Assembly: GCA_038002745.1 (NCBI GenBank)
Contig: JBBODD010000001.1
Span: 3,658,001-3,722,000 of the forward strand
From: Bacillus sp. FSL H8-0547
GTDB taxonomy: Bacteria; Bacillota; Bacilli; Bacillales; Bacillaceae
Direction: 5' to 3'
DNA length: 64,000 nt
Shown here: piece after piece, positions 1 to 64,000 of the stretch
How the letters are laid out: each line of letters starts with the position of its first letter
Position numbering within the stretch: position 1 is the first letter of the stretch
Notes under the pieces: generated by a model
What the model was told of the DNA's origin: nothing
The model's database searches: none
What the model saw: the letters and a program-made list of their open reading frames with translations, nothing else
Program-made: the position numbers and the translations under genes

Positions 1-1
1 C

Positions 2-574
2 CTGTTCCTCGGAGGGCTTGTTTCCATCACTAGCTTTGGCGTGTTTGCTGCCCAGACCATGTATATTCCATTTGTCGCAGAAGTTCTGGGAGGGTCATCT
101 TTTGAGTATGGCCTGTTTGACGCTTCTTTTCCCCTTGGTTACATAGCCGGCAGTTTTGCGGCGTCCAGGATAAAAGTAAAGGAAACCTCCATCTATCAAA
201 TCATGATGCTGGCACTGTTTATCGGAGGCTCTACTTACTTGGCACTTGGTGCTGCAGAGTCACTGGCAGCGGCGATGGTCATTGAAGTCGCAGCAGGTGC
301 AGCTATGCCGTTTTGGAATGTTTACAGCACTACGCTTTATCAAAAGCTTGTGCCGCAGTCCATTCTTGGGCAGGTTTTCTCAGTCAGGTTCCTCCTGACA
401 AAGGCAGCTGCGCCGCTTGGAATTATTTACGGTACGGCATGTGCGTCCCAATTTGGCATAGCGGCACTCTTTCTTTCGATTGGTGCCATCATTTGCACAG
501 TTTCGGGGGGAGGACTTCTTTATCTGGTATTCAGAAGCCGGTCAGCTCCACCACAAACTATAATAAAAGATTAA
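2..574 (+). CDS. MFS transporter, C-terminal part (5' end outside window)
   Basis: This reading frame is open from base 2, so the gene begins before the window and only about 190 residues are visible. They form roughly six hydrophobic segments with short loops, including a polar turn near residues AASRIKVKE and a later VFSVRF/RFLLTKAAAPLG stretch typical of the second half of major facilitator permeases. It would act in the cytoplasmic membrane as a secondary transporter, probably an exporter of the MDR type. The substrate cannot be told. The apparent GTG at 41 is an internal valine codon, not a start. No clear terminator follows the stop. Confidence 0.8.
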   Translation: MFLGGLVSITSFGVFAAQTMYIPFVAEVLGGSSFEYGLFDASFPLGYIAGSFAASRIKVKETSIYQIMMLALFIGGSTYLALGAAESLAAAMVIEVAAGAAMPFWNVYSTTLYQKLVPQSILGQVFSVRFLLTKAAAPLGIIYGTACASQFGIAALFLSIGAIICTVSGGGLLYLVFRSRSAPPQTIIKD

Positions 575-601
575 TTATGCAACCGTTTTGTATTTATTTG
601 T

Positions 602-689
602 TGTAAAAAAACTGTAAACAACGGACAGACATACTTTACAATCTCTCAAAACTTCCTTAAAACTCATCCCATAGACTAGTACTTGTAAA
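602..689 (+). promoter_or_regulatory. Possible PhoP-box region in front of alkaline phosphatase
   Basis: TGTAAA occurs at 602-607 and again at 613-618, 11 bp apart. TTTACA lies at 635-640 and another TGTAAA at 684-689. Bacillus PhoP binds TT(A/C/T)ACA-like hexamers repeated every helical turn, and the minus-strand reading of the first pair (TTTACA) fits. The downstream gene is an alkaline phosphatase, a classical Pho regulon member. The assignment is inference. Confidence 0.35.
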
Positions 690-716
690 CAAAACATTCT
701 ATTGGAGGTTTTTTGA

Positions 717-2117
717 TTGTTTAATAGGAAGATTGGAAAAATTGCTGTTCCGGTTGCAGTACTTTCAGCTGTAGTTGCGGCAAGTGTCATTGGAAATTTT
801 CCAAATGCTAAGGCAAGTGAAGCGGAAGCTGCTGGAAAAAAACCGAATGAAATAAAAAACGTTATTTTCCTGGTCGGAGACGGAATGGGCGTATCCTATA
901 CATCAGCATACCGCTATCTAAAAGACGACCCTTCTACACCGCAGGCTGAGCGTACAGAATTTGATCAGCACCTTGTCGGCAATCAAATGACCTACCCTGA
1001 AGATCCTAAGGAAAATGTAACAGATTCAGCATCGGCTGCAACTGCGATGTCAACAGGATACAAGACATTCAACGCTGCAATTGGCGTAGACAATGACGGT
1101 ACAGAGCTTAAAACCGTTTTAGAATCGGCAAAAGAAAAAGGAAAGGCGACAGGTCTTGTTGCTACGTCGGAAATCACTCATGCTACACCTGCTTCATTCG
1201 GTGCACATGATATGAACCGAAAAAACATGAACGCTATTGCAGATGATTATTACGATGAACTGATCAACGGCAAACATAAAGTGGATGTCATGCTGGGCGG
1301 AGGCTTAAGCAATTTTGAGCGAGCTGACCGCAATCTTGCAGAAGAATTCCAGAAAGACGGGTACAGCTATGTGACATCCAAAGAAGAAATGATGAAGGAT
1401 AAAAATCAGCAGGTTCTTGGATTGTTTGCTGATGGAGGCCTTCCAAAAATGATTGACCGCGAAAAAGAAACACCTTCTCTTGAAGACATGACAAGTTCAG
1501 CTCTTTCAAGACTGAATCAAGATAAAGACGGGTTTTTCCTGATGGTCGAGGGAAGCCAGGTTGACTGGGCTGGACATGACAACGATATTGTAGGAGCTAT
1601 GAGTGAAATGCAGGATTTTGAAAAAGCCTACAAAGCAGCGATTGAATTTGCCAAAAAGGACAAGCATACACTTGTTGTGGCTACTGCAGACCATTCAACA
1701 GGCGGTTATTCAATAGGAGCTGACGGCGATTACAACTGGTTTGGAGAGCCGATCAAAGCTGCAAAGCGCACACCTGACTTTATGGCAGCCCAAATCGTTG
1801 AAGAAGGCGCAGATCCTGAAAAAACGTTAAAGCAGTATATCGATCTTGAATTAACGGCTGAAGAAATCAATTCTGTCAAAGATGCAGCAGAAAAAGGCAA
1901 AGCAGACAAAGATAAAGGAATTCTCCGTGTTGATAATGCGATAGAAGCCATCTTTAATAAGCGCTCCAATACTGGCTGGACAACAGACGGACATACAGGT
2001 GAAGACGTTCCTGTCTTTGCTTACGGACCAGGGAAAGAATTGTTCGCAGGTCATAAAGACAACACAGATCACGCAGAAATCATCTTTGATATATTAGAAA
2101 AAAGCAAAAAGAAATAA
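717..2117 (+). CDS. Alkaline phosphatase, secreted
   Basis: This 466-residue enzyme hydrolyses phosphate monoesters outside the cell to release inorganic phosphate. An N-terminal signal peptide (hydrophobic core about residues 9-26) precedes the conserved metal-site motif VGDGMG (about 53-58) and the nucleophile motif TDSASAATA (Ser104). Later motifs are the zinc-ligand ADHSTGG and the C-terminal DGHTGEDVPV. The length matches PhoA/PhoB of Bacillus. The start is TTG at 717, chosen because TTGGAGG at 702-708 is correctly spaced and no better ATG exists. Possible PhoP boxes upstream suggest induction by phosphate starvation. A stem-loop follows the stop, before a lipoprotein gene. Confidence 0.95.
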   Translation: MFNRKIGKIAVPVAVLSAVVAASVIGNFPNAKASEAEAAGKKPNEIKNVIFLVGDGMGVSYTSAYRYLKDDPSTPQAERTEFDQHLVGNQMTYPEDPKENVTDSASAATAMSTGYKTFNAAIGVDNDGTELKTVLESAKEKGKATGLVATSEITHATPASFGAHDMNRKNMNAIADDYYDELINGKHKVDVMLGGGLSNFERADRNLAEEFQKDGYSYVTSKEEMMKDKNQQVLGLFADGGLPKMIDREKETPSLEDMTSSALSRLNQDKDGFFLMVEGSQVDWAGHDNDIVGAMSEMQDFEKAYKAAIEFAKKDKHTLVVATADHSTGGYSIGADGDYNWFGEPIKAAKRTPDFMAAQIVEEGADPEKTLKQYIDLELTAEEINSVKDAAEKGKADKDKGILRVDNAIEAIFNKRSNTGWTTDGHTGEDVPVFAYGPGKELFAGHKDNTDHAEIIFDILEKSKKK

Positions 2118-2131
2118 CCAGGCTGTATCAT

Positions 2132-2157
2132 GACTCTGCTGCGAAAGCGGCGGAGTC
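2132..2157 (+). other. Stem-loop with GAAA tetraloop, no U-tail
   Basis: An 11-bp stem (two G-U pairs in RNA) closes a GAAA loop just after the phosphatase stop. No T-run follows, so it is not a standard terminator. It may stabilise the phosphatase mRNA 3' end or reduce read-through into the lipoprotein gene. Confidence 0.5.
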
Positions 2158-2200
2158 TGTGATCATGCCGGCAGATTGGCAAATAGAGAAAGGGGACAAC

Positions 2201-2878
2201 ATGATGAAACATGCATGGCTTATGCTATCTTTGACAATCGTACTTTCTGCTTGTTCTGCACAGGCGACAGAACCTGACCAAAATGAGAAGAAACAGGAAC
2301 AGAAGACTGAAACATCCGCATCATCACCCTCAAATCAAAATGCCACTGAAGACAGCTACGTGCCAAATCCCCAGATAACGGATGACCGTTCACTCCTTGA
2401 ACCGGGTCAAACCTTGAAAGATGACAAAGGCGCAGCTGAGCTGAAAGCCATCAGCAGCCTGAATCAAACCTACAAAGCAGGGGATGTAGAACTGACGATA
2501 AAAGATGTGAAAATGATCGAGCATACACCTGCCTACAGCATGATTGATTTTTTTCACACATTCACCCATGAAGAAACGTTTGACATCATCAAAGCTGAGG
2601 TAGAGGTGAAAAACACGTCAGATCAGCCCGTCTACTTCTCTCCTGTTGCTATGCTAGAGACAGACAATGGCCAGCGAATTGACTGGGAATCAGATATTTA
2701 CCTTGAGGATTTGAACGGAGAACTGGGCGCGAATCAAACAAAAAAGGGTAACATCGGATTTATTCTGGAACATTCCGAAGAGCCTGTTAAAGGTGTCACG
2801 CTGCTGACAAGCGATGTGCTGAATGCCGAACAGAAAACAGAGAGCAAAGCTCAGAAAATAACGGTTCCATTCAAATGA
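2201..2878 (+). CDS. DUF4352-type lipoprotein
   Basis: This 225-residue protein begins with a lipoprotein signal peptide ending in the lipobox LSAC, so it should be lipid-anchored on the outer face of the membrane. A low-complexity linker rich in Glu, Gln and Lys follows. The C-terminal two thirds (DVELTIKDVKMIEHTP, EVEVKNTSDQPVYFSP, GFILEHSEEPVKG) resembles the immunoglobulin-like DUF4352 fold. The function is unknown. ATG 2201 was chosen over an earlier in-frame ATG because AAAGGGG sits just upstream of it. It may be read through from the phosphatase gene. Confidence 0.75.
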   Translation: MMKHAWLMLSLTIVLSACSAQATEPDQNEKKQEQKTETSASSPSNQNATEDSYVPNPQITDDRSLLEPGQTLKDDKGAAELKAISSLNQTYKAGDVELTIKDVKMIEHTPAYSMIDFFHTFTHEETFDIIKAEVEVKNTSDQPVYFSPVAMLETDNGQRIDWESDIYLEDLNGELGANQTKKGNIGFILEHSEEPVKGVTLLTSDVLNAEQKTESKAQKITVPFK

Positions 2879-2906
2879 GACAATACGATGATGTATTGTC
2901 TTTTCT
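2879..2906 (+). terminator. Rho-independent terminator after the DUF4352 lipoprotein
   Basis: A perfect 8-bp stem (GACAATAC/GTATTGTC) with a 6-nt loop is followed by TTTTCTTCTT directly after the stop codon. Confidence 0.85.
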
Positions 2907-3078
2907 TCTTGAAAAAAATTAATAAATGGTTGGTAAACGCATTCATTGCCTTTAGAACAGGGTTTAAAAAAACGTGCTTAAAAATGCTGAAAAAAGGAAC
3001 TAGTCAATCAATTTTTTAGCTGTTATACTTTGAACTATTATTTTCATCATAGAACCTTCATTCTAAAGGAGTTTTTGT

Positions 3079-4398
3079 ATGGCAAAGGAATTTTCGTCAA
3101 AACAGATCATGTTAATCAGTCTTATGCTCTTTTCCATGTTTTTTGGAGCAGGGAACTTAATCTTCCCGGCTTTTCTCGGACAGGCAGCAGGGGACAATCT
3201 CTGGCCTTCTCTTGCAGGCTTTATTCTTTCCGCGGTTGGTCTTCCGATTCTCGGGGTTATCGCGGTTGCTAAAGCAGGGAGCTTTCATGAATTAAATTCA
3301 AGGGTCCATCCGGTATTTGCTCTTATTTTTCCGTTTATAATTTACGTTTCGATCGGACCAGGACTCGCGATTCCAAGAGCCGGGAGCCTGGCCTTTGAAA
3401 TGGGGGCAGCGCCTTTTCTTCCCGCTGAGGCTGCGGGTTCTCCTGCAGCGCTGTTCATTTATACAGCGGTCTTTTTTGGCTTAGTGTATTGGCTCAGCAT
3501 GTCCCCGTCTAAGCTTGTAGACTTATTCGGCAAACTGCTTACGCCAATTGTGCTTACGCTGATTCTGGTTATTTTTGTGAAGTCTTTGATTACACCAATT
3601 GGAGAAAGTGGGCAGGCATCAGGCAATTATGGAACGAGTCCTGCTTTTCAGGGGTTTCTTGATGGATATTTGACGATGGACGCACTTGCAGCGCTTGCTT
3701 TCGGAATTGTAATTGCAACTGCTATCAGATCACAGGGTGTAACAAATGAAAAAGCACTGTCCCGTTATATGATGTATGCAGGAATTGGAGCAGGCTTGCT
3801 TTTAACCATTATCTACATTCTTCTTGGCACAATGGGTGCAGCGAGCGCATCTCTTGGAACATCTGAAAACGGCGCCCAGATTCTGACGAACATTATGACG
3901 AGCCTCTTCGGTACAAGCGGGAGCGTCATCCTTGGGCTTGTCTTTACATTGGCTTGTTTTTGCGTATCCATTGGCCTTGTTATATCGTGCAGCCAGTTTT
4001 TTGCAGGGGCTGTGCCTAGAGTGCCGTATAAGGTCTGGGTATTGATTTTATGTCTGGCAAGTACAGCCGTTGCAAATCTTGGACTAACGCAGATTTTGAC
4101 GGTTTCTGTGCCGATACTGGGCATGATTTACCCAATCGCCATCGTCCTGATTATTCTTGCATTGGTTCATTCTTTCATCCAAAACAGCCCATACATTTAT
4201 GCAACTTCGGTTCTTTTTACCGGCCTTTTCAGTCTGGCAGATACGATAAATAAAACGTTCCTCAGTGAAGCACTGACACCTGCCCTGAGCTTCCTTCCGC
4301 TTTACGGGGAAGGCATCGGCTGGCTTGTTCCGGCATTACTTGGAGCTGCTGCGGGGCTTGCTTTTGGAAAAAGAAAACCATCACGTGTTCCGGCTTAA
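3079..4398 (+). CDS. brnQ: Branched-chain amino acid transporter BrnQ
   Basis: A 439-residue, roughly 12-helix membrane protein of the LIVCS family, which imports leucine, isoleucine and valine using an ion gradient. The N-terminal signature SLMLFSMFFGAGNLIFPAFLG and the following GxxLPILGVIAVAK stretch are diagnostic. Length matches the family (about 440). The ATG at 3079 has AAAGGAG upstream. The stop overlaps by 3 bp the stop of the convergent cardiolipin synthase gene, and no terminator is visible between them, so the transcripts probably run into each other. Confidence 0.93.
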   Translation: MAKEFSSKQIMLISLMLFSMFFGAGNLIFPAFLGQAAGDNLWPSLAGFILSAVGLPILGVIAVAKAGSFHELNSRVHPVFALIFPFIIYVSIGPGLAIPRAGSLAFEMGAAPFLPAEAAGSPAALFIYTAVFFGLVYWLSMSPSKLVDLFGKLLTPIVLTLILVIFVKSLITPIGESGQASGNYGTSPAFQGFLDGYLTMDALAALAFGIVIATAIRSQGVTNEKALSRYMMYAGIGAGLLLTIIYILLGTMGAASASLGTSENGAQILTNIMTSLFGTSGSVILGLVFTLACFCVSIGLVISCSQFFAGAVPRVPYKVWVLILCLASTAVANLGLTQILTVSVPILGMIYPIAIVLIILALVHSFIQNSPYIYATSVLFTGLFSLADTINKTFLSEALTPALSFLPLYGEGIGWLVPALLGAAAGLAFGKRKPSRVPA

Positions 4399-5606
4399 AA
4401 ATAATAATAAATCCATTCTGGGGTCTTCATAAATGAACGCTCCCAGGATGGAATTTCTTTTATAATCGCTTCATTCAGCTTCCGGCTGTTTTTTTTATCC
4501 TCTTCAATTTCAGCTGAAATGGTCTTGATGACTTCTGTGTCATAGATCAGGCAGCTTGCTTCATCATTTAAATAAAAGCTCCGCGGATCCCAGTTTGCTG
4601 TGCTGATATTCGCCGTTTCACCATCAATCAGCATCACTTTCCCATGAAAAAATCCTTTTGTATACAAATAAATATCAACGCCGCGTTTTAATAGTTTTTC
4701 CGTTTTTGGATAGCTAGGAGGCTTTGTAAACCATGCATCTGTGTGGTCAGGGACGAGGATCTCAACTTTGACGCCATTTTTCCGCGCATCAATAAGCGCA
4801 TCCATCATCTCATTGTTTGGTATGAAATAGGGAGTTGCAATAACCAGCCGCTTTCTTGCACTTCTTATTAAAGACAGGAGTTCTTTTTCCCATTCTCCTC
4901 CGGTTGAGAAAAACAGCTGATATTCAGAACCGTCCGTTCGCAGAGGCTGATGTTTTTCAGGAAGCCTTTTCTGCCCGGTGTCTTCTTCCCAGTCCTTCAG
5001 AAATTGTTCCTCCACTTCATACGCTCCTTCACCGGCAATCCGCAGGTGATAGTCCCGCCAGTATCCAAAGCGTTTATCCTGGCCCAGATACTCTTCTCCC
5101 ATATTAAATCCGCCTAAATAAGACACCTTGCCGTCAATGATGGCGAGCTTTCTGTGATTCCGGTGATTCATTCTGTAAAAAGGATGAGTGATGCCGTTTT
5201 TTCTGCTGAACGTGAAGTGCACACCGCTCGCTTCTAGACGTTTAATGAGTTTTCTTTTGATCTCTTTTCCGCCGATACGGTCGACTGAAAGCATAACATC
5301 TGTTCCGCTTTCGGCCTTTTTTTGAAGAAGGGACAAAAAATTCAGGCTGACAGGGTCGTCCCGAATGATAAAGAAATGAATATAAATGTAGTCTTGAGCT
5401 TCTTTAATATCTTGAAAGAGTGATTTATATAGGCTGTCACCTTCGGGAAACAGGGTCAAATCCCCGTGGTAGACGGGGGTCTTAATCATGCCGTGTTCAT
5501 TGGTGTAATCTTTATATCCGCTTTTTACATCCCACTGCAGAACCAAAAGCGTGCAGATCATCAGTGTCATGCATAATCCAAACAAAATGATCATTTTTCT
5601 CAGCAT
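4395..5606 (-). CDS. Cardiolipin synthase / phospholipase D family (YwjE-like)
   Basis: A 403-residue membrane-associated enzyme with two phospholipase D signatures: HxK(x)4D at His151-Lys153-Asp158 (HRKLAIID) and at His321-Lys323-Asp328 (HGKVMLID). One N-terminal transmembrane helix (residues 4-23) precedes the catalytic part. Family members condense phosphatidylglycerol into cardiolipin. The single anchor helix and length near 400 fit the minor synthase YwjE of B. subtilis better than ClsA, which has two helices and is nearer 480 residues. Start ATG has GGGAG 7 nt upstream. Confidence 0.85.
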   Translation of the reverse strand: MLRKMIILFGLCMTLMICTLLVLQWDVKSGYKDYTNEHGMIKTPVYHGDLTLFPEGDSLYKSLFQDIKEAQDYIYIHFFIIRDDPVSLNFLSLLQKKAESGTDVMLSVDRIGGKEIKRKLIKRLEASGVHFTFSRKNGITHPFYRMNHRNHRKLAIIDGKVSYLGGFNMGEEYLGQDKRFGYWRDYHLRIAGEGAYEVEEQFLKDWEEDTGQKRLPEKHQPLRTDGSEYQLFFSTGGEWEKELLSLIRSARKRLVIATPYFIPNNEMMDALIDARKNGVKVEILVPDHTDAWFTKPPSYPKTEKLLKRGVDIYLYTKGFFHGKVMLIDGETANISTANWDPRSFYLNDEASCLIYDTEVIKTISAEIEEDKKNSRKLNEAIIKEIPSWERSFMKTPEWIYYYF

Positions 5607-5788
5607 AGAAAAACTCCCGGAACGTTATTATCTCTTAGGGTTTGATACTCTCCTGCTAAATAAAGAAGGGAATCTTTGGAATGTTCCTTTCATATCTTCT
5701 TCTCGCTTTGTTCATAGTTTATTCATATCTGCCCGTTATACTGGAATGTGTTCAGCAAAAGAAGGAAGAAAAAAAGTCAGGAGTTTTA

Positions 5789-6679
5789 ATGATGAAAAAT
5801 ATACTTGCAAATAAACTTACTTATGCTTTTTTAATGACCGGTCTCCTCAGCGGCGGAATCGGCTGGGCAGTCGGTTCAGCAGAAAATGATGGGGCAGTAG
5901 CCAGTGTGAATGGCGAAAAAATCAGTCAGGACAGGCTTTTCGCCCTGCTTGCAGATCAGGGCGGAACGGAGCTTGTAGACTATTTAATTACAGAAGAAAT
6001 CATTAATCAGGAGTCAGAAAAAAAGAAAATAACAGTATCTGATGCTGATGTTGACAAAGAGTATCAATCAATCGCGGAATCATACGGAGGGGAAGAGGCT
6101 TTTATCCAGCAGATCGAGGCTTCCGGCGGTTCAGCTGAGGCAGTCAAAGACGAATTGAAAACAAATTTAAAAATTGAAAAGCTGCTTGAACCTGAGATTG
6201 ACATTACAGAAGAAGAGATGAAAACCTATTTTGAAGAAAACAAAGAAAGTCTTTCTGAGCCAGAACAGGTTAAAGCCAGTCATATCTTAGTGGAGGATGA
6301 GGCGACGGCAAAAGAAGTCAAAGGAAAGCTTGATGGAGGAGCTGATTTTGCAGAGCTTGCCAAAGAATATTCAACAGATACATCTAACAGCGGGAACGGC
6401 GGAGAGCTTGGCTACTTTGGAAAAGGTGAGATGACTGCTTCATTTGAAGAAAAAGCGTTCTCAATGAAAGAAGGGGAAATCAGCGATCCCGTAAAAACAG
6501 AATTTGGATATCACATTATCAAATTCGAAGATAAAAAAGCTGCAGTTCCGGCTGTATATGCTGAGAAAAAAGAGGAAATCAAGGCAGCTCTTTTTGATCA
6601 GAAAATGCAGACAGCCTACACCGGATGGATGGAAGAGAAAAAAGAAGAATATGAAATTGAGACTTCAATGGAGAGCTGA
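5789..6679 (+). CDS. Parvulin-type peptidyl-prolyl isomerase, PrsA/YacD-like
   Basis: A 296-residue exported foldase with an N-terminal hydrophobic segment (about residues 10-28), a SurA-N-like helical part, and a PpiC rotamase domain (about 155-255) with KASHILVEDE, GELGYFGKGEM and EFGYHIIKFEDKK. It would catalyse proline isomerisation in secreted proteins at the membrane-wall interface. Unlike PrsA, the signal region has no lipobox cysteine (it reads GGIGWAVGSAENDG), so it is membrane-anchored or cleaved rather than lipidated. The start at 5789 follows CAGGAG; an upstream in-frame ATG has no ribosome site. Confidence 0.85.
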   Translation: MMKNILANKLTYAFLMTGLLSGGIGWAVGSAENDGAVASVNGEKISQDRLFALLADQGGTELVDYLITEEIINQESEKKKITVSDADVDKEYQSIAESYGGEEAFIQQIEASGGSAEAVKDELKTNLKIEKLLEPEIDITEEEMKTYFEENKESLSEPEQVKASHILVEDEATAKEVKGKLDGGADFAELAKEYSTDTSNSGNGGELGYFGKGEMTASFEEKAFSMKEGEISDPVKTEFGYHIIKFEDKKAAVPAVYAEKKEEIKAALFDQKMQTAYTGWMEEKKEEYEIETSMES

Positions 6680-6680
6680 A

Positions 6681-6707
6681 AGAGAGGGGGGAAACCTCTC
6701 TTTTTTA
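6681..6707 (+). terminator. Terminator after the parvulin gene
   Basis: A 7-bp stem AGAGAGG/CCTCTCT is followed by TTTTTT immediately after the stop. It touches the end of the convergent gene. Confidence 0.85.
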
Positions 6708-7196
6708 TGCATTTTTTATAAGGAAATAAAGCAGTACATGAATAAGCACAGCTGAGGCGATCATGTTTTTCCAATTAATGATGTAGCGGCTCCCTGAGGG
6801 CTGAATAACACCCATTGCTGCAATGGTCCAAAACCATTTACTGTCCCGCCATCTTTTTTTAGTCGAAACATCCTGATTCTCATCCATTCGTCTGTTTTCT
6901 CTTCTTGCCCACCATAAAACAACCAGGATATCTGCAATTGCTCCAGCTGTAACGGCTATAATGGCTGTTCGATCAGAGACTTCCCAAAGCGGCTTTTCCT
7001 CCCGCTTTTTTTCTTCTTCTCTTTTAGCTTCTTGTACCTTGATTTGCTCTGCAAATTCTCCTGCAAAATCAGTCTTCTGTTCTTTGACTGTGGTGAAATT
7101 AACGACCATAATAATCAGGCATGCCATCAGAACTGCGTATAGAGCAAAAAAAGCTGCCGTTTTTTTCTTTGGAGTATCCATCATTCTTTTTAGCAT
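6705..7196 (-). CDS. Hypothetical membrane protein, three predicted helices
   Basis: This 163-residue protein is not recognised. It has a basic N-terminus, a first hydrophobic helix (about 15-33), a charged Glu/Lys-rich segment (about 45-68), a second helix (AIIAVTAGAIADILVVLWW), a Trp-rich basic loop, and a C-terminal helix (IASAVLIHVLLYFLI). The start at 7196 was chosen because AGGAGG lies 9 nt upstream; a longer frame starting near 7238 would place that ribosome site inside the gene. It is convergent with the parvulin gene. Confidence 0.7.
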   Translation of the reverse strand: MLKRMMDTPKKKTAAFFALYAVLMACLIIMVVNFTTVKEQKTDFAGEFAEQIKVQEAKREEEKKREEKPLWEVSDRTAIIAVTAGAIADILVVLWWARRENRRMDENQDVSTKKRWRDSKWFWTIAAMGVIQPSGSRYIINWKNMIASAVLIHVLLYFLIKNA

Positions 7197-7294
7197 GATC
7201 TTCTTCCTCCTAATGACTGGCTGTTTTAATCGTACCATTTAAATAAATGTAATAATTTGTATGAGGTGAACTTTTTGAGAACGTTTACACCAAT

Positions 7295-7324
7295 TTGTTA
7301 ACCTTAATAAAAATAAGTTGACAT
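7295..7324 (+). promoter_or_regulatory. BirA (biotin repressor) operator overlapping bioB promoter
   Basis: TTGTTAAC at 7295-7302 and GTTGACAT at 7317-7324 are separated by 14 bp. This matches the Firmicute BirA operator TTGTTAAC-N14-16-GTTAACAA with two mismatches in the right half. The right half also contains TTGACA (7318-7323), a plausible -35 box, so binding would block RNA polymerase. The next gene is bioB, which strongly supports the call. Confidence 0.85.
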
Positions 7325-7377
7325 AAATCCTTGCTATTCTTTACCATGGAAGAGAACGACGAGATGGAGGGAATGCA

Positions 7378-8376
7378 ATGAAATGGTCCGCACTGGCAAA
7401 TGAAGTCATAAACGGCAAGATATTAACAGAGGAAGAGTCGCTTGAAATCTTAACATGTGATGATGATGAGATTCTAAGTCTTCTTCATGGAGCATTTTTG
7501 ATCAGAAAGCATTATTACGGGAAAAAAGTAAAACTCAACATGATCGTAAACACGAAATCAGGACTTTGTCCTGAAAACTGCGGCTATTGCTCTCAGTCAA
7601 GCATTTCAACCGCCCCTATAGAAAAATACCGGATGATGAACAAAGAAAGCATTTTAGAAGGAGCAGAACGCGCCTATAACCTGAAGGTCGGAACCTATTG
7701 CATTGTAGCAAGCGGAAGAGGGCCTTCTGAAAAAGAACTGGACACAGTTGTATCAGCCGTAAAAGACATTAAAGATCAATTCGGTCTGAAGGTGTGTGCG
7801 TGCCTAGGGCTGTTGAAACCGGGACAGGCTGAACGGCTCAAAGAAGCCGGAGTCGACCGCTATAACCACAACATAAATACATCAAAAGAGCACCACGAAT
7901 CGATTACAACATCGCATACATACTATAACCGCGTACAAACCATCGAAGCTGTAAAGGCGTCCGGCATTTCTCCATGTTCGGGCGTAATCATCGGCATGAG
8001 AGAAACAAAAAAAGATGTCGTCAATATGGCATTCAGCCTGCGCGCACTTGACGCAGACAGTATCCCTGTAAACTTTCTTCACGCCATTGACGGCACTCCG
8101 CTTGAAGGAACGGATGAACTTGATCCAAGGTATTGCCTGAAGGTGCTTGCACTCTTTCGCTACATCAATCCGACTAAAGAAATCCGTATCTCAGGAGGCA
8201 GAGAAGTCAATTTAAGATCCCTGCAGCCGCTTGGGCTCTATGCAGCCAACTCAATCTTTGTGGGAGACTATTTAACGACCAGGGGACAAGAAAGCACGAG
8301 TGACCATGACATGCTGAAAGACCTCGGTTTTGAAGTGGAATTTGACTTTGGGAATCAGGAGGCTGTGACGGTCTGA
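7378..8376 (+). CDS. bioB: Biotin synthase
   Basis: A 332-residue radical SAM enzyme that inserts sulfur into dethiobiotin, the last step of biotin synthesis. The [4Fe-4S] motif CPENCGYC gives Cys64, Cys68 and Cys71. The following YRMMNKESILEGAERA, the YNHNINTSKEHH region and RISGGREVNLRSLQ are family signatures. It stands alone here, with no other bio genes nearby. The BirA operator at 7295-7324 makes it biotin-repressible. ATG 7378 follows GATGGAGGGA. Confidence 0.97.
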   Translation: MKWSALANEVINGKILTEEESLEILTCDDDEILSLLHGAFLIRKHYYGKKVKLNMIVNTKSGLCPENCGYCSQSSISTAPIEKYRMMNKESILEGAERAYNLKVGTYCIVASGRGPSEKELDTVVSAVKDIKDQFGLKVCACLGLLKPGQAERLKEAGVDRYNHNINTSKEHHESITTSHTYYNRVQTIEAVKASGISPCSGVIIGMRETKKDVVNMAFSLRALDADSIPVNFLHAIDGTPLEGTDELDPRYCLKVLALFRYINPTKEIRISGGREVNLRSLQPLGLYAANSIFVGDYLTTRGQESTSDHDMLKDLGFEVEFDFGNQEAVTV

Positions 8377-8416
8377 TTGCTGACTATTGGGCATGGGTGC
8401 TGAGAAAGAGCCATTC

Positions 8417-8494
8417 ACGCAGGGCAGAGTGAGCTGAAGGGTAATAAGCAGGCGTGAAATAACCCTTACGCAGGGCAGAGTAAACTTGAAGGGT
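8417..8494 (+). repeat. Short two-copy tandem repeat, 51-bp period
   Basis: ACGCAGGGCAGAG occurs at 8417 and 8468, each followed shortly by TGAAGGGT. The copies are 51 bp apart and lie in the 3' region of bioB. No coding potential is apparent. Confidence 0.6.
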
Positions 8495-8537
8495 CATAAA
8501 CATACAACGCGGGAATCAAAACCCGTTTTCAAATAAA

Positions 8538-8576
8538 AAAATCCGAACTTCATAACGAAAAGTTCGGATTTTTCTT
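8538..8576. terminator. Bidirectional terminator between bioB and the M14 gene
   Basis: An 11-bp stem AAATCCGAACT/AGTTCGGATTT carries a T-run after it on the plus strand and an A-run before it, so it can end both convergent transcripts. Confidence 0.9.
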
Positions 8577-8585
8577 TTGCATATA

Positions 8586-9770
8586 TTAATAAGTGGATTC
8601 CGGAATTTCTTCATATTTTTCAGGATCGAGAGAGTAAACGGTGCCGTCAGTTACGCCGTTAATAACACCCATTAATCCGGTTTCAACTGTTTTGACGAGC
8701 ATGCCTTTTTGTTTTTGACCAAAGTTCTGTGTTTGGCCTTTGACTTCAAACAGAACGGTTCCGCTTCCGTTTAATGCAAAGGAGCCAAGTGCTGTTCCAG
8801 GAAGATCGAGGTCCTGCTGGTAGAGTGAAATGTTTGTAAATACGGAATCTCCTTTTGCCTGCAGGGCATCATAGACGGCAACATTCAGCTGTCTTGAAAA
8901 ATCATAATCGTACCCATTAGCATATTGGGCATATTTTTCTCCTTCAGGAGTTGCCGGATCTGGTACAAATTGCGCGGAAATGGACATTGTAGCGACTTCA
9001 CCTGTATCCCCGACATACGGGAAGCCCTGATGATGCATGTCCATAAAGACATCCACTTTTCCGAATTCCGCCATCAGATCTTTATATACGTCTCTGACAG
9101 TTTGAGCCTCTGGTGTGATGTACCAGCCGGGTTTGTTGGAAGCTCCGGGAAAGTCTGAAGCAGCAGGTACATAATCTAAATCCGGGTGGAAGTCCCGGTT
9201 TACATCGAATCCCGGATTCGCTCCATAGTCATCACCCTGGAGAACCCTTGTATAGTAATTCCAGGAAGGGGCTGCTGAGCTTAATTGCGGGAAGCGCTCC
9301 GTCACCTCCGACCAGCTCAGGTCATTTCCGCGGCGGTCGAGCTCAGATGCATCTGCGTTCATCATCGGAATGGCAACAATCGTCATCTCTTCACGTATTT
9401 TCTTAGCTGCCTCCGAATTGCTTGAGCCGATTTTTTGAAGGATGTTCAAAAGCGCCACTGTACCGGTCTTTTCATTGCCGTGAATTTCACTTTGAACAAG
9501 AAGCACTTTCTCTCCGGTGCCAACCCTGGCTGTGTAGATTTCACGTCCCTGGTTGGTATATCCGGCAACATCAACTGAAATTTTTCCTCCGCTTGTCTGT
9601 TTTAACTGTCTCAGTTTTTTCTGGAGCTCTGCATAGCTAATAAATCCTTGTGTCTCAAGCGTTTCTGCTGCAGCTGGTGAAGGCGGTGCAAAACTGCCTG
9701 CCTGCGGAAATACGAGTGCAGCCGCCATCAATGCTGTACCTGCTGCTTTAACGAATGTTCTCTTCTTCAA
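8586..9770 (-). CDS. Secreted M14-family zinc carboxypeptidase
   Basis: A 394-residue exported metallopeptidase. A signal peptide (about residues 1-35, ending near PAAAETLE) precedes the catalytic domain. The zinc ligands His and Glu lie in IHGNEKTG, the substrate-binding region includes MNADASELDRRGND and NRDFHPD, the third zinc ligand is in MDMHHQGFP, and the catalytic Glu is likely in LFEVKGQ. It would trim C-terminal residues from peptides outside the cell. The start is TTG at 9770 with GAGGTG just upstream. The shared terminator at 8538-8576 ends the transcript. Confidence 0.9.
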   Translation of the reverse strand: MKKRTFVKAAGTALMAAALVFPQAGSFAPPSPAAAETLETQGFISYAELQKKLRQLKQTSGGKISVDVAGYTNQGREIYTARVGTGEKVLLVQSEIHGNEKTGTVALLNILQKIGSSNSEAAKKIREEMTIVAIPMMNADASELDRRGNDLSWSEVTERFPQLSSAAPSWNYYTRVLQGDDYGANPGFDVNRDFHPDLDYVPAASDFPGASNKPGWYITPEAQTVRDVYKDLMAEFGKVDVFMDMHHQGFPYVGDTGEVATMSISAQFVPDPATPEGEKYAQYANGYDYDFSRQLNVAVYDALQAKGDSVFTNISLYQQDLDLPGTALGSFALNGSGTVLFEVKGQTQNFGQKQKGMLVKTVETGLMGVINGVTDGTVYSLDPEKYEEIPESTY

Positions 9771-9893
9771 ATAAGTTCACCTCTTCATTTTTTTGGTTCA
9801 ACAATCAGAATTTTCTGCAATAAAAGTGGGGATTCCTTGTTTTTTGACAGAAATGGCGCTATAGGTTCAGAAAAATATTGGATTTAAAAGGGA

Positions 9894-9988
9894 TTGACAA
9901 CCTTTTGCCTAGATTTGAGAAAGTTCTTTCGGCTTACGAAATAAATAGATGCGTACAAGAAGAAAAGTTTGTCTGAGCAAACTTTTTT
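9894..9988 (+). promoter_or_regulatory. Possible leader with attenuator-like hairpin upstream of the CDF gene
   Basis: In the 320-bp gene-free stretch 9771-10092, TTGACA at 9894-9899 could be a -35 element, although no good -10 follows at 17 bp. A perfect 8-bp stem AAAGTTTG/CAAACTTT at 9964-9985 is followed by a T-run. No upstream plus-strand gene needs this terminator, so it may end a short RNA or act as an attenuator for the cation exporter. I could not match it to a known riboswitch. The rest of the stretch shows nothing clear. Confidence 0.4.
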
Positions 9989-10092
9989 AGACATTTGTTA
10001 CTCTTGTTGAACCGCGAAAAAAGGTTGCTGTAGACTCACTCAAACCTTGACTGGTAAGATGTTCAAGGAATGAAAACGCGGAGGTTCAATAG

Positions 10093-10962
10093 ATGGAACA
10101 ACAAAAATATGCGGACTTAAAAAAAGGCGAGCGTGGAGCAATCATCAGCATTGCTGCATACCTGTGCTTATCGGCTCTTAAATTGCTTATTGGATATTCA
10201 GCGAACTCCGAGGCACTTAAAGCGGACGGGTTTAATAATGCGACAGACATCGTTGCTTCAGTCGCTGTGCTGATAGGGCTGCGGCTGTCACAAAAGCCTG
10301 CCGACAAGGATCATCCATACGGCCACTGGAAAGCGGAGACCGTTGCGTCGCTTGTCGCATCCTTCATCATGATGGCTGTCGGACTTCAAGTATTATACGG
10401 GGCTGTTTTGTCTGTGTTTGAAGGGAAACAGGAATCACCTGACATGATCTCGGCATGGACCGGTTTATTCTGTGCTGCCGTTATGTATCTTGTTTACCGC
10501 TACAATAAACGGCTTGGAGAAAAAATTAACAGCCAGGCAGTGACTGCGGCTGCGAAAGATAATTTGTCAGATGCATGGGTCAGTATCGGCATTGTTGTCG
10601 GCATTATCGGCTCGCAATTCTCCCTTCCATGGCTGGATCCGGCTGCAGCCGTCATCGTCGGGTTACTGATCTGCAAAACGGCATGGGATATTTTCAGGGA
10701 AGCTTCGCACCATTTAACGGATGGATTTGACGAAGAGGAAATAGAAGCTTTTAAAGAAACGGCCCTCTCTCTGTACGGGGTAAAGGGGGTAAAGGAAATT
10801 AAGGCAAGAAATTATGGGAACAATACAGTAGTAGACATTGTGATCCTGGTGAATTCCACCCTTGATATCCGTGATGCCCATGATATTTCAACTAAAGTCG
10901 AAACGATTTTAATGAAGAAGCATGAAGTGTACAATGTACATGTACACGTTGAACCTAATTAA
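10093..10962 (+). CDS. Cation diffusion facilitator, MneS/YeaB-like Mn(II) exporter
   Basis: A 289-residue CDF protein with six predicted helices and a cytoplasmic C-terminal domain (about residues 205-289, ending VHVHVEP). Helix 2 carries DGFNNATD and helix 5 carries DNLSDA, the acidic metal-site pattern of manganese-type CDFs rather than the HxxxD of zinc exporters. DHPYGHWKAET is the conserved loop after helix 2. It closely resembles B. subtilis YeaB (MneS), an Mn(II)/proton antiporter. ATG 10093 follows CGGAGG. A terminator-like hairpin about 105 bp upstream may regulate it. Confidence 0.9.
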   Translation: MEQQKYADLKKGERGAIISIAAYLCLSALKLLIGYSANSEALKADGFNNATDIVASVAVLIGLRLSQKPADKDHPYGHWKAETVASLVASFIMMAVGLQVLYGAVLSVFEGKQESPDMISAWTGLFCAAVMYLVYRYNKRLGEKINSQAVTAAAKDNLSDAWVSIGIVVGIIGSQFSLPWLDPAAAVIVGLLICKTAWDIFREASHHLTDGFDEEEIEAFKETALSLYGVKGVKEIKARNYGNNTVVDIVILVNSTLDIRDAHDISTKVETILMKKHEVYNVHVHVEPN

Positions 10963-10981
10963 CTGAAAGGAGGGTGTACAA

Positions 10982-11266
10982 GTGGATTCTGAACTCATGT
11001 CAAATTTTATACGCATAGGCCTTCCGCTTCTGGTGATGGCGGCTTCGGTCTTTCTTACAATGAAACTGCCTTATACCAGAAGATTTATACCGCCTGTGAC
11101 ACTCGCCATTTTAGCAGCTCTTGTATACGTCATTCCAACCTTTTTGCAGGGAAATGACAAAGATTTGAATGATGTGCTGGTGACGCTTTATTTTACAATG
11201 ACACTTATGCTCAGCTGTGTGCTGAGTCTTATAGCTGCTTTGTTTTTCAAGAAAAAGAAGAAGTAG
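10982..11266 (+). CDS. Small membrane protein, three helices
   Basis: A 94-residue unrecognised protein with three hydrophobic helices (about 9-25, 37-53, 66-88) and a C-terminal lysine run. It starts with GTG at 10982 after AAAGGAGGGTG, 19 bp behind the CDF gene, so the two are probably co-transcribed. A role linked to the cation exporter is possible but unproven. Confidence 0.75.
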   Translation: MDSELMSNFIRIGLPLLVMAASVFLTMKLPYTRRFIPPVTLAILAALVYVIPTFLQGNDKDLNDVLVTLYFTMTLMLSCVLSLIAALFFKKKKK

Positions 11267-11298
11267 AAAAAAAGGCTCAGTGCATGCTGGGCCTTTTT
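11267..11298 (+). terminator. Terminator of the CDF operon
   Basis: AAAAAGGCTCAG pairs with CTGGGCCTTTTT around a short loop, directly after the stop codon at 11266. Confidence 0.85.
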
Positions 11299-11340
11299 CG
11301 TATCGGGAAAAATTGGAATTACTGTCCTTTTAAATACCCG

Positions 11341-12249
11341 TTATTCCTTTGCCAGACTCATCTCATCCGGCCACTTTTTCTTAAGTGAATCAATAAACGT
11401 TTTCACAATCTTCTTATCTTCAATGACCGGCGAGTACAAGTAGGAAAGGGTCCTTGTAAACCGCTGATTTTCCATATGAATAATCGAAAGGTCTTTATTG
11501 GCAACATCCCGTTCAATGACGCTTTTTGAAAGAAAGGACAGGCCCGTTCCGTTCATGAGCGTTTCTTTTATTCCCTGATTGCTGCTGATGGTAAGCAGTG
11601 ATTTTACTTTGAGGCCGTTCGTCCGTATAACATGGTTTAAATACTCCCGTGTACCAGAACCGACTTCGCGGGTAACCCACGGCTGATTGTGCAAATCAGC
11701 AAAAGTGACCTCTTTCTTTGAAGCGAGCTCATGATCCAGGGAGGCAACGATAAAAAGCTCATCCTGCATAAACGGGTGGACGGAAAGTTCACTCTCGTTC
11801 GTTTGACCTTCAATGAGACCAATATCGACACCATGCATGCGCACACTCTGTACAATTTCCTCTGTGTTGCCGATCAGGACCTCCAGTTCAAGTTCCGGAT
11901 AATCTTTTTGCAGATCAAGCAGCAGGGAAGGGAGGATATACTCTCCAATTGTAAAGCTTGCGCCAATCTTCAATTCCCCGCGGATGGCATTATGGTGTTC
12001 GAGAATATCCTGTTTGGATTGTTCATATAAAGAAATCATTCGCTTTGCACGGTCATACAGGATTTCACCGGTTGGGGTAATCTGCAGAAACTTAGGAGAC
12101 CGAAGAAAAAGCTTTGTCTGAAATTCTTTTTCAAGATTTTTGATATGTAGACTGACGCTCGGCTGGGACATGCGGAGCGTTTCTGCCGTTTTCGTAAAGT
12201 TTTTCACCTCAGCAAGAGTGACAAATGTTTTCAAAGCATCATAGTACAA
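11341..12249 (-). CDS. cysL: LysR-family activator CysL
   Basis: A 302-residue LysR regulator: N-terminal winged helix-turn-helix (ALKTFVTLAEVKNFTKTAE and SQPSVSLHIKNLE) followed by the periplasmic-binding-like effector domain. It is divergent from cysJ-cysI, the arrangement of B. subtilis cysL (ywfK), which activates cysJI. The start is TTG at 12249, with AAGGTGG 9 nt upstream; an upstream ATG at 12270 would add seven residues and put that ribosome site inside the gene. The protein most likely senses the sulfur supply and binds in the shared intergenic region. Confidence 0.88.
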   Translation of the reverse strand: MYYDALKTFVTLAEVKNFTKTAETLRMSQPSVSLHIKNLEKEFQTKLFLRSPKFLQITPTGEILYDRAKRMISLYEQSKQDILEHHNAIRGELKIGASFTIGEYILPSLLLDLQKDYPELELEVLIGNTEEIVQSVRMHGVDIGLIEGQTNESELSVHPFMQDELFIVASLDHELASKKEVTFADLHNQPWVTREVGSGTREYLNHVIRTNGLKVKSLLTISSNQGIKETLMNGTGLSFLSKSVIERDVANKDLSIIHMENQRFTRTLSYLYSPVIEDKKIVKTFIDSLKKKWPDEMSLAKE

Positions 12250-12352
12250 AATAGAAAGCCACCTTATCATTAGAAATCTTAATAATCGTCATAAATTAAA
12301 TGTATTTTACTAATTTTCTGTTTTCAGGTAAAGTAGAAATAGTATTTTTATC

Positions 12353-12406
12353 TATAGGTTTATTAAAGCAGAGTCATAAAACCGACTTTGCGTATAGGGT
12401 TAATTA
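12353..12406 (+). promoter_or_regulatory. Candidate CysL operator region
   Basis: TATAGGTTTATTA at 12353-12365 and TATAGGGTTAATTA at 12393-12406 are near-direct repeats spaced 40 bp apart, between cysL and cysJ. LysR proteins usually bind paired sites of this kind. CysL is known to act on the cysJI promoter in B. subtilis. The exact assignment is inference. Confidence 0.4.
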
Positions 12407-12444
12407 TATTGGCAGTTCTAAATTCGTTTGCGAGGTGGGTATCG

Positions 12445-14265
12445 TTGCAACTTCAGGTAAGTAACAGTCCGTTTAATCAGGAGCAGGCAGAGCTTCTTAA
12501 CCGCCTTCTGCCAACATTATCAGAAACCCAGAAGATCTGGCTGACGGGATATTTGACAGCCGCACAGGCTGCTGGACCTATTGGCGTTCTGGCGCCCAAG
12601 GCAGGAGAGGCGGCACCTGTTCAAAGCGCATCCGTTTCAAAAGAAATAACGGTTCTCTATGGCTCACAGACGGGAAATGCTCAGAGTCTTGCTGAAAACG
12701 CAGCAAAAACACTGTCCGAACAAGGCTTTCAGATAACCATTTCTTCTATGAACGATTATAAACCGAATCAGCTGAAAAAAGAAAAAAACCTCTTGATTGT
12801 CGTCAGCACCCACGGGGAGGGAACACCTCCTGACAATGCTCTCTCATTCTATGAATTTTTACATGGAAGAAGGGCACCTAAGCTTGAGGGCATGAATTTT
12901 TCCGTCCTATCCCTGGGTGACAGTTCATATGAATTTTTCTGCCAGACCGGCAAAGATTTTGATCAGAAGCTTGAAGAACTGGGCGGAACGAGAATCTATC
13001 CGCGTACCGACTGCGATCTTGATTTTGATGAGCAGGCTGCAGAATGGATCAGCGGTGTGATTACTAGTTTAAAAGAGACGCAGGGGGAAAATGCAGCTCC
13101 TGCTGCAGAAGTGTCTGCTGAGTCAGCTCATCCGTCTTCCTACTCGCGCACAAATCCATTCCGTGCTGAAGTCCTTGAAAACATAAATTTAAATGGCCGC
13201 GGGTCAAATAAAGAAACCCGCCACCTTGAATTGTCCCTTGAAGGCTCAGGTCTTACATATGAACCGGGAGACAGCCTTGGCATTTTCCCAGAAAATGATC
13301 CGGTGCTTGTTGATCTTTTGCTTGAAAAAACAGGATGGGATCCTGAAAGCAGTGTGACGATCAATAAACATGGAGATCGTCTGTCTTTGCGGAACGCCCT
13401 TTTGACTCATTTTGAAATTACCGTGCTTTCTAAGCCGCTGTTGGAAAAACTGGCAGGAATATCGGATCACAGCGGGCTTAAGGAACTTGTTTCACCTGGT
13501 AAAGAAGATCAGCTGAAAGTGTACATTGAAGGCCGCGACCTTGTTGATCTGATTGAAGAATTTGGCCCTTGGAGTGCTTCGGCAGAGGAGTTTGTTCATA
13601 ACCTCCGCAAAATGCCGGCGCGCCTTTATTCTATTGCGAGCAGTCTGACGGCAAATCCAGATGAAGTGCACTTGACCATCGGTGCAGTCAGATATGAAAC
13701 TCACGGACGAAAGCGCAGCGGGGTTTGCTCCATTTTAACAGCCGAGCGGCTTCAGCCCGGCGACACCCTGCCTGTTTACATACAGAAGAACCAGAATTTT
13801 AAGCTGCCTGAAAATCCTGACGTTCCAATCATTATGGTTGGACCCGGAACAGGCATCGCCCCGTTCCGCTCATTCATTCAAGAAAGAGAAGAAACAGGAG
13901 CAGGCGGGAAGTCATGGCTATTCTTTGGCGATCAGCACTTCGTCACAGACTTCCTTTATCAGACGGAATGGCAGAAGGCCCTTGAGAATGGAAGTTTGAC
14001 ACGGATGGATGTCGCTTTTTCAAGGGATACGGCAGAAAAAGTGTATGTTCAGCACCGTATGCTTGAGCAAAGCAAAGAGCTGTACGAATGGATTAAAGAA
14101 GGGGCTTATGTCTACATCTGCGGAGATGAAAAACACATGGCCCATGATGTTCACAGCACGCTTATCAGCATTATTGAAAATGAGGGCGGCATGAGCCGCG
14201 CGGCAGCAGAAGAAGTTCTTGCCGGCATGCAGCAGCAAAAACGCTATCAGCGTGACGTCTATTGA
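12445..14265 (+). CDS. cysJ: Sulfite reductase flavoprotein subunit (alpha)
   Basis: A 606-residue NADPH-dependent diflavin reductase that passes electrons to CysI for sulfite reduction to sulfide. An N-terminal helical segment (SPFNQEQAELLNRLLP) precedes the flavodoxin-like FMN domain (YGSQTGNAQSLAE, STHGEGTPPDNA), the FAD domain (PARLYSIASS, RKRSGVCS) and the NADP domain (MVGPGTGIAPFRSF, YICGD). The start is TTG at 12445 with GAGGTGGG just upstream; it matches the usual CysJ N-terminus. A start at 12388 would add 19 non-conserved residues. It is followed 25 bp later by cysI. Confidence 0.95.
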   Translation: MQLQVSNSPFNQEQAELLNRLLPTLSETQKIWLTGYLTAAQAAGPIGVLAPKAGEAAPVQSASVSKEITVLYGSQTGNAQSLAENAAKTLSEQGFQITISSMNDYKPNQLKKEKNLLIVVSTHGEGTPPDNALSFYEFLHGRRAPKLEGMNFSVLSLGDSSYEFFCQTGKDFDQKLEELGGTRIYPRTDCDLDFDEQAAEWISGVITSLKETQGENAAPAAEVSAESAHPSSYSRTNPFRAEVLENINLNGRGSNKETRHLELSLEGSGLTYEPGDSLGIFPENDPVLVDLLLEKTGWDPESSVTINKHGDRLSLRNALLTHFEITVLSKPLLEKLAGISDHSGLKELVSPGKEDQLKVYIEGRDLVDLIEEFGPWSASAEEFVHNLRKMPARLYSIASSLTANPDEVHLTIGAVRYETHGRKRSGVCSILTAERLQPGDTLPVYIQKNQNFKLPENPDVPIIMVGPGTGIAPFRSFIQEREETGAGGKSWLFFGDQHFVTDFLYQTEWQKALENGSLTRMDVAFSRDTAEKVYVQHRMLEQSKELYEWIKEGAYVYICGDEKHMAHDVHSTLISIIENEGGMSRAAAEEVLAGMQQQKRYQRDVY

Positions 14266-14290
14266 GAACGATTGAAAGGGGTATACCATC

Positions 14291-16009
14291 ATGTCAAATA
14301 AAGTACTGAGTGCGCCTGAAGGCCCTCCAAGTGATGTAGAAGATATTAAACAGCGAAGCAATTATCTGCGCGGGACACTTTCAGAAGTGATGCAGGAACG
14401 CATTTCCGCCGGCATTCCTGACGATGATAATCGCCTGATGAAGCATCACGGCAGTTATCTTCAGGATGACCGCGATCTTCGGAACGAACGCCAGAAGCAA
14501 AAGCTTGAGCCTGCCTATCAGTTTATGCTCCGCGTCCGCATGGCAGGGGGAGTTGCAAGGCCGGATCAATGGCTGGTGATGGATGAGCTTGCCCAAAAAT
14601 ACGGAAACGGCACGCTTAAGCTGACAACACGCCAGACATTCCAGATGCACGGGATTCTGAAATGGAACATGAAAAAGACGATTCAGGAAATCCATGCTTC
14701 CATGCTGGATACGATTGCAGCCTGCGGAGATGTAAACAGAAACGTCATGTGCAATGTCAACCCTTATCAATCTGATCTTCATGCCGAGGTGTATGAACTT
14801 TCAAGAAAACTGAGCGATGATCTTCTGCCGCGCACAAGAGCCTATCATGAGATCTGGCTTGATGAAGAAAAGGTGGCAGGCACACCGGATGCAGAAGAAG
14901 TAGAGCCGATGTATGGCCCGCTGTATCTCCCGAGAAAATTTAAAATAGGGATTGCAGTACCGCCGTCAAATGATATTGATGTCTATTCACAGGACCTTGG
15001 ATTTATCGCGATTGTTGAAGATAATAAGCTCTCAGGCTTCAATGTTGTCATTGGCGGCGGCATGGGGATGTCCCACGGTGATAAGGCAACTTACCCGCAG
15101 CTTGGAAAAGTAATAGGTTTTGTTGCACCGGATAGAATTGTTGATGTGGCTGAAAAGATTATTACCATTCAGCGTGATTACGGAAACAGGTCTGTCAGGA
15201 AATATGCCCGTTTCAAATATACGGTCGACCGCTTAGGTCTTCAAAATGTAAAAGAAGAACTTGAGAGCCGTCTTGGCTACAGTCTCGGCGCAGCAAAAGA
15301 TTTCCGTTTTAACAGCAATGGCGACAGCTACGGCTGGGTAAAAGGCGGGAACGGCAAATGGCATTTCACGCTGTTTGTAGAAGGGGGCCGCATCGCAGAC
15401 TTCAACGGATACCCGCTGATGACGGGCCTGCGCGAAATTGCAAAAGTGCTTAAAGGCGACATTCGTCTGACGCCAAATCAAAACCTGATCATTTCAAACG
15501 TTTCATCTCAGCAAAAGAAAAAAATAAATGACCTGATTGAAATGTACAACTTAACAGACGGCAAACACTATTCTGCACTGCGCCGCAGCTCCATTGCCTG
15601 CGTTGCCCTTCCAACTTGCGGCCTTGCCATGGCAGAAGCAGAGCGATATTTGCCGAGATTGATTGATAAAATTGAAGAAATCGTGGATGAAAACGGACTG
15701 CGCAACGAAGAAATTACGATCCGCATGACAGGCTGCCCAAATGGATGTGCCCGCCATGCCCTCGGTGAAATTGCCTTTATCGGAAAAGCGCCCGGAAAAT
15801 ACAATATGTATCTCGGTGCCGCATTCGACGGCAGCCGCCTGAGCAAATTATACCGGGAAAACATCGGAGAAGAAGAAATTCTCAGCGAGCTTCGCGTCCT
15901 GATTGCACAATTTGCAAAAGAGCGGGAGCCGGGAGAACACTTTGGAGACTTTGTTGTCCGGACCGGCGTTGTACGTGCTGTGACAGACGGAACCAATTTT
16001 CACGATTGA
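14291..16009 (+). CDS. cysI: Sulfite reductase hemoprotein subunit (beta)
   Basis: A 572-residue siroheme and [4Fe-4S] protein that reduces sulfite to sulfide using electrons from CysJ. The cluster ligands are Cys437, Cys443, Cys482 and Cys486 (CVALPTC and CPNGC), the canonical C-x5-C and C-x3-C pair. Siroheme-binding arginines occur in [11 protein letters not shown]. It lies directly downstream of cysJ in one operon. ATG 14291 is preceded by GAAAGGGG. A strong terminator follows. Confidence 0.97.
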
Positions 16010-16011
16010 TG

Positions 16012-16039
16012 AAAAGACAGGGGAGACCCTGTCTTTTTT
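16012..16039 (+). terminator. Terminator of the cysJI operon
   Basis: Stem AAAAGACAGGG/CCCTGTCTTTT with a GAGA loop and a T-run. Confidence 0.92.
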
Positions 16040-16059
16040 GCGTGAAAGAGGATGGAGCA

Positions 16060-16300
16060 GAGAGTTTTGGTGGGGTCATCAAAATGGAAATAGAACCTTA
16101 TAAATGAGCTGGACGGAAAAACAGGGTAACAAAAAGGGTGAAATGCTGTCTTATAAATGAGCCGGACCAAAATAGAGGGTACCAAAAAGGTGAAATGCTG
16201 TCCCATAAATCGACCGGACTGAAATACAGGGAAACAAAAAGAAAAAATGCTGTCTTATAAATCGACCATACCAAACTAAAGGGCACCAAAAGAACATTTC
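16060..16300 (+). repeat. Tandem array, about 52-53 bp period, four units plus a partial one
   Basis: Units begin with (T/C)(T/C)ATAAAT at 16098, 16151, 16203 and 16255 (spacing 53, 52, 52). Each carries GAGC or CGAC, then GGG-ACC/AAC-AAAA, then GAAATGCTGTC. A degenerate partial unit precedes them. The array fills the 354-bp gap between convergent cysI and a lipoprotein gene. Minus-strand reading frames through it (repeated Tyr-Lys-Thr-Ala-Phe) are a product of the repetition. Confidence 0.85.
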
Positions 16301-16332
16301 CACAGTTGATCATCCCAAAACCAGCCACCAAA

Positions 16333-16356
16333 AAAAGCCTTCAGCAGAAGGCTTTT
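16333..16356 (-). terminator. Terminator of the acidic lipoprotein gene
   Basis: A perfect 10-bp stem AAAAGCCTTC/GAAGGCTTTT; on the minus strand it is followed by a T-run. Confidence 0.88.
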
Positions 16357-16363
16357 CCCGGAC

Positions 16364-16642
16364 TCAGTCGTCTTTGCGGTCTTTATCGTTCATATCTTCC
16401 GGATCTTCAATTGGATCTTCCGGATCCGGATCTGCGTCTTTTTCATCGTCTTTCATCATTGTGTCGTCTTCTTCCATGCCTGGTGCAGGTTCATCTTCGT
16501 TGTTTTCATCCATTTGATCCTGCTCTTCTTCCTGCTGGTTTTCTGGCGGTGCCGGATCCTGGTCGTCATTTGCATTGCAGCCTGCCATCATAAACGCTGA
16601 AAAAAGGACACCCATGATGAGAATTAGCCATTTATTTTTCAT
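16364..16642 (-). CDS. Small, very acidic lipoprotein
   Basis: A 92-residue protein with a lipoprotein signal peptide and lipobox MAGC at about residue 22. The mature part is almost entirely Asp, Glu, Pro, Asn, Gln and Met, with no hydrophobic core, so it is probably disordered at the outer face of the membrane. Such composition could bind cations or space something from the membrane, but the function is unknown. The start ATG has AGGAGG 6 nt upstream, and a clear terminator follows. Confidence 0.8.
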   Translation of the reverse strand: MKNKWLILIMGVLFSAFMMAGCNANDDQDPAPPENQQEEEQDQMDENNEDEPAPGMEEDDTMMKDDEKDADPDPEDPIEDPEDMNDKDRKDD

Positions 16643-16801
16643 CGTAAACCTCCTGTATTGGTTATTCCCAATTAGATTGCCCCTAAAGCGGAATATTATT
16701 AGTGCATTTTAGTAACATAATGTTCACGTTTACAATGGTGCAAATGGCTGCAGCAGTGATACACTAAAAGTATAAAATTGGATGATTTTAGGGAGGAATG
16801 G

Positions 16802-17026
16802 ATGATGGCTGCTTTTCACCAGCAATTAAAGCATTACCGCGAACAGAAGAATATGAGTCAGGAGGAGCTTGCTATTAAAGCGAGACTTGGGCGGCAGACC
16901 ATTGAAAAGTATGAAGCAGGAGAAAAAATCCCTGACACGCAAACCATCTTAAAACTCTCTACCGTGCTGGATGTACCGGCTTCGGAATTAATCAGCAAAG
17001 AAGAACTTGCAAAAAAACAAAGCTGA
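16802..17026 (+). CDS. Small XRE-type helix-turn-helix regulator
   Basis: A 74-residue protein almost wholly made of a Cro/C1-type helix-turn-helix (LKHYREQKNMSQEELAIKA, RQTIEKYEAGEKIPD, LKLSTVLDVPASEL). It would bind DNA as a dimer. ATG at 16802 or 16805 fits GGAGG at 16792-16796. It lies upstream of a PstS-like gene with a palindromic promoter, a possible target, but this link is only inferred from position. Confidence 0.88.
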   Translation: MMAAFHQQLKHYREQKNMSQEELAIKARLGRQTIEKYEAGEKIPDTQTILKLSTVLDVPASELISKEELAKKQS

Positions 17027-17039
17027 AATACTATGACGG

Positions 17040-17066
17040 TGTCCTTCAAAATGAAGGACATTTTTT
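17040..17066 (+). terminator. Terminator after the XRE regulator
   Basis: Stem TGTCCTTCA/TGAAGGACA with an AAA loop and T-run. Confidence 0.9.
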
Positions 17067-17084
17067 ATATTCTGAAAAAAGATA

Positions 17085-17119
17085 TTGTAAAAATTAGGAT
17101 TAAAGTGTAAAATTACACT
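17085..17119 (+). promoter_or_regulatory. Promoter with overlapping palindromic operator
   Basis: TTGTAA (17085-17090), a 17-bp spacer and TAAAAT (17108-17113) form a sigma-A promoter. A palindrome with 7-bp arms, AGTGTAA-AA-TTACACT (17104-17119), covers the -10 box, so a dimeric repressor bound there would block transcription of the PstS-like gene. Confidence 0.6.
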
Positions 17120-17145
17120 AAATACAGGAAGGTGAGGAGAAAAGA

Positions 17146-18591
17146 TTGAAAGCTGCAAAGCTGATTTTGTATTTTGGGCTTATCCCATTTAGTTTATCAC
17201 TGCTGGTGGTCATTTCTATGATGGCGGGTGTTCACTTCATTTTATATTCGTCCATCGCTTTTTTTTCAATTGGAGGACTCGTCTTTGGGTACAGGTGGTT
17301 TAAAAATCGAGTGCAAGGACAAGAATTTCTCGCCTTTGTTCCGCTTGCGTATACAGCTTTGCTTTGGGCAATCTTTATGTGGATCAGCGGAGGCTTTTAC
17401 GGACATGACAGCTGGGTAATCTATGGGATTTTGCACTTGCCGTATGCACCGGGATTTTTCATGTCAGCTTTTGCTGGTGAACTGAGTACCCTTTTTGGGG
17501 CTCCAATTGCATACGGATCGGCATTCAGCATCCCATGCATTCTTTTGATGCTGAGGAATCATCGAAACAATTTGTTTCCTGCTGCAAAAAAAGCATTTAC
17601 TCTGTTTGCCGTTATTGTAATCAGCTTAAGTACAGGCACTTACATAGATGCTGAAAGAAGCAAAACAGTGCTTCCCACATACGGGTATGAACATGGTGGG
17701 GGCTATTCGACTACAGATTTGACGCCTTATGAAGTAACCAATCCATATCACAAGCTGCCGACTTTAAAAGGTGAGTCAACGTTCATCATCGAGAACTCAG
17801 ATGAAATGCCGGTCATTGACGGAGCTGAGGCAGCTTTTCCGGTTTATTCTGCTTTTGCAAACGCAGTCTACAAAAATGTCAGCAGCGTCATGACATCCAA
17901 GAAAGAGGTTGTCAGCTTTACGAACACGATCTATGCATATGAGCGGCTGCTTTCGGGAGAAGCTGATATCTACTTTGGTGCCGAGCCTTCTAAAGAGCAG
18001 CAGATGATGGCTGAAAAGGCCGGCAAAGAGCTTGTCATGACACCGATTGGGAAAGAAGCATTTGTTTTCTTTGTTCATCCGGACAATCCGGTGGAAAACC
18101 TGGATGTTGAACAAATACAGAAAATCTACTCAGGTGAAATCAACAATTGGGAAGACGCAGGAGGCAATAAGGAAGAAATCATGCCCTTTCAGCGCCCGAA
18201 AAATTCAGGAAGCCAAACGCTGCTTGAGAAAATTATGGGCAACACTCCCATTCGAATACCGCTGAAAGAAGAGGTTGTACAGGGGATGGGGGGAATTATT
18301 GAACAAGTGTCAGATTACAGAAATGTTGAAAATGCCATCGGCTTTTCCTTCCGCTATTTTGCCACAGGGATGAGGAAAGATGAAGGTATCAAGCTGCTTG
18401 GAGTAAACGGGATCAAGCCGGATCCTGAAAATATCAGCAATGAAACCTATCCATTTACAGCTTCCCTTTATGCCATTACGCTTAAATCCAATCAGAACAA
18501 ACAGATTGAGCCATTCCTCCAATGGATGCAGGGGCCGCAGGGACAGGAACTGGTTGAAGAGGTTGGGTATGTAAAACTTACGGAACAATAA
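17146..18591 (+). CDS. Membrane-anchored PstS-like phosphate-binding domain protein
   Basis: A 481-residue protein of unusual build. Residues 1 to about 170 hold roughly five hydrophobic helices; residues about 210-480 form a PBP-like domain of the PstS type (MPVIDGAEAAFPVYSAFANAVY, LDVEQIQKIYSGEINNWEDAGG, PFQRPKNSGSQ, ENAIGFSFRYFATGM). The domain would face outside and bind phosphate or a similar anion. No Pst permease or ATPase gene is near, so it may be a sensor or scavenger rather than a transporter part. The start is TTG at 17146 after GGAAGGTGAGGAG. Confidence 0.8.
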   Translation: MKAAKLILYFGLIPFSLSLLVVISMMAGVHFILYSSIAFFSIGGLVFGYRWFKNRVQGQEFLAFVPLAYTALLWAIFMWISGGFYGHDSWVIYGILHLPYAPGFFMSAFAGELSTLFGAPIAYGSAFSIPCILLMLRNHRNNLFPAAKKAFTLFAVIVISLSTGTYIDAERSKTVLPTYGYEHGGGYSTTDLTPYEVTNPYHKLPTLKGESTFIIENSDEMPVIDGAEAAFPVYSAFANAVYKNVSSVMTSKKEVVSFTNTIYAYERLLSGEADIYFGAEPSKEQQMMAEKAGKELVMTPIGKEAFVFFVHPDNPVENLDVEQIQKIYSGEINNWEDAGGNKEEIMPFQRPKNSGSQTLLEKIMGNTPIRIPLKEEVVQGMGGIIEQVSDYRNVENAIGFSFRYFATGMRKDEGIKLLGVNGIKPDPENISNETYPFTASLYAITLKSNQNKQIEPFLQWMQGPQGQELVEEVGYVKLTEQ

Positions 18592-18605
18592 AGGTCAAAA
18601 AAGGG

Positions 18606-18629
18606 CATCTCCATGCAAAGGAGGTGCCT
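18606..18629 (+). promoter_or_regulatory. Hairpin that would sequester a strong Shine-Dalgarno
   Basis: GCATCTCC pairs with GGAGGTGC across a 7-nt loop. The right arm is part of AAAGGAGGTG, an excellent ribosome binding site for a 26-codon frame at 18633. No T-run follows, so it is not an ordinary terminator. Confidence 0.35.
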
Positions 18630-18632
18630 GCT

Positions 18633-18713
18633 GTGATATTGGCATCGTTTGCATGTCTCCCGGACAAGGAAAGAACCATTTTACAGCACGGTAAGGACAT
18701 GTATTTACGATAG
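18633..18713 (+). CDS. Possible leader peptide, 26 codons
   Basis: A GTG-started frame of 26 residues follows the strong ribosome site AAAGGAGGTG. It ends with TAG at 18711-18713, 47 bp before the beta-lactamase-fold gene. No homology is recognised. The main support is the ribosome site and the hairpin that pairs with it, so it could be a chance frame. Confidence 0.25.
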   Translation: MILASFACLPDKERTILQHGKDMYLR

Positions 18714-18760
18714 TATTGTAAAATTGAGAATTAGAGGTATTTTCTATCGGGGGGATTATT

Positions 18761-19804
18761 GTGAAGCCGCTAAGTGTCAACATTAAAAATCGTATGGTTG
18801 ATTATCAGATAACTGGATTAAGCTTGGCATCTATTGATCAGGGCCGTATAAGCAGCACCGAATGTTTCGGTTTGCTTGAAGCCGGAACAGATAAAATGGT
18901 CAAAAGGAATACGATTTTCAGTGCTTGTTCAATCAGTAAATTTGTGACATCAATGCTTGCGATGATCCTGACAGAACAAGGCATACTTGATTTAGATGAG
19001 GATGTAAATGACAGACTTGCTTCATGGAAAGTTCCTGGAAATAAATTTAATAATAAGAAAAAAGTGACGTTAAGAAATTTACTTTGTCACCAGTCTGGCG
19101 TGATTGATCCTCCAGATAGTTTTTCCGAACGAAATTCGATGACAGACTGCCCTGAGACAGCAGAATTATTGGCAGGAAGGACTCCCTATTGTAAAGCTCC
19201 AATTGAACTGAAGTATGAACCTTGGAGCGACTTCAGCTATTCGGACGCAGGTTACTGCATTATACAGCTCGTAATAGAGGACGCTGCCGGCATACCTTTC
19301 ACAAAGCTGGTACATGATTTTATTTTCCGTCCATTAAATATGTCTGACAGCACATTTGATCTACCTGTATCATCCGCAGATAAAGGGAATTTCTCATGCG
19401 GTCACAGCAAAAGCGGTGATCTTGTTGATGGGAAATATCCTGTTTATCCTTTTCCTGCAGCTTCAGGGCTGTGGACAACACCTGCAGATTTAGCTCTTTT
19501 AGTGATAGAACTAATGAACTCCATTAAAGGTGAAAGCAGCCTTAAGCTTTCTGCAAATAAAGCAATGGAAGTGATTGAATCCCAGGGATGCAAGGAATGG
19601 ACTGGGCTTGGTGTTTTCCTGGATAAAAACCAAACGGGAATTGAAATCTCATCACTTGGCTGGGGAGCAGGTTTTCAATGTGTGATGGTGGCATATCCGT
19701 TACTAGGAAAAGGTTTAGTGATTATGACTAATACGGATACCGGTATACATCAACTGGAAGGGATAATCGGAGAAATCTGCAGGGATTGGGTTGTGAATTT
19801 TTAG
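18761..19804 (+). CDS. Serine hydrolase, beta-lactamase/PBP4* fold
   Basis: A 347-residue class C beta-lactamase-like protein. The nucleophile motif SISK (S-x-x-K) lies near residue 55, the second motif is YSD (in FSYSDAGYC) in place of the usual YxN, and HQSGVID is typical of the family. There is no signal peptide, so it appears cytoplasmic, unlike penicillin-degrading enzymes. Likely substrates are esters or peptides, and antibiotic resistance should not be assumed. The start is GTG at 18761 after a G-rich site. Confidence 0.8.
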   Translation: MKPLSVNIKNRMVDYQITGLSLASIDQGRISSTECFGLLEAGTDKMVKRNTIFSACSISKFVTSMLAMILTEQGILDLDEDVNDRLASWKVPGNKFNNKKKVTLRNLLCHQSGVIDPPDSFSERNSMTDCPETAELLAGRTPYCKAPIELKYEPWSDFSYSDAGYCIIQLVIEDAAGIPFTKLVHDFIFRPLNMSDSTFDLPVSSADKGNFSCGHSKSGDLVDGKYPVYPFPAASGLWTTPADLALLVIELMNSIKGESSLKLSANKAMEVIESQGCKEWTGLGVFLDKNQTGIEISSLGWGAGFQCVMVAYPLLGKGLVIMTNTDTGIHQLEGIIGEICRDWVVNF

Positions 19805-19868
19805 AAAAATGAAACTTTTAATAAATCCGCTTCGTATATAAAGTCATTCAAAGACTGCGGGGTGCAAA

Positions 19869-20183
19869 ATGAAAAAATACCTGTTTTTTGTTCTGTTGAC
19901 AGTGATCATCGAGTCTTTATTGATAACCGGCACAATTGTTATATGGAACACCGCTTTTCCTGAAACCATGTTTTTCGGCTCCTTCATATTTCTGTTTATT
20001 TCTTTCATCATAAGCTCTTCGGGTGGATTCCTGTCCAATAACGCTGAGTTCTCCGTTTTTACAGCGATGGCAGGAAGCTATCAGCCAAGGCGCGAGGAAA
20101 GTTATTTGATTGTCAGCCCGTTCTTAGTAGGTTCTGGCCTGTTCTTTATTAGTTATTTTGTCATTTATTATTTTGTTTATTGA
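19869..20183 (+). CDS. Hypothetical membrane protein
   Basis: A 104-residue unrecognised protein with three hydrophobic helices (about 4-24, 34-54, 84-104) and a polar loop containing AGSYQPRREESY. The ATG has only a weak GGGG site. It follows the serine hydrolase gene by 64 bp on the same strand and could be co-transcribed. Confidence 0.65.
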   Translation: MKKYLFFVLLTVIIESLLITGTIVIWNTAFPETMFFGSFIFLFISFIISSSGGFLSNNAEFSVFTAMAGSYQPRREESYLIVSPFLVGSGLFFISYFVIYYFVY

Positions 20184-20186
20184 GTC

Positions 20187-20210
20187 AAAAAAACACCGCA
20201 AAAAGCGGTG
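20187..20210 (-). terminator. Terminator of the EmrE/EamA-type transporter gene
   Basis: Stem CACCGC/GCGGTG with a five-base loop. On the minus strand a seven-T run follows. Confidence 0.85.
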
Positions 20211-20226
20211 CAAAGCGTCTTTCTCT

Positions 20227-21192
20227 TCAAAGGTTTTTAGCTGCACGTGAATAGAAGATTTTTCTCAAACGGCCTTCATTAAAATAACTGTGCATAAACA
20301 TCCCGGCGATAATCAGTCCGATTCCGGCAAGGGTCATGCCTCCTGGAAATGGACTTGAAAAAAGAACCATTTCACCTGCAAAAACGAAAAGGACCTGGGT
20401 TGATTGAGTAGCTTCAACAGATGCAAGCTTGCCTTCATCATGGCGTGACCTGTCCGTTGCAATAAAAAACAGAGTCGTTGCGATCACACCTGAACTGACG
20501 GCGACGATAAAGGACTGTACGACCTGAGCGGATGAGGGAGGACCGGTGAAAACATACCCGCATACTGCCAGGATGACCCAAAACGGAGTGCTTGCCAGTG
20601 TCATGCCGAGCACTCTCTGAAATGTATCAAGCCTCCCTCCGCATACCTCCATCATCTTCCTGTTCCCGAGCGGATAAGCAAACGCTGCGGCAGCAACCGG
20701 AAGAACACCCGCCAAAAGGGCCCAGCTTCCAGCTCCTGATGCATGCTTCATTTGAATGAGAACGACTCCTGAAAAAATGATAACAGAAAAGAACAGGGCA
20801 GGCAGAGGGATTTTCCTCCTGTTTTTCACCCCTTCTGAGCTTTCATAAAAAAGCGGGGCAAGCAATGTGCCGGCTACAATGGTCAGCTGCCATGTACCCG
20901 CTACAAGCCAGCCGGGCCCGTAAGCAGCGGCAAATGTGATGGGCGCATAAAAAAGGACAAACCCTGTGAAGCTCCAAAGGATCCACTTAGAAGGCTGTGC
21001 CTTCATTTCAGAGAAAAGCTGTCTGCTGTTTTTTCGAAGAAAAACAATCAGAGCCAAAAACGGAATCATAAATAAAAACCTCAGCGATGAACTCCAGAGC
21101 CAGCTGCCGCCTGCAAGCTCCATGGACCGGTTCAAGATAAACGTTACAGCAAAAAACATGGAGGCAATGATGCCTATTCCAATTTCTTTCAT
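20227..21192 (-). CDS. DMT-superfamily transporter (multidrug efflux EmrE-like, 10 helices)
   Basis: A 321-residue membrane protein with about ten hydrophobic helices arranged as two halves, typical of drug/metabolite transporters. The N-terminal MKEIGIGIIASMFFAVTFILNRSMEL and the motif FYAPITFAAAYGPGWLVAGTWQ match the EmrE-like PF13536 group. It would export or import small metabolites; the substrate is unknown. AGGAGG lies just upstream of the ATG at 21192. Confidence 0.85.
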   Translation of the reverse strand: MKEIGIGIIASMFFAVTFILNRSMELAGGSWLWSSSLRFLFMIPFLALIVFLRKNSRQLFSEMKAQPSKWILWSFTGFVLFYAPITFAAAYGPGWLVAGTWQLTIVAGTLLAPLFYESSEGVKNRRKIPLPALFFSVIIFSGVVLIQMKHASGAGSWALLAGVLPVAAAAFAYPLGNRKMMEVCGGRLDTFQRVLGMTLASTPFWVILAVCGYVFTGPPSSAQVVQSFIVAVSSGVIATTLFFIATDRSRHDEGKLASVEATQSTQVLFVFAGEMVLFSSPFPGGMTLAGIGLIIAGMFMHSYFNEGRLRKIFYSRAAKNL

Positions 21193-21306
21193 AGCTTCCT
21201 CCTATTAAAACGTGTGCCTCTATTATACAAATATCCAGACGGAAAATTCAGTTAATACGAAAGAAATATGTTACGATAGCAAAAACATGCTGAAAGGATG
21301 CTTCTC

Positions 21307-21666
21307 ATGATAAATTACAATAACCGCCGTTTTGCGGCTGTATCAAACTCTGATAATGGGGAAGTTTCATCAAAGACGATTTTTATTTACAAGCAGGAAG
21401 GAAACATTCTGTCAGGGTCATATGAGGGAGGGGAAATCCTGAAAGGGTCGCTGATGGGGCTGGTAAAGGAAGACGGATCCCTTGAGTTCAGCTATCATCA
21501 TATTAATGATAAGAATCAGATCAGGGGAGGCCGCTGCTTTTCTGCACCTGAAAAGCTGGCTGACGGAAGAATCCGTCTTATGGAAAGATGGCAGTGGACG
21601 GATGAGGAGCGGACTGAGGGAGAGTCTGTCATTGAAGAATTCCTTCCTTGTACACAAAATTTCTGA
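21307..21666 (+). CDS. Small beta-rich protein often annotated as N-acetylglutamate synthase-like
   Basis: A 119-residue protein with short alternating strands ([57 protein letters not shown]-like end). Proteins of this pattern in Bacillus are commonly labelled N-acetylglutamate synthase, but there is no GNAT fold signature and the enzymatic claim is doubtful. ATG 21307 is preferred because GAAAGG lies 9 nt upstream. Confidence 0.65.
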
Positions 21667-21741
21667 AAAATACAGTCTGACAATCTGCTTTATTTTCTGA
21701 TATCCTCAGGCTTGAATCTATTACTGGAAAGGCTGATGACC

Positions 21742-21987
21742 GTGTTTATTCAATTTACGAAAGAACAGAAGATGATGATGATTGAAGATATTCAGCGTTA
21801 TTATTATCAGGAAAATGGAGATGAAATTGGTGAACTAGCAGCTGAAAATCTGCTCGAATTCATTAAAGAATCCATCGGTCCCCATTTTTATAATCAGGCT
21901 GTCAAAGATGCGAAAAATCTTGTCGAACAGAGAATGCAGTCTATGGAGGAGGATTTGTACGCTCTTGAACGGTCTGTGAAAAGGTAG
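21742..21987 (+). CDS. DUF2164 family protein
   Basis: An 81-residue, mostly helical, acidic protein starting FIQFTKEQKMMMIEDIQRYY, the pattern of DUF2164. It includes ENLLEFIKESIGPHFYNQAV and an amphipathic C-terminal helix. The function is unknown. GTG 21742 is preferred for its 9-nt spacing to GGAAAGG; an ATG at 21736 is also possible. Confidence 0.75.
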   Translation: MFIQFTKEQKMMMIEDIQRYYYQENGDEIGELAAENLLEFIKESIGPHFYNQAVKDAKNLVEQRMQSMEEDLYALERSVKR

Positions 21988-22065
21988 ACGTTCAATCATA
22001 AATATTGCGAATTTCATCCTGTAATGCTATCTTTTATAGGATTATAGAAAAAAAGGTGGATTTGC

Positions 22066-22914
22066 ATGAAGAATATTTTTTCACTAAATAAAACAGGCGC
22101 CATTTTCGCCATAATGGCATTTGCATTTATGCTTGCCGGCTGCGGCAGTTCTCAGGAGAAACAGGAAGAAAAAACAGCCTGGGACACAATTAAAGAAGAA
22201 GGCAAGCTGAAAGTAGCAACTTCCGGCACTCTTTATCCTGCTTCCTATCATGATTCAGAAACAAATGAGCTGACTGGATTTGAAGTGGAAGTGGTCAAAG
22301 AAATGGCGAAACGCATGGATCTCGAAGCTGAATTTTCAGAAATGGCGTTTGACGGTATGCTGACGTCTGTTCAAAGCGGCAAAGTTGATCTTGCTGCAAA
22401 TGATATTACGATGACTGTTGAGCGGAAAGAAAAGTTCGACTTCTCAGTACCTTATAAACACTCATACGGGACAGCTATGGTACGGAAGGATGACCTTTCC
22501 GGCATAAAATCGCTAGAGGACCTGAAAGGGAAAAAAGCAGCAGGAGAAGCAACAACAACTTATATGGCTGTAGCCCGCGAGTACGGAGCTGAGGAAGTCA
22601 TTTATGACAATGCAACAAATGATCAGTACTTGCGTGATGTGTCAACCGGAAGAACGGATGTCATTTTAAATGATTACTATCTTCAGCGATTGGCTGTTGC
22701 TGCTTTTCCAGATTTGAACATTACTATTCATCCTGACATCAAATTCAATCCTGTCAGCCAGGGCATCATTATGAAAAAAGACAGTGACGAGCTGAAAAAA
22801 GAAATTGATGCGGTACTGAACGAAATGCTTGAGGACGGAACGATCGCCAAAATCTCAAAGCAATTTTTTGATGGAGCAGATGTTTCAAAAGAAACAGATG
22901 CTGATTTTAAGTAG
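22066..22914 (+). CDS. Amino acid ABC transporter, solute-binding lipoprotein
   Basis: A 282-residue family-3 solute-binding protein. The lipobox LAGC lies at about residue 26, so it is anchored outside. Signatures include GTLYPASYHDSETNELTGFEVEVVKEMA, FDGMLTSVQSGKVDLAANDITMTVERKEKFDFS. It probably binds a polar amino acid such as cystine or glutamine. The gene is followed 15 bp later by the permease, but no ATPase follows. AAAAGGTGGA precedes the ATG. Confidence 0.92.
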   Translation: MKNIFSLNKTGAIFAIMAFAFMLAGCGSSQEKQEEKTAWDTIKEEGKLKVATSGTLYPASYHDSETNELTGFEVEVVKEMAKRMDLEAEFSEMAFDGMLTSVQSGKVDLAANDITMTVERKEKFDFSVPYKHSYGTAMVRKDDLSGIKSLEDLKGKKAAGEATTTYMAVAREYGAEEVIYDNATNDQYLRDVSTGRTDVILNDYYLQRLAVAAFPDLNITIHPDIKFNPVSQGIIMKKDSDELKKEIDAVLNEMLEDGTIAKISKQFFDGADVSKETDADFK

Positions 22915-22929
22915 CGGCAGGTGACGGCA

Positions 22930-23607
22930 ATGGATGCGATCCAATGGGAATACCTCTTTGACTGGGAGCTTGCCGTCAAGTCCTTTCCTTTTGTTATAAA
23001 AGGAATCTGGAACACGTTGCTTATTTCCCTTCTCAGCATGGGCATTGGCTTGGTGCTCGGTTTTTTTCTCGCATTAGCAAGAACGTCCAAGTCTCCTGTC
23101 CTAAGCTTGCCTGCGAGAATCTACATTTCATTTATGCGCGGCGTTCCGATTCTGGTGATTCTGTTTATCCTGTATTTCGGATTTCCGATTATCGGAATTG
23201 AATTTACAGCGGTAACCGCAGCGCTGATCGGCTTCAGTCTTAACAGTTCTGCCTATATGGCTGAAATCAATCGCTCAGCACTTGCATCTGTGGACAAGGG
23301 GCAGTGGGAAGCAGCTAGTTCTCTTGGAATGTCGTACTGGCAGACAATGAGAGGCATCATTCTCCCTCAAGCGTTTAGAATAGCGCTTCCGCCTCTGTCG
23401 AATGTGCTCCTCGATTTAACAAAAGCCTCATCTTTAGCAGCTATGATTACGGTGCCTGAGCTGTTCCAGCAGGCAAAAATTGTAGGAGGAAGAGAGCTTG
23501 ATTATATGACGATGTATATTCTCGTCGCATTCATCTACTGGGGGATTTGCTCCCTGCTTACTCTGTTTCAAAATTATCTTGAGAGAAGATATGAATACCT
23601 GCTTTAA
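22930..23607 (+). CDS. Amino acid ABC transporter permease
   Basis: A 225-residue permease of the His/Glu/Gln/Arg/opine family with about five helices. The EAA loop reads EAASSLGMSYWQTMRGIILPQAFR, which docks on the ATPase. It forms the membrane channel for the solute-binding protein encoded upstream. ATG 22930 is preferred over GTG 22921 because AGGTGA lies at 22919-22924. The expected third gene, the ATPase, is missing, so another locus must supply it. Confidence 0.93.
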   Translation: MDAIQWEYLFDWELAVKSFPFVIKGIWNTLLISLLSMGIGLVLGFFLALARTSKSPVLSLPARIYISFMRGVPILVILFILYFGFPIIGIEFTAVTAALIGFSLNSSAYMAEINRSALASVDKGQWEAASSLGMSYWQTMRGIILPQAFRIALPPLSNVLLDLTKASSLAAMITVPELFQQAKIVGGRELDYMTMYILVAFIYWGICSLLTLFQNYLERRYEYLL

Positions 23608-23611
23608 TCAG

Positions 23612-23652
23612 AAACCAGATTGCTGCAAATGCGGCATCTGGTTTTTCTTTTT
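23612..23652 (+). terminator. Terminator of the SBP-permease operon
   Basis: Stem AAACCAGAT/ATCTGGTTT with a 15-nt loop and a T-rich tail. Confidence 0.85.
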
Positions 23653-23737
23653 TTTACATTCCTGAAAATGTTGAGCAGAGGTTTTCCATGCTATACTTAT
23701 CGAAAGAGTCCACATTGTATCCTTTAGGAGGGTTTAT

Positions 23738-24586
23738 TTGAAAACTGGCAAAGATCAATTGAAGTCAGGCTATTCTTCTCTCGGCACTGTCTCAAAAAAA
23801 ATGTTTGCAATGATTTGTGACCGGCTGAATGTACCTGTTGCTTATGTGACGAAAAGAGGGCATACAGCTATAACCGTCCTTAGCTCCTACAACCATACAG
23901 AAGAAATTATTCCAGAAGGATACATTGTAGAATACAGCAGCACCTATTGCAGGCACATTATTGAAAATGGGATGATGACGACATCAAATCTCATGCAATA
24001 CGGCATGACAAAGGACCTTTCTGTTACTGGGGACCTTAAGATGAAAGGGTTTTTAGGTGTCACCCTGAAAGATGTGAACGGAAACGTATTTGGGACGCTG
24101 TGTGTTATGGACAGGAATGAAAAAGAGTTCTCAAAAGAAGATGCTGAATACCTTTCTTCGATGGCTGAATTGCTCTCGCACATCATTGAGCTTGACCGAG
24201 CGAAATATGACCTTGGTTTTTTAAGTGTCCCCATTATCCCAATAACAGATGGTGTATCTATTCTCTCCCTCCAGGGAACGGTGGATGAAATCCGCTCAGA
24301 AAAAATCATCTCGGATGTGCTTGAAAATGCTTCTATTCACAGCATTTCCTGCTTCATCATTGATTTGTCAAAACTCTTCGTTCAGGACGATTTATTTTCA
24401 AATCTTCTTTTTACTCTGACAGAGGCATTAAAGTTAATTGGTACCGACACAATTATAACCGGAGTAACTGCCGATTTTGCAATCGAGCAGTACAGACACA
24501 GAAGCTTTGATCAGATCAAAGCTTCATTTGCAAAGGATATTAGCACTGCGCTTGAATCCATCGGGTATCAATTGACAGAAAAATAG
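23738..24586 (+). CDS. GAF-STAS protein, RsbR-like
   Basis: A 282-residue cytoplasmic protein. Residues about 15-155 form a GAF sensor domain (CDRLNVPVAYVTKRG, YCRHIIENG, KGFLGVTLKDVNGNVFGTLCVMD). Residues about 165-280 form a STAS domain of the RsbR type (PIIPITDGVSILSLQGTVDE, FIIDLSKLFVQDD, LTEALKLIGTDTIITG). RsbR proteins sit in the stressosome and control sigma-B. At the two threonine positions phosphorylated in RsbR this protein has Glu (GTVDEIR) and Asp (FVQDDLF). The start is TTG at 23738 after AGGAGG. Confidence 0.85.
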   Translation: MKTGKDQLKSGYSSLGTVSKKMFAMICDRLNVPVAYVTKRGHTAITVLSSYNHTEEIIPEGYIVEYSSTYCRHIIENGMMTTSNLMQYGMTKDLSVTGDLKMKGFLGVTLKDVNGNVFGTLCVMDRNEKEFSKEDAEYLSSMAELLSHIIELDRAKYDLGFLSVPIIPITDGVSILSLQGTVDEIRSEKIISDVLENASIHSISCFIIDLSKLFVQDDLFSNLLFTLTEALKLIGTDTIITGVTADFAIEQYRHRSFDQIKASFAKDISTALESIGYQLTEK

Positions 24587-24623
24587 GACCCGGCTTGGAA
24601 TTTAAAAAGTATGGGGGATCGGG

Positions 24624-25067
24624 ATGCAGCCGCCAAAACATATTGTTTCCGCAGCGACTATTGTACTTAATGAAAAGAGAGAAATCTTACTTATAAAAGG
24701 TCCGAAAAGAGGGTGGGAGATTCCCGGGGGACAAGTAGAAGAAGGCGAATCACTGAAAGCAGCAGCCATCAGAGAAACACAGGAAGAATCGGGAATCATC
24801 ATCGAAGTGACGAAATTCTGCGGAATTTTTCAAAATGTAGACCGTTCAATCTGCAATACACTTTTTATGGGTAAGCCGGTTGGAGGAAAGCCCGAGACAA
24901 GTCCTGAGAGTTTAGAAGTGGGGTATTTTCCAATTGAGCAGGCCCTTGAAATGGTCACCTGGAAAAATTTCAGGCAGAGAATTGAATATTGTTTAAACGA
25001 TGAAATACAGCCTTTTTATGTTGAATTTAAAGGAAGCGAGACAGAAGAGCTGATTGGAAAACTATGA
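24624..25067 (+). CDS. NUDIX hydrolase
   Basis: A 147-residue hydrolase with a complete Nudix box starting GGQVEEGESLKAAAIRETQ and continuing EESGI (about residues 36-58), including the metal-binding REtxEE core. It would cleave a nucleoside diphosphate linked to another group. The exact substrate cannot be predicted. ATG 24624 follows a G-rich site. Confidence 0.9.
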   Translation: MQPPKHIVSAATIVLNEKREILLIKGPKRGWEIPGGQVEEGESLKAAAIRETQEESGIIIEVTKFCGIFQNVDRSICNTLFMGKPVGGKPETSPESLEVGYFPIEQALEMVTWKNFRQRIEYCLNDEIQPFYVEFKGSETEELIGKL

Positions 25068-25103
25068 GAGTCGGACAGCTGAAAATGACAGGAGATGAAA
25101 AAA

Positions 25104-26597
25104 ATGATGGATTTGCATACATACGCGTCCTTCGATGCAACCGGTCTTGCAGAATTGGTTAAAAAAAGAGAGGTTTCCCCTCATGAACTGGCAGATGCTG
25201 CATTTAAGCAGATTGAAAATGTCAATCCGCTAGTAAACGGTGTTGTCCGAACCAGGCAGGAGAAAGCACTGAAGGAAATACAGGAGCTGAAAGAGGATTC
25301 CCAGCCGTTTGCAGGAGTTCCGATGCTGCTGAAAGACATTTCACAGGCTGTTGAAGGAGAACCTCTGACTGCGGGTTCAAAGCTTTTGACAAACAATACA
25401 GCGAAAAGAGATTCCCATTTTGTCGCGCGTTTAAGAAAAGCAGGTTTTACTTTGATCGGCCACACAAACACACCGGAATTCGGTTTGAGAAACATTACGG
25501 AACCTGAACTGCACGGTGCGACTAAAAATCCGTGGAACACAAAGTTTTCAGCCGGCGGTTCAAGCGGCGGTTCAGCGGCCGCTGTGGCATCAGGAATGGT
25601 GCCGATAGCCGGTGCCAGCGACGGCGGAGGCTCCATCCGGATTCCGGCCTCTTTTACCGGCCTTTTCGGATTAAAACCTACAAGAGGAAGAACTCCAGTC
25701 GGGCCAAGTGTGGGCAGGCAATGGCACGGGGCATCCATTGATTTTGTCCTGACAAAATCAGTGCGGGACAGTGCTGCGATGCTTGATCTTCTGCAGGTGA
25801 TCCAGCCGGAAGCAGCCTTTCATACGCCTTTGTTTGAAGGGAAATATACGGACACTCTTAAATCAGGAATGAAAAAGCCGCTGCGGATTGCTTTTCAGAC
25901 CCAGTCACCAGTTGGGACAAAAGTAAGCAGCGAAGCAGAAGAGGCCGTTCATCGCATGGCCGGCTGGCTTGAAAGTCAGGGGCACCAAGTAGAGGAACGC
26001 GGAAATGGTATAGACGGAGTCAGACTGATGGAGAATTATTATACGATGAACAATGGAGAGATGTCGGCAACGATTCTTGACTTGGAGAAGATGCTTGGGC
26101 GGCCGATTGCGGCAAATGACGTGGACATTGTGACCTGGGTTCTGAGTACGGCCGGGCATTCTGTAACAGCGGCCGAATTTTCTAAGAGTCTTGCAGAGTG
26201 GGATTTTGCAGCAGCTCAGATGGCAGCTTTCCATGAGACGTTTGATTTGTATCTGACACCTGCGACTGCCTTTGCCGCACCGGAAATTGGAGAATTAATG
26301 CAAAAGGAAGAAGAAATTCAGACGCTGCTGAAAATCAGCGAACGCCATAAGGACGAGCATCTTCCATTTGTCTATGACATGTTCCTGAAAAGCTTGACGT
26401 ACACGCCGTTTACCCAGCTGGCCAATTTGACGGGACAGCCGGCAATGAGTGTCCCAACGCATATGACAAAACAAGGACTCCCGCTTGGAGTTCAGTTTAT
26501 AGCGCCTAAAGGAAGAGAAGACTTGCTTGTTTCACTTGCAGGAGACATTGAACAAACGCAATTGTGGATGGGGATGGAAGGAAATCCGTTTTTTTGA
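25104..26597 (+). CDS. Amidase, amidase-signature family
   Basis: A 497-residue amidase with the Ser-cisSer-Lys triad: the lysine is in MLLKDIS, and the signature stretch near residues 150-180 includes GGSSGGSAAAVASG and DGGGSIRIPA. It hydrolyses amide bonds, probably of small amides or linear oligomers. It stands alone, away from gatC/gatB, and its C-terminal part (FAAPEIGELM, TYTPFTQLANLTGQPAMSVP) is unlike GatA, so it is not the tRNA amidotransferase subunit. Start 25104 is 9 nt after AGGAG. Confidence 0.9.
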   Translation: MMDLHTYASFDATGLAELVKKREVSPHELADAAFKQIENVNPLVNGVVRTRQEKALKEIQELKEDSQPFAGVPMLLKDISQAVEGEPLTAGSKLLTNNTAKRDSHFVARLRKAGFTLIGHTNTPEFGLRNITEPELHGATKNPWNTKFSAGGSSGGSAAAVASGMVPIAGASDGGGSIRIPASFTGLFGLKPTRGRTPVGPSVGRQWHGASIDFVLTKSVRDSAAMLDLLQVIQPEAAFHTPLFEGKYTDTLKSGMKKPLRIAFQTQSPVGTKVSSEAEEAVHRMAGWLESQGHQVEERGNGIDGVRLMENYYTMNNGEMSATILDLEKMLGRPIAANDVDIVTWVLSTAGHSVTAAEFSKSLAEWDFAAAQMAAFHETFDLYLTPATAFAAPEIGELMQKEEEIQTLLKISERHKDEHLPFVYDMFLKSLTYTPFTQLANLTGQPAMSVPTHMTKQGLPLGVQFIAPKGREDLLVSLAGDIEQTQLWMGMEGNPFF

Positions 26598-26758
26598 CCA
26601 GCAGAACTTAGAAATAGAGAGAAAAAGAAGGATAATTGTAAAAACATGGCGAATAATTTCGTATCAAAGAGACTGCTGTATGTCTGAATGCTGAAAAAAC
26701 CTTTTAATATCCGCTCTGCCGGCATTTGTGAACAGTTAGAAAATGGAGATGCATCACA

Positions 26759-27349
26759 GTGGAAACATCATTTCCTGTTATTGAAACAGAGAGATTGCTT
26801 TTGAGAAAGGCTGTTCAAGAAGATGCAGCGGACATGCTCCGCTATTTGTCTGATGAAGAAGTTGTCCGGCATATGGGTCTGAATCCATTTACATCTTTAC
26901 AGGACGTTTACGGCGAATTGGATTGGTACCGGGAAATTTTTCAAGAAGGCACTGGCATCAGATGGGCAATCTCTCTTAAAGAATCAGGCATCATGATTGG
27001 AAGCTGCGGCTTCTTAAACAGAAAACCAAACCATTTCCGCGCTGAAATTGGCTATGAATTAAGCCGAGAGTGTTGGAGAAAAGGGATTGCGGCTGAAGCT
27101 CTTCAGGCCATTATCAGCTACGGGTTTGATCATTTAAAGCTTGAACGAATCGAAGCCTTAATTGAACCTTCCAATTCACCTTCCATAAAGCTCGCGGAAA
27201 GGCAAGGGTTCATCAGGGAAGGCCTGCTTAGACATTATGAATACACTTGCGGGAAATTTGATGATTTGTATATGTATTCACTTTTAAAAATGGATTGGCG
27301 CAGTAAAGAAAATAGAACAACAGCCGATAATACCAAGAAAGATATCTAA
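26759..27349 (+). CDS. GNAT acetyltransferase, RimJ/RimL type
   Basis: A 196-residue acetyltransferase with ETERLLLRKAVQEDAADM at the N-terminus, the acetyl-CoA region FRAEIGYELSRECWRKGIAAEAL (R/Q-x-x-G-x-A pattern) and EALIEPSNSPSIKLAERQGF. This is the RimJ-like group that acetylates protein N-termini or small amines. The start is GTG at 26759. It is followed 20 bp later by a small zinc-ribbon gene. Confidence 0.88.
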   Translation: METSFPVIETERLLLRKAVQEDAADMLRYLSDEEVVRHMGLNPFTSLQDVYGELDWYREIFQEGTGIRWAISLKESGIMIGSCGFLNRKPNHFRAEIGYELSRECWRKGIAAEALQAIISYGFDHLKLERIEALIEPSNSPSIKLAERQGFIREGLLRHYEYTCGKFDDLYMYSLLKMDWRSKENRTTADNTKKDI

Positions 27350-27369
27350 GCAGGAGGGAAGCATATCCT

Positions 27370-27540
27370 ATGGAAGAACAAAAACATTGTCCTAAATGCA
27401 AGTGTGAGCAGCAGCACGAAGACAGCAAGTGTCTGGTGTGCGGACACAGCGTGATGGATTCCATTCTGGCTCTATACCCGGATAAACCCCTTAGAACAAG
27501 CAGCCGCAGAAGGCCTGTAAAGTCATCCCTTTTTAAGTGA
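27370..27540 (+). CDS. Small zinc-ribbon protein, 56 residues
   Basis: A short gene read directly from the sequence. It has CPKCKC near the N-terminus and CLVCGH at residues 21-26, which together make a CxxC-x10-CxxC zinc ribbon, followed by a basic Arg/Ser/Lys-rich tail. AGGAGGG lies 12 nt upstream, slightly far. It is in the same orientation as the GNAT gene and probably in its operon. It might bind nucleic acid, but the function is not known. Confidence 0.7.
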   Translation: MEEQKHCPKCKCEQQHEDSKCLVCGHSVMDSILALYPDKPLRTSSRRRPVKSSLFK

Positions 27541-27589
27541 TGGCTTTTTTCTTGCATAAAAACACATAAAACAAGAAAAAGCATATTAG

Positions 27590-27624
27590 TTGATTTATAT
27601 ATATCTTACTTGTAAGATATATAT
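27590..27624 (+). promoter_or_regulatory. 28-bp perfect palindrome over the promoter of the Spx/SAS/MarR cluster
   Basis: Bases 27597-27609 and 27612-27624 are perfect inverted repeats of 13 bp around a TT centre; the core reads TATCTTAC-TT-GTAAGATA. TTGATT (27590-27595), 17 bp, then TAAGAT (27613-27618) form a promoter inside it. A MarR-type regulator is encoded at the end of the cluster and is the obvious candidate to bind here. Confidence 0.65.
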
Positions 27625-27686
27625 ATCGTACATGTTTTACAAACAGGTGGGACTTATGATCAATCTTTGAAGGAGAGGAATCATTT

Positions 27687-28094
27687 ATGGCCATTACGTT
27701 GTTTACATCATGCAGCTGCTCATCCTGCAGAAAGACAAAGCTTTGGATGGAAGAGCACGATATTTTATATACAGAAAGAAATCTTTTAACTGAACCTCTG
27801 ACAATGAAGGAACTTAAACAGATATTGCGTATGACAGAAGAAGGGACAGATGAAATTCTTTCAACCCGGTCGAAGCAGTTTCAGGAGCTTGACGTTAACC
27901 TCGATTCTTTGCACATGCACGAATTGCTTGAGCTTCTTAAGTCTAAACCAGGGTTGCTGCGGTGCCCGATTGTCATGGATGAAAAAAAATTTCTTGTAGG
28001 ATTTAATGAAGATGAAATCCGCAAGTTTTTGCCAAGAAATATCAGGGCATACTTACTTAGACTGCTTGAAGCAAAAACGATGCTTCCAAATTAA
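27687..28094 (+). CDS. Spx/MgsR-family transcription regulator (Spx paralogue)
   Basis: A 135-residue ArsC-fold protein very like Spx. It has the redox motif CSSC (Cys11-Cys14), the conserved RMTEEGTDEILSTRSK region including the key Arg, GLLRCPIVMDEKKFLVGFNEDEIRKFLPR, and a slightly longer C-terminal tail. Spx proteins bind the alpha C-terminal domain of RNA polymerase and turn on thiol-stress genes. Unlike the main Spx, it has an extra Cys at position 9 and Cys in place of Arg in GLLR(R)P. It may be a second Spx or an MgsR-type paralogue. Confidence 0.85.
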   Translation: MAITLFTSCSCSSCRKTKLWMEEHDILYTERNLLTEPLTMKELKQILRMTEEGTDEILSTRSKQFQELDVNLDSLHMHELLELLKSKPGLLRCPIVMDEKKFLVGFNEDEIRKFLPRNIRAYLLRLLEAKTMLPN

Positions 28095-28111
28095 CTGGAG
28101 GAGTTTATACG

Positions 28112-28846
28112 GTGGAAGATTTTAAAGTGCCGGAAATGAGTGCAGAGAAGCTTAAGACAATCAAGAGAGAACTCACGCGCTTTATGATGTCCTACAAGTT
28201 TGCACTTGAAGAAATGAATACGAAAATAAATATTTTAAAACAGGAATTTCAGTATATTCACGATTACAGCCCTATTGAGCACGTAAGCTCGAGGCTTAAG
28301 TCGCCTGAAAGCATCATGAAAAAAATGCATCGTAAAAACTATGTTTTTTCACTGGAAGAAATCAGAAAAAATATGAAAGATATAGCGGGAATTCGTATAA
28401 CATGCTCGTTTTTATCTGATATTTATCAGATCAGCGATATGATTCAAAACCAGAAAGACATCCATATCGTCGAATGCAAGGATTATATTAAGAACCCAAA
28501 GCCGAATGGCTACCAAAGCCTTCATTTATTGGCAGAAATTCCTGTTTTCATGTCTGACAGACAGGAGAATGTGATGGTTGAGGTTCAAATCCGAACGATA
28601 GCCATGGATTTCTGGGCAAGTCTTGAACATAAAATTTATTATAAATATAACCAGGCTATACCTGAACATTTGACTGATGAACTCAGAGAAGCGGCATTAT
28701 CGGCAGCCGAGCTTGACCGGAAGATGGAAAGGCTGCACAATGAGATCACCGATTTGAAAAAAAACGGAGAAGAACAGCATCCTCTTGAGGAACAAATGCT
28801 GCTTCCTTTAGAACTGCTCGCCAAGCTTAGGCAGACAAGAGTATAA
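28112..28846 (+). CDS. Small alarmone synthetase ((p)ppGpp synthetase)
   Basis: A 244-residue RelA/SpoT-synthetase-domain protein without a hydrolase or regulatory domain. Motifs include DIAGIRITCSF, NPKPNGYQSLHL and VEVQIRTIAMDFWASLEHK. It transfers pyrophosphate from ATP to GDP or GTP to make (p)ppGpp. The length is longer than YjbM or YwaC (about 210), due to a Glu-rich C-terminal coil. GTG 28112 follows CTGGAGGAG, 17 bp behind the Spx paralogue, so it is part of the same operon and probably induced by the same stress. Confidence 0.92.
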   Translation: MEDFKVPEMSAEKLKTIKRELTRFMMSYKFALEEMNTKINILKQEFQYIHDYSPIEHVSSRLKSPESIMKKMHRKNYVFSLEEIRKNMKDIAGIRITCSFLSDIYQISDMIQNQKDIHIVECKDYIKNPKPNGYQSLHLLAEIPVFMSDRQENVMVEVQIRTIAMDFWASLEHKIYYKYNQAIPEHLTDELREAALSAAELDRKMERLHNEITDLKKNGEEQHPLEEQMLLPLELLAKLRQTRV

Positions 28847-28867
28847 CGCATGCTGGAGATGACCCCT

Positions 28868-29296
28868 ATGAATACGAAAAGAAACGAAAATATCGTCTCC
28901 CTGTTTGAGATTTTTGTTTCACTGGAACGCAAATGGATGAATGACTGGAACCATGTGAATCAGGTGGGACTATCCAAAACCCATATTCTGATTCTGCAGA
29001 TTCTCGAGACAGAAGGGCTCAAGCGTCCTTCGCTGCTTGCAGAGCAGCTTCAGATAACGACGGGCGGAGTCACCGTACTGACAAGCAAGCTGATTAAAGA
29101 CGGCTTTGTGCAAAAGTGCCAGAGCGAAAGGGATCGCAGAGCTTATAACCTTGAAATAACAGAGACAGGAAAGGAACTGCTCCATTCCGCAAGAAAGCAG
29201 ATCAACCAGCAGATTGAAAACATGTTCGGCATGCTTTCAGATGAGGAAATTCAAAATTTGCGGGACATTTTCCACAAATGTCTGATGGGTCAATAA
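28868..29296 (+). CDS. MarR-family regulator
   Basis: A 142-residue winged-helix regulator with LSKTHILILQILETEGLKRPSLLAEQLQ, GGVTVLTSKLIKDGFVQKCQSERDRRAYNLEITETG. It is the last gene of the Spx/synthetase cluster and likely represses it through the palindrome at 27597-27624. No cysteine appears near the N-terminus where OhrR-type sensors carry one. ATG 28868 is chosen because GGAG at 28855-28858 is 9 nt upstream. Confidence 0.88.
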   Translation: MNTKRNENIVSLFEIFVSLERKWMNDWNHVNQVGLSKTHILILQILETEGLKRPSLLAEQLQITTGGVTVLTSKLIKDGFVQKCQSERDRRAYNLEITETGKELLHSARKQINQQIENMFGMLSDEEIQNLRDIFHKCLMGQ

Positions 29297-29330
29297 ACAA
29301 AAAGCCGGAAAATTCCGGCTTTTTTGTTTA
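29297..29330. terminator. Bidirectional terminator after the MarR gene
   Basis: Stem AAAAAGCCGGAA/TTCCGGCTTTTT. A T-run on both strands lets it serve the MarR gene and the small minus-strand gene next to it. Confidence 0.88.
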
Positions 29331-29447
29331 TTATTCTTCCGATGCGCAGGATTCACACAGCCATAACTCTTCTTTTTCTGAAAACGTCAGCTTTTTGTGA
29401 AAAGAACACTCATCACAAAGGTCTTCTCTTTCATTTTCGTTAGTCAT
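29331..29447 (-). CDS. Tiny zinc-finger-like protein, 38 residues
   Basis: A short gene read by eye. The protein has CDEC (residues 11-14) and CESC (residues 32-35), a plausible four-cysteine zinc site in 38 residues, with Glu/Lys between. GAAGGAGG lies 8 nt before the ATG at 29447, and the bidirectional hairpin at 29297-29330 follows the stop. The function is unknown. Confidence 0.75.
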   Translation of the reverse strand: MTNENEREDLCDECSFHKKLTFSEKEELWLCESCASEE

Positions 29448-29695
29448 CCTAAAAGCCTCCTTCATTCAAAGTCCCCATCGGAGCAGAAGCCATATTAATA
29501 CCTATGATTATGATGGTAAATATACCCCTCCTTAATGGAATGGAAACCTTCCCACATTTGTCCCTGTGCCGCTTTGCAGTGTACTAATAAGTGATGGATA
29601 GTAATTCGACAGATGAGATGTAAATGCCTTTCTTCAGAAAAAAATTTTTTTCAATCATCTGGATTGATTAAAAAAAATAGACAGCTTATATAAAA

Positions 29696-29717
29696 AAAGA
29701 ACCCATTCAGGTTCTTT
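29696..29717 (-). terminator. Terminator of the PAP2 gene
   Basis: Stem AAAGAACC/GGTTCTTT with a six-base loop; a T-run follows on the minus strand. The flanking stretch 29448-29695 shows a second short hairpin near 29651-29667 and nothing else clear. Confidence 0.85.
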
Positions 29718-29720
29718 AAG

Positions 29721-30380
29721 TCAGCCGGCATTCCTTTCAGACACTCTTTCTTTGATAACGGAAGGCAAACGTGCCGGAGCGCGCTTTAATTCAAAAAGAA
29801 TATACCAGAGTGAGAGGCCAAGGGCAATCGATGCAATCACATCATAGATCACATGCTGTTTTACAAATAACGTTGACAGAATAATCAAAACTCCCGTCAG
29901 CTGAGAGATAAATGCAACCATTCTGCCAAGCTTGAATTTTGGAAGAACGAGCATAATGATGAAGGTAGTCAGTACATGAATGCTTGGGAAGCAGTTAAAC
30001 GGCTGGTCGTTCTGATAAATCACCGAAACAAGATGGATAAGGAAACCATCACCCGTGAGTTCGGGTCTTGGAACAGTTGACTGGAAGAAAAAATAAACAC
30101 CGAAGCAGATTAATTCTCCTGCAGTCAGGGCAATTACAGTTTTCCAGTAAACAGCTGAATCTTTCCACCAGAAAAACAGGAGAAACCCAAACATATACAC
30201 ATACCAGATGATATAAGGAAGAATGAAAACCGGGACAAATGGAATATAAGCATCTGCCGGAGCGGTCATGTCAACCGCATCTGTCTGCCTTTCATTTAAA
30301 AATTCATACATCAGTCCGAGAAGGGGGAATACGAGAAACCCGGATAAGTCTCTTATTTTAAGAAAATAGTTTTTTGTCAT
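29721..30380 (-). CDS. PAP2-family membrane phosphatase
   Basis: A 219-residue protein with about six helices and the three phosphatase motifs: STVPRP (motif 1), CFPSIH (motif 2, PSxH) and VKQHVIYDV (motif 3, HxxxD). It would dephosphorylate a lipid phosphate, with the active site outside. The sequence around PSIH is close to the inositol phosphorylceramide synthase-like PAP2 group. The start is taken at ATG 30380 because GGAG is 10 nt upstream; a TTG at 30398 would place the ribosome site inside the gene. Confidence 0.85.
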   Translation of the reverse strand: MTKNYFLKIRDLSGFLVFPLLGLMYEFLNERQTDAVDMTAPADAYIPFVPVFILPYIIWYVYMFGFLLFFWWKDSAVYWKTVIALTAGELICFGVYFFFQSTVPRPELTGDGFLIHLVSVIYQNDQPFNCFPSIHVLTTFIIMLVLPKFKLGRMVAFISQLTGVLIILSTLFVKQHVIYDVIASIALGLSLWYILFELKRAPARLPSVIKERVSERNAG

Positions 30381-30580
30381 AAGAAAACGCTCCTGCAATA
30401 AGTTTGATAAAAATGTTATACCCGGCCAAACGTCAAGTTAATCTGTCTCTAATTGGAAATCACAATCTTACATTCTGCCAGATTATGAGTATAATGGAAG
30501 AAAGACAGAACATTCCTACTATACCTGCTGCGGTGAAAAAAAGGAATCTATTTTTTAAAAAGAGAGAGGGGGGAAACAAA

Positions 30581-31291
30581 ATGAGGCTTCAGCCTGCAGA
30601 GGCAGCAATGAAAATTGTTGAAAAAAGGTTTCCTTCATGTTCCGCAGCTGTGCTTGCGGGAAGTGTAGTGAGAGGGGAAGGCACTCATACATCAGACTTG
30701 GATCTTGTCATATTTGACTCGAGCATTGAAGAGTCTTACAGAGAATCGTTTGTCGATTTCGGCTGGCCTGTAGAGGCATTTGTACATAATTTTTCATCTT
30801 ATCGTTATTTTTTTGAGGAAGACTGCAAACGCGGAACACCATCAATGCCGAGAATGACAGCAGAAGGAATTGTGCTGAGGGGTGAGGAACTGCTTGCCCC
30901 GATTAAAAAGGAAGCATCAGCTCTGCTTGAAAAGGGTCCTGAGCCCCTGACACAAGAGGAAATTGACAGCAGACGCTATTTCATTACCGATGCTTTGGAC
31001 GACTTTACCGGCTGTACAATTCGTGCGGAGGGCATTCATGTTGCAGGGAATCTTGCTGAACTCCTCCATCAATTTATTTTGCTTACAAACGGAAGATTTA
31101 TAGGCAAATCAAAATGGATACATAGATCGTTAAAACAATTTGACGACCAGATGGCTGAATCATTTTTTGACGCATTTGAGGATTACTACCGCCTTGGAGA
31201 AAAAGAGAGCGTAATCCGTCTGGCCGAGGACATTTTAAAGCCGTATGGAGGAAGATTTTTTGAAGGGTTTTCATTAGGGAAAAACGAATAA
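30581..31291 (+). CDS. Nucleotidyltransferase-domain protein
   Basis: A 236-residue protein with the pol-beta-type core GSVVRGEGTHTSDLDLVIFD (GS plus DxD). It may add a nucleotide to a small molecule, as in aminoglycoside nucleotidyltransferases, but the substrate is unknown. The C-terminal part is helical. The start ATG 30581 follows AGAGAGGGGGG; an upstream frame extending to 30404 lacks a ribosome site and family similarity. It is followed 17 bp later by a GNAT gene. Confidence 0.82.
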   Translation: MRLQPAEAAMKIVEKRFPSCSAAVLAGSVVRGEGTHTSDLDLVIFDSSIEESYRESFVDFGWPVEAFVHNFSSYRYFFEEDCKRGTPSMPRMTAEGIVLRGEELLAPIKKEASALLEKGPEPLTQEEIDSRRYFITDALDDFTGCTIRAEGIHVAGNLAELLHQFILLTNGRFIGKSKWIHRSLKQFDDQMAESFFDAFEDYYRLGEKESVIRLAEDILKPYGGRFFEGFSLGKNE

Positions 31292-31308
31292 GAAGGGGAT
31301 GGATCATT

Positions 31309-31752
31309 TTGAAGACCATCGTAAGGCATCCGGAGAAGAAAGACACAGAAGCATTAATGGGGCTGATGTATGAGTACATTGTAGATTTTTATCAATGTGA
31401 AAAACCTGCTGAAGACAAGCTGACAAAGCTCATTGAAACGCTTTTTAAAGGAGAAAGAGGTATTCAGTTTGTTGCAGAAGCAGGAAATAAACTTGTCGGG
31501 TTTGCAACCCTTTATTTCACGTACAGCACAACAAGAGCAAGCGAGATTGCAGTAATGAATGATCTATATGTAAAGGAAGAATTCAGGGGGAAAGGTGCTG
31601 CTGAACAGCTTTTTAAAAGCTGCCATACATACTCGGTGGAGCATCATTTTGCTGCGATGACGTGGGAGACCGCTGAAAGCAATATAAGGGCTCAGCGTTT
31701 TTATGCCAGAATGGGCGGGAAAAAAGGTGAATTCCTGACCTATTCTATATAA
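31309..31752 (+). CDS. GNAT acetyltransferase
   Basis: A 147-residue GNAT protein with AVMNDLYVKEEFRGKGAAEQLF (acetyl-CoA loop RGKG) and ETAESNIRAQRFYARMG. The start is TTG at 31309 after AAGGGG. It lies in the same operon as the nucleotidyltransferase gene, so both may modify the same small molecule; this link is only an inference. Confidence 0.87.
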   Translation: MKTIVRHPEKKDTEALMGLMYEYIVDFYQCEKPAEDKLTKLIETLFKGERGIQFVAEAGNKLVGFATLYFTYSTTRASEIAVMNDLYVKEEFRGKGAAEQLFKSCHTYSVEHHFAAMTWETAESNIRAQRFYARMGGKKGEFLTYSI

Positions 31753-31763
31753 AAGTGCAGATA

Positions 31764-31793
31764 AAAACGCTTGGAGGATTTCCAAGCGTTTAT
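31764..31793. terminator. Hairpin between GNAT and the small membrane-protein gene
   Basis: Stem AAACGCTTGGA/TCCAAGCGTTT with a five-base loop. It lies at the ends of two convergent genes; T-runs are moderate on both strands. Confidence 0.75.
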
Positions 31794-31984
31794 TTGAAAA
31801 AATGCCTGCAAAGAGAATGGTAGACCATTCCGAGAAAAGCTGCTGTCATTATGACAAAAAAAGCCGTAACGACGCGTTCCCCTGTCTCCCCGTCTGCAAA
31901 CAGGACTGATCCGCCTCCAAAATAGGCAAGCAGAATAAACATCGCGAAAAAGAAACCGTGAAACAGCCACTTCAGCACAACCAT
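31790..31984 (-). CDS. Small membrane protein, two helices
   Basis: A 64-residue protein with two hydrophobic helices (about 3-22 and 41-57) around a polar loop, with a basic C-terminus. It is not recognised. AAGGGTCAGGTG precedes the ATG at 31984. The size and hydrophobicity argue for a real gene, but no family is visible. Confidence 0.55.
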   Translation of the reverse strand: MVVLKWLFHGFFFAMFILLAYFGGGSVLFADGETGERVVTAFFVIMTAAFLGMVYHSLCRHFFK

Positions 31985-32043
31985 CACCTGACCCTTCAAT
32001 AAGATATGGTATGCAGGTGAAAAGAAATTTGTTTATAAACTAA

Positions 32044-32057
32044 TGATAGCGCTTACA
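32044..32057 (-). promoter_or_regulatory. CcpA catabolite-repression site (cre)
   Basis: On the minus strand the 14-mer reads TGTAAGCGCTATCA, a perfect match to TGWAANCGNTNWCA. It lies 165 bp before the start of the lysine-degradation operon, so glucose would be expected to repress the operon. Confidence 0.7.
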
Positions 32058-32208
32058 AAAAATACAGCCTTCTTTTGTGTGGATACTGAAGGCATCAGGC
32101 AGAAACAGGTTTGTCGATGGCTTTGATCGCTAATGAGAAATAACCGCTTTGTCTTCCACATATATATTAATGAGCAAGATACATTAGAAGGTTGGGGTGA
32201 ATGGCGGG

Positions 32209-33549
32209 GTGGAGAGGGACTATTTAATCAAACCCATGCTTGATGAGAGCTATAAAATAGTCAGCCATGGACAAGGTGTTTATCTCTTTGATACTGAAGG
32301 AAAAAAATACATGGACGCTTCTTCAGGAGCAGTTACATGTTCAATAGGCCACGGGGTACCGGAAATCATTGATGAAATGGGTAAGCAGGCAAATGCCGTT
32401 TCTTTTGTATACAGATCCCAGTTTTCAAGCCATGCAGCTGAAGGACTTGCAAAAAAGCTTTCAGAAATCACGCCGGGTGACCTTAACTGGACATTTCTTG
32501 TTAACAGCGGGTCAGAGGCAATTGAGACGGCTATGAAGACAGCCATTCAGTATTTTCAGGAGCAGAACCGTCCTCAAAAAACGAGGATCATATCGAGATG
32601 GATGAGCTACCACGGAATTACGTTAGGAGCCTTATCCCTTTCAGGCCATCCTGAAAGGCGGTTCCGCTTTCAGCAGCTGCTTGAGTCAAATCCGGAAGTT
32701 TCCCCGCCATACTGCTACCGGTGTCCATTTGGCCTAAAGCCCGCATCCTGCAAAGCAAAATGTACAGGCGAACTTGAAACAGCAATCAGAAGGACCGGAG
32801 CAGAACATATTGCCGCATTTGTGGCAGAGCCTCTTGTAGGTGCAGCAGGAGCGGCGCTAACTCCCCCTGAAGGCTACTATGAGAAAATCCGAGATATTTG
32901 TGACCGGTATGATATCCTCCTGATTGCGGATGAAGTCATGACCGGCATTGGCAGAACAGGGAAAACTCTGGCAATAGAGCATTGGGGAGTATTACCGGAT
33001 ATTGTGGCCCTCGGCAAAGGAATGAGCGCAGGGTATGCCCCGATAGCTGCAACACTTGTAAGCGACAAGGTGATGAGGCCGATTCAGCAGGGATCTAAAC
33101 TGATCATGAGCGGACATACCTACAGTGCCAATCCACAATCTGCGGCAGCAAGTCTTGCTGTTTTGCATTACATCGAAAAAAACAGCCTGAATGACGCATC
33201 GGCGGAAAAAGGGAAAATACTGATGAAACAGCTTCAGAAATTGCAGAAGAAGACTTCCATCATTGGGGATGTCAGAGGGATGGGACTTATGATCGGCATT
33301 GAGTTTGTAGCAGACAAAGCGACAAAGAAGCCTTTTTCAAAAGCCTATCACCTGACAAGCCGCATTATTAAGAAAGCCCAGGCAAATGGACTTCTTGTTT
33401 ATCCCGCTGCCGCAGGAATCGAAGGGGGAGACGGAGACGCCATTTTAATTGCTCCTCCGCTTACGATCAGTGAGGAAGAACTAAACGAGCTGGTCCGGCT
33501 ATTTTCCAAAACCATTTCGGAGATAGAGGCTGAAGTCCTCCCGGTATAA
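32209..33549 (+). CDS. yodT: Class III aminotransferase, YodT-like
   Basis: A 446-residue PLP-dependent aminotransferase. The PLP lysine is in VALGKGMSAGYAPIAA, and LLIADEVMTGIGRTGK is the typical Asp-containing motif. A cysteine-rich insert (CYRCPFGLKPASCKAKC) near residue 170 recurs in YodT-type proteins. In this cluster it should transaminate acetylated beta-lysine to a 3-keto acid. GTG 32209 gives an N-terminus like YodT; GTG 32197 is the alternative. It heads the yodT-S-R-Q series. Confidence 0.9.
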   Translation: MERDYLIKPMLDESYKIVSHGQGVYLFDTEGKKYMDASSGAVTCSIGHGVPEIIDEMGKQANAVSFVYRSQFSSHAAEGLAKKLSEITPGDLNWTFLVNSGSEAIETAMKTAIQYFQEQNRPQKTRIISRWMSYHGITLGALSLSGHPERRFRFQQLLESNPEVSPPYCYRCPFGLKPASCKAKCTGELETAIRRTGAEHIAAFVAEPLVGAAGAALTPPEGYYEKIRDICDRYDILLIADEVMTGIGRTGKTLAIEHWGVLPDIVALGKGMSAGYAPIAATLVSDKVMRPIQQGSKLIMSGHTYSANPQSAAASLAVLHYIEKNSLNDASAEKGKILMKQLQKLQKKTSIIGDVRGMGLMIGIEFVADKATKKPFSKAYHLTSRIIKKAQANGLLVYPAAAGIEGGDGDAILIAPPLTISEEELNELVRLFSKTISEIEAEVLPV

Positions 33550-33561
33550 AGGAGAATGTGT

Positions 33562-34263
33562 ATGATTTCAAACGCTTTTCAGAAGATCAGGCAAATAGAC
33601 GAAGTACTGTCCAAAGTAAAGGATGGCTGCACTCTCATGGCCGGAGGATTTGGAGGAGTAGGCACTCCCCCTACACTTGTAGATGCCATTCTTGAAAAAG
33701 GGGTTCGGGACCTTGAAATCATCTGTAATGATGCCGGTTTCCCCCATATCGGCATTGGAAGAATCGTCTCTTCGGGAAGAGTCCGAAAGCTGATTGCTTC
33801 ACATATAGGATCAAATCCTATTGCAGGGGCTCTGATGTCAGAAGGGAAGCTGCATGTTGAGTTTTCTCCTCAAGGGACGCTTGCAGAGAGAATCCGCGCA
33901 GGAGGGATGGGCCTTGGCGGGATCCTGTGTGACGTGGGCATAGGCAGCGAGATTGCGGAAAGAGGAAAAGAAAAGTTAACCGTAAACGGGAAGACCTATT
34001 TGCTTGAAACGGCCCTGACGGCAGATGTAGCGATTATCTGCGGCAGGACAGCGGATGAGTTTGGGAATATTGTCTATGAAAAGAGTGCCCGAAACATGAA
34101 TCCTTTGATGGCGATGGCAGGCGATTATACGATAGCAGAGGTGGACCAGATTGTAAGCTCCGGAGAACTCGACCCGGAAACGATTATTACGCCGGGCGTT
34201 TTTGTTCAGGCAATAGTCCAAAGTGAAGGGGTGAACTGGAAATGGGTATGGGAGCCGAAGTGA
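33562..34263 (+). CDS. yodS: CoA-transferase subunit A
   Basis: A 233-residue 3-oxoacid CoA-transferase alpha subunit with LMAGGFGGVGTPPTLVDAI at the N-terminus and the nucleotide-type region GIGSEIAERGKEKLTVNGKTYLLE. It pairs with the next gene product. In this pathway it would activate the 3-keto acid as a CoA ester. The start 33562 is 7 nt after AAAGGAG; ATG 33556 is too close. The gene overlaps the next by 22 bp. Confidence 0.92.
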   Translation: MISNAFQKIRQIDEVLSKVKDGCTLMAGGFGGVGTPPTLVDAILEKGVRDLEIICNDAGFPHIGIGRIVSSGRVRKLIASHIGSNPIAGALMSEGKLHVEFSPQGTLAERIRAGGMGLGGILCDVGIGSEIAERGKEKLTVNGKTYLLETALTADVAIICGRTADEFGNIVYEKSARNMNPLMAMAGDYTIAEVDQIVSSGELDPETIITPGVFVQAIVQSEGVNWKWVWEPK

Positions 34264-34880
34264 GAGAGAAAATTGCCAGAAGGGCTGCACTGGAAATTGA
34301 AAACGGCATGATTGTCAACCTCGGAATTGGCATTCCTTCGCTTGTACCAAATTTTTTAACAGGAAAGCCCCAGGTCATGATTCAGGCTGAAAACGGAATA
34401 CTAGGTATAGGCCCGACACCTGCAGCGGGTGAAGAAGATGGCACTCTGTGCAATGCAGCAGGCTATCCGGTCACTGCAGGCAATTGGGCCTCTTACTTTG
34501 ATTCTGCAGCGGCATTCGGCATGATCCGCAGGGGCTGCGTGGATATGACGATTTTAGGCTCTCTTCAAGTAAGCGGAAAAGGGGATCTTGCAAACTGGAT
34601 TGTACCGGGAAAAAGAGTGCCTGGAATGGGAGGAGCCATGGAGCTTGCTGCAAAAGCCAAAAAAGTCATCGTTGTGATGAACCATGTGAATAAAAACGGT
34701 GAACCGAAAATCCTTGAAGAGTGTACGCTGCCTCTCACTTCAAAGCGATGTGTCAATATGATCATTACGGACATGGCCGTGCTTGAAGTGCAGCCGGGTG
34801 GTCTGAAGCTGCTTGAGGTCATGCCTCCTTTCACAGTGGAGGATGTGATCAAACACACAGGGGTGAAGCTTGAAACCTGA
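34242..34880 (+). CDS. yodR: CoA-transferase subunit B
   Basis: A 212-residue 3-oxoacid CoA-transferase beta subunit. NLGIGIPSLVPNFL and the catalytic-Glu motif QAENGILGIGPTP are clear. It forms the active enzyme with the alpha subunit and is translationally coupled to it by a 22-bp overlap. AAGGGGTGA precedes the ATG. Confidence 0.92.
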   Translation: MGMGAEVREKIARRAALEIENGMIVNLGIGIPSLVPNFLTGKPQVMIQAENGILGIGPTPAAGEEDGTLCNAAGYPVTAGNWASYFDSAAAFGMIRRGCVDMTILGSLQVSGKGDLANWIVPGKRVPGMGGAMELAAKAKKVIVVMNHVNKNGEPKILEECTLPLTSKRCVNMIITDMAVLEVQPGGLKLLEVMPPFTVEDVIKHTGVKLET

Positions 34881-34902
34881 AATTTAGTGAAGAGGTGATG
34901 GA

Positions 34903-36171
34903 ATGGAAGACTCACAAAAGCTAGTTTGCGCCTGGATCAATGACAACCGGCACCGCCACGTTAAGCTGCTGAAGAAAATGGTGGAACAGCGGAGTGTTCA
35001 GGGGAATGAAGCATCAGCACAGGCTGTCGTCCTTGAGAAGTGCCGGCAGCTCAGCCTGGACATCGATTTATGGGAACCCGGGGGGAAAGCATTAAAGCAG
35101 CATCCCCATTTTGTTGCGACAAGAACATCCTTTAAGGACAGCCCGAATATCGTTGGGGTGATGAAAGGAAAGGGCGGCGGCAAGTCTGTTATTTTAAACG
35201 GCCATGTAGATGTTGTTCCGGAAGGAGATCTGAAGCAGTGGGAAGTTGATCCGTATCAGGCAGCTGTTAAGGATAACCGTCTTTACGGGAGAGGGTCAAC
35301 GGATATGAAAGGAGGGAATGTCTGTCTGTTAATGGCAATAGAAGCCATTAAAGCATCAGGCATTTCACTGAAGGGAGATGTGATTTTTCAAAGTGTGATA
35401 GAGGAGGAAAGCGGAGGAGCAGGAACACTTGCAGCTATACTGCGGGGCTATAAAGCGGATGCTGCGATTGTTCCGGAGCCTACTAAAATGAAAATCTTTC
35501 AAAAACAGCAGGGGTCCATGTGGTTCAGGCTTAAGATTAAAGGCCGCTCAGCACATGGCGGAACAAGATATGAAGGCGTGAGTGCCATTGAGAAGACCAG
35601 CCTCGTTGTTCAGCATGTGCTTGAGCTTGAACAAAAAAGAAATAAACGGATTACAGATCCTCTCTATCAGAAAATTCCCATTCCAGTTCCTATTAATATC
35701 GGTAAAATAGAAGGAGGCACATGGCCTTCATCGGTAGCTGATCTTGTGACACTTGAAGGCAGATGCGGAATTGCACCGAATGAGAACATTGAGGATGTAC
35801 AGGCCGAATTTCAAGGATGGATAGATGAATTGTCATCTAAAGATGAATGGTTTAAAGAACATCCTGCTGAGCTTGAATGGTTCGGGGCAAGATGGCTGCC
35901 GAATGAAATTGACGGAACGCATCCGCTGACAGAGGCTTTGTCAAAAGCATATGTCGACATTCTGGAAAGAGAGCCTGTGGTTGAAGCATCCCCATGGGGG
36001 ACGGATGCCGGTCTCCTTTCGCACGCCGGCGGCATACCCTCAATCGTCTTTGGTCCCGGAGAAACAGAAATGGCGCATTTTCCAAATGAATATATCGACA
36101 TCGATCAGATGATCTCCTGCACAAAAGTGATTGCTGCGTTCTTATTAGACTGGTGCGAAGTGTCTGAGTGA
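34903..36171 (+). CDS. yodQ: M20-family deacylase, YodQ-like
   Basis: A 422-residue zinc-dependent deacylase of the acetylornithine deacetylase/DapE group. Metal ligands are in NGHVDVVPEGD and GRGSTDMKGG, the catalytic Glu in EEESGGAG, and further ligands in VPEPT and the C-terminal PGETEMAHFPNEY. In the lysine pathway it would remove the N-acetyl group late in the route, for example from a 4-acetamidobutyrate intermediate. It follows yodR by 22 bp. Confidence 0.9.
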   Translation: MEDSQKLVCAWINDNRHRHVKLLKKMVEQRSVQGNEASAQAVVLEKCRQLSLDIDLWEPGGKALKQHPHFVATRTSFKDSPNIVGVMKGKGGGKSVILNGHVDVVPEGDLKQWEVDPYQAAVKDNRLYGRGSTDMKGGNVCLLMAIEAIKASGISLKGDVIFQSVIEEESGGAGTLAAILRGYKADAAIVPEPTKMKIFQKQQGSMWFRLKIKGRSAHGGTRYEGVSAIEKTSLVVQHVLELEQKRNKRITDPLYQKIPIPVPINIGKIEGGTWPSSVADLVTLEGRCGIAPNENIEDVQAEFQGWIDELSSKDEWFKEHPAELEWFGARWLPNEIDGTHPLTEALSKAYVDILEREPVVEASPWGTDAGLLSHAGGIPSIVFGPGETEMAHFPNEYIDIDQMISCTKVIAAFLLDWCEVSE

Positions 36172-36237
36172 TGTTTTCAGGGCTTAGGAGAGGGGAAACA
36201 AGTACAGGAAAAGACTTACTAATAGAGGTGACCGGAA

Positions 36238-37668
36238 ATGAAGCAGCATTTGTGGATCAATGGTAAATATGAAGAATCAGAAACATATGTGGAACTGACA
36301 TCTCCCTACTCAAAAGAGAGGCTTGCAGAAGTCGCCATCGCAGACGGCAGCATGGTGAAAGCAGCCGTGGATGCTGCATCTGAAGCATTTTTTGAAATGA
36401 AGGAGCTTCCTGCGCACAAACGGGCAGATATTCTTAAACGAACAGCAGAGCTTCTTGCGGAACGAAAAGAGGAAGCGGCTCAAATCATCGCGAAAGAAGC
36501 AGCAAAGCCAATCAAAACGGCCCGGGCAGAGGTAGACCGCACAGTCATGACCTATACATTTGCAGCAGAAGAGGCAAGAAGGCTCGACGGTGAAACGATC
36601 AGAATGGATGCAGCACCCGGAGGGGAAAACCGAACAGCCTATACGGTGCGGGAACCTATTGGCGTCATTGGTGCCATCACACCGTTTAACTTCCCAATGA
36701 ATCTAGTGGCTCACAAGCTGGGTCCTGCATTTGCCTCAGGAAATACGGTTGTTTTAAAACCCGCAACCCAAACCCCTTTAAGTTCCTATTTTATTGGAGA
36801 ACTTTTTCATGAAGCGGGTCTGCCTGCGGGCGCACTGAACATTGTCACAGGCAAGGGCAGCGAGGTAGGGAAGCATTTTACATCGGATGACCGAATAAAA
36901 GCCCTGACATTTACAGGCAGCCCAGAGGTAGGAAAAAAGCTGAAGCAGGAAGCCGGCATGAGAAAAACCCTTCTTGAGCTTGGCTCTAATTCGGCAGTAA
37001 TCGTAAATGAAGATGCAAATGTTTCTGAAGTGGCAGCAAGATGCGTCACTGGAGCATTTGCATTTGCAGGGCAGGTGTGTATCTCGGTGCAGCGTATTTA
37101 TGTGCATGAGGACATATTTGATGAATTCGTGTCCCAGGCTGTTGAGCAAACACGGAAATTGAAAGTCGGGAATCCGCTTGATGAGCAGACGGATGTATCC
37201 TCACTCATTTCAGGAGATGATGTGGATCGCGCCATCGCCTGGATTGAGGAAGCCGAAGAAGCAGGTGCAACGCGTGCGTGCGGAGGAAAAGAGTCAGAAA
37301 ATCAGACAATCGAACCGGCCATTTTGCTGAATGTGCCTTCTGACACCAGTCTTTCCTGCCAGGAGGCATTCGCACCTGTTGCCATCATCAATTCCTTTCG
37401 GACATTTGATGAAGCCATTGAAGAAGTCAATAACTCCCGGTACGGACTTCAGGCAGGCGTATTTACAAACAGAGTGGACCTTGCATTTAAAGCGGCAAAA
37501 GATCTCCATGTCGGCGGGGTGATGATCAATGACATCCCCACGTTCCGCGTTGATCATATGCCGTACGGCGGCGTGAAAGACAGCGGGTTTGGAAGAGAAG
37601 GCATCAAATATGCAATGGAAGAACTGACCGAGTTGAAACTGATTTCATTTAATCATGCAAACATGTAA
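36238..37668 (+). CDS. NAD(P)-dependent aldehyde dehydrogenase
   Basis: A 476-residue ALDH-superfamily enzyme with the general-base Glu in LLELGSNSAVIV, the catalytic Cys in FAGQVCISVQR and the NAD-binding GAITPFNFPMNLV and FTGSPEVGKKL. It oxidises an aldehyde to an acid. Its position between yodQ and ablB suggests a semialdehyde of the lysine route, such as succinate semialdehyde after GABA transamination. This gene is not part of the B. subtilis yod cluster as I recall it. Confidence 0.9.
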   Translation: MKQHLWINGKYEESETYVELTSPYSKERLAEVAIADGSMVKAAVDAASEAFFEMKELPAHKRADILKRTAELLAERKEEAAQIIAKEAAKPIKTARAEVDRTVMTYTFAAEEARRLDGETIRMDAAPGGENRTAYTVREPIGVIGAITPFNFPMNLVAHKLGPAFASGNTVVLKPATQTPLSSYFIGELFHEAGLPAGALNIVTGKGSEVGKHFTSDDRIKALTFTGSPEVGKKLKQEAGMRKTLLELGSNSAVIVNEDANVSEVAARCVTGAFAFAGQVCISVQRIYVHEDIFDEFVSQAVEQTRKLKVGNPLDEQTDVSSLISGDDVDRAIAWIEEAEEAGATRACGGKESENQTIEPAILLNVPSDTSLSCQEAFAPVAIINSFRTFDEAIEEVNNSRYGLQAGVFTNRVDLAFKAAKDLHVGGVMINDIPTFRVDHMPYGGVKDSGFGREGIKYAMEELTELKLISFNHANM

Positions 37669-37743
37669 TACAGCTGGGAAAAAAGAGTGAGTGCAATTCC
37701 TGCACTCTTTTTTTCTGGATTGAACAAAAGGGGGAGGAAAAGT

Positions 37744-38598
37744 GTGAACGAATATAAAACAGAGGAAAAAGAACTGAAAGGCAGGTCGCACAGGGCGACT
37801 GCGGTTTTTGACCATTTTAACAGCCGGATGAGAATTGATGATTACCGGGGAAATATGGAAGAACTACTCGCTGGTGCAGAAAAAGCAGCATTGGACAGCG
37901 GTTTCACCAAGCTCATTATTAAGGGGAAAAGCTCGGATATTCATGAGCTTTTAAAAAGACAGTATCAGCTTGAAGCAGTCATTAAAGGGTATTTCCACGG
38001 TGATCATGCCTGCTTCTTTACAAAATACTTCAGCGAGGACAGAAGAACGACGACTGAGTGGACGGAGCAGGACAGAATGATCAATGCCATTTATGAGAAA
38101 GAAAAAACGGCCTTTCCGGATACTTCAGGTTTTACCTTCCGAAAAGCAGAAAGAACAGATGCAGAAGGGCTTGCGTCTCTTTACAAAAAGGTATTTGAAG
38201 TGTATCCGACGCCGCTTCATTCTTCAGATTATATTGTGGAAACGATGAAAGAAGGGACGGTTTACTTTCTGGCTGAAAAAGATCAACAAATCGTCAGTGC
38301 AGCATCAGCGGAAATAAATTATTCCTATCATAATGCAGAGCTGACAGACTGTGCAACGCTTCCTGAAGCTAGACAGCACCGGCTGATGAGAACACTTTTG
38401 CTGAAGCTTGAAGACGTGCTCAGGAAAGAAGGCATTTACTGTGCCTATTCCATTGCAAGGGCAGCCTCTTTTGGGATGAATGCAGTTCTTTATCAGCTTG
38501 ATTATGAATATACCGGCAGACTCACAAATAACTGCATCATCAGTACAAATCTTGAAAATATGAATGTCTGGTGCAAAGATTTGTCTGCCGAAAAGTGA
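37744..38598 (+). CDS. ablB: Beta-lysine N6-acetyltransferase (YodP/AblB)
   Basis: A 284-residue two-domain GNAT protein. Residues about 30-90 form an N-terminal domain with LIIKGKSSDIHELLKRQYQLEAV; residues about 140-280 form the GNAT domain (FRKAERTDAEGLASLYKKVF, LTDCATLPEARQHRLMRTLL). It acetylates the epsilon amine of beta-lysine made by KamA. The start is GTG at 37744, after GGGAGG, because the longer upstream frame is not conserved. It lies two genes upstream of kamA. Confidence 0.9.
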   Translation: MNEYKTEEKELKGRSHRATAVFDHFNSRMRIDDYRGNMEELLAGAEKAALDSGFTKLIIKGKSSDIHELLKRQYQLEAVIKGYFHGDHACFFTKYFSEDRRTTTEWTEQDRMINAIYEKEKTAFPDTSGFTFRKAERTDAEGLASLYKKVFEVYPTPLHSSDYIVETMKEGTVYFLAEKDQQIVSAASAEINYSYHNAELTDCATLPEARQHRLMRTLLLKLEDVLRKEGIYCAYSIARAASFGMNAVLYQLDYEYTGRLTNNCIISTNLENMNVWCKDLSAEK

Positions 38599-38637
38599 GC
38601 GTTTGCTGCTGGAAAACCGGCACTAAGGGGGATTGCT

Positions 38638-40038
38638 ATGGCGGACCAAACTAGAGATAAGCTCATCCATCATATTTTAGAGACAATTGATGAAGGCATT
38701 CATGCGGTTGATGAAAACGGGATGACGGTGTTCTACAATGAGATTGCAGCTTATCACGACGGACTGAAACCGGAAGAAGTCCTGGGAAAACATTTATTTG
38801 ACGCCTTTCCATCTCTGTCAGAAGACACAAGCACACTTCTTAAGGCGATCAGGACGAAAAAGCCGATTTACCATCACACGCAGACCTACATAAATGTAAA
38901 AGGCGAAAAAATTGAAACGGTGAATACGAGTCTTCCTATTTTATCAGGAAACACTGTCATCGGAGCAGTCGAAATTGCAAAGGATTTTTCTGCCATCAAG
39001 CAGCTGACAGAGAGACTTGCAGACCTGCAGTCAAGAATATCGTCACCAGCTAAAGCAAAAGCGGTCAATGGAACCGTCTACAGGCTTGAGGACATTCTCA
39101 CAGTCAGCAGCAATCTGCTTCATGTGAAAGAGCTGATAAAAAAGGTAGCAAGAACTTCTTCCAATCTGCTGGTCTACGGGGAAACGGGTACAGGGAAAGA
39201 ACTGGTTGTTCAGGCGGTGCATAACGAATCTGCGAGAAGACAGGCGCCGTTCATTGCCCAAAACTGTGCCGCCCTTCCGGAAGCCCTTCTTGAAAGCCTT
39301 CTGTTTGGCACGGTGAAAGGAAGCTATACAGGCGCCGCAGACCGGGCAGGTTTATTTGAACTTTCCCAAGGCGGCACTCTCTTTTTGGATGAACTTCAGT
39401 CGATGCCCATTAACCTTCAGGCAAAGCTTCTTCGCGTCATTGACGACGGGGCAATCAGAAGAATCGGCAGCAGCCGGGCGGTAAACGTTGATGTCAGAGT
39501 GGTTGCCGCCATGAATATCCCGCCTGAGCAATGTTTAAAAGAACATAAGATAAGAGAAGATCTTTATTTCAGGCTCAATGTGTTCGGGCTCAGCCTTCCT
39601 CCTCTCCGGGAAAGACCAGCTGACATCCCGCTCCTTGCGGCTGCTTTTATCAAAAAATACAATCAGGAATTTGGCAAACGGGTAACCGGCCTTTCAAAAG
39701 AGACTGAGAGCCTGCTGAGCAGTAAGCGCTGGCGGGGGAATGTGCGGGAACTCAAGCATTGCCTGGAATTTGCCATGAACATGTGTGATGAAGGGCAGAT
39801 TCTGCCGAGCCACCTTCCTCCGTACTTAATGAATGAGGAAGAATCAGATGAAAGGGGCGGTTCCCTGCAAAGCAGGCTGTCAAAATATGAACGCGAGCTG
39901 ATCCTTGATGCTATGCAGCAAACAAAAGGAAATGTCCTGAAAGCTGCAAAGCTTCTCAGCATTCCAAGACAAACCCTGCAGTACAAGCTCAAAAAATATC
40001 GTACTGACCAATATTCGGCACTGGAGTCAGAAGGATAG
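38638..40038 (+). CDS. Sigma-54-dependent transcriptional activator with PAS domain
   Basis: A 466-residue enhancer-binding protein. Residues 5-110 form a PAS sensor (AVDENGMTVFYNEIAAYH). Residues about 155-385 form the AAA+ domain with Walker A GETGTGKE (181-188) and the sigma-54 contact loop GSYTGA (228-233) in place of the usual GAFTGA. A Fis-type helix-turn-helix ends the protein (GNVLKAAKLLSIPRQTLQYK). It lies between ablB and kamA and very probably activates the sigma-54 promoter of kamA at 40531-40547. Confidence 0.95.
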   Translation: MADQTRDKLIHHILETIDEGIHAVDENGMTVFYNEIAAYHDGLKPEEVLGKHLFDAFPSLSEDTSTLLKAIRTKKPIYHHTQTYINVKGEKIETVNTSLPILSGNTVIGAVEIAKDFSAIKQLTERLADLQSRISSPAKAKAVNGTVYRLEDILTVSSNLLHVKELIKKVARTSSNLLVYGETGTGKELVVQAVHNESARRQAPFIAQNCAALPEALLESLLFGTVKGSYTGAADRAGLFELSQGGTLFLDELQSMPINLQAKLLRVIDDGAIRRIGSSRAVNVDVRVVAAMNIPPEQCLKEHKIREDLYFRLNVFGLSLPPLRERPADIPLLAAAFIKKYNQEFGKRVTGLSKETESLLSSKRWRGNVRELKHCLEFAMNMCDEGQILPSHLPPYLMNEEESDERGGSLQSRLSKYERELILDAMQQTKGNVLKAAKLLSIPRQTLQYKLKKYRTDQYSALESEG

Positions 40039-40061
40039 GGTGGGATTTGGGGGCGTTTTCG

Positions 40062-40071
40062 TGAGCGCTCA
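40062..40071. promoter_or_regulatory. 10-bp palindrome TGAGCGCTCA
   Basis: A perfect palindrome 24 bp after the activator gene and about 460 bp upstream of the sigma-54 promoter. It may be an enhancer-type site for the activator, but a single copy is weak evidence. Confidence 0.25.
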
Positions 40072-40094
40072 ATAAAATCACTCAAAAAGACGTA

Positions 40095-40117
40095 ACCGGG
40101 CCTCCGGTGATTTTTTT
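40095..40117 (+). terminator. Terminator of the sigma-54 activator gene
   Basis: Stem ACCGG/CCGGT with a GCCT loop, then GA and seven T. It forms the first hairpin of the mosaic repeat block. Confidence 0.7.
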
Positions 40118-40525
40118 CTGTCCTTCGGAGCTGAGCAAGGCGATTCCGCTTTTCGCATTGTCCAGTTCCAGCGCTCAGCTCCTCTGTCAGAACAAAATCC
40201 CCGAAAAAGTCAAAACCGGACTTTTCCGGTGATTTCTTATCTGACTGAAAGGGTTGAACAGTCGGCTCCGCTTTTCGAATTGTCTAGCTCCAGCGCTCAA
40301 CTCCTCTGTCAGAACGGAACTGTCGGTAAAGGCAAAAAGCGCCTTTTCCGCCATTTCCTTATCTGACTCCCGGAGCTAAACGAGCGCTTCCGCTTTTCTG
40401 GATTGTCCAGCTCCATCAGCCAACTCCTCTGTCAGAACAAAATCGCCCAAAAAGGCAAACCCGGCCTTTCTGGTCGATTTCTTTTCTGCCTATCGGAGCT
40501 AAACGGCTGATTCCGCTTTTCTAGT
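40118..40525 (+). repeat. Mosaic hairpin-repeat block A
   Basis: Units of about 115-125 bp built from GTCCAGCTCCAGCGCTCA-like, CTCCTCTGTCAGAAC, a hairpin, TTATCTGACTCCCGGAGCTAAA-like and GCTTCCGCTTTTCT segments. Hairpins lie at about 40196-40234, 40324-40352 and 40442-40479. Their arms differ between units but still pair (GTC/GAC in one, GGC/GCC in others). A near copy exists at 59036-59401. The 544-bp gap 40039-40582 holds this block, one palindrome and the kamA promoter. Confidence 0.85.
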
Positions 40526-40530
40526 CACCT

Positions 40531-40547
40531 TGGCACGCTTTTTGCAT
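40531..40547 (+). promoter_or_regulatory. Sigma-54 (SigL) promoter of kamA
   Basis: TGGCACG-CTTT-TTGCAT matches the consensus TGGCACG-N4-TTGCW exactly, with GG at 40532-40533 and GC at 40544-40545. Transcription would start near 40557, about 26 bp before kamA. A sigma-54 activator is encoded just upstream, at 38638-40038. Confidence 0.92.
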
Positions 40548-40582
40548 GTAATAGTGGTAAAGACCGAAATGGGGGAACTGCT

Positions 40583-41995
40583 GTGAAATACAACTTGTAT
40601 AAGCCGAAACGCCATTGGAAAGATATTGAGCTGTGGAAAGATGTGACGGAAGAGCAATGGAATGACTGGCTGTGGCAGCTGACGAACACAATCCGGACAC
40701 TCGGAGATTTGAAAAAAGTTGTGAACTTGACACCAGATGAAGAAGAAGGCGTCAAAATCTCTACGAAAACCATTCCTTTGAATATAACTCCATACTACGC
40801 GTGGCTGATGAACGAAGATGATCCAAGGTGCCCGATCCGCATGCAGTCGGTGCCTATTTCCCAGGAGCTGAATAAAACAAAGTATGACCTGGAAGATCCG
40901 CTGCATGAAGATGAAGATTCTCCTGTGCCCGGCCTGACCCACCGCTATCCGGACCGCGTTCTTTTCCTGGTGACAAATCAATGCTCCATGTATTGCCGTT
41001 ACTGTACAAGAAGACGCTTTTCAGGACAAATCGGCATGGGAGTGCCAAAGAAGCAGCTTGACGATGCCATCGCTTATATTGCTCAAACACCGGAAGTGCG
41101 GGATGTCCTCATTTCAGGAGGTGACGGGCTTTTAATCAATGACACCATTTTAGAGTATATTTTAAAAAACTTGAGAGCTATTGATCATGTTGAAATTATC
41201 CGGATTGGAACGCGTGCTCCGGTCGTATTTCCGCAGCGCATTACTGAAAATCTCTGCAATATCCTGAAAAAATACCATCCGATCTGGCTGAATACCCATT
41301 TCAATACATCCATCGAAATTACAGAAGAGTCCAAAAAGGCCTGTGAGATGCTCGCTAATGCAGGTGTGCCTGTCGGCAATCAGGCAGTTATCCTTGCCGG
41401 CATCAATGACAGCGTTCAAATTATGAAAAAACTCATGCACGACCTCGTAAAAATCAGAGTCCGTCCGTATTACATTTACCAGTGTGATCTATCTGAAGGC
41501 ATCGGCCATTTCCGTGCACCTGTTTCAAAAGGACTCGAAATTATTGAAGGCCTAAGAGGTCATACAAGCGGTTATGCCGTACCGACATTCGTAGTGGATG
41601 CACCGGGAGGCGGAGGGAAAATCGCTCTGCAGCCAAACTATCTGATTTCCCAAAGTCCGGGGAAAGTGGTTCTTCGAAATTTCGAGGGTGTGATCACAAC
41701 GTATCCGGAGCCGGAGAATTATGTCCCGGGACTTGCTGAAGATTATTTCAATGAAATCTATCCGGACTCAGATTCGAAAAAATCATTGTCAGGCATTGCA
41801 GGTTTATATGAAGATGCACAGTTTAACCTGATTCCTGAGGGCATCGGACGCATCAGCCGAAGAAAAACGTTTGAAACCAATCCAGAGCATGCAAGCTTAA
41901 AGAACAAGCGGGAAAAGCGGGACGAATTAAAAGAGAAGAAATACCGTGCCCAGCTTTTAAAATCCGAAGATAAGAAGGCGGCGGAAAATGAGTGA
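40583..41995 (+). CDS. kamA: Lysine 2,3-aminomutase
   Basis: A 470-residue radical SAM, PLP-dependent enzyme that converts L-lysine to beta-lysine. The cluster motif is CSMYCRYC (Cys134, Cys138, Cys141), and CxxRxR-like RRRFSG follows. VVDAPGGGGKIALQPNY is the conserved C-terminal region. The start is GTG at 40583 after GGGGGAACTGCT. It is transcribed from a consensus sigma-54 promoter and is followed by yokU with an 8-bp overlap. Confidence 0.97.
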   Translation: MKYNLYKPKRHWKDIELWKDVTEEQWNDWLWQLTNTIRTLGDLKKVVNLTPDEEEGVKISTKTIPLNITPYYAWLMNEDDPRCPIRMQSVPISQELNKTKYDLEDPLHEDEDSPVPGLTHRYPDRVLFLVTNQCSMYCRYCTRRRFSGQIGMGVPKKQLDDAIAYIAQTPEVRDVLISGGDGLLINDTILEYILKNLRAIDHVEIIRIGTRAPVVFPQRITENLCNILKKYHPIWLNTHFNTSIEITEESKKACEMLANAGVPVGNQAVILAGINDSVQIMKKLMHDLVKIRVRPYYIYQCDLSEGIGHFRAPVSKGLEIIEGLRGHTSGYAVPTFVVDAPGGGGKIALQPNYLISQSPGKVVLRNFEGVITTYPEPENYVPGLAEDYFNEIYPDSDSKKSLSGIAGLYEDAQFNLIPEGIGRISRRKTFETNPEHASLKNKREKRDELKEKKYRAQLLKSEDKKAAENE

Positions 41996-42269
41996 GCGCT
42001 GCGAGTGGTGTGAATCGGAAAATGCCGTAAAAACAAGCAACCTTGTTCACTGGGAGCTGCCGGATGGATCACGCGCCATCGAAATTTCTGAAACGCCCTG
42101 TACGGAATGTCCGGATTGCGGCATCAGCTATCAGAGCGAGGATACAATCAATGAAATCGAAAATCAGCTCCTTCTGATAAATGTTAAAGAACTGCCAAAC
42201 CGAGTGAATTTTGATGAGCTCATGAAATGGAAGCGCCATTTAAAGCGAAATTATTTTGACTTTACGTGA
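41988..42269 (+). CDS. yokU: YokU family zinc-ribbon protein
   Basis: A 93-residue protein with CEWC near the N-terminus and CTECPDCG at about residue 36-43, a YgiT/MqsA-type zinc-ribbon arrangement. Family members lie next to kamA in many Bacillus genomes; the function is unknown. The start overlaps the end of kamA by 8 bp, so it is translationally coupled. Confidence 0.9.
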   Translation: MSERCEWCESENAVKTSNLVHWELPDGSRAIEISETPCTECPDCGISYQSEDTINEIENQLLLINVKELPNRVNFDELMKWKRHLKRNYFDFT

Positions 42270-42294
42270 AACCTCAGACGATTCTGAGGTTTTC
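42269..42294 (+). terminator. Terminator of the kamA-yokU operon
   Basis: Stem AAACCTCAGA/TCTGAGGTTT followed by T-rich TTTCTTCTTG. Confidence 0.88.
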
Positions 42295-42353
42295 TTCTTG
42301 TCCAATCCGCGTTATAATAGGGGCACTTTACAAACCCAACGGAGGGGACCCGC

Positions 42354-42587
42354 ATGAAATCTTTCTATCACTACCTGATGAAATTCAGGCATCCAAAGCC
42401 TCAGGATGACATCAGCCGTTTTGCCAATGATGCTTACGATGATCACAGTTTCCCAAAATCATCCGACGATTACCATGAAATCAGCTCATATCTTGAGCTC
42501 AACGGCTCGTACTTGCCGGGTCTTGTCGTATTTGATGATGCCTGGGACTTGTATGAAATGGAAATCTTAAAAAAATCAGCACTTTGA
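42354..42587 (+). CDS. yozE: YozE family protein (UPF0346)
   Basis: A 77-residue protein with SFYHYLMKFRHPKPQDDISRFANDAYDDHSFPK, the hallmark of YozE, an SAM-like helical fold of unknown function. GGAGGGGACC precedes the ATG. Its place after yokU matches the B. subtilis order. Confidence 0.92.
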   Translation: MKSFYHYLMKFRHPKPQDDISRFANDAYDDHSFPKSSDDYHEISSYLELNGSYLPGLVVFDDAWDLYEMEILKKSAL

Positions 42588-42588
42588 G

Positions 42589-42619
42589 AGCAGTCCTGGC
42601 CAGGGCTGTTTTTTTGTTT
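42589..42619 (+). terminator. Terminator of yozE
   Basis: AGCAGTCC pairs with GGGCTGTT (with wobble) around TGGCCA, followed by T7. Confidence 0.8.
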
Positions 42620-42662
42620 TTTTATCTCAGAGAGAGGTGCTTTAACTTATATGCAGTGTAAT

Positions 42663-42895
42663 TAAATATGGCATCTCTTAGCAGCGTATTGCCATATTTA
42701 GGTGATAATACGGGCAATAAATGGCGTCACTAAGGAGAGAAACACCACTTCATGATGCTGGCGGGATGGAAAAGTGGCGTCACTAAGGACAGAAGCACCA
42801 CTTTTTTATGCTGGCGGTGTGAAAAAGTGGCGTCACTAAGGAGAGAAACACCACTTCATGATGCTGGCGGGACGAAAAAGTGGCATCACTCAAGG
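42663..42895 (+). repeat. 53-bp-period tandem array with covarying hairpin
   Basis: TGGC(G/A)TC starts at 42669, 42722, 42775, 42828 and 42881, exactly 53 bp apart. The first unit carries perfect 11-bp arms TAAATATGGCA/TGCCATATTTA (42663-42673, 42690-42700). Later units carry AAGTGG/CCACTT arms at the same place. The rest of the 469-bp gap 42588-43056 holds the MDR promoter. Confidence 0.88.
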
Positions 42896-42965
42896 GAATT
42901 CGTTCACAATCGTGCGAGAAATAATAGGGGATGCATCTTTCTCCTTTGCAAGTATGCTTTATTCC

Positions 42966-42994
42966 TTGACAACTTTTCACCTCCGTCATATAGT
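42966..42994 (+). promoter_or_regulatory. Strong sigma-A promoter of the marR-MDR operon
   Basis: TTGACA at 42966-42971, 17-bp spacer, TATAGT at 42989-42994. Confidence 0.8.
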
Positions 42995-43022
42995 TAATAA
43001 AGTTAATAGTTAAGTAAGTTAA
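42992..43022 (+). promoter_or_regulatory. Repeated operator, four AGTTAA boxes
   Basis: AGTTAA occurs at 42992, 43001, 43008 and 43017, forming two 15-bp units (AGTTAATAAAGTTAA and AGTTAAGTAAGTTAA) one base apart. They begin inside the -10 box, so a regulator bound there would block the promoter. The MarR protein encoded next is the likely ligand. Confidence 0.65.
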
Positions 43023-43056
43023 GTATTAAATTGATTTGGAAAAACGGGAGGGGAAC

Positions 43057-43482
43057 ATGAATACACGTCAGGAGCTCACCTACGAATTTCTCTCGAATTA
43101 CAGAAAGCTGAACAAGATGACCAGGGCACATTTGAATGAAATGCTTGAACCGATGCTGCCTTTTAATGAATTTATGGTGCTTAGGCTCGTGCATGAACAG
43201 GATCATCCGAATGTCAGCCGGATTGCAGATCTGCTGAGCGTTTCGTGCAGTCATATTACATCAGTCAGTGAACGGCTGATAAAAAAAGGCTACTTAACAC
43301 GTGGCAGGGCAAGCGACGACAGACGAGTTGTCCTTCTCCAGCTGACGGAAGAAGGCGAGAGAGTGGCGAAAACAGTAGAGGCGACCATCACAGAATACTT
43401 TCACCGGAAACTGGAAAACGTAACCGATGATGAAATGATTGTATTTAATCGCCTTTTAAAAAAATTATTAGAAGAAAACTAG
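43057..43482 (+). CDS. MarR-family regulator (YusO-like)
   Basis: A 141-residue winged-helix regulator: VSRIADLLSVSCSHITSVSERLIKKGYLTRGRASDDRRVVLLQLTEEG-type core. It precedes a DHA2 drug pump by 10 bp, as B. subtilis yusO precedes yusP, and probably represses the operon through the AGTTAA boxes. ATG 43057 follows GGGAGGGG. Confidence 0.9.
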   Translation: MNTRQELTYEFLSNYRKLNKMTRAHLNEMLEPMLPFNEFMVLRLVHEQDHPNVSRIADLLSVSCSHITSVSERLIKKGYLTRGRASDDRRVVLLQLTEEGERVAKTVEATITEYFHRKLENVTDDEMIVFNRLLKKLLEEN

Positions 43483-43492
43483 AGGTGGAATC

Positions 43493-45121
43493 ATGGAACA
43501 TTTAAGTCACAAAGAAAAAATAACCATTATGATTGCCATCATTGCAGCAATGTTTTTTGCGGCAGTTAATCAGACAATTGTAGGGAATGCTCTTCCAAAA
43601 ATTATTTCAGAACTTGGAGGGCTTGATTATTACAGCTGGGTTTTCACCATCTATATGCTGACAAGTGCGATTACAACCATTCTTGTCGGAAAGCTTTCAG
43701 ATATGTATGGAAGGAAACCGTTTATTATTATCGGGATCATTATTTTCTCTATTGGAGCCTTTCTTGCAGGTACATCAACTGACATTATTCAGCTGATCAG
43801 CTACCGCGGTATCCAGGGCTTTGGAGCAGGTATGATCATGTCGACTGCCTTTACGGCTGTAGGGGATTTATTTGCTCCAAGAGAACGGGGAAAATGGCAG
43901 GGAGCCATGAGTGCCGTGTTCGGGGTTTCAAGTGTATTCGGACCGACGCTCGGCGGATACATTGTCGATAACCTTGAATGGAAGTGGGTATTCTGGGTTT
44001 TCCTTCCGCTCGGAATTGTCGCGCTCGTACTTATCTGGAAGCTTTTCCCGTCCACGGAGAAAAAGCCTGGCCAAAAAGTTGATTACCTGGGATCGTTATT
44101 TCTTTCATCAGCCATTGTTGCAGCGCTTCTCGCGTTCTCCTGGGCAGGAACGAAATATGACTGGGGTTCAGCACAAATCCTTTCTCTTTTCGCGGCTGCA
44201 GCTGTGTCAGTGATCATTTTTATTTTAGTTGAAAGAAAAGCTGTTAGCCCGATTCTGCCGCTTGATCTGTTTAAAAACAGCATCTTTACCATTTCAAATA
44301 TCATAGGGTTTGTCATTGGGGTCTCCATGTTCGGCGGTGTCATGTATGTTCCTTATTTCATTCAGGGTGTGCTCGGCTACTCGGCTACTCATTCAAGCTT
44401 CCTGACAATGTCCATGACGCTGGGCCTTGTGTTTGCAAGTGCTCTTGGCGGACAGATTATCTCTAAAACAGGGAAGTACAAATTGCAGGCGATTATCGGA
44501 CTGTGCATTTCTGCAGCGGGCCTTTATCTGCTGTCAACCATGACGGTAGACACCTCGCAGTATTTGCTCGTATTTTACCTGACACTTGTCGGCTTTGGAA
44601 TCGGAATCGGCATGACCGTGTTTACACTTACTGTGCAAAATGCAGTAGAACAGAAACTGCTTGGTGTTGCAACCGCATCCTCGCAGCTGTTCCGTTCAGT
44701 AGGGGGAACAGTTGGTGTTGCCATCATGGGCACACTTCTTAATTCTCGCATGCAGGATAAGATGGCTTCTATGAGCAGCGCGAGTGACACAAATCAGATG
44801 GCTGCATCGCCTGAACTTGCGGGAAAACTGGAATCTCTGCAAAACCCTCAGCTGCTGCTTGATCATGAGAAGATTGACGGCTTAAAGAACACACTTCCTC
44901 CTGAAGCGGTGCCTTTCTTTGAAAATGTCATCCGTCAGCTGCAGGATTCACTCAGCTACGCATTATCCGGTGTTTTCATCTTTGTGACGATTACAATGGC
45001 GCTTGCGATTCTCTTGACCTTCTTTATTAAAGAAATTCCATTAAGAAGTGCAAAGGATCAGCCTTCAGTAAAAAAGGAAAAAACATTAAAAACCGGAGAA
45101 CTGCAGGGCAGCGAAAACTAA
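43493..45121 (+). CDS. DHA2-family multidrug efflux MFS pump (Mdr/YusP-like)
   Basis: A 542-residue, 14-helix EmrB/QacA-type exporter. Signatures include LPKIISELGGLDYYSWVFTIYML, GKLSDMYGRKPF (motif A) and GPTLGGYIVD (motif C). It expels drugs by proton antiport across the cytoplasmic membrane. The order marR-pump and the length match B. subtilis yusO-yusP (541 residues). Start ATG 43493 follows AGAGGTGG. Confidence 0.93.
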   Translation: MEHLSHKEKITIMIAIIAAMFFAAVNQTIVGNALPKIISELGGLDYYSWVFTIYMLTSAITTILVGKLSDMYGRKPFIIIGIIIFSIGAFLAGTSTDIIQLISYRGIQGFGAGMIMSTAFTAVGDLFAPRERGKWQGAMSAVFGVSSVFGPTLGGYIVDNLEWKWVFWVFLPLGIVALVLIWKLFPSTEKKPGQKVDYLGSLFLSSAIVAALLAFSWAGTKYDWGSAQILSLFAAAAVSVIIFILVERKAVSPILPLDLFKNSIFTISNIIGFVIGVSMFGGVMYVPYFIQGVLGYSATHSSFLTMSMTLGLVFASALGGQIISKTGKYKLQAIIGLCISAAGLYLLSTMTVDTSQYLLVFYLTLVGFGIGIGMTVFTLTVQNAVEQKLLGVATASSQLFRSVGGTVGVAIMGTLLNSRMQDKMASMSSASDTNQMAASPELAGKLESLQNPQLLLDHEKIDGLKNTLPPEAVPFFENVIRQLQDSLSYALSGVFIFVTITMALAILLTFFIKEIPLRSAKDQPSVKKEKTLKTGELQGSEN

Positions 45122-45125
45122 TGTA

Positions 45126-45154
45126 AACCAAGGTGCATGAGCACCTTGGTTTTT
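45126..45154 (+). terminator. Terminator of the marR-MDR operon
   Basis: A perfect 11-bp stem AACCAAGGTGC/GCACCTTGGTT with ATGA loop and T-run. Confidence 0.92.
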
Positions 45155-45289
45155 CCTGCGTGAAAAGGCATAAAACAACGCAGTGGACATACATATAGAA
45201 TTGAACATTCTATGACGTCTGTCCGGGAAGAGTGGTTTTTGCAAAAATCCTACTTTATAATGAAGAAAAAAGCTGATGGAGGAACACCT

Positions 45290-45583
45290 ATGCCTCAAAC
45301 ACCGATTGACCGTTTCAGATTTATGGGATTCATTGAAGGAGCTTCGCTGCTCATCCTTCTGTTTATTGCCATGCCGCTGAAGTACTGGGCGGATATTCCA
45401 ATGGCCGTTACGATTGTCGGCTCATTGCACGGATTCTTCTTTATTGCCTACCTCCTGATCATTGCATATACAACGTATAAAATCAGATGGTCTTTTGCTT
45501 GGGTATTCAGTGCAGTAGCTGTTGCATTTATTCCATTTGGAAATTTGGTACTTGATTCAAGACTTAAAAAAGCCAATTTATAA
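45290..45583 (+). CDS. DUF3817 membrane protein (YdzA-like)
   Basis: A 97-residue protein with three helices and the family features RFRFMGFIEGASLLILL, MPLKYW and GSLHGFFFIAYL, of the DUF3817 type. The function is unknown. GATGGAGGAAC precedes the ATG at 45290; a longer frame from 45212 is not supported. Confidence 0.88.
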   Translation: MPQTPIDRFRFMGFIEGASLLILLFIAMPLKYWADIPMAVTIVGSLHGFFFIAYLLIIAYTTYKIRWSFAWVFSAVAVAFIPFGNLVLDSRLKKANL

Positions 45584-45585
45584 TC

Positions 45586-45615
45586 AAAAAATAACCCAGT
45601 CACGGGTTATTTTTT
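45586..45615 (+). terminator. Terminator of the DUF3817 gene
   Basis: Stem AAAATAACCC/GGGTTATTTT with a six-base loop and long T-run. Confidence 0.9.
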
Positions 45616-45718
45616 TTGATCGTTTAGAGTTGCATCTTTCGTCCCATGCCGGGAGATTTCAAAAGGAGTAAACTGAAAATGTTTAGTTTGCAGAAAATTC
45701 TAATAAAGGTGTGATTTC

Positions 45719-47242
45719 GTGAAGAGAAAAATGTTAACGGTTACATTGGCGGCATCACTGCTTGCCCCTGTTGTCCCTGTGACCAGCGAGCATGGAAGAG
45801 TGACGGCCGAACAAGAAGTTTCTATTCCTGGTGCACACGATTTAAAAGAGGTTTATTTTGACGGCGTAAATGAACATTTTTTAACAACTAAGAATCCTGT
45901 CCAGTATCAGCAGGCCACTCTTTTTGGGAATCTCGGACTGACGCCTTATCTTTGGGGCAGTGCGGCAGAGGAAACAGGCTGGCACCAAATGTACAATCCG
46001 GCCCCGGTCACAGGAACTCAGGTTACTGGAGCATTTGAGGATGCGAAGTTTGTGATTCGTATACCCGATAACTGGAACGGGAAACTGGTATCTGCGGGAA
46101 TTCCGGCAACGCGCAATGAAACCTCGACAGATTTGCTCTTCAGTGATTTTGTATTAGAAAAAGGATACGCTTTTGCGGCCATTGATAAGGGAACTCAAGG
46201 GACAGCAGATCCTGCTGATCCATTTGCAAAAGCAAAAAATGCTCTCGTCAAAGAGGATGATTCGGTTGCCGAGTGGCACAAAAGGTACCGGCAGATAACG
46301 GCGGCAGCTCAAGCCTACCTCCAAACAAATTATGCGGACAAGCTCATCTCTCCTGAAGACAAGTCAAATGCTGCACATCACCTGATTAGAAAAAATCACC
46401 GCGTGCCTACATATGCAATCGGAATTTCAAATGGAGGGTATGTGGTCAGGTACGCGCTTGAGCATGACGGACGGCAGAAAAAAGAAGACAGGCTTTTAGA
46501 TGGCGGCGTAGACTGGGAAGGCGTACTGTGGACAGAAAAGCAGCCCAACCTGATTTCCTCTTTGACAGCGGTTGTCAACCATGCCGAGCCTGCTATATAC
46601 GGCAGCGGAAAAGAGAAAGAAAAAGCGGTTAAAGAGCTGTATAAAGCAGGGGTTCCAAAAGGATCCGAAGCATTGTGGAGCTATCATGACCAGGTGTACT
46701 GGTTTATTACCGCAAATATTTACCGCGACCACTTTGATCCCAATGCACCTGAACGCATTGACTGGAGAAACTACTTGAATTTTGTAAACGGAATAAGGGA
46801 CCGCAGCTATGACTCTATTTTTGAAAACTACCGCTATCCTTCCCGCCCGAAAAGTGTAAAGGAAAACATTAAAGAGGTTGCAAATACGGGAGATATAGAT
46901 GTTCCGCTTATCAGTTTCACGGGTACCCTTGACGCTCTGATTTTCCCTGACATTCATGCAAAGGGTTATGAGAAGCTTGTTAAAAAAGCAGGCAAGGAAA
47001 AGCTGCACCGCATGTACTACATCGAAAACGGCAATCACGTGGACAGCCTTGTCTGGAATGGTGCAACGGATCCAGATAAAAACCTCCAGCCGCTCTTGCC
47101 GTATGCCCATCAATCCTTTGATTTGCTTGTAGACTGGGTAGAGAATGGTGCAAAGCCTCCAGAAAGCAAGGACATTCAGACACCTGATAATCCAATAAAA
47201 GTGATTGATATCAAGACCGGAAAAGAGATAGATCCGTTTTAA
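45719..47242 (+). CDS. Secreted alpha/beta-hydrolase-type esterase
   Basis: A 507-residue exported protein. A signal peptide (residues 1 to about 30) precedes the mature part. The nucleophile elbow is GISNGG (near residue 237), a likely acid lies in GTLDALIFP, and the histidine in [10 protein letters not shown]. The layout resembles extracellular tannase or 3-hydroxybutyrate-oligomer hydrolases, so an extracellular ester is the likely substrate. The start is GTG at 45719 after AAAGGTG. Confidence 0.75.
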
Positions 47243-47249
47243 AAATGAG

Positions 47250-47279
47250 AAATCCCGTTTCAGTACGGGATTTTTTTGA
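47250..47279 (+). terminator. Terminator of the secreted hydrolase gene
   Basis: Stem AAATCCCGT/ACGGGATTT with a six-base loop and T-run. Confidence 0.9.
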
Positions 47280-47303
47280 TTTAATAGATAAGAGGTGAAA
47301 ACA

Positions 47304-47780
47304 ATGGCGTTTATTTTAGTTAAAGCTGTAATCGAGGATTCGGAAATGCTCCACAGTGGACAAGTCAGTGCTTTCAAACCGCTGCTCGAGAGATACAGGG
47401 ACTTTGACACAAGCCCTGCGAATGAACCGATCTCTAAAGTTCGAAGCCGAATAAGGGAAGGACACTTTTATAAGGTGATGGCAGACGGCCAGTTTGCAGG
47501 AGCCATCAGAATTAAACGTGGTGAAGAAACTGAGAGCCATTGGATCAGCCCGATGTTTATTCTGCCGGAGTGGCAGGGACGCGGATTTGCCGCCAGGACC
47601 ATTCAGCTTGCAGCAGAAAAATATCCAGAGGCAGGTAAATGGGAACTTGCGACTATTCTTGAGGAAGAGAAGAATTGCCGTGTTTATGAAAAAGCAGGTT
47701 TTACGCGAACTGGAGTAAAGAAAAAGCTGAATGATGCAGCCACACTGGTGTACTTTGAAAAAAACGGTGAGCGTGCCTGA
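47304..47780 (+). CDS. GNAT acetyltransferase
   Basis: A 158-residue GNAT protein with SPMFILPEWQGRGFAARTIQ (acetyl-CoA loop QGRG) and EEEKNCRVYEKAGFTRTG. The substrate is unknown. Start 47304 follows GAGGTG. Confidence 0.87.
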   Translation: MAFILVKAVIEDSEMLHSGQVSAFKPLLERYRDFDTSPANEPISKVRSRIREGHFYKVMADGQFAGAIRIKRGEETESHWISPMFILPEWQGRGFAARTIQLAAEKYPEAGKWELATILEEEKNCRVYEKAGFTRTGVKKKLNDAATLVYFEKNGERA

Positions 47781-47943
47781 TTCTTTTTCCGATGTATGAA
47801 TAGCTGTGGATCATTTCTTTTCGTTCTGAATTTTCTGTCTATAATTTACGGTGCCAAATCAGTATAATCCTGGTGTTGTCTGTGCTATTATTTAGGAATG
47901 CGAAATATATTGACAGATACACAGATAACTTAGGAGAGATAAA

Positions 47944-49146
47944 GTGAGTACATTAGTAAAAGCACCGCTGTGGACAAAGTCGTTTGTGATGCTCATGGTT
48001 GGAAATTTGTTTATTTTTATGTCGTTTCAGATGCTGATTCCGACGCTTCCGCCCTACATAAAGTCTCTTGGGGCCTCAGGTCTTGAAATCGGGCTTGTGA
48101 CTGCACTGTTTTCAATAGGAGCTGTATTAAGCAGGCCGTTTATAGGTTATATGCTCGAATACAGGACACGCAAGCCGCTCGTGCTTGCCGGAGCTTTAGC
48201 CCTTCTTGCCATTACCATCGTATATCCGTTATCAAGCATGATTTTCATTTTTCTGCTTTTTCGGTTTGTTCATGGTCTTGCATGGGGGTTTTCTACAACA
48301 GTAAACGGTACGGCTGCCGTAGATGTGATTCCGAAATCGCGTCTTGGTGAAGGCATGGGCTATTTTGGCCTGTCCGTTACGCTTGGAATGATTATTGCGC
48401 CAAGCCTTGGGATTTATCTTTTTGGTGTCACTTCATTTAACAACTTAATTTACATTTCATGTGCTCTTGGGCTGATTGCGTTTGGGCTGCTTGCAGCAGT
48501 CCGGTATCACACGCCCGAGTCGGTAAAAACGACTAAAAAGGAAGACTTGTCTTTTTCATATGTGGGATCTCTAGTTGAAAAGTCTAGCTGGTATCCTGCA
48601 TTTATTACGATGATTGCAACTTTTGGATATGGTTCAGTTGTCACATTCATCGTGATATTCGGTGAGGAGCGGGGGATAGACCAGATTTTTCTTTTTTACT
48701 TGTTTAATGCCATTATGGCATCTGTTTCAAGGCCGGTTTCAGGGAAATGGTTTGATCAGAAGGGACCTAAGGGTTTAATTATTGTATGTTCGGCCTTAAC
48801 CTTTGCAGGACTCTGGGTTCTGTCACTCTCCCATACAAATGCAGGAATAGCTGCCGCCGGAATTCTGTTTGGAATCGGCTTTGGTTCCCTGCTTCCGACG
48901 CTTCAGTCTTGGACGCTCTCCATGACCCCTGACAACAGAAGGGGAGTAGCGAACGGCATGTACTTTTCTGCGATCGATTTTGGAATCGGATTAAGCGGAA
49001 TTGTCTTCGGAATTCTCGCCCAGTTTGTTGAAACGGCTGTGCTCTTCCAAATTTCGAGCATTTTTCTGCTTATTCCGGTGGTGTTGACGCTTCTTGAAGG
49101 AAAACTAAGCAAAAGAGAGCATTTGGTTTTAAAAGAGAATACGTGA
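47944..49146 (+). CDS. MFS transporter, 12 helices
   Basis: A 400-residue major facilitator permease, with SLGASGLEIGLVTALFSIGAVLSRP and GLAWGFSTTVNGTAAVDVIPKSRLGEGMGYFG typical of the YwoG/arabinose-efflux type. The substrate is unknown. The start is GTG at 47944 after AGGAGAG. It is followed by a strong terminator and a convergent acetyltransferase. Confidence 0.9.
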   Translation: MSTLVKAPLWTKSFVMLMVGNLFIFMSFQMLIPTLPPYIKSLGASGLEIGLVTALFSIGAVLSRPFIGYMLEYRTRKPLVLAGALALLAITIVYPLSSMIFIFLLFRFVHGLAWGFSTTVNGTAAVDVIPKSRLGEGMGYFGLSVTLGMIIAPSLGIYLFGVTSFNNLIYISCALGLIAFGLLAAVRYHTPESVKTTKKEDLSFSYVGSLVEKSSWYPAFITMIATFGYGSVVTFIVIFGEERGIDQIFLFYLFNAIMASVSRPVSGKWFDQKGPKGLIIVCSALTFAGLWVLSLSHTNAGIAAAGILFGIGFGSLLPTLQSWTLSMTPDNRRGVANGMYFSAIDFGIGLSGIVFGILAQFVETAVLFQISSIFLLIPVVLTLLEGKLSKREHLVLKENT

Positions 49147-49147
49147 T

Positions 49148-49187
49148 AAAAAAGCAGGTCTGAACATCCAATCAGACCTGCTTTTTC
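49148..49187. terminator. Bidirectional terminator between MFS and GNAT genes
   Basis: A perfect stem of about 15 bp (AAAAAGCAGGTCTGA and its complement), with T-runs on both strands. Confidence 0.93.
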
Positions 49188-49192
49188 GTCGA

Positions 49193-49738
49193 TTATTTTT
49201 GCTTCCATTCACGAGCAAGCATTCCGTAAACAGCATGATCCACAAAATGATCATAAAGCCATTCTGCCTCTCGGATGGTGCCTTCATGTTTATAACCGAG
49301 GCGTTCTGGAATGCTTCTGCTCTTCGTGTTTTCTGCTGCCGCCCTGATTTCAACTTTGTTCAGTCCGTATTCATTAAAAGCAATCTCTGTCAGTGCTTCG
49401 GCGACTTTTGTCATAATGCCGTTTCCTTGAAAATCTTTACCGAGCCAGTATCCGATATAGGCGGTTTTGTTTGGCCAGCTGATGGAATTGAATCCTGCTG
49501 TACCCGCTATTTTTCCTTTGTAAAGAATGACTGTGCTTAAGCTTTTATTATCGGCAAATCCACGGAGAGTGCCTTCAATAAATGCCTTTGTATCTTCTTC
49601 CTTGACTGTGAAATCAAGCCAGGGAAGCCATTCTTTCAGATGACTTCTGGATGAATCAGTGAGTTCGAACAATTCCTTTGAATCTCTGATTTCCGTTAAT
49701 TTAAGTGAGAGTTCATCATTAATCTTATGTATAAACAT
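49193..49738 (-). CDS. GNAT acetyltransferase, YdaF/RimL type
   Basis: A 181-residue acetyltransferase close to YdaF: LTDSSRSHLKEWLPWLDF, TAYIGYWLGKDFQGNGIMTKV (acetyl-CoA loop QGNG), ENTKSRSIPERLGYKHEGTIREAEWL. It may acetylate a ribosomal-protein N-terminus or a small amine. GGGGGA precedes the ATG. Confidence 0.9.
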   Translation of the reverse strand: MFIHKINDELSLKLTEIRDSKELFELTDSSRSHLKEWLPWLDFTVKEEDTKAFIEGTLRGFADNKSLSTVILYKGKIAGTAGFNSISWPNKTAYIGYWLGKDFQGNGIMTKVAEALTEIAFNEYGLNKVEIRAAAENTKSRSIPERLGYKHEGTIREAEWLYDHFVDHAVYGMLAREWKQK

Positions 49739-49787
49739 TGAAATTCCCCCAATCTTTGTCTATTTATCTACTATACAGAAAAAGAAA

Positions 49788-49811
49788 AAGGCTGCCAATC
49801 CCGGCAGCCTT
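49788..49811 (-). terminator. Terminator of the RND pump gene
   Basis: Stem AAGGCTGCC/GGCAGCCTT; on the minus strand a T-rich tail follows. Confidence 0.88.
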
Positions 49812-49818
49812 ACTTAAA

Positions 49819-52800
49819 TTACGCTTTTTTCTTTCTTGAACGGAGTTTATCAACCGTTATAAACAGGGCAGGCACAATCAGCAGGGTCAGGATCGTCGAG
49901 AAGAGAACCCCAGAAACGATGCTGATGGCGAGCGGTTTAAAGAGCGGATCGTTGCTGAATGCAACAGGCAGAAGGGCAACAAGCGCCGTGAATGCTGTCA
50001 GCAAAATCGGGCGGATTCTTGCGCGTCCGGCTTCAATAACAGCTTCGGCACGGTCGTAACCTGCTCTCATGCGCTGTTCGATAAATTCAAAGAGAACAAC
50101 AGAGTTCCGGACGACGATTCCAGCAAGAGAAACGATTCCCATTGTGGCCATGAAGCTGAACGGTGTCTGAGTGACGAATAATCCTGCAACAGCACCGGCA
50201 ACTGCAAGATAGACTGTTCCAAGCACCAGCATTGGAAGAGAAAGAGAGTTAAACTGAAAGGCAATCGTGATGTAGATCAGAACAAGTACAACTAAGAACA
50301 GAAGACTGATTTCAATGAAGAATTTCGTCTGATCGTCGTTTTCTCCGCCGAGAGTCAGCGTATATCCTTCACTTGAATAGTTCTCCTTATAGTCATCTAC
50401 GATGGATGCGACATCCTCTTTGAACGTTTCTGATTCACCAGGATATGCTTTAAGTGTAATCGTGCGTTCCCCGTTTTCACGCGGAATGGTCTGATACTGC
50501 TCTACTGTTTCTGTTTCAATAAATTGACTTAGAGGAGCCGTCTGAGGCACGGGACCTTCAGATTGAAGAGGAACCAGAATTTCATCCAGCTTGATGCCTT
50601 CTTCATGTACAGCAGGATCCTGTTTGATCAATAAGTCTATATTTTCACTGTTATTTTTGAAGGTTCCCATAGGTACGCCTTCAGTTACTAAACGAATCTG
50701 ATCACTTACAAATTTCGGATCAAGGCCGCTTTCTGTTAATGCTGTGCGGTCAAGCTTATATTGAACAGAAGCAACAGGCTCTTTCACATTATCAATGATC
50801 AGTCCGCTGTCTGCATTTTTAATGTCAGAAGCGAGTTCGTTTTTAATCTCGTTCAGTTTGTTGAAATCCTCGCCGCTTAATTTCACGGTAACAGGTGCAC
50901 CAGTTGGAGGACCCTGAACAATCGTTGTTAAGAAAATTTCGGCTTCAGGATATTTTTCCCTGAGTGTATCTGTATGTTCTTCAATAAATCCATCAGCTGT
51001 AACGGCTTCGTTGTCGATGCGTGTGACAATCTGTCCGGTATTTGGACCTGCATTTTCAACCGTTTCACTAAAGAGACCGGGTACTCCCGAGCCTGTAAAA
51101 ATAGCTGTCTCTTCTGTTTCTTCAATAGCGAGAAGATCGGTTTCCATTTCTTCAAGGACAGTATTCGTTTCTTCGAGGGTATAATCTGTCGGCATTGTAA
51201 CCGTAACAGTAATTTCTTTCTTGTTTGCTGACGGGAAAAACTCGAACGGGACAAAGAACGCCAGCAGGAAGATAAGCGTCGTTCCGATAATACCGGTTAT
51301 TCCTATTAAAACCGGACGCTTAACAATTTTTTTAAGCAGCGTGTCAGCATAAAAATCAGACAGCTTCTTCAGTGGGCCTCCCAAAAAACCAGGCTCCTTT
51401 TCACTGACGCGGATTTTCCGCTTGTTCACGGCGTACTGGTAAACAGGCACCAGTGTAAGCGAAATAATCATGGAAGCGGCAACGGTCAGGATCAGCACAG
51501 ATGGCAAAGAACGGATAAACGAACCATTTGCACCTGACAAAAGAGTAAGCGGCAGGAAAGCAAAGATTACGGCGAGTGTAGAAGTCACAATGGATCCCCA
51601 TACTTCTTTAACGCCATCTCTCGTAGCCTGCAGGGCATTTCCATTTTTCTGAAGCTTATATTGTCTTAAAATATTGTCATTGACGACAATCGCGTCATCA
51701 ACAAGAATTCCCAGGGCAATGATCAGCCCAATGACCGAAATCTGATTCAAATCCACATCCAGAAACGGCAGCGGAAGGGTTCCGAGCGTAATGGAAAGCG
51801 GAATAGCAAGAGATACGATAAAGGCTCCGCTCAGAGTAAGCCCGAGGGTAGTAATTAGGATAACTGCAAGTACAGCAATGGCAGCCTCTTTGATCAATTC
51901 ATCAAATATTTTATCTACATCCGCTTTTTGCGAGTAGTAGGTTTTCAGTTCCACATTGTCAGGAATGCTGAGTTCGTCTTTTAATTCCTTATCGACCTTT
52001 TTAAAAGTGGCAGGAATATCAAGACCGGATTCGATGTTTACGGTGAATGAATAGGCAGGTTTGCCTTCAAAAGAAACGATATCTTCCTGCTTTTTTTCCG
52101 TCAGCACAAGGTTTGCCGCATCTCCGATTTTGACAGCTTCCTTAGTGATTGGAGACAGTACAGTTAGGTCTTCGATTTGATCAATATCCTTGAACTGATC
52201 GAGAGTCAGACGGATCGTTTCACCGTTTTGTGACGTTTCGCCAAGCGGTGTTGTCTTGTATTCGTTGTTGATGGCTTCAATAATGTTAGAAACATTCAAG
52301 CCATTTTCTGCAAGAGCTTCACTGTCAAGTTCCAGGACAGCCTCTTTTTCTTTGAATCCTTTTATGGTGACGCCTGATACGCCATCAAGGTCCTGAATCT
52401 TCTCCTTTAAACGGAGTATTTCTTCTTGGCTCTGTTTAAGTGTATCTGTGCTTTCTGCTGTAAACATGTACGATGCTACAGGCAGCCCTGTCTGAGCCTG
52501 TTTGACCTCAGGATCAAATGCTTCCTCAGGAAGTTTGGAAGCGGCATCCGATACTTTTTGCTTTAGGTCGGATGTGATTTTTTCTATATCCTCGTCATCT
52601 TCAACTTCAACTATGACATTTGAGAATTCTTTTGCCGAAACAGAATTCAGGCTCGCAACGCCATCAGAGTTATTAATGGCATCTTCAAGCACTTCTGTTA
52701 CATCACTTTCAACGACCGCTGCTTCTGCACCCGGATAAACCGTTGAAATGGTTACGATGTTGGCCGAGAACTCGGGCAGTTCGCGTTTAGGAAGCTGATA

Positions 52801-52881
52801 AAATAAATAGCCTCCGACAAGAATAATAACGAAAAATAAAATGATGATTAATTTTCCGCGTTTGAGAAAGCTCTCGAACAT
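49819..52881 (-). CDS. RND-family efflux transporter (HAE1/AcrB type)
   Basis: A 1020-residue, 12-helix inner-membrane pump with two large extracytoplasmic loops. The first helix (GKLIIILFFVIILVGGYLF) precedes PGAEAAVVESDVTEVLEDAI; helix 4 carries GLIIALGILVDDAIVVNDNI with the proton-relay Asp pair; MGIVSLAGIVVRNSVVL lies near the end. It is a proton-driven exporter of lipophilic compounds. It differs from B. subtilis SwrC in its N-terminus, so I do not name it. AAGGAGG precedes the ATG. A palindrome lies upstream. Confidence 0.92.
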   Translation of the reverse strand: MFESFLKRGKLIIILFFVIILVGGYLFYQLPKRELPEFSANIVTISTVYPGAEAAVVESDVTEVLEDAINNSDGVASLNSVSAKEFSNVIVEVEDDEDIEKITSDLKQKVSDAASKLPEEAFDPEVKQAQTGLPVASYMFTAESTDTLKQSQEEILRLKEKIQDLDGVSGVTIKGFKEKEAVLELDSEALAENGLNVSNIIEAINNEYKTTPLGETSQNGETIRLTLDQFKDIDQIEDLTVLSPITKEAVKIGDAANLVLTEKKQEDIVSFEGKPAYSFTVNIESGLDIPATFKKVDKELKDELSIPDNVELKTYYSQKADVDKIFDELIKEAAIAVLAVILITTLGLTLSGAFIVSLAIPLSITLGTLPLPFLDVDLNQISVIGLIIALGILVDDAIVVNDNILRQYKLQKNGNALQATRDGVKEVWGSIVTSTLAVIFAFLPLTLLSGANGSFIRSLPSVLILTVAASMIISLTLVPVYQYAVNKRKIRVSEKEPGFLGGPLKKLSDFYADTLLKKIVKRPVLIGITGIIGTTLIFLLAFFVPFEFFPSANKKEITVTVTMPTDYTLEETNTVLEEMETDLLAIEETEETAIFTGSGVPGLFSETVENAGPNTGQIVTRIDNEAVTADGFIEEHTDTLREKYPEAEIFLTTIVQGPPTGAPVTVKLSGEDFNKLNEIKNELASDIKNADSGLIIDNVKEPVASVQYKLDRTALTESGLDPKFVSDQIRLVTEGVPMGTFKNNSENIDLLIKQDPAVHEEGIKLDEILVPLQSEGPVPQTAPLSQFIETETVEQYQTIPRENGERTITLKAYPGESETFKEDVASIVDDYKENYSSEGYTLTLGGENDDQTKFFIEISLLFLVVLVLIYITIAFQFNSLSLPMLVLGTVYLAVAGAVAGLFVTQTPFSFMATMGIVSLAGIVVRNSVVLFEFIEQRMRAGYDRAEAVIEAGRARIRPILLTAFTALVALLPVAFSNDPLFKPLAISIVSGVLFSTILTLLIVPALFITVDKLRSRKKKA

Positions 52882-52904
52882 AAATAAGTTCCTCCTTCAA
52901 TTAG

Positions 52905-52916
52905 GTCAAATTTGAC
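52905..52916. promoter_or_regulatory. Perfect 12-bp palindrome GTCAAATTTGAC
   Basis: It lies 24-35 bp before the RND pump start codon, where a repressor would block transcription. TetR-type regulators of pumps use such sites. No regulator gene is adjacent. Confidence 0.5.
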
Positions 52917-53011
52917 TATTTAAACTATAGCACACTTGAAGCGTGATTTTCATTTCCGAATGTGTTAAAAATTTGTGAACGGAAAGAAAGAAGATAAATG
53001 TAAACTTAAGA

Positions 53012-53034
53012 TTACAAAAATTAATTTTTTGTAA
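53012..53034. other. AT-rich hairpin in the RND/LtaS intergenic region
   Basis: TTACAAAAA pairs with TTTTTGTAA around TTAA/T and is followed by a long T-run. It might stop read-through toward the LtaS-family gene, or be part of its promoter region. Confidence 0.35.
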
Positions 53035-53114
53035 ATTTTTTTGTTGTTTCTAGCAGTCATTTTGATATGATGGAGTGAACATTATGTAATTATTTGATAA
53101 AGGTGAGTGTAGGA

Positions 53115-54986
53115 TTGTCATATTTTAATAGGAATAAAAAAAGCATGTTTCTCTTTTTTACCATTGTCTTTACAATCAGCGGATTCTGGTTTTTGAAATC
53201 ATTGTATTTCGTACATGAACTGGGAATGTCCCCGCACAAAAAGTTTATTCTCACAGCATCGGCTGGTCTGGCATTATGTCTGGCTGCCCTCCTTTCCACA
53301 GGCAGATTCATTGTAAAATTCACATCTGTCTTCCTCATTTATTTTTTACTCTCGCTTTTGCTGTATGCAGACGTGCTGTATGAACGTTATTATGACGGTA
53401 TTCTGAATTTAAAGCTTGCAGGGCAGGCGGGTCAGCTTGGAGATGTTAAAGACTCTATTCTATCTTTGGTTTATCAGACCGACTATCTTTACTGGGCTGA
53501 TGTTCCGGCAGTTGCTTCAGTTCTGATATTCTGTTACTGGCTGAAAACAGAGGAAGTGCGGAAATGGCAAAGCAGGGCAATTTTTGCAGCTGGTGCAGCT
53601 GCCCTTATTTTTACTTCTTTCTTCCCGTTTAAAGACACTTTTTCAGATCAGTACAAAGTTTCACTGACTGGAATTCTGCCTGCACATATTTATGACTTTA
53701 AACAAATGACTGTAAACGAAGCATTTGCCTATGAAACGTTTATTGGGGATAAAAAGAAGACTGAAAAGCTTCAGGCATATTTCAGGAAGAACTACGAACT
53801 TCAGAAGAAGTCACCTTATTTCGGCAAATTCAAAGGCAAAAATGTCATTATGGTCCAGGCAGAATCCCTTAACGTATTTCCCGTGGGACTGACCATTGAC
53901 GGGGCAGAAATTACACCTAATTTGAATAAGCTGATTAAGGAGAGTCAGTATTATCCCAATACGTATCTTCAAATTGGCCGCGGAAATACGTCGGACGCCG
54001 AATTTGTAGCCAACAATTCAATCTACCCGATGGCGCCAAAAGGAGTTTACAATGCTTTTCCTGAAAACAAATTTCTTTCGCTTGGAAACATTCTGAAAAG
54101 CGGAGGCTATACAACAAGTGCCACCCACGGCAATATCCCGGCCTTCTGGAACAGGGAAGCAGCTTATGACAATCAAGGCTACGAAACGTTTTATCATAAA
54201 AATCATTCAAACATAGAATCTGATGAAATCATCGGAATGGGCATATCAGACGAGAGTATCTTCAGACAAATGACCGAAATCTATGCAAATGAAACGAAGC
54301 CATTCTATAGTTTTATTGTTTCCCTCACGAACCACAGACCGTTTGTTATGCCAGAGAAATACCGAGAACTTGAACTTCCGGCCAGATTTGACGGGACCAA
54401 TACAGGGCATTATCTGCAGTCTGTCCATTATTTTGACAAAGCATTGGGTCTCTTTATTCAAGACCTCAAAGAAAAGGGGCTTTGGGACGAGTCCATTTTT
54501 GTCGTCTATGGTGACCATTACGGACCTCTCCCGATGGATGAAAAAGAGATTAATAACCTGCTTGGAGTTCCTTTTGATGAAAAAGCACAATTTAATATCC
54601 CTCTGATTATTCATCATCCGGATCAAAAAGAAGGCACTGTCAATGAAGTGACTGCCAGTCAGATGGATATTGCCCCGACAATCACTTCGCTTCTTGGAAT
54701 TGAACAGCCGTTAATTCAATTCGGCAGGCCGCTGGACTCAGTTACAGAAGGCTTTGCGGGCTTTGCATATGAAACAACGAGATATTCATTTTATTCCGAT
54801 AAGTATGATTATGCAGCTTCGCATACCGGCAACTTTAAATCAGGAAAATGCATAGATAACAGTTCAGGAAAAGTAACGGATGTTGAAGCATGCAGAGAAA
54901 ACTATGAAAAACTTGTCCAGGATATTGAGTGGTCATCTATGTTCCTTGAAAATGACCTCCTTTTAGAGCTTTTCAATAACTATTGA
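53115..54986 (+). CDS. LtaS-family lipoteichoic acid synthase / phosphoglycerol transferase
   Basis: A 623-residue protein with about five N-terminal helices and a large extracellular sulfatase-fold domain. NVIMVQAESLN supplies a metal-binding Glu, GRGNTSDAEF supplies the catalytic Thr, SLTNHRPF a His, and VVYGDHYGPL the metal-binding Asp-His. It polymerises or primes glycerol phosphate from phosphatidylglycerol. Which of LtaS, YfnI, YqgS or YvgJ it matches cannot be settled here. TTG 53115 follows AGGTGAG; a TTG at 53094 has no ribosome site. Confidence 0.92.
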   Translation: MSYFNRNKKSMFLFFTIVFTISGFWFLKSLYFVHELGMSPHKKFILTASAGLALCLAALLSTGRFIVKFTSVFLIYFLLSLLLYADVLYERYYDGILNLKLAGQAGQLGDVKDSILSLVYQTDYLYWADVPAVASVLIFCYWLKTEEVRKWQSRAIFAAGAAALIFTSFFPFKDTFSDQYKVSLTGILPAHIYDFKQMTVNEAFAYETFIGDKKKTEKLQAYFRKNYELQKKSPYFGKFKGKNVIMVQAESLNVFPVGLTIDGAEITPNLNKLIKESQYYPNTYLQIGRGNTSDAEFVANNSIYPMAPKGVYNAFPENKFLSLGNILKSGGYTTSATHGNIPAFWNREAAYDNQGYETFYHKNHSNIESDEIIGMGISDESIFRQMTEIYANETKPFYSFIVSLTNHRPFVMPEKYRELELPARFDGTNTGHYLQSVHYFDKALGLFIQDLKEKGLWDESIFVVYGDHYGPLPMDEKEINNLLGVPFDEKAQFNIPLIIHHPDQKEGTVNEVTASQMDIAPTITSLLGIEQPLIQFGRPLDSVTEGFAGFAYETTRYSFYSDKYDYAASHTGNFKSGKCIDNSSGKVTDVEACRENYEKLVQDIEWSSMFLENDLLLELFNNY

Positions 54987-55030
54987 CTGTGACGCCAGAT
55001 TGATGGGCAGCAAGAGGCCTTGAGCCGTCC

Positions 55031-55066
55031 AAAAACCGTGTATCCAAACAGATGCACGGTTTTTTA
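55031..55066 (+). terminator. Terminator of the LtaS-family gene
   Basis: Stem AAAAACCGTG/CACGGTTTTT followed by T-rich sequence. Confidence 0.85.
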
Positions 55067-55214
55067 TTTGAAAGGACGTTTTTAATAAAGGAAGGCTGAA
55101 ATGCTTGAATGAATTTTTTTGAAAGCGCATTAAAAAGTGATTTACAAAATTTTCTATCAGTTTTATAATTTTATAGTTGCAAAAAAATACAGACAGCAAA
55201 GGGGGAACATCAGA

Positions 55215-56210
55215 TTGATCGAAGTGAGGGATTTAAAAAAGGAATACAAGCTGGTAAAGAGAGATCCAGGTTTAAGAGGAGCAGTGAGAGCGCTCTTTAA
55301 ACGTACATACGTGACAAAAACAGCTGTCAAAGGAGTTACTTTCAAGATTGAACGCGGGGAAATGATCGGGTACATCGGCGCAAATGGTGCCGGAAAGTCA
55401 ACAACCATCAAAATGCTGACGGGAATTTTGACGCCATCTTCCGGGGAAGTAAAGGTTGGCGGAATAGTTCCCTATAAAAACCGAAAACAAAATGCGAAAC
55501 AGATCGGTGCGGTTTTTGGCCAGCGGACTCAGCTGTTCTGGGACATTCCGGTATCTGAGTCGTTTGATCTGCTCAAACATATTTATGAAGTGCCTGAAGA
55601 GCAGTTTAAGGAAACACTTGATTTGTTCACAGAGGTCCTGCAGCTGAAACCGCTGCTTTCGATACCGGTAAGGCAGCTTTCGCTTGGGCAGAAAATGAGA
55701 TGTGAGCTTGCAGCAGCATTTCTCCACAGACCGGATGTCGTCTATTTAGATGAACCGACAATCGGGCTTGATGTGGCAGTGAAGGTGCGGATCCGGAAAT
55801 TTATCAAAGAGATGAATGCCCGGTTTGGAACGACGGTGCTTTTGACAACGCATGATATGCAGGATATTGAAGAGATCTGCAGCCGGATCATCATCATTGA
55901 CAATGGTTCCATCTTATATGACGGCGGCCTTCATGAAATAAAAGACACGTTCGCGGCCAAGCGGGAAATCCACTTTGAAGTCGAAAATGTGCAATCGTTC
56001 TCATACCCGGCCGCTATAAAGGCCAGAACAGAGCTTAAAGTAGTCGATGAAGACCAGCAGCAAAAGGTCATCCTTGCATTTTCTCAAAAGGATGTGGCTG
56101 CTTCAGAAGTGATTTCTGCGGTTTTATCTGAAAATGACATTATTGATTTATCTTTAAACGATCCAAAAATCGAAACCATTGTAGAAGAAATTTATAACCG
56201 CGGACTATAG
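55215..56210 (+). CDS. ABC-2 exporter, ATP-binding subunit
   Basis: A 331-residue ATPase with Walker A GANGAGKST, signature LSLGQKMR (in place of LSGGQ), Walker B VVYLDEPTIGLD and a C-terminal extension of about 80 residues. It powers the two membrane subunits that follow (gaps 13 and 12 bp). The start is TTG at 55215 after GGGGGA; an upstream ATG at 55137 is not supported by a ribosome site. The substrate is unknown. Confidence 0.92.
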   Translation: MIEVRDLKKEYKLVKRDPGLRGAVRALFKRTYVTKTAVKGVTFKIERGEMIGYIGANGAGKSTTIKMLTGILTPSSGEVKVGGIVPYKNRKQNAKQIGAVFGQRTQLFWDIPVSESFDLLKHIYEVPEEQFKETLDLFTEVLQLKPLLSIPVRQLSLGQKMRCELAAAFLHRPDVVYLDEPTIGLDVAVKVRIRKFIKEMNARFGTTVLLTTHDMQDIEEICSRIIIIDNGSILYDGGLHEIKDTFAAKREIHFEVENVQSFSYPAAIKARTELKVVDEDQQQKVILAFSQKDVAASEVISAVLSENDIIDLSLNDPKIETIVEEIYNRGL

Positions 56211-56223
56211 GGGGTTTTAGGAA

Positions 56224-57012
56224 ATGACGAAATACCTGATGTTTGCAAAATCCCAAATGCAGATCAACACTGCATACTCCGCGTGGTATTGGGCTGGAAC
56301 AGCATCATCCATCATGCGTCTGATGATCATGTTTTATTTTTGGCATGCCGTTTACGACGGAAAGGACACCATTCAGAACCTTACTCTGCAGGATATGCTG
56401 ACGTATATTGTGGTGGCCATGTTTATTCAGGGGTATGTTTCCGGTGTTGGGAATGAGCTGGCACACGATATCAGGGACGGGAACATTGCCATTGAACTGA
56501 TGAGGCCTTATGATGTGATTTTTAAACTGATATTCATGGATTTTGGCGGAAAGATCACACATTTTTTCAGGGAAACCCTGCCTTTGATGGTGATTGCCTT
56601 TTTGTTCATCGATCTGTCTCTTCCCGGCTCGGCGGAAGCGGCACTCCTGTTTATCATCAGCGCGGCACTTGGAGTCTGGATTGGCACGTTCTTTGATTTG
56701 ATGATAGGCATCATTGCTTTTTGGACGGTAAACGTCTGGGGTCTGAGAGTCCTGAAAGAGGGAGTCATCACGTTTTTCTCCGGAGCTCTTGTTCCGATTA
56801 CGCTTTTTCCCGGATGGCTTGAAACATTGAGCTCTTATTTGCCGTTTCAGGCGATGGTATTTACGCCTGTTTCTATATATACAGGTATTCTGAAAGGCAG
56901 TGATGCATATCTTGCTCTGCTGATTCAGCTTGGCTGGTGCTTCGGAATGTTTCTTATCATGAAACTGATTTGGTCCCAGGCGATCAAAAAAGTGACCATT
57001 TTCGGCGGGTAA
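56224..57012 (+). CDS. ABC-2 exporter, membrane subunit 1
   Basis: A 262-residue six-helix permease of the ABC2_membrane_6 (PF06182) type: N-terminal helices, LAHDIRDGNIAIELMRPYDVIF in the first cytoplasmic loop, and FFSGALVPITLFPGW near the C-terminus. It forms a pore with the next gene product. ATG 56224 follows a G-rich site. The pair of different permeases is usual for this group. Confidence 0.88.
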   Translation: MTKYLMFAKSQMQINTAYSAWYWAGTASSIMRLMIMFYFWHAVYDGKDTIQNLTLQDMLTYIVVAMFIQGYVSGVGNELAHDIRDGNIAIELMRPYDVIFKLIFMDFGGKITHFFRETLPLMVIAFLFIDLSLPGSAEAALLFIISAALGVWIGTFFDLMIGIIAFWTVNVWGLRVLKEGVITFFSGALVPITLFPGWLETLSSYLPFQAMVFTPVSIYTGILKGSDAYLALLIQLGWCFGMFLIMKLIWSQAIKKVTIFGG

Positions 57013-57024
57013 GGGGGTAATACA

Positions 57025-57819
57025 ATGCTCAAACGGTATACCAAGCTGTATTATATTTTTGCGAAAAATCACATTAAGGTCATGATGGAATACAGGGTGG
57101 ATTTTTTCATCGGGGTGATCAGCGTGATGCTTCAGCAGTTCGCAAGCATCTTTTTTGTTAAAGTAGTGTTTGATCACATTGAGCAAATTAATGGCTGGAC
57201 GTTTTATGAAATTCTTTTTATTTACGGAATTGCCGCAACGGGAAGGTCCCTGCATCATATATTCTTTGATAATTTATGGACGCTGGGGTGGCAATATGTA
57301 AGGCCGGGGCAGATGGACCGGCTTCTTATCAGGCCGATCAATCCCCTGTTTCATGTATGCGCAGACAGGCTGCAGCAGGATGGACTGGGTCAGCTTGTGA
57401 TCGGGATACTTATTCTTGCAGCAGCCTTTCCGCAGCTGGATCTGGCATTCGGATTTGCCGATTGGCTGATGCTCGTTGTGATGATTGTTTCAAGCGGTTT
57501 GATTTACATTGCCATAAACCTGTTTTTTGCCACATTCTCCTTTTGGATGATCGACAGCCTGCCTATTGTGTACGCTGTTTTTAATCTGAGTGAGTTTGCT
57601 AAATACCCGATGACGATCTACAACAAAACCATTCGTGTCTTTTTAACGTGGGTCATTCCGTACGGGTTTACGGCCTTTTATCCGGCGGCATGGTTCCTTG
57701 ACAGAGAAGGGTATGCTTTTGTCGGGATTCTGTCCCCATTAGTCGGTTTAGTCAGCATAGCTCTTGCCTATGTTTTCTGGCTGTATGGATTGCGGGCTTA
57801 CGCAAGTACCGGAACGTAA
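57025..57819 (+). CDS. ABC-2 exporter, membrane subunit 2
   Basis: A 264-residue six-helix permease homologous in layout to the first subunit, with YVRPGQMDRLLIRPINPLFHV in the first loop and GFTAFYPAAWFLDREG near the end. It completes the exporter encoded at 55215-57819. AAGGGGG precedes the ATG. A long terminator follows. Confidence 0.88.
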   Translation: MLKRYTKLYYIFAKNHIKVMMEYRVDFFIGVISVMLQQFASIFFVKVVFDHIEQINGWTFYEILFIYGIAATGRSLHHIFFDNLWTLGWQYVRPGQMDRLLIRPINPLFHVCADRLQQDGLGQLVIGILILAAAFPQLDLAFGFADWLMLVVMIVSSGLIYIAINLFFATFSFWMIDSLPIVYAVFNLSEFAKYPMTIYNKTIRVFLTWVIPYGFTAFYPAAWFLDREGYAFVGILSPLVGLVSIALAYVFWLYGLRAYASTGT

Positions 57820-57847
57820 GGAAGGAAGCCGCCGGCACAGAAATACA

Positions 57848-57889
57848 GGGTGAATTTGACCACGTGCGGATCAAATTCACCCTTTTTTT
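57848..57889 (+). terminator. Terminator of the ABC-2 operon
   Basis: A perfect 12-bp stem GGGTGAATTTGA/TCAAATTCACCC with an 11-nt loop, then T7. Confidence 0.93.
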
Positions 57890-57945
57890 GTCATCTGTTT
57901 GTTTAATAGCTGCTTTGTACGGTATAAAAGCGGCCGGTGTTCAGA

Positions 57946-58150
57946 TAGCATAAGATTCACGCGTTATCGTACGTTATAATCTCCAGCACGTGTTCATGTA
58001 GCATAAGAATCACGCGTTATCGTACGTTATAATCTCCAACATGTGTTCAAATAGCATAAGAATCACGCGATATCGTACGTTATAATCTCCGGCACGTGTT
58101 CATGTAGCATAAGATTCACGCTCTTTCGAACGATACAATCAGCGGAGGCA
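57946..58150 (+). repeat. 53-bp-period tandem array
   Basis: TAGCATAAGA starts at 57946, 57999, 58052 and 58105, exactly 53 bp apart. Each unit continues with TCACGCG-TATCGTACG, TTATAATCTCC and CACGTGTTCA-like sequence; the last is diverged. The array fills most of the 463-bp gap between the ABC-2 operon and the TIGR02206 gene. Confidence 0.88.
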
Positions 58151-58282
58151 TTAATTTAGCGTATGGAGCATCTCAGTATAATTTTAAGATTCAACGCTCT
58201 CATGTATTGTCCGCGCCTCTTTTTTTCACGGATAGACTTTCTATTAAAGTGAAATCTAATAAAAAACATGAGAGGTGAGGGC

Positions 58283-59002
58283 GTGGAAGAGTACCTTCAG
58301 TATCGTCCAGGTGGAGACAAATTTAGTCTGTTTTCTGCAGAGCACATATGGACGCTAGTTATCATATCTGTATTTATTCTTGGAATAATGCTGTTAAAAA
58401 AGAGCTGGATGCCTCATCAGCAACCCATCAGGCTGGCTCTGGCAGCTGTGCTGTTTCTTGCGCTGATCACTCACCAGATATGGCTGCTGAGTGAACATGC
58501 GTGGTCTGCAGCATCTGCCCTGCCTTTGCATTTAAGTGATCTGTCCGTCATACTCGCTTTCATCATGCTCATAAACGGGTCGGAAAAACTCTTCCAGTTT
58601 TTATATTTTGCAGGAATTGCAAGCTCTGTGCAGGCTCTATTGACTCCGGACCTCGGCACCTATCATTTTCCGCACTTTCAGTACCTTGTCTTTTTTATCT
58701 CGCATGGGACTGTTATTCTGGCGGTGCTGGTCATGCTGATGGCTTTTTCCTATAAAATAACATTCCGGACAGTATGGGTATGCGTTCTGATTGTTAATTT
58801 GTATGCTGCCATCATTTTTGCCGTAAACAAGTGGCTGGGGTCAAACTATATGTTCCTTATGAAAAAGCCTGAGGGTGTGTCTTTGCTTAACGTGCTTGGC
58901 AAATGGCCGTGGTATTTAATCTGGGCGGAGCTCATCATGATTGTCAGTTTTCTGCTGCTGTTTTGGATGTATAAGAGAGGAAGACTGTATGACCAATCAT
59001 AA
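58283..59002 (+). CDS. TIGR02206 (YwaF-like) membrane protein
   Basis: A 239-residue integral membrane protein with about six to seven helices. FSAEHIWTLV, LPLHLSDLSVILAFIMLI, FAGIASSVQALLTPDLG and FPHFQYLVFFISHGTVILAVL are features of TIGR02206, a family of unknown function. The start is GTG 58283 with GAGAGGTGA upstream; ATG 58268 lacks a ribosome site. Confidence 0.9.
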   Translation: MEEYLQYRPGGDKFSLFSAEHIWTLVIISVFILGIMLLKKSWMPHQQPIRLALAAVLFLALITHQIWLLSEHAWSAASALPLHLSDLSVILAFIMLINGSEKLFQFLYFAGIASSVQALLTPDLGTYHFPHFQYLVFFISHGTVILAVLVMLMAFSYKITFRTVWVCVLIVNLYAAIIFAVNKWLGSNYMFLMKKPEGVSLLNVLGKWPWYLIWAELIMIVSFLLLFWMYKRGRLYDQS

Positions 59003-59036
59003 GAAAAGCGGAGCCAAAAGGCTCCGCTTTTCTTAT
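59001..59036 (+). terminator. Long hairpin terminator, start of repeat block B
   Basis: A perfect 15-bp stem AAGAAAAGCGGAGCC and its complement around AAAA, ending in TTTTCTT. It overlaps the stop codon of the TIGR02206 gene. Confidence 0.9.
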
Positions 59037-59401
59037 TGTCCAGCTCCGCCTCCTAGTCCTTCTGTCAGAACAAAATCACCGAAAAAGTCAAAATCGGACT
59101 TTTCCGGTGATATCTTATCTGACTGAAAGGATTGAACAGTCGGCTCCGCATTTCTTATTGTCTAGCTTCACCGCTCAGCTTCTCTGTCAGAACGGAACCG
59201 TCGGCAAAGGCAAAAAGCGCCTTTACCGCCGTTTCCTTATCTGACTCCCGGAGCTAAACGAGCGCTTCCGCTTTTCTTACTGTCCAGCTCCAGCGCCTAA
59301 CTCCTCGACCAGAACGTCTCCGCCAAAAAAAGCAAGACCGGCTTTTTCCGGCGGAGCCTTTTCTGTCCTTCGGAGCTAACCAGGCGCTTCCGCTTTTCTT
59401 A
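59036..59401 (+). repeat. Mosaic hairpin-repeat block B (copy of block A)
   Basis: It aligns over its whole length with about 40158-40523, sharing long stretches such as CTTATCTGACTGAAAGG and CCCGGAGCTAAACGAGCG. Hairpins lie at about 59077-59110, 59203-59230 and 59318-59356. It fills the 396-bp gap between the TIGR02206 gene and the DUF4023 gene and slightly overlaps the end of the latter. Confidence 0.88.
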
Positions 59402-59521
59402 CTTATTCGTCTTATTAGGCTTCTTCTTCCCCGGGTTGCTGCTGCCCTGGTGCTCGCGGTTGTATTCGTCTTTTTGCTGTTTTTGCTGCAGGCTGTTCAC
59501 GAAGTTTGATGTGTTTTCCAC
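59399..59521 (-). CDS. DUF4023 small protein, 40 residues
   Basis: A short gene read by eye. The protein begins MENTSNFVNSLQQKQQKDEY and ends in a GNPGKKKPNK-like basic tail (NPGKKKPNKTNK), matching the DUF4023 pattern of sporulating bacilli. The start is GTG at 59521 with AAGGAGG upstream. Its stop lies in the last bases of repeat block B. The function is unknown. Confidence 0.8.
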   Translation of the reverse strand: MENTSNFVNSLQQKQQKDEYNREHQGSSNPGKKKPNKTNK

Positions 59522-59683
59522 GGTGAGTCCTCCTTGAATTGATTTTTAGGTTCTTACTATTTCCTTCTTGATGAACATTCATGAGTCCAACTCGGAATCC
59601 TTTGCTGTTTTGCCCATTACTTATTTTGCGCTCCGGCATATACTATTTTATCTTTTATGAATCGCGGCAAAGGAGGATCAATC

Positions 59684-60358
59684 GTGAACAAAAAAATACC
59701 AAAGTACAAAGTCGGGGATATTGTCGTGATTGTTATGTACAGTACGGTCGGGACAGTGACGAACGTTCATCAGATCGATCAGCATTATCTTTACGAAGTG
59801 AACCACAGCGAGATTTTGTACTTTGAAAACGCGATACAGCTATACTCTGAGTACACCGGGAAGGTGATTGATTCAGAGAAGATTGAAATTGAGTTTCAAT
59901 ACCATATCGGGGATATTGTTCAAGTGAAGGGTTATGAAGAAGAGCTTTTCAAGGTGGTTGGATTCCGGACTGAAATCTGGAGATACACAGAAGATGGCTG
60001 GGAAGACATCATTTATGAACTGATGAGAATCAACGACGGGGAATGGCTTGAAGCATCCGAAGAAGAGCTTGTTTTCGTCATGGGGAAAAAGCAGGCAGGC
60101 ACATTTGTCCAGCAGCTTAGCCTGATGCATATTGTTTCGCAGGAAACAAATGGGATTGAGCAGCTTCTGGCAAAAGAAAAGCTGCCTAAGCAGGAACTCC
60201 CCGCCAAGAAAGTCAAGCGCAGCAAACGTGATATTGTTGATGAACTTTTAGATATCTATAATGACTATTTATTTATGTATGATATGTTTGGTGATCTGGA
60301 ATACAAGGAAATGATGGATTTTATCATCGACAGTTTAAGAAAATATACGAACACTTAA
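59684..60358 (+). CDS. yodN: YodN-like cytosolic protein
   Basis: A 224-residue soluble protein. The first 140 residues hold two similar beta-rich units (KYKVGDIVVIVMYSTVGTVTNV and YHIGDIVQVKGYEEELFKVVGF), suggesting an internal duplication of an SH3-like fold; the C-terminus is helical (DIVDELLDIYNDYLFMYDMFG). The likely homologue is B. subtilis YodN. The start is GTG 59684 after AAAGGAGG. It overlaps a convergent small gene by 4 bp. Confidence 0.7.
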   Translation: MNKKIPKYKVGDIVVIVMYSTVGTVTNVHQIDQHYLYEVNHSEILYFENAIQLYSEYTGKVIDSEKIEIEFQYHIGDIVQVKGYEEELFKVVGFRTEIWRYTEDGWEDIIYELMRINDGEWLEASEEELVFVMGKKQAGTFVQQLSLMHIVSQETNGIEQLLAKEKLPKQELPAKKVKRSKRDIVDELLDIYNDYLFMYDMFGDLEYKEMMDFIIDSLRKYTNT

Positions 60359-60525
60359 TGAAAAAGAGATATGAGAACGTAAATAAAAAACGGAATACAT
60401 CCATAAAGCATGATCGTTTGAAGACATGCAATCATCTGTTTGTGAACGCATTCAAATCTTTCTCCGTCTAAAAATACAAGAAATTTATTCGTTTCCTGTT
60501 TTGCAGCAGCTTGTCCATTTTTCAT
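60355..60525 (-). CDS. Small protein with C-terminal membrane helix, 56 residues
   Basis: A short gene read by eye. A polar N-terminus (MKNGQAAAKQETNKF) is followed by VFLDGERFECVHKQM and a hydrophobic C-terminal helix (IMLYGCIPFFIYVLISLF). AAAGGAG lies 9 nt before the ATG at 60525. It ends inside the last codons of the convergent yodN-like gene. No family is recognised. Confidence 0.6.
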   Translation of the reverse strand: MKNGQAAAKQETNKFLVFLDGERFECVHKQMIACLQTIMLYGCIPFFIYVLISLFH

Positions 60526-60666
60526 TTTCAGCATCTCCTTTTCCTGTTGATCTATTTATTTCATCGTATGCACCGTGAAAAAAGAATATGAAAAGAAAAA
60601 TGTTTGATTTGTAAGACATAGATGATACAAGTTGGACATATAAACAATTACTAAGGGGGCGATGTT

Positions 60667-60843
60667 GTGAAAGAAATTGAAGTAATCATTGATACCGAAG
60701 AAATGGCTGAATTCTTTTACAATGAGCTGACAAAGCGGGGATATGTTCCCTCGGAATCGGAGCTTGATACGATCGCGGATATTGCATTTGATTATCTTCT
60801 TGAAAAGTGCATTATTGACGAAGACCTGGAAGACGTTGATTAA
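60667..60843 (+). CDS. yozD: YozD family protein
   Basis: A 58-residue acidic protein: IEVIIDTEEMAEFFYNELTK, RGYVPSESELDTIADIAFDY, LLEKCIIDED. This matches the YozD family, of unknown function. The start is GTG 60667 with AAGGGGG 7 nt upstream. It lies just beyond yodN, its neighbour in B. subtilis, separated by the small convergent gene. Confidence 0.88.
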   Translation: MKEIEVIIDTEEMAEFFYNELTKRGYVPSESELDTIADIAFDYLLEKCIIDEDLEDVD

Positions 60844-60867
60844 ACGGCGAGATTTCTCGCCGTTTTT
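60843..60867 (+). terminator. Terminator of yozD
   Basis: Stem AACGGCGAG/CTCGCCGTT with ATTT loop, then TTTTT. Confidence 0.9.
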
Positions 60868-61958
60868 TACATGCCGCGTTTTAAGAATGGTTTTGTCAGA
60901 AGCTTCATCGACCCCATTTTCAGGAGATCCATTTTTACGTTTTTTGTCATGTCCCTGTACGTTTTCTTCTTATCAAAGCAGTCAAAGCCAGACACCATCT
61001 CCTGATCCTTCAGCCAGTCAGGCCACGGGAAATATTTATGGGATACATCATTCCACACATCTGTCAGCTTCGGGCTGTATATTTTTTGATGGGGATCAGA
61101 TGCAAACAGGTTCGGCCAGTAATCCTCCCGTGAGCCGGAATGGGGAAATGTTTTTGCAAATAAAAGAGCTGACGGGAAAACCGCAGGATGAAACAAGGTG
61201 CTGTAAAGGGATTTGCCAATGCTGATTCTTTCTTTCGGATCGATAAACTGTCCTATTTCAATTCCTGCCAGTGAAAAATACTGATCATACCCTCTTTTTT
61301 TAAAGGGGAAAATAACGTTTGTAAAACCGCACCTTTCTTGAAGCAGATAAGGAATGGACTTTAATATGTCTGATGATTTTGATACAAGCTGCTGCTCGAC
61401 ATACTGCTGTTCATTCGTAATCAGCGCAAGGGTAAGCAAATCCGATTGCTTCGTTTCATAAAACTGCGCCCAGACTGGCTCCATAAATCTCGAAACATGT
61501 AAGGCGGGGAGCAGACGGAACAAAGACTTTCCGCTTTTCTTGCTCTCCTCATAAAGCAGAAGCTGAGGATAAGCATCGTGGAAAATCAGGGCATTTGCAG
61601 ATTCTAGAAAATGAAACAGAGAGTTTCGTTCATTTTCGGATAGAAAGTGGCTCACCAGACTGTTTTTCAAATCAGTCATGCTGTAGCCGCCGTTACGGGA
61701 AACCATGTGGGCTAAAAAAGCCCAATGAATCTCCGGATGTTTTATATAGAAGGAAAGATAAGCTTTTGTCCTCGTTACATTATTCAGGTTGTAAGATGCC
61801 GTAACAGCCCGGATGTTCCGGATGATCTTCGATTCTTCACCGTACACAATAGATGGACCTGGCTGATCAGCCATCAAGTAATCTTTAAATGCTTTTTTCT
61901 CTGCGTGATTCATAAGAGATGCGATCGTTGGTTTTTTAAAAAGGGGGAGGAATGTCAT
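60867..61958 (-). CDS. DUF2515 protein (YppC-like)
   Basis: A 363-residue protein without a signal peptide. NNVTRTKAYLSFYIKHPEIHWAFLAHMVSRNGGY and ANALIFHDAYPQLLLYEESKKSGKSLF are hallmarks of DUF2515/YppC; the function is unknown. TAGGAGC lies 9 nt before the ATG at 61958. Terminator of yozD lies at its 3' end. Confidence 0.88.
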   Translation of the reverse strand: MTFLPLFKKPTIASLMNHAEKKAFKDYLMADQPGPSIVYGEESKIIRNIRAVTASYNLNNVTRTKAYLSFYIKHPEIHWAFLAHMVSRNGGYSMTDLKNSLVSHFLSENERNSLFHFLESANALIFHDAYPQLLLYEESKKSGKSLFRLLPALHVSRFMEPVWAQFYETKQSDLLTLALITNEQQYVEQQLVSKSSDILKSIPYLLQERCGFTNVIFPFKKRGYDQYFSLAGIEIGQFIDPKERISIGKSLYSTLFHPAVFPSALLFAKTFPHSGSREDYWPNLFASDPHQKIYSPKLTDVWNDVSHKYFPWPDWLKDQEMVSGFDCFDKKKTYRDMTKNVKMDLLKMGSMKLLTKPFLKRGM

Positions 61959-62069
61959 TTGTGCCAGCTCCTAAAACCTTGCCTCTTACTTACATATGAA
62001 AAACCTGAAACTTTTGTTCTCGCGGAACGTATGAAAAGAGCAGGAACTTTTAACGAAAGAGGGATTGTC

Positions 62070-62234
62070 ATGCTGAAAAAATTGATTAAATCGTTTCTCG
62101 GAAAAAAATCGCACCGCAGATACAGCAGCAGCGACCGAAGAAGCAGACCATACGGAAATCCTTCAAAATACGGCTATAAGCACTACAAACGCAAATCAAA
62201 ATCGAGCAGATTTTCAGGATCCTACAGCAGCTGA
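62070..62234 (+). CDS. Small Ser/Arg/Lys/Tyr-rich basic protein, 54 residues
   Basis: A short protein: an N-terminal amphipathic segment (MLKKLIKSFLGKK), then a low-complexity part of alternating Ser, Arg, Lys, Tyr and Gly (SHRRYSSSDRRSRPYG and later SKSSRFSGSYSS). It is very basic, probably disordered, and contains many serines in basic context, as expected of a kinase substrate. Its stop overlaps the kinase start (TGATG). AGAGGG precedes the ATG. No family is recognised. Confidence 0.75.
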   Translation: MLKKLIKSFLGKKSHRRYSSSDRRSRPYGNPSKYGYKHYKRKSKSSRFSGSYSS

Positions 62235-63049
62235 TGAAGAACCTTCTCCTAAAATACGGAGAGCGGCCACTAAAGGCCGGTGATGTAATTGATCATCGAT
62301 ATACCATACAGAAAGTCCTTGGAAAAGGAAGCTACGGCATCACATATCTTGCTTTAACAAAAAGAGATGAGCCGCTTGTGCTCAAACAGCTTAGGGCATA
62401 TAAGGCTGCAACAGACAGCGGCCTGTTGTCATTCAGGCTTGAAAAAGAACTGCTGGCAGAACTCAGCAGTCGGTATTTTCCGGCTTATTCAGGCTCATTT
62501 TTTTGGAACAACAAGCATTTCATTGCAATGGAGTATATGGGGGGAGATACGTTTGAAGATTTAATCTTCCTGAAAAAAGAATCATTCGGAGAGAAGGAAT
62601 CTTTCCGTATTTTGTTGAAAGTAATAGAGGCTGTAGAGGTTCTTCATGCAAAAGGGATTGTGCACAGGGACTTGAGGATTCCAAATATCCTCTTGAAGCA
62701 TGACTCCATCAGAATCATTGATTTCGGACTTGCGGCAAGAATTGGTGAGGGACCGGATCCGGCAGAATTGGGAAAGTCTTTTTCCCGTGAAAAAAGACTT
62801 TACAGAGAACGTTCTTTTCAAAGCGACTTTTATGCGCTTGGCCACTTTGTTCTTTTTCTGCTGTATTCGCAATATGTTCCTGTTACGAAAAAGAACAGAA
62901 GCTGGGAAGAAGAACTTGCAATAACTCAGCACTCAAAAGATACGATTAAACGGATGCTCAAGCTTCAGCAGCCATATGACAGGATTGAAGACCTGAAAGC
63001 TGATGTTTTGAAGTGTGCAGATGGGGGAGAAGAAAATGTCATTTTTTAA
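62234..63049 (+). CDS. Serine/threonine protein kinase (YbdM-like)
   Basis: A 271-residue soluble kinase: glycine loop GKGSYGITYLAL (about residues 35-46), ATP-binding Lys in LVLKQL, catalytic loop HRDLRIPN (Arg where most have Lys), and metal-binding IIDFGLA. There is no transmembrane helix or PASTA region, so it is a cytoplasmic kinase of the YbdM kind. The start overlaps the previous gene, and it overlaps spo0M by 14 bp. Confidence 0.93.
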   Translation: MKNLLLKYGERPLKAGDVIDHRYTIQKVLGKGSYGITYLALTKRDEPLVLKQLRAYKAATDSGLLSFRLEKELLAELSSRYFPAYSGSFFWNNKHFIAMEYMGGDTFEDLIFLKKESFGEKESFRILLKVIEAVEVLHAKGIVHRDLRIPNILLKHDSIRIIDFGLAARIGEGPDPAELGKSFSREKRLYRERSFQSDFYALGHFVLFLLYSQYVPVTKKNRSWEEELAITQHSKDTIKRMLKLQQPYDRIEDLKADVLKCADGGEENVIF

Positions 63050-63806
63050 TAAAATTTTATCAAGTGTAGGAATTGGGGCTGCAAAAGTGGATGCAAGACT
63101 TGCATCTGACAGGATTGCTCTTATGGATGAAGTAAAAGGCATCATTCATGTTCAGGGGGGAAATGTTGAACAGCAGATTGATGAGATTTATCTGTCCCTC
63201 CAAACAAGTTACTTAAAAGAGACAGATGATAAAAAGTATTATCAAAACGCCACAATCACCAAAATCAAAATCAATGAGCCATTTGTCATCATGGCAAATG
63301 AAGTGAAAGAAATACCGTTTGCGTTTCAGCTTCCTTCGGATACGCCGATTACTCTCGGTTCATCAAAAGTGTGGCTCGAAACAGGGCTGGATATTAAAGG
63401 GGCCGTTGATCCAAGTGATAAAGACCGGATTGAAGTCCTTCCACCCGCTATTGTTCAAACCGTATTTGCCGCTTTAAGAGATCTCGGATTCAATTTGCGC
63501 AAAGCAGAAAACGAGGCAGCTCCATACCATTTGAGAAAAAGGCTGCCGTTCATACAGGAATTTGAATTTTATCCGACTGCAGGTCCGTTCAGAGGGAAAT
63601 TAGATGAACTGGAGGTCGTGATTTCAAATATCAGTCCGCAGGGAGTAGAGCTAATGCTTGAGATCGACAGGAGAGCAAGAGGTCTGGGAGGATTTTTGTC
63701 AGAAGCGCTTGAAATGGATGAATCTCTTGTTAAAGTGATGATTCCAAATGCGGATCAGCAGGCCATCCGCAGAACATTGGAAGATGTTATCCATAGATAC
63801 AGCTGA
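63036..63806 (+). CDS. spo0M: Sporulation-control protein Spo0M
   Basis: A 256-residue protein beginning MSFFNKILSSVGIGAAKVDARL, which matches Spo0M. The N-terminal two beta-sandwich halves (arrestin-like fold, as known for the family) are followed by a C-terminal part with RRARGLGGFLSEALEMDESL. Spo0M affects entry to sporulation in B. subtilis. ATG 63036 follows GGGGAG and overlaps the kinase gene by 14 bp, so they are translationally coupled. Confidence 0.95.
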   Translation: MSFFNKILSSVGIGAAKVDARLASDRIALMDEVKGIIHVQGGNVEQQIDEIYLSLQTSYLKETDDKKYYQNATITKIKINEPFVIMANEVKEIPFAFQLPSDTPITLGSSKVWLETGLDIKGAVDPSDKDRIEVLPPAIVQTVFAALRDLGFNLRKAENEAAPYHLRKRLPFIQEFEFYPTAGPFRGKLDELEVVISNISPQGVELMLEIDRRARGLGGFLSEALEMDESLVKVMIPNADQQAIRRTLEDVIHRYS

Positions 63807-63810
63807 TTTT

Positions 63811-63841
63811 AAAAGCGGCAAGTTCATCTTGCTGCTTTTTT
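63811..63841 (+). terminator. Terminator of the kinase-spo0M operon
   Basis: Stem AAAGCGGCAAG/CTTGCTGCTTT (one wobble pair) with TTCAT loop and T-run. Confidence 0.9.
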
Positions 63842-63979
63842 TATTTGATGAAGCCATTTTTTAACCAGACTGGTATCAGTTACTGCATAAGGTTTCAGGA
63901 CAGTCAGAAAATGACCATGCCCGTTCGAATAGTATAGCGAGAAATCGGTCAGAAAAGAGAGAAATGAGGAGGATGCAGC

Positions 63980-64000
63980 ATGATTTACGAAATAGAAATA
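63980..64000 (+). CDS. Start of a gene running out of the window
   Basis: ATG at 63980 with AGGAGG about 8 nt upstream opens a frame (MIYEIEI...) that reaches the window end. Too little is visible to name it. Confidence 0.6.

Follow-up and report, generated by a model that had tools for sequence, protein, structure and literature searches.

PrkD (YbdM), a soluble Hanks kinase of Bacillus subtilis, is an active Ser/Thr kinase (PMC4166321) whose activating signal is described as unknown (PMC3708118, PMC4166321). The in vitro targets given for the purified enzyme are other kinases (PMC4166321), and a search of the open-access literature, within its accessible text, returned no description of a PrkD partner peptide. 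A kinase encoded beside disordered proteins rich in Ser, Lys and Arg is known from CotH, which has an atypical, Fam20C-like fold and phosphorylates CotB and CotG, spore coat proteins with repeats (PMC7821199). The B. subtilis spo0M gene is listed as a single gene and is strongly sigma-W dependent (PMC3498285), its product has been placed in the arrestin clan by sequence (PMC2515105), and Spo0M, an interactor of division and membrane proteins, is located at the poles and septum (PMC5325327).

Here we report on an operon in which a 54-aa basic peptide, a kinase and Spo0M are encoded in series, located in a 64-kb stretch of DNA that was analysed as a whole (the window). The kinase belongs to the same family as PrkD over nearly its whole length, whereas the gene layout differs: the peptide ORF at prkD is convergent, while the window has the peptide gene ahead of the kinase gene and overlapping it, with spo0M following as the third gene. 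CotH with CotG/CotB is the nearest precedent, and the window module may work alike. Nevertheless, we do not consider it a CotH-type member because the kinase family, the peptide layout and the promoter differ: the best of the 12 Pfam families listed for the window kinase was PF00069 (Pkinase), with the CotH family not among them, and the peptide has 54 aa and is encoded behind a sigma-W-type promoter. The module probably pairs a Hanks kinase with a basic peptide that is cognate to it and probably disordered. A peptide that accompanies a PrkD-family kinase through the Bacilli is an obvious candidate partner, and we consider it highly plausible that this one is dedicated to the kinase as its partner.

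Operon structure, promoter and Spo0M

The peptide, kinase and Spo0M genes overlap in series on the + strand (Table 1). The peptide stop and the kinase start share TGATG at 62232-62236, and the ATG of Spo0M (63036) lies inside the kinase gene, giving a 14-bp overlap; the coordinates and both overlaps in the preliminary description of this DNA were exact. The order YodN, YozD, DUF2515 (opposite strand), peptide, kinase, Spo0M was the same in all three named relatives compared (L062-L064; two Metabacillus records and one Peribacillus frigoritolerans record).

Table 1. Features of the peptide-kinase-Spo0M operon, in window coordinates
Feature	Position	Strand	Basis
Gene for 54-aa basic Ser/Lys/Arg/Tyr-rich peptide	62070..62234 (incl. 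stop)	+	Conservation, pN/pS
Gene for soluble Hanks-type kinase, PrkD (YbdM) family	62234..63049	+	PF00069, PrkD relation, AlphaFold model
Gene for Spo0M, third in operon, outside the core pair	63036..63806	+	PF07070, PDB 5cl2 homologue
Sigma-W/ECF-type promoter TGAAAC-N16-CGTA	62006..62031	+	Perfect motif match
Ribosome-binding site GAAAGAGGG	62055..62063	+	Similar sequence before peptide start in relatives
Codons 1-11, predicted cationic amphipathic helix, possible membrane anchor	62070..62102	+	Hydrophobic moment
Ser19-Ser20-Ser21-Asp22 cluster, candidate phospho-acceptor site	62124..62135	+	Conservation in aligned members
YGYKHYK motif, residues 34-40	62169..62189	+	Gly35, Tyr39, Lys40 invariant in 26/26
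Kinase catalytic loop HRDLRIPN	62663..62686	+	H144, R145, D146, L147, R148, N151 invariant (23 aligned kinases)
Intrinsic terminator-like hairpin at operon end	63811..63839	+	12 pairs, then T run

We take TGAAAC-N16/17-CGTA to be the promoter consensus of sigma-W; other ECF sigma factors have promoter sequences similar to it. The window holds 2 perfect sites of this type against 0.21 expected, and sigma-70 promoters were seen 2 times against 3.6 expected. The second perfect site (TGAAAC-N17-CGTA, 19810-19836) stands 32 bases before a 104-aa ORF (19869-20183) which, by reading, resembles a small membrane protein. The motif suggests that the window operon is under sigma-W control, and the genome of the window encodes SigW (E 9.4e-107, above the curated cut-off). 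A sigma-W gene was present in 119 of the 120 genomes of the order sample at E 1e-20 (112 above the cut-off), and since it is near-universal its presence cannot separate genomes with and without the module.

The 150 bases upstream were scanned in 69 loci, each from a different genome, in which the peptide gene precedes the kinase gene. The sigma-W-type motif was perfect in 49 of these loci and matched at least 9 of 10 letters in 53, compared with 0.025 and 0.8, respectively, expected from shuffled sequence. By group, perfect promoters were found in 7/7 loci of the window's own genus, 19/19 of genus g3, 3/4 of g4/g6, 0/7 of the genus g2 and 20/32 of other families. Sigma-W control is therefore not universal, as 20 loci, including all seven of g2, are without a perfect promoter. 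Spo0M follows the kinase directly in 43 of the 69 co-directional loci, and the perfect promoter accompanies it in 43/43 such loci versus 6/26 of those without Spo0M, among which the split-kinase locus L087 was counted (Fisher p 2e-12, kinship not corrected). The g2 loci have neither a sigma-W-type promoter nor an adjacent Spo0M.

Spo0M of the window matches PF07070 (2.5e-75; 253 bits vs a cut-off of 23), as does the B. subtilis protein, and has a solved homologue (PDB 5cl2) and a charge of -8. Two further, shorter Spo0M-domain matches occur in the same genome (G000:C1 557502-557882 and 3537308-3537685). In the order sample, Spo0M-domain proteins are found in 80 of 120 genomes (1e-15), compared with 47 for the kinase (1e-40). 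A sigma-W-type promoter before an operon that carries spo0M, a gene with sigma-W dependence in B. subtilis, points to envelope stress rather than to sporulation entry, and ties an arrestin-clan protein to the same probable stress operon. The earlier proposal of a link to sporulation entry finds no support. Co-occurrence with sporulation was also considered and set aside: the SpoIVA marker is present in 119 of 120 order genomes, so it has no power for or against such a link.

The peptide and the PrkD-family kinase

The window peptide (pI ~11, charge ~+16) contains 14 Ser, 10 Lys, 7 Arg and 6 Tyr, only 1 acidic residue and no Cys. Its gene occurs in all 7 genomes of the genus, counting the window's own; identity to the other six is 85-94%. 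Mean pN/pS among these genomes was 0.109 for the peptide and 0.100 for Spo0M, with the kinase at 0.318; the peptide gene encodes a real protein under purifying selection and is no chance frame. The window peptide matched no Pfam or NCBIfam model. For a chosen, diverse set of 26 aligned members, searches gave just two weak single-member matches in Pfam (0.03 and 0.08) and none in NCBIfam, and hence a small-protein family is described here for which these databases gave no model.

M1, K4, S20, S21, G35, Y39 and K40 are invariant in all 26 aligned peptides, and the consensus blocks are SSSD, YGHxHYKRK and SSxFFSSYSS. SSS is found in every member and SSSD in 21, leaving 5 without SSSD, and the family averages 13.8 Ser per member. 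In the pairs compared, the peptide gene ended anywhere from 1 base inside the kinase gene to 21 bases ahead of its start, the one-base overlap being the most common. Eukaryotic RS domains with their SR-protein kinases also combine a basic Ser/Arg-rich stretch with a kinase, and the peptide had been likened to an RS segment. The likeness does not hold: RS domains consist of RS/SR runs, whereas the peptide has just 1 RS and 2 SR dipeptides in 54 residues, and its conserved blocks are SSSD and YGxxxYK. In the Bacillus-like genus g2 (L023, L024, L026, L028-L031) the peptide has two SSSD repeats and a TTG or GTG start.

The hydrophobic moment of the N-terminal 11 residues exceeded that of 95% of shuffles in 23 of the 26 members. 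Among 11 class-level peptides checked for transmembrane segments, of which L190 and L194 had starts that, as chosen, omitted the upstream part, those of L193 and L233 have a transmembrane-like N-terminus in place of the amphipathic one (19-residue hydropathy 3.31 and 2.34), with the usual SSSD...GHxHYK...FFSS tail retained behind it. From these N-terminal segments we infer that the tail is located at the membrane.

The kinase was described earlier as soluble and of the Hanks type, and the present data agree: it matches PF00069 at 5.5e-29, and its largest 19-residue hydropathy is 1.29, so no membrane helix is expected. Its AlphaFold model is a compact kinase with a mean pLDDT of 91.9; leaving aside the C-terminus, confidence is lowest in the stretch that follows the DFG motif (residues 171-180; mean pLDDT 67). 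The closest PDB match is the M. tuberculosis kinase 6b2q. K51, E70, D146, N151 and D163 are invariant in 23 aligned kinases, whose catalytic loop reads HRDLR[ILV]xN and in which APE was not seen. Ser/Thr kinases usually have APE, and carry Lys where the window catalytic loop has Arg. With its catalytic residues invariant, the window protein is a predicted Ser/Thr kinase.

Membership of the PrkD (YbdM) family is indicated by sequence comparison. The window kinase is 35% identical to the PrkD-type kinase of genome G036 over residues 9-259 (E 2.1e-42), and the family profile scores that gene (locus L068) at 237.8 bits. The published prkD forward and reverse primer sites (PMC4166321) are exact at both ends of this gene, which is therefore B. 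subtilis prkD, or the prkD of a nearly identical strain. The PrkD-type kinases of L065, L066, L068 and L069 read HSD at the position of HRD in the window kinase. The latter is 94% identical to the kinase of Metabacillus indicus LMG 22858, which places the host near that species. A matching kinase occurs in 24 phage records, in every case below 60% identity. At L149, L188 and L213 the PrkD-type kinase match is divided into two adjacent parts, as though the reading frame were interrupted. Class III/IV lanthionine synthetase kinases lead the NCBIfam list for the window kinase; a RiPP reading was dropped because these matches are far below the cut-offs, and the absence of Cys from the peptide was also noted.

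Pairing of peptide and kinase across the class Bacilli

The order sample (120 genomes) was searched with the peptide model at E 0.01 and the kinase model at E 1e-40, which matched 33 and 47 genomes, respectively, leaving 73 without a kinase at this threshold. In each of the 33 peptide-model genomes the kinase gene has the peptide gene as its immediate upstream neighbour on the same strand, so that the pairing, which the preliminary description had named as a test of its proposal, is strongly supported. Among the 14 kinase genomes without a peptide-model match, one (G179) has an upstream peptide and 10 have a convergent, Ser/Arg/Tyr-rich peptide just downstream of the kinase. Two more (G120 and G121) encode upstream of a kinase scoring just 175 and 180 bits a ~120-aa protein with YGNxHYQRKG or a similar motif in its head; the tail of this longer form, from its Cys pairs, looks like a double zinc ribbon. 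The single miss was G143, with no peptide within 9 kb of the kinase. Altogether, counting the two longer proteins, such a peptide adjoins the kinase in 46 of the 47 kinase genomes. The co-occurrence proposed for three genes was borne out for the peptide and kinase; Spo0M is not directly after the kinase in 26 of the 69 loci.

The class sample (200 genomes; peptide E 0.001, kinase E 1e-40) contained 28 genomes with the peptide, spanning nine families, and 52 with the kinase; all 28 peptide genomes have the kinase. Of the 24 kinase genomes without a peptide-model match, G092 and G137 had already been covered. Among the other 22, a peptide of this kind lies within 1 kb of the kinase in 20, two of these peptides (L199, L203) being of divergent layout; the misses were G272, where the kinase starts at a contig edge, and G288. 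Overall, the peptide is located within 1 kb of the kinase in 36/52 genomes, at ~1.5 to 3.2 kb in 3 and elsewhere in the genome in 11, and none was found in 2. These pairing counts come from related genomes and are not independent events, with several gene arrangements among them. A similar peptide ~2.8 kb from the kinase was found in G054 of the family sample. In G170 the kinase gene is split into parts ~6 kb apart (L148 1765-8690), with the peptide gene still upstream. G160 has the standard operon and an extra, unlinked peptide gene (L153 2166-2360) with no kinase within the 5 kb fetched.

The convergent arrangement also occurs at prkD itself and at related kinases (L065-L069). The convergent ORF at prkD is Ser/Arg/Tyr-rich and 64 aa long; the B. 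subtilis gene is presumably ybdL. Convergent peptides score weakly against the family model, but 27 of 31 beat all 200 of their composition-preserving shuffles and 30 of 31 were beaten by at most 2. They likely share ancestry with the aligned family, with low complexity weakening the scores. A background test covered 148 loci, many of them overlapping one place, with the loci of unlinked peptides (L153, L157 and others) lying outside it. It counted 136 Ser/Arg/Tyr-rich ORFs in the 234,180 bases that lie no more than 400 bases from a kinase of either type, and 0 in the remaining 358,054 bases. Its filter, which used the longest start giving no more than 110 aa, let through 0 of the 382 window ORFs and thus overlooked the peptide of the window itself. 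In summary of the layouts, the pairing is conserved and the peptide is tied to the PrkD family across the class Bacilli in several arrangements.

Candidate roles of the peptide

To our preferred reading we give about an even chance: an envelope-stress module in which a PrkD-family kinase works with a dedicated, probably membrane-associated peptide, as its substrate (or activator), through a phospho-charge switch. The peptide would dock on the cytoplasmic face of the membrane via its N-terminal amphipathic helix, or a transmembrane helix in some relatives, and present a disordered, strongly positive tail. The kinase would phosphorylate the conserved Ser clusters (SSSD and the C-terminal SS), and the lowered charge of the tail would switch how it binds a partner or the anionic membrane. 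Sigma-W would raise peptide, kinase and Spo0M together when the envelope is stressed; the acidic Spo0M would act in the same stress response and may be one partner. Since the peptide (+16) and the window kinase (+5) are both basic, docking between them is not favoured. Also counting against this reading are the 5 aligned members that lack SSSD, the unlinked peptide genes, the kinases of G143 and G288 with no peptide found close by, the 20 loci that lack a perfect promoter, the weak scores of the convergent peptides and the other kinases given as in vitro targets of PrkD. The substrate role is favoured because the serines are invariant, the activator role because the PrkD activation signal is unknown, and both may hold. 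The idea of a writer and its substrate, carried over from the preliminary description, draws its support from conservation, and phosphorylation of the peptide is a prediction. A fuller version, in which the peptide is both anchor/activator and multi-site substrate of PrkD and its phosphorylation state is a readout of membrane charge or damage that governs partners, Spo0M among them, is put forward tentatively, as possible but not probable. If true, it would constitute a bacterial phospho-electrostatic switch, class-wide, that supplies PrkD's missing input, and the B. subtilis version makes the partner question testable.

The peptide could instead be mainly an activator or membrane adaptor that binds the kinase, recruits it to the membrane and switches it on, which we consider somewhat unlikely. 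The missing signal for PrkD fits this explanation, as does the low-confidence segment after DFG in the kinase model, and the constant pairing suits a regulatory subunit as well as a substrate. However, the conserved Ser clusters would be left unexplained, and PrkD, once purified, phosphorylated kinases other than itself in vitro; the accessible part of that report (PMC4166321) mentions no peptide.

It is doubtful that the peptide serves as a basic structural protein in the envelope or on the spore surface, like a small CotG/CotB, with phosphorylation by the kinase just tuning assembly. Its composition does resemble the SKR regions of CotB/CotG, phosphorylated by the adjacently encoded CotH (PMC7821199), and the sporulation marker is nearly ubiquitous in the order. 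Yet the promoter is of the sigma-W type in 49/69 loci, and not of a late mother-cell type; 73 of the 120 order genomes are without the kinase at threshold though nearly all carry the marker; and the kinase is a member of the Pkinase (PF00069) family.

The original proposal, that Spo0M reads the phosphopeptide in the manner of an arrestin and signals to sporulation, now appears quite unlikely. The arrestin-clan placement (PMC2515105) and the position of Spo0M after the pair in 43/69 co-directional operons, overlapping the kinase in the window, speak for it. Against the role of phospho-reader stand the 26 of 69 pairs without an adjacent Spo0M and the wider spread of Spo0M-domain proteins (80 vs 47 of 120 genomes); the promoter points to envelope stress, and an acidic Spo0M would rather bind the unphosphorylated basic peptide.

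We hold it very improbable that the peptide is a membrane-active cationic amphipathic agent, harmful unless phosphorylated by the kinase: its N-terminus and the overlapping genes would suit this, but unlinked peptide genes and an extra copy exist, and purifying selection is strong in the genus. Least credible of all is an anti-phage defence system with the peptide as sensor or target of the kinase, for although matches to the kinase come from 33 PADLOC models (mad6 the best, at 8.6e-32, positions 48-207 of 659; among the 25 matches listed, two PD-T4-6 kinase models over ~2/3 to 3/4 of their length, up to 4-219 of 292), kinase-domain matches are expected for any Hanks kinase and PADLOC lists no cut-offs, the peptide and Spo0M match no PADLOC model, and the locus keeps the same chromosomal neighbours in three named relatives.

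Peptides of the family also accompany a second kinase type, which we take to be YrzF. At L040, L041, L044, L047 and L049 the peptide sits directly downstream of a different, divergent kinase of ~225 aa, which matched Pfam Pkinase at 4.5e-5, under its cut-off, in L041 and not at all in L047. The family sample had relatives of this kinase in 73 of its 80 genomes (E 1e-15); among 21 of its loci examined, 7 have a downstream peptide gene and 14 do not. In G121, the divergent kinase, the longer peptide form and the PrkD-type kinase follow one another in a row. That a single family of peptides is encoded next to two types of kinase suggests that the peptide works with kinases. By locus, the row with the YGNxHYQRKG-like/zinc-ribbon-like protein between the divergent and the PrkD-type kinase lies at L144 (414-2229), and its last two members also at L145 (1152-2245).
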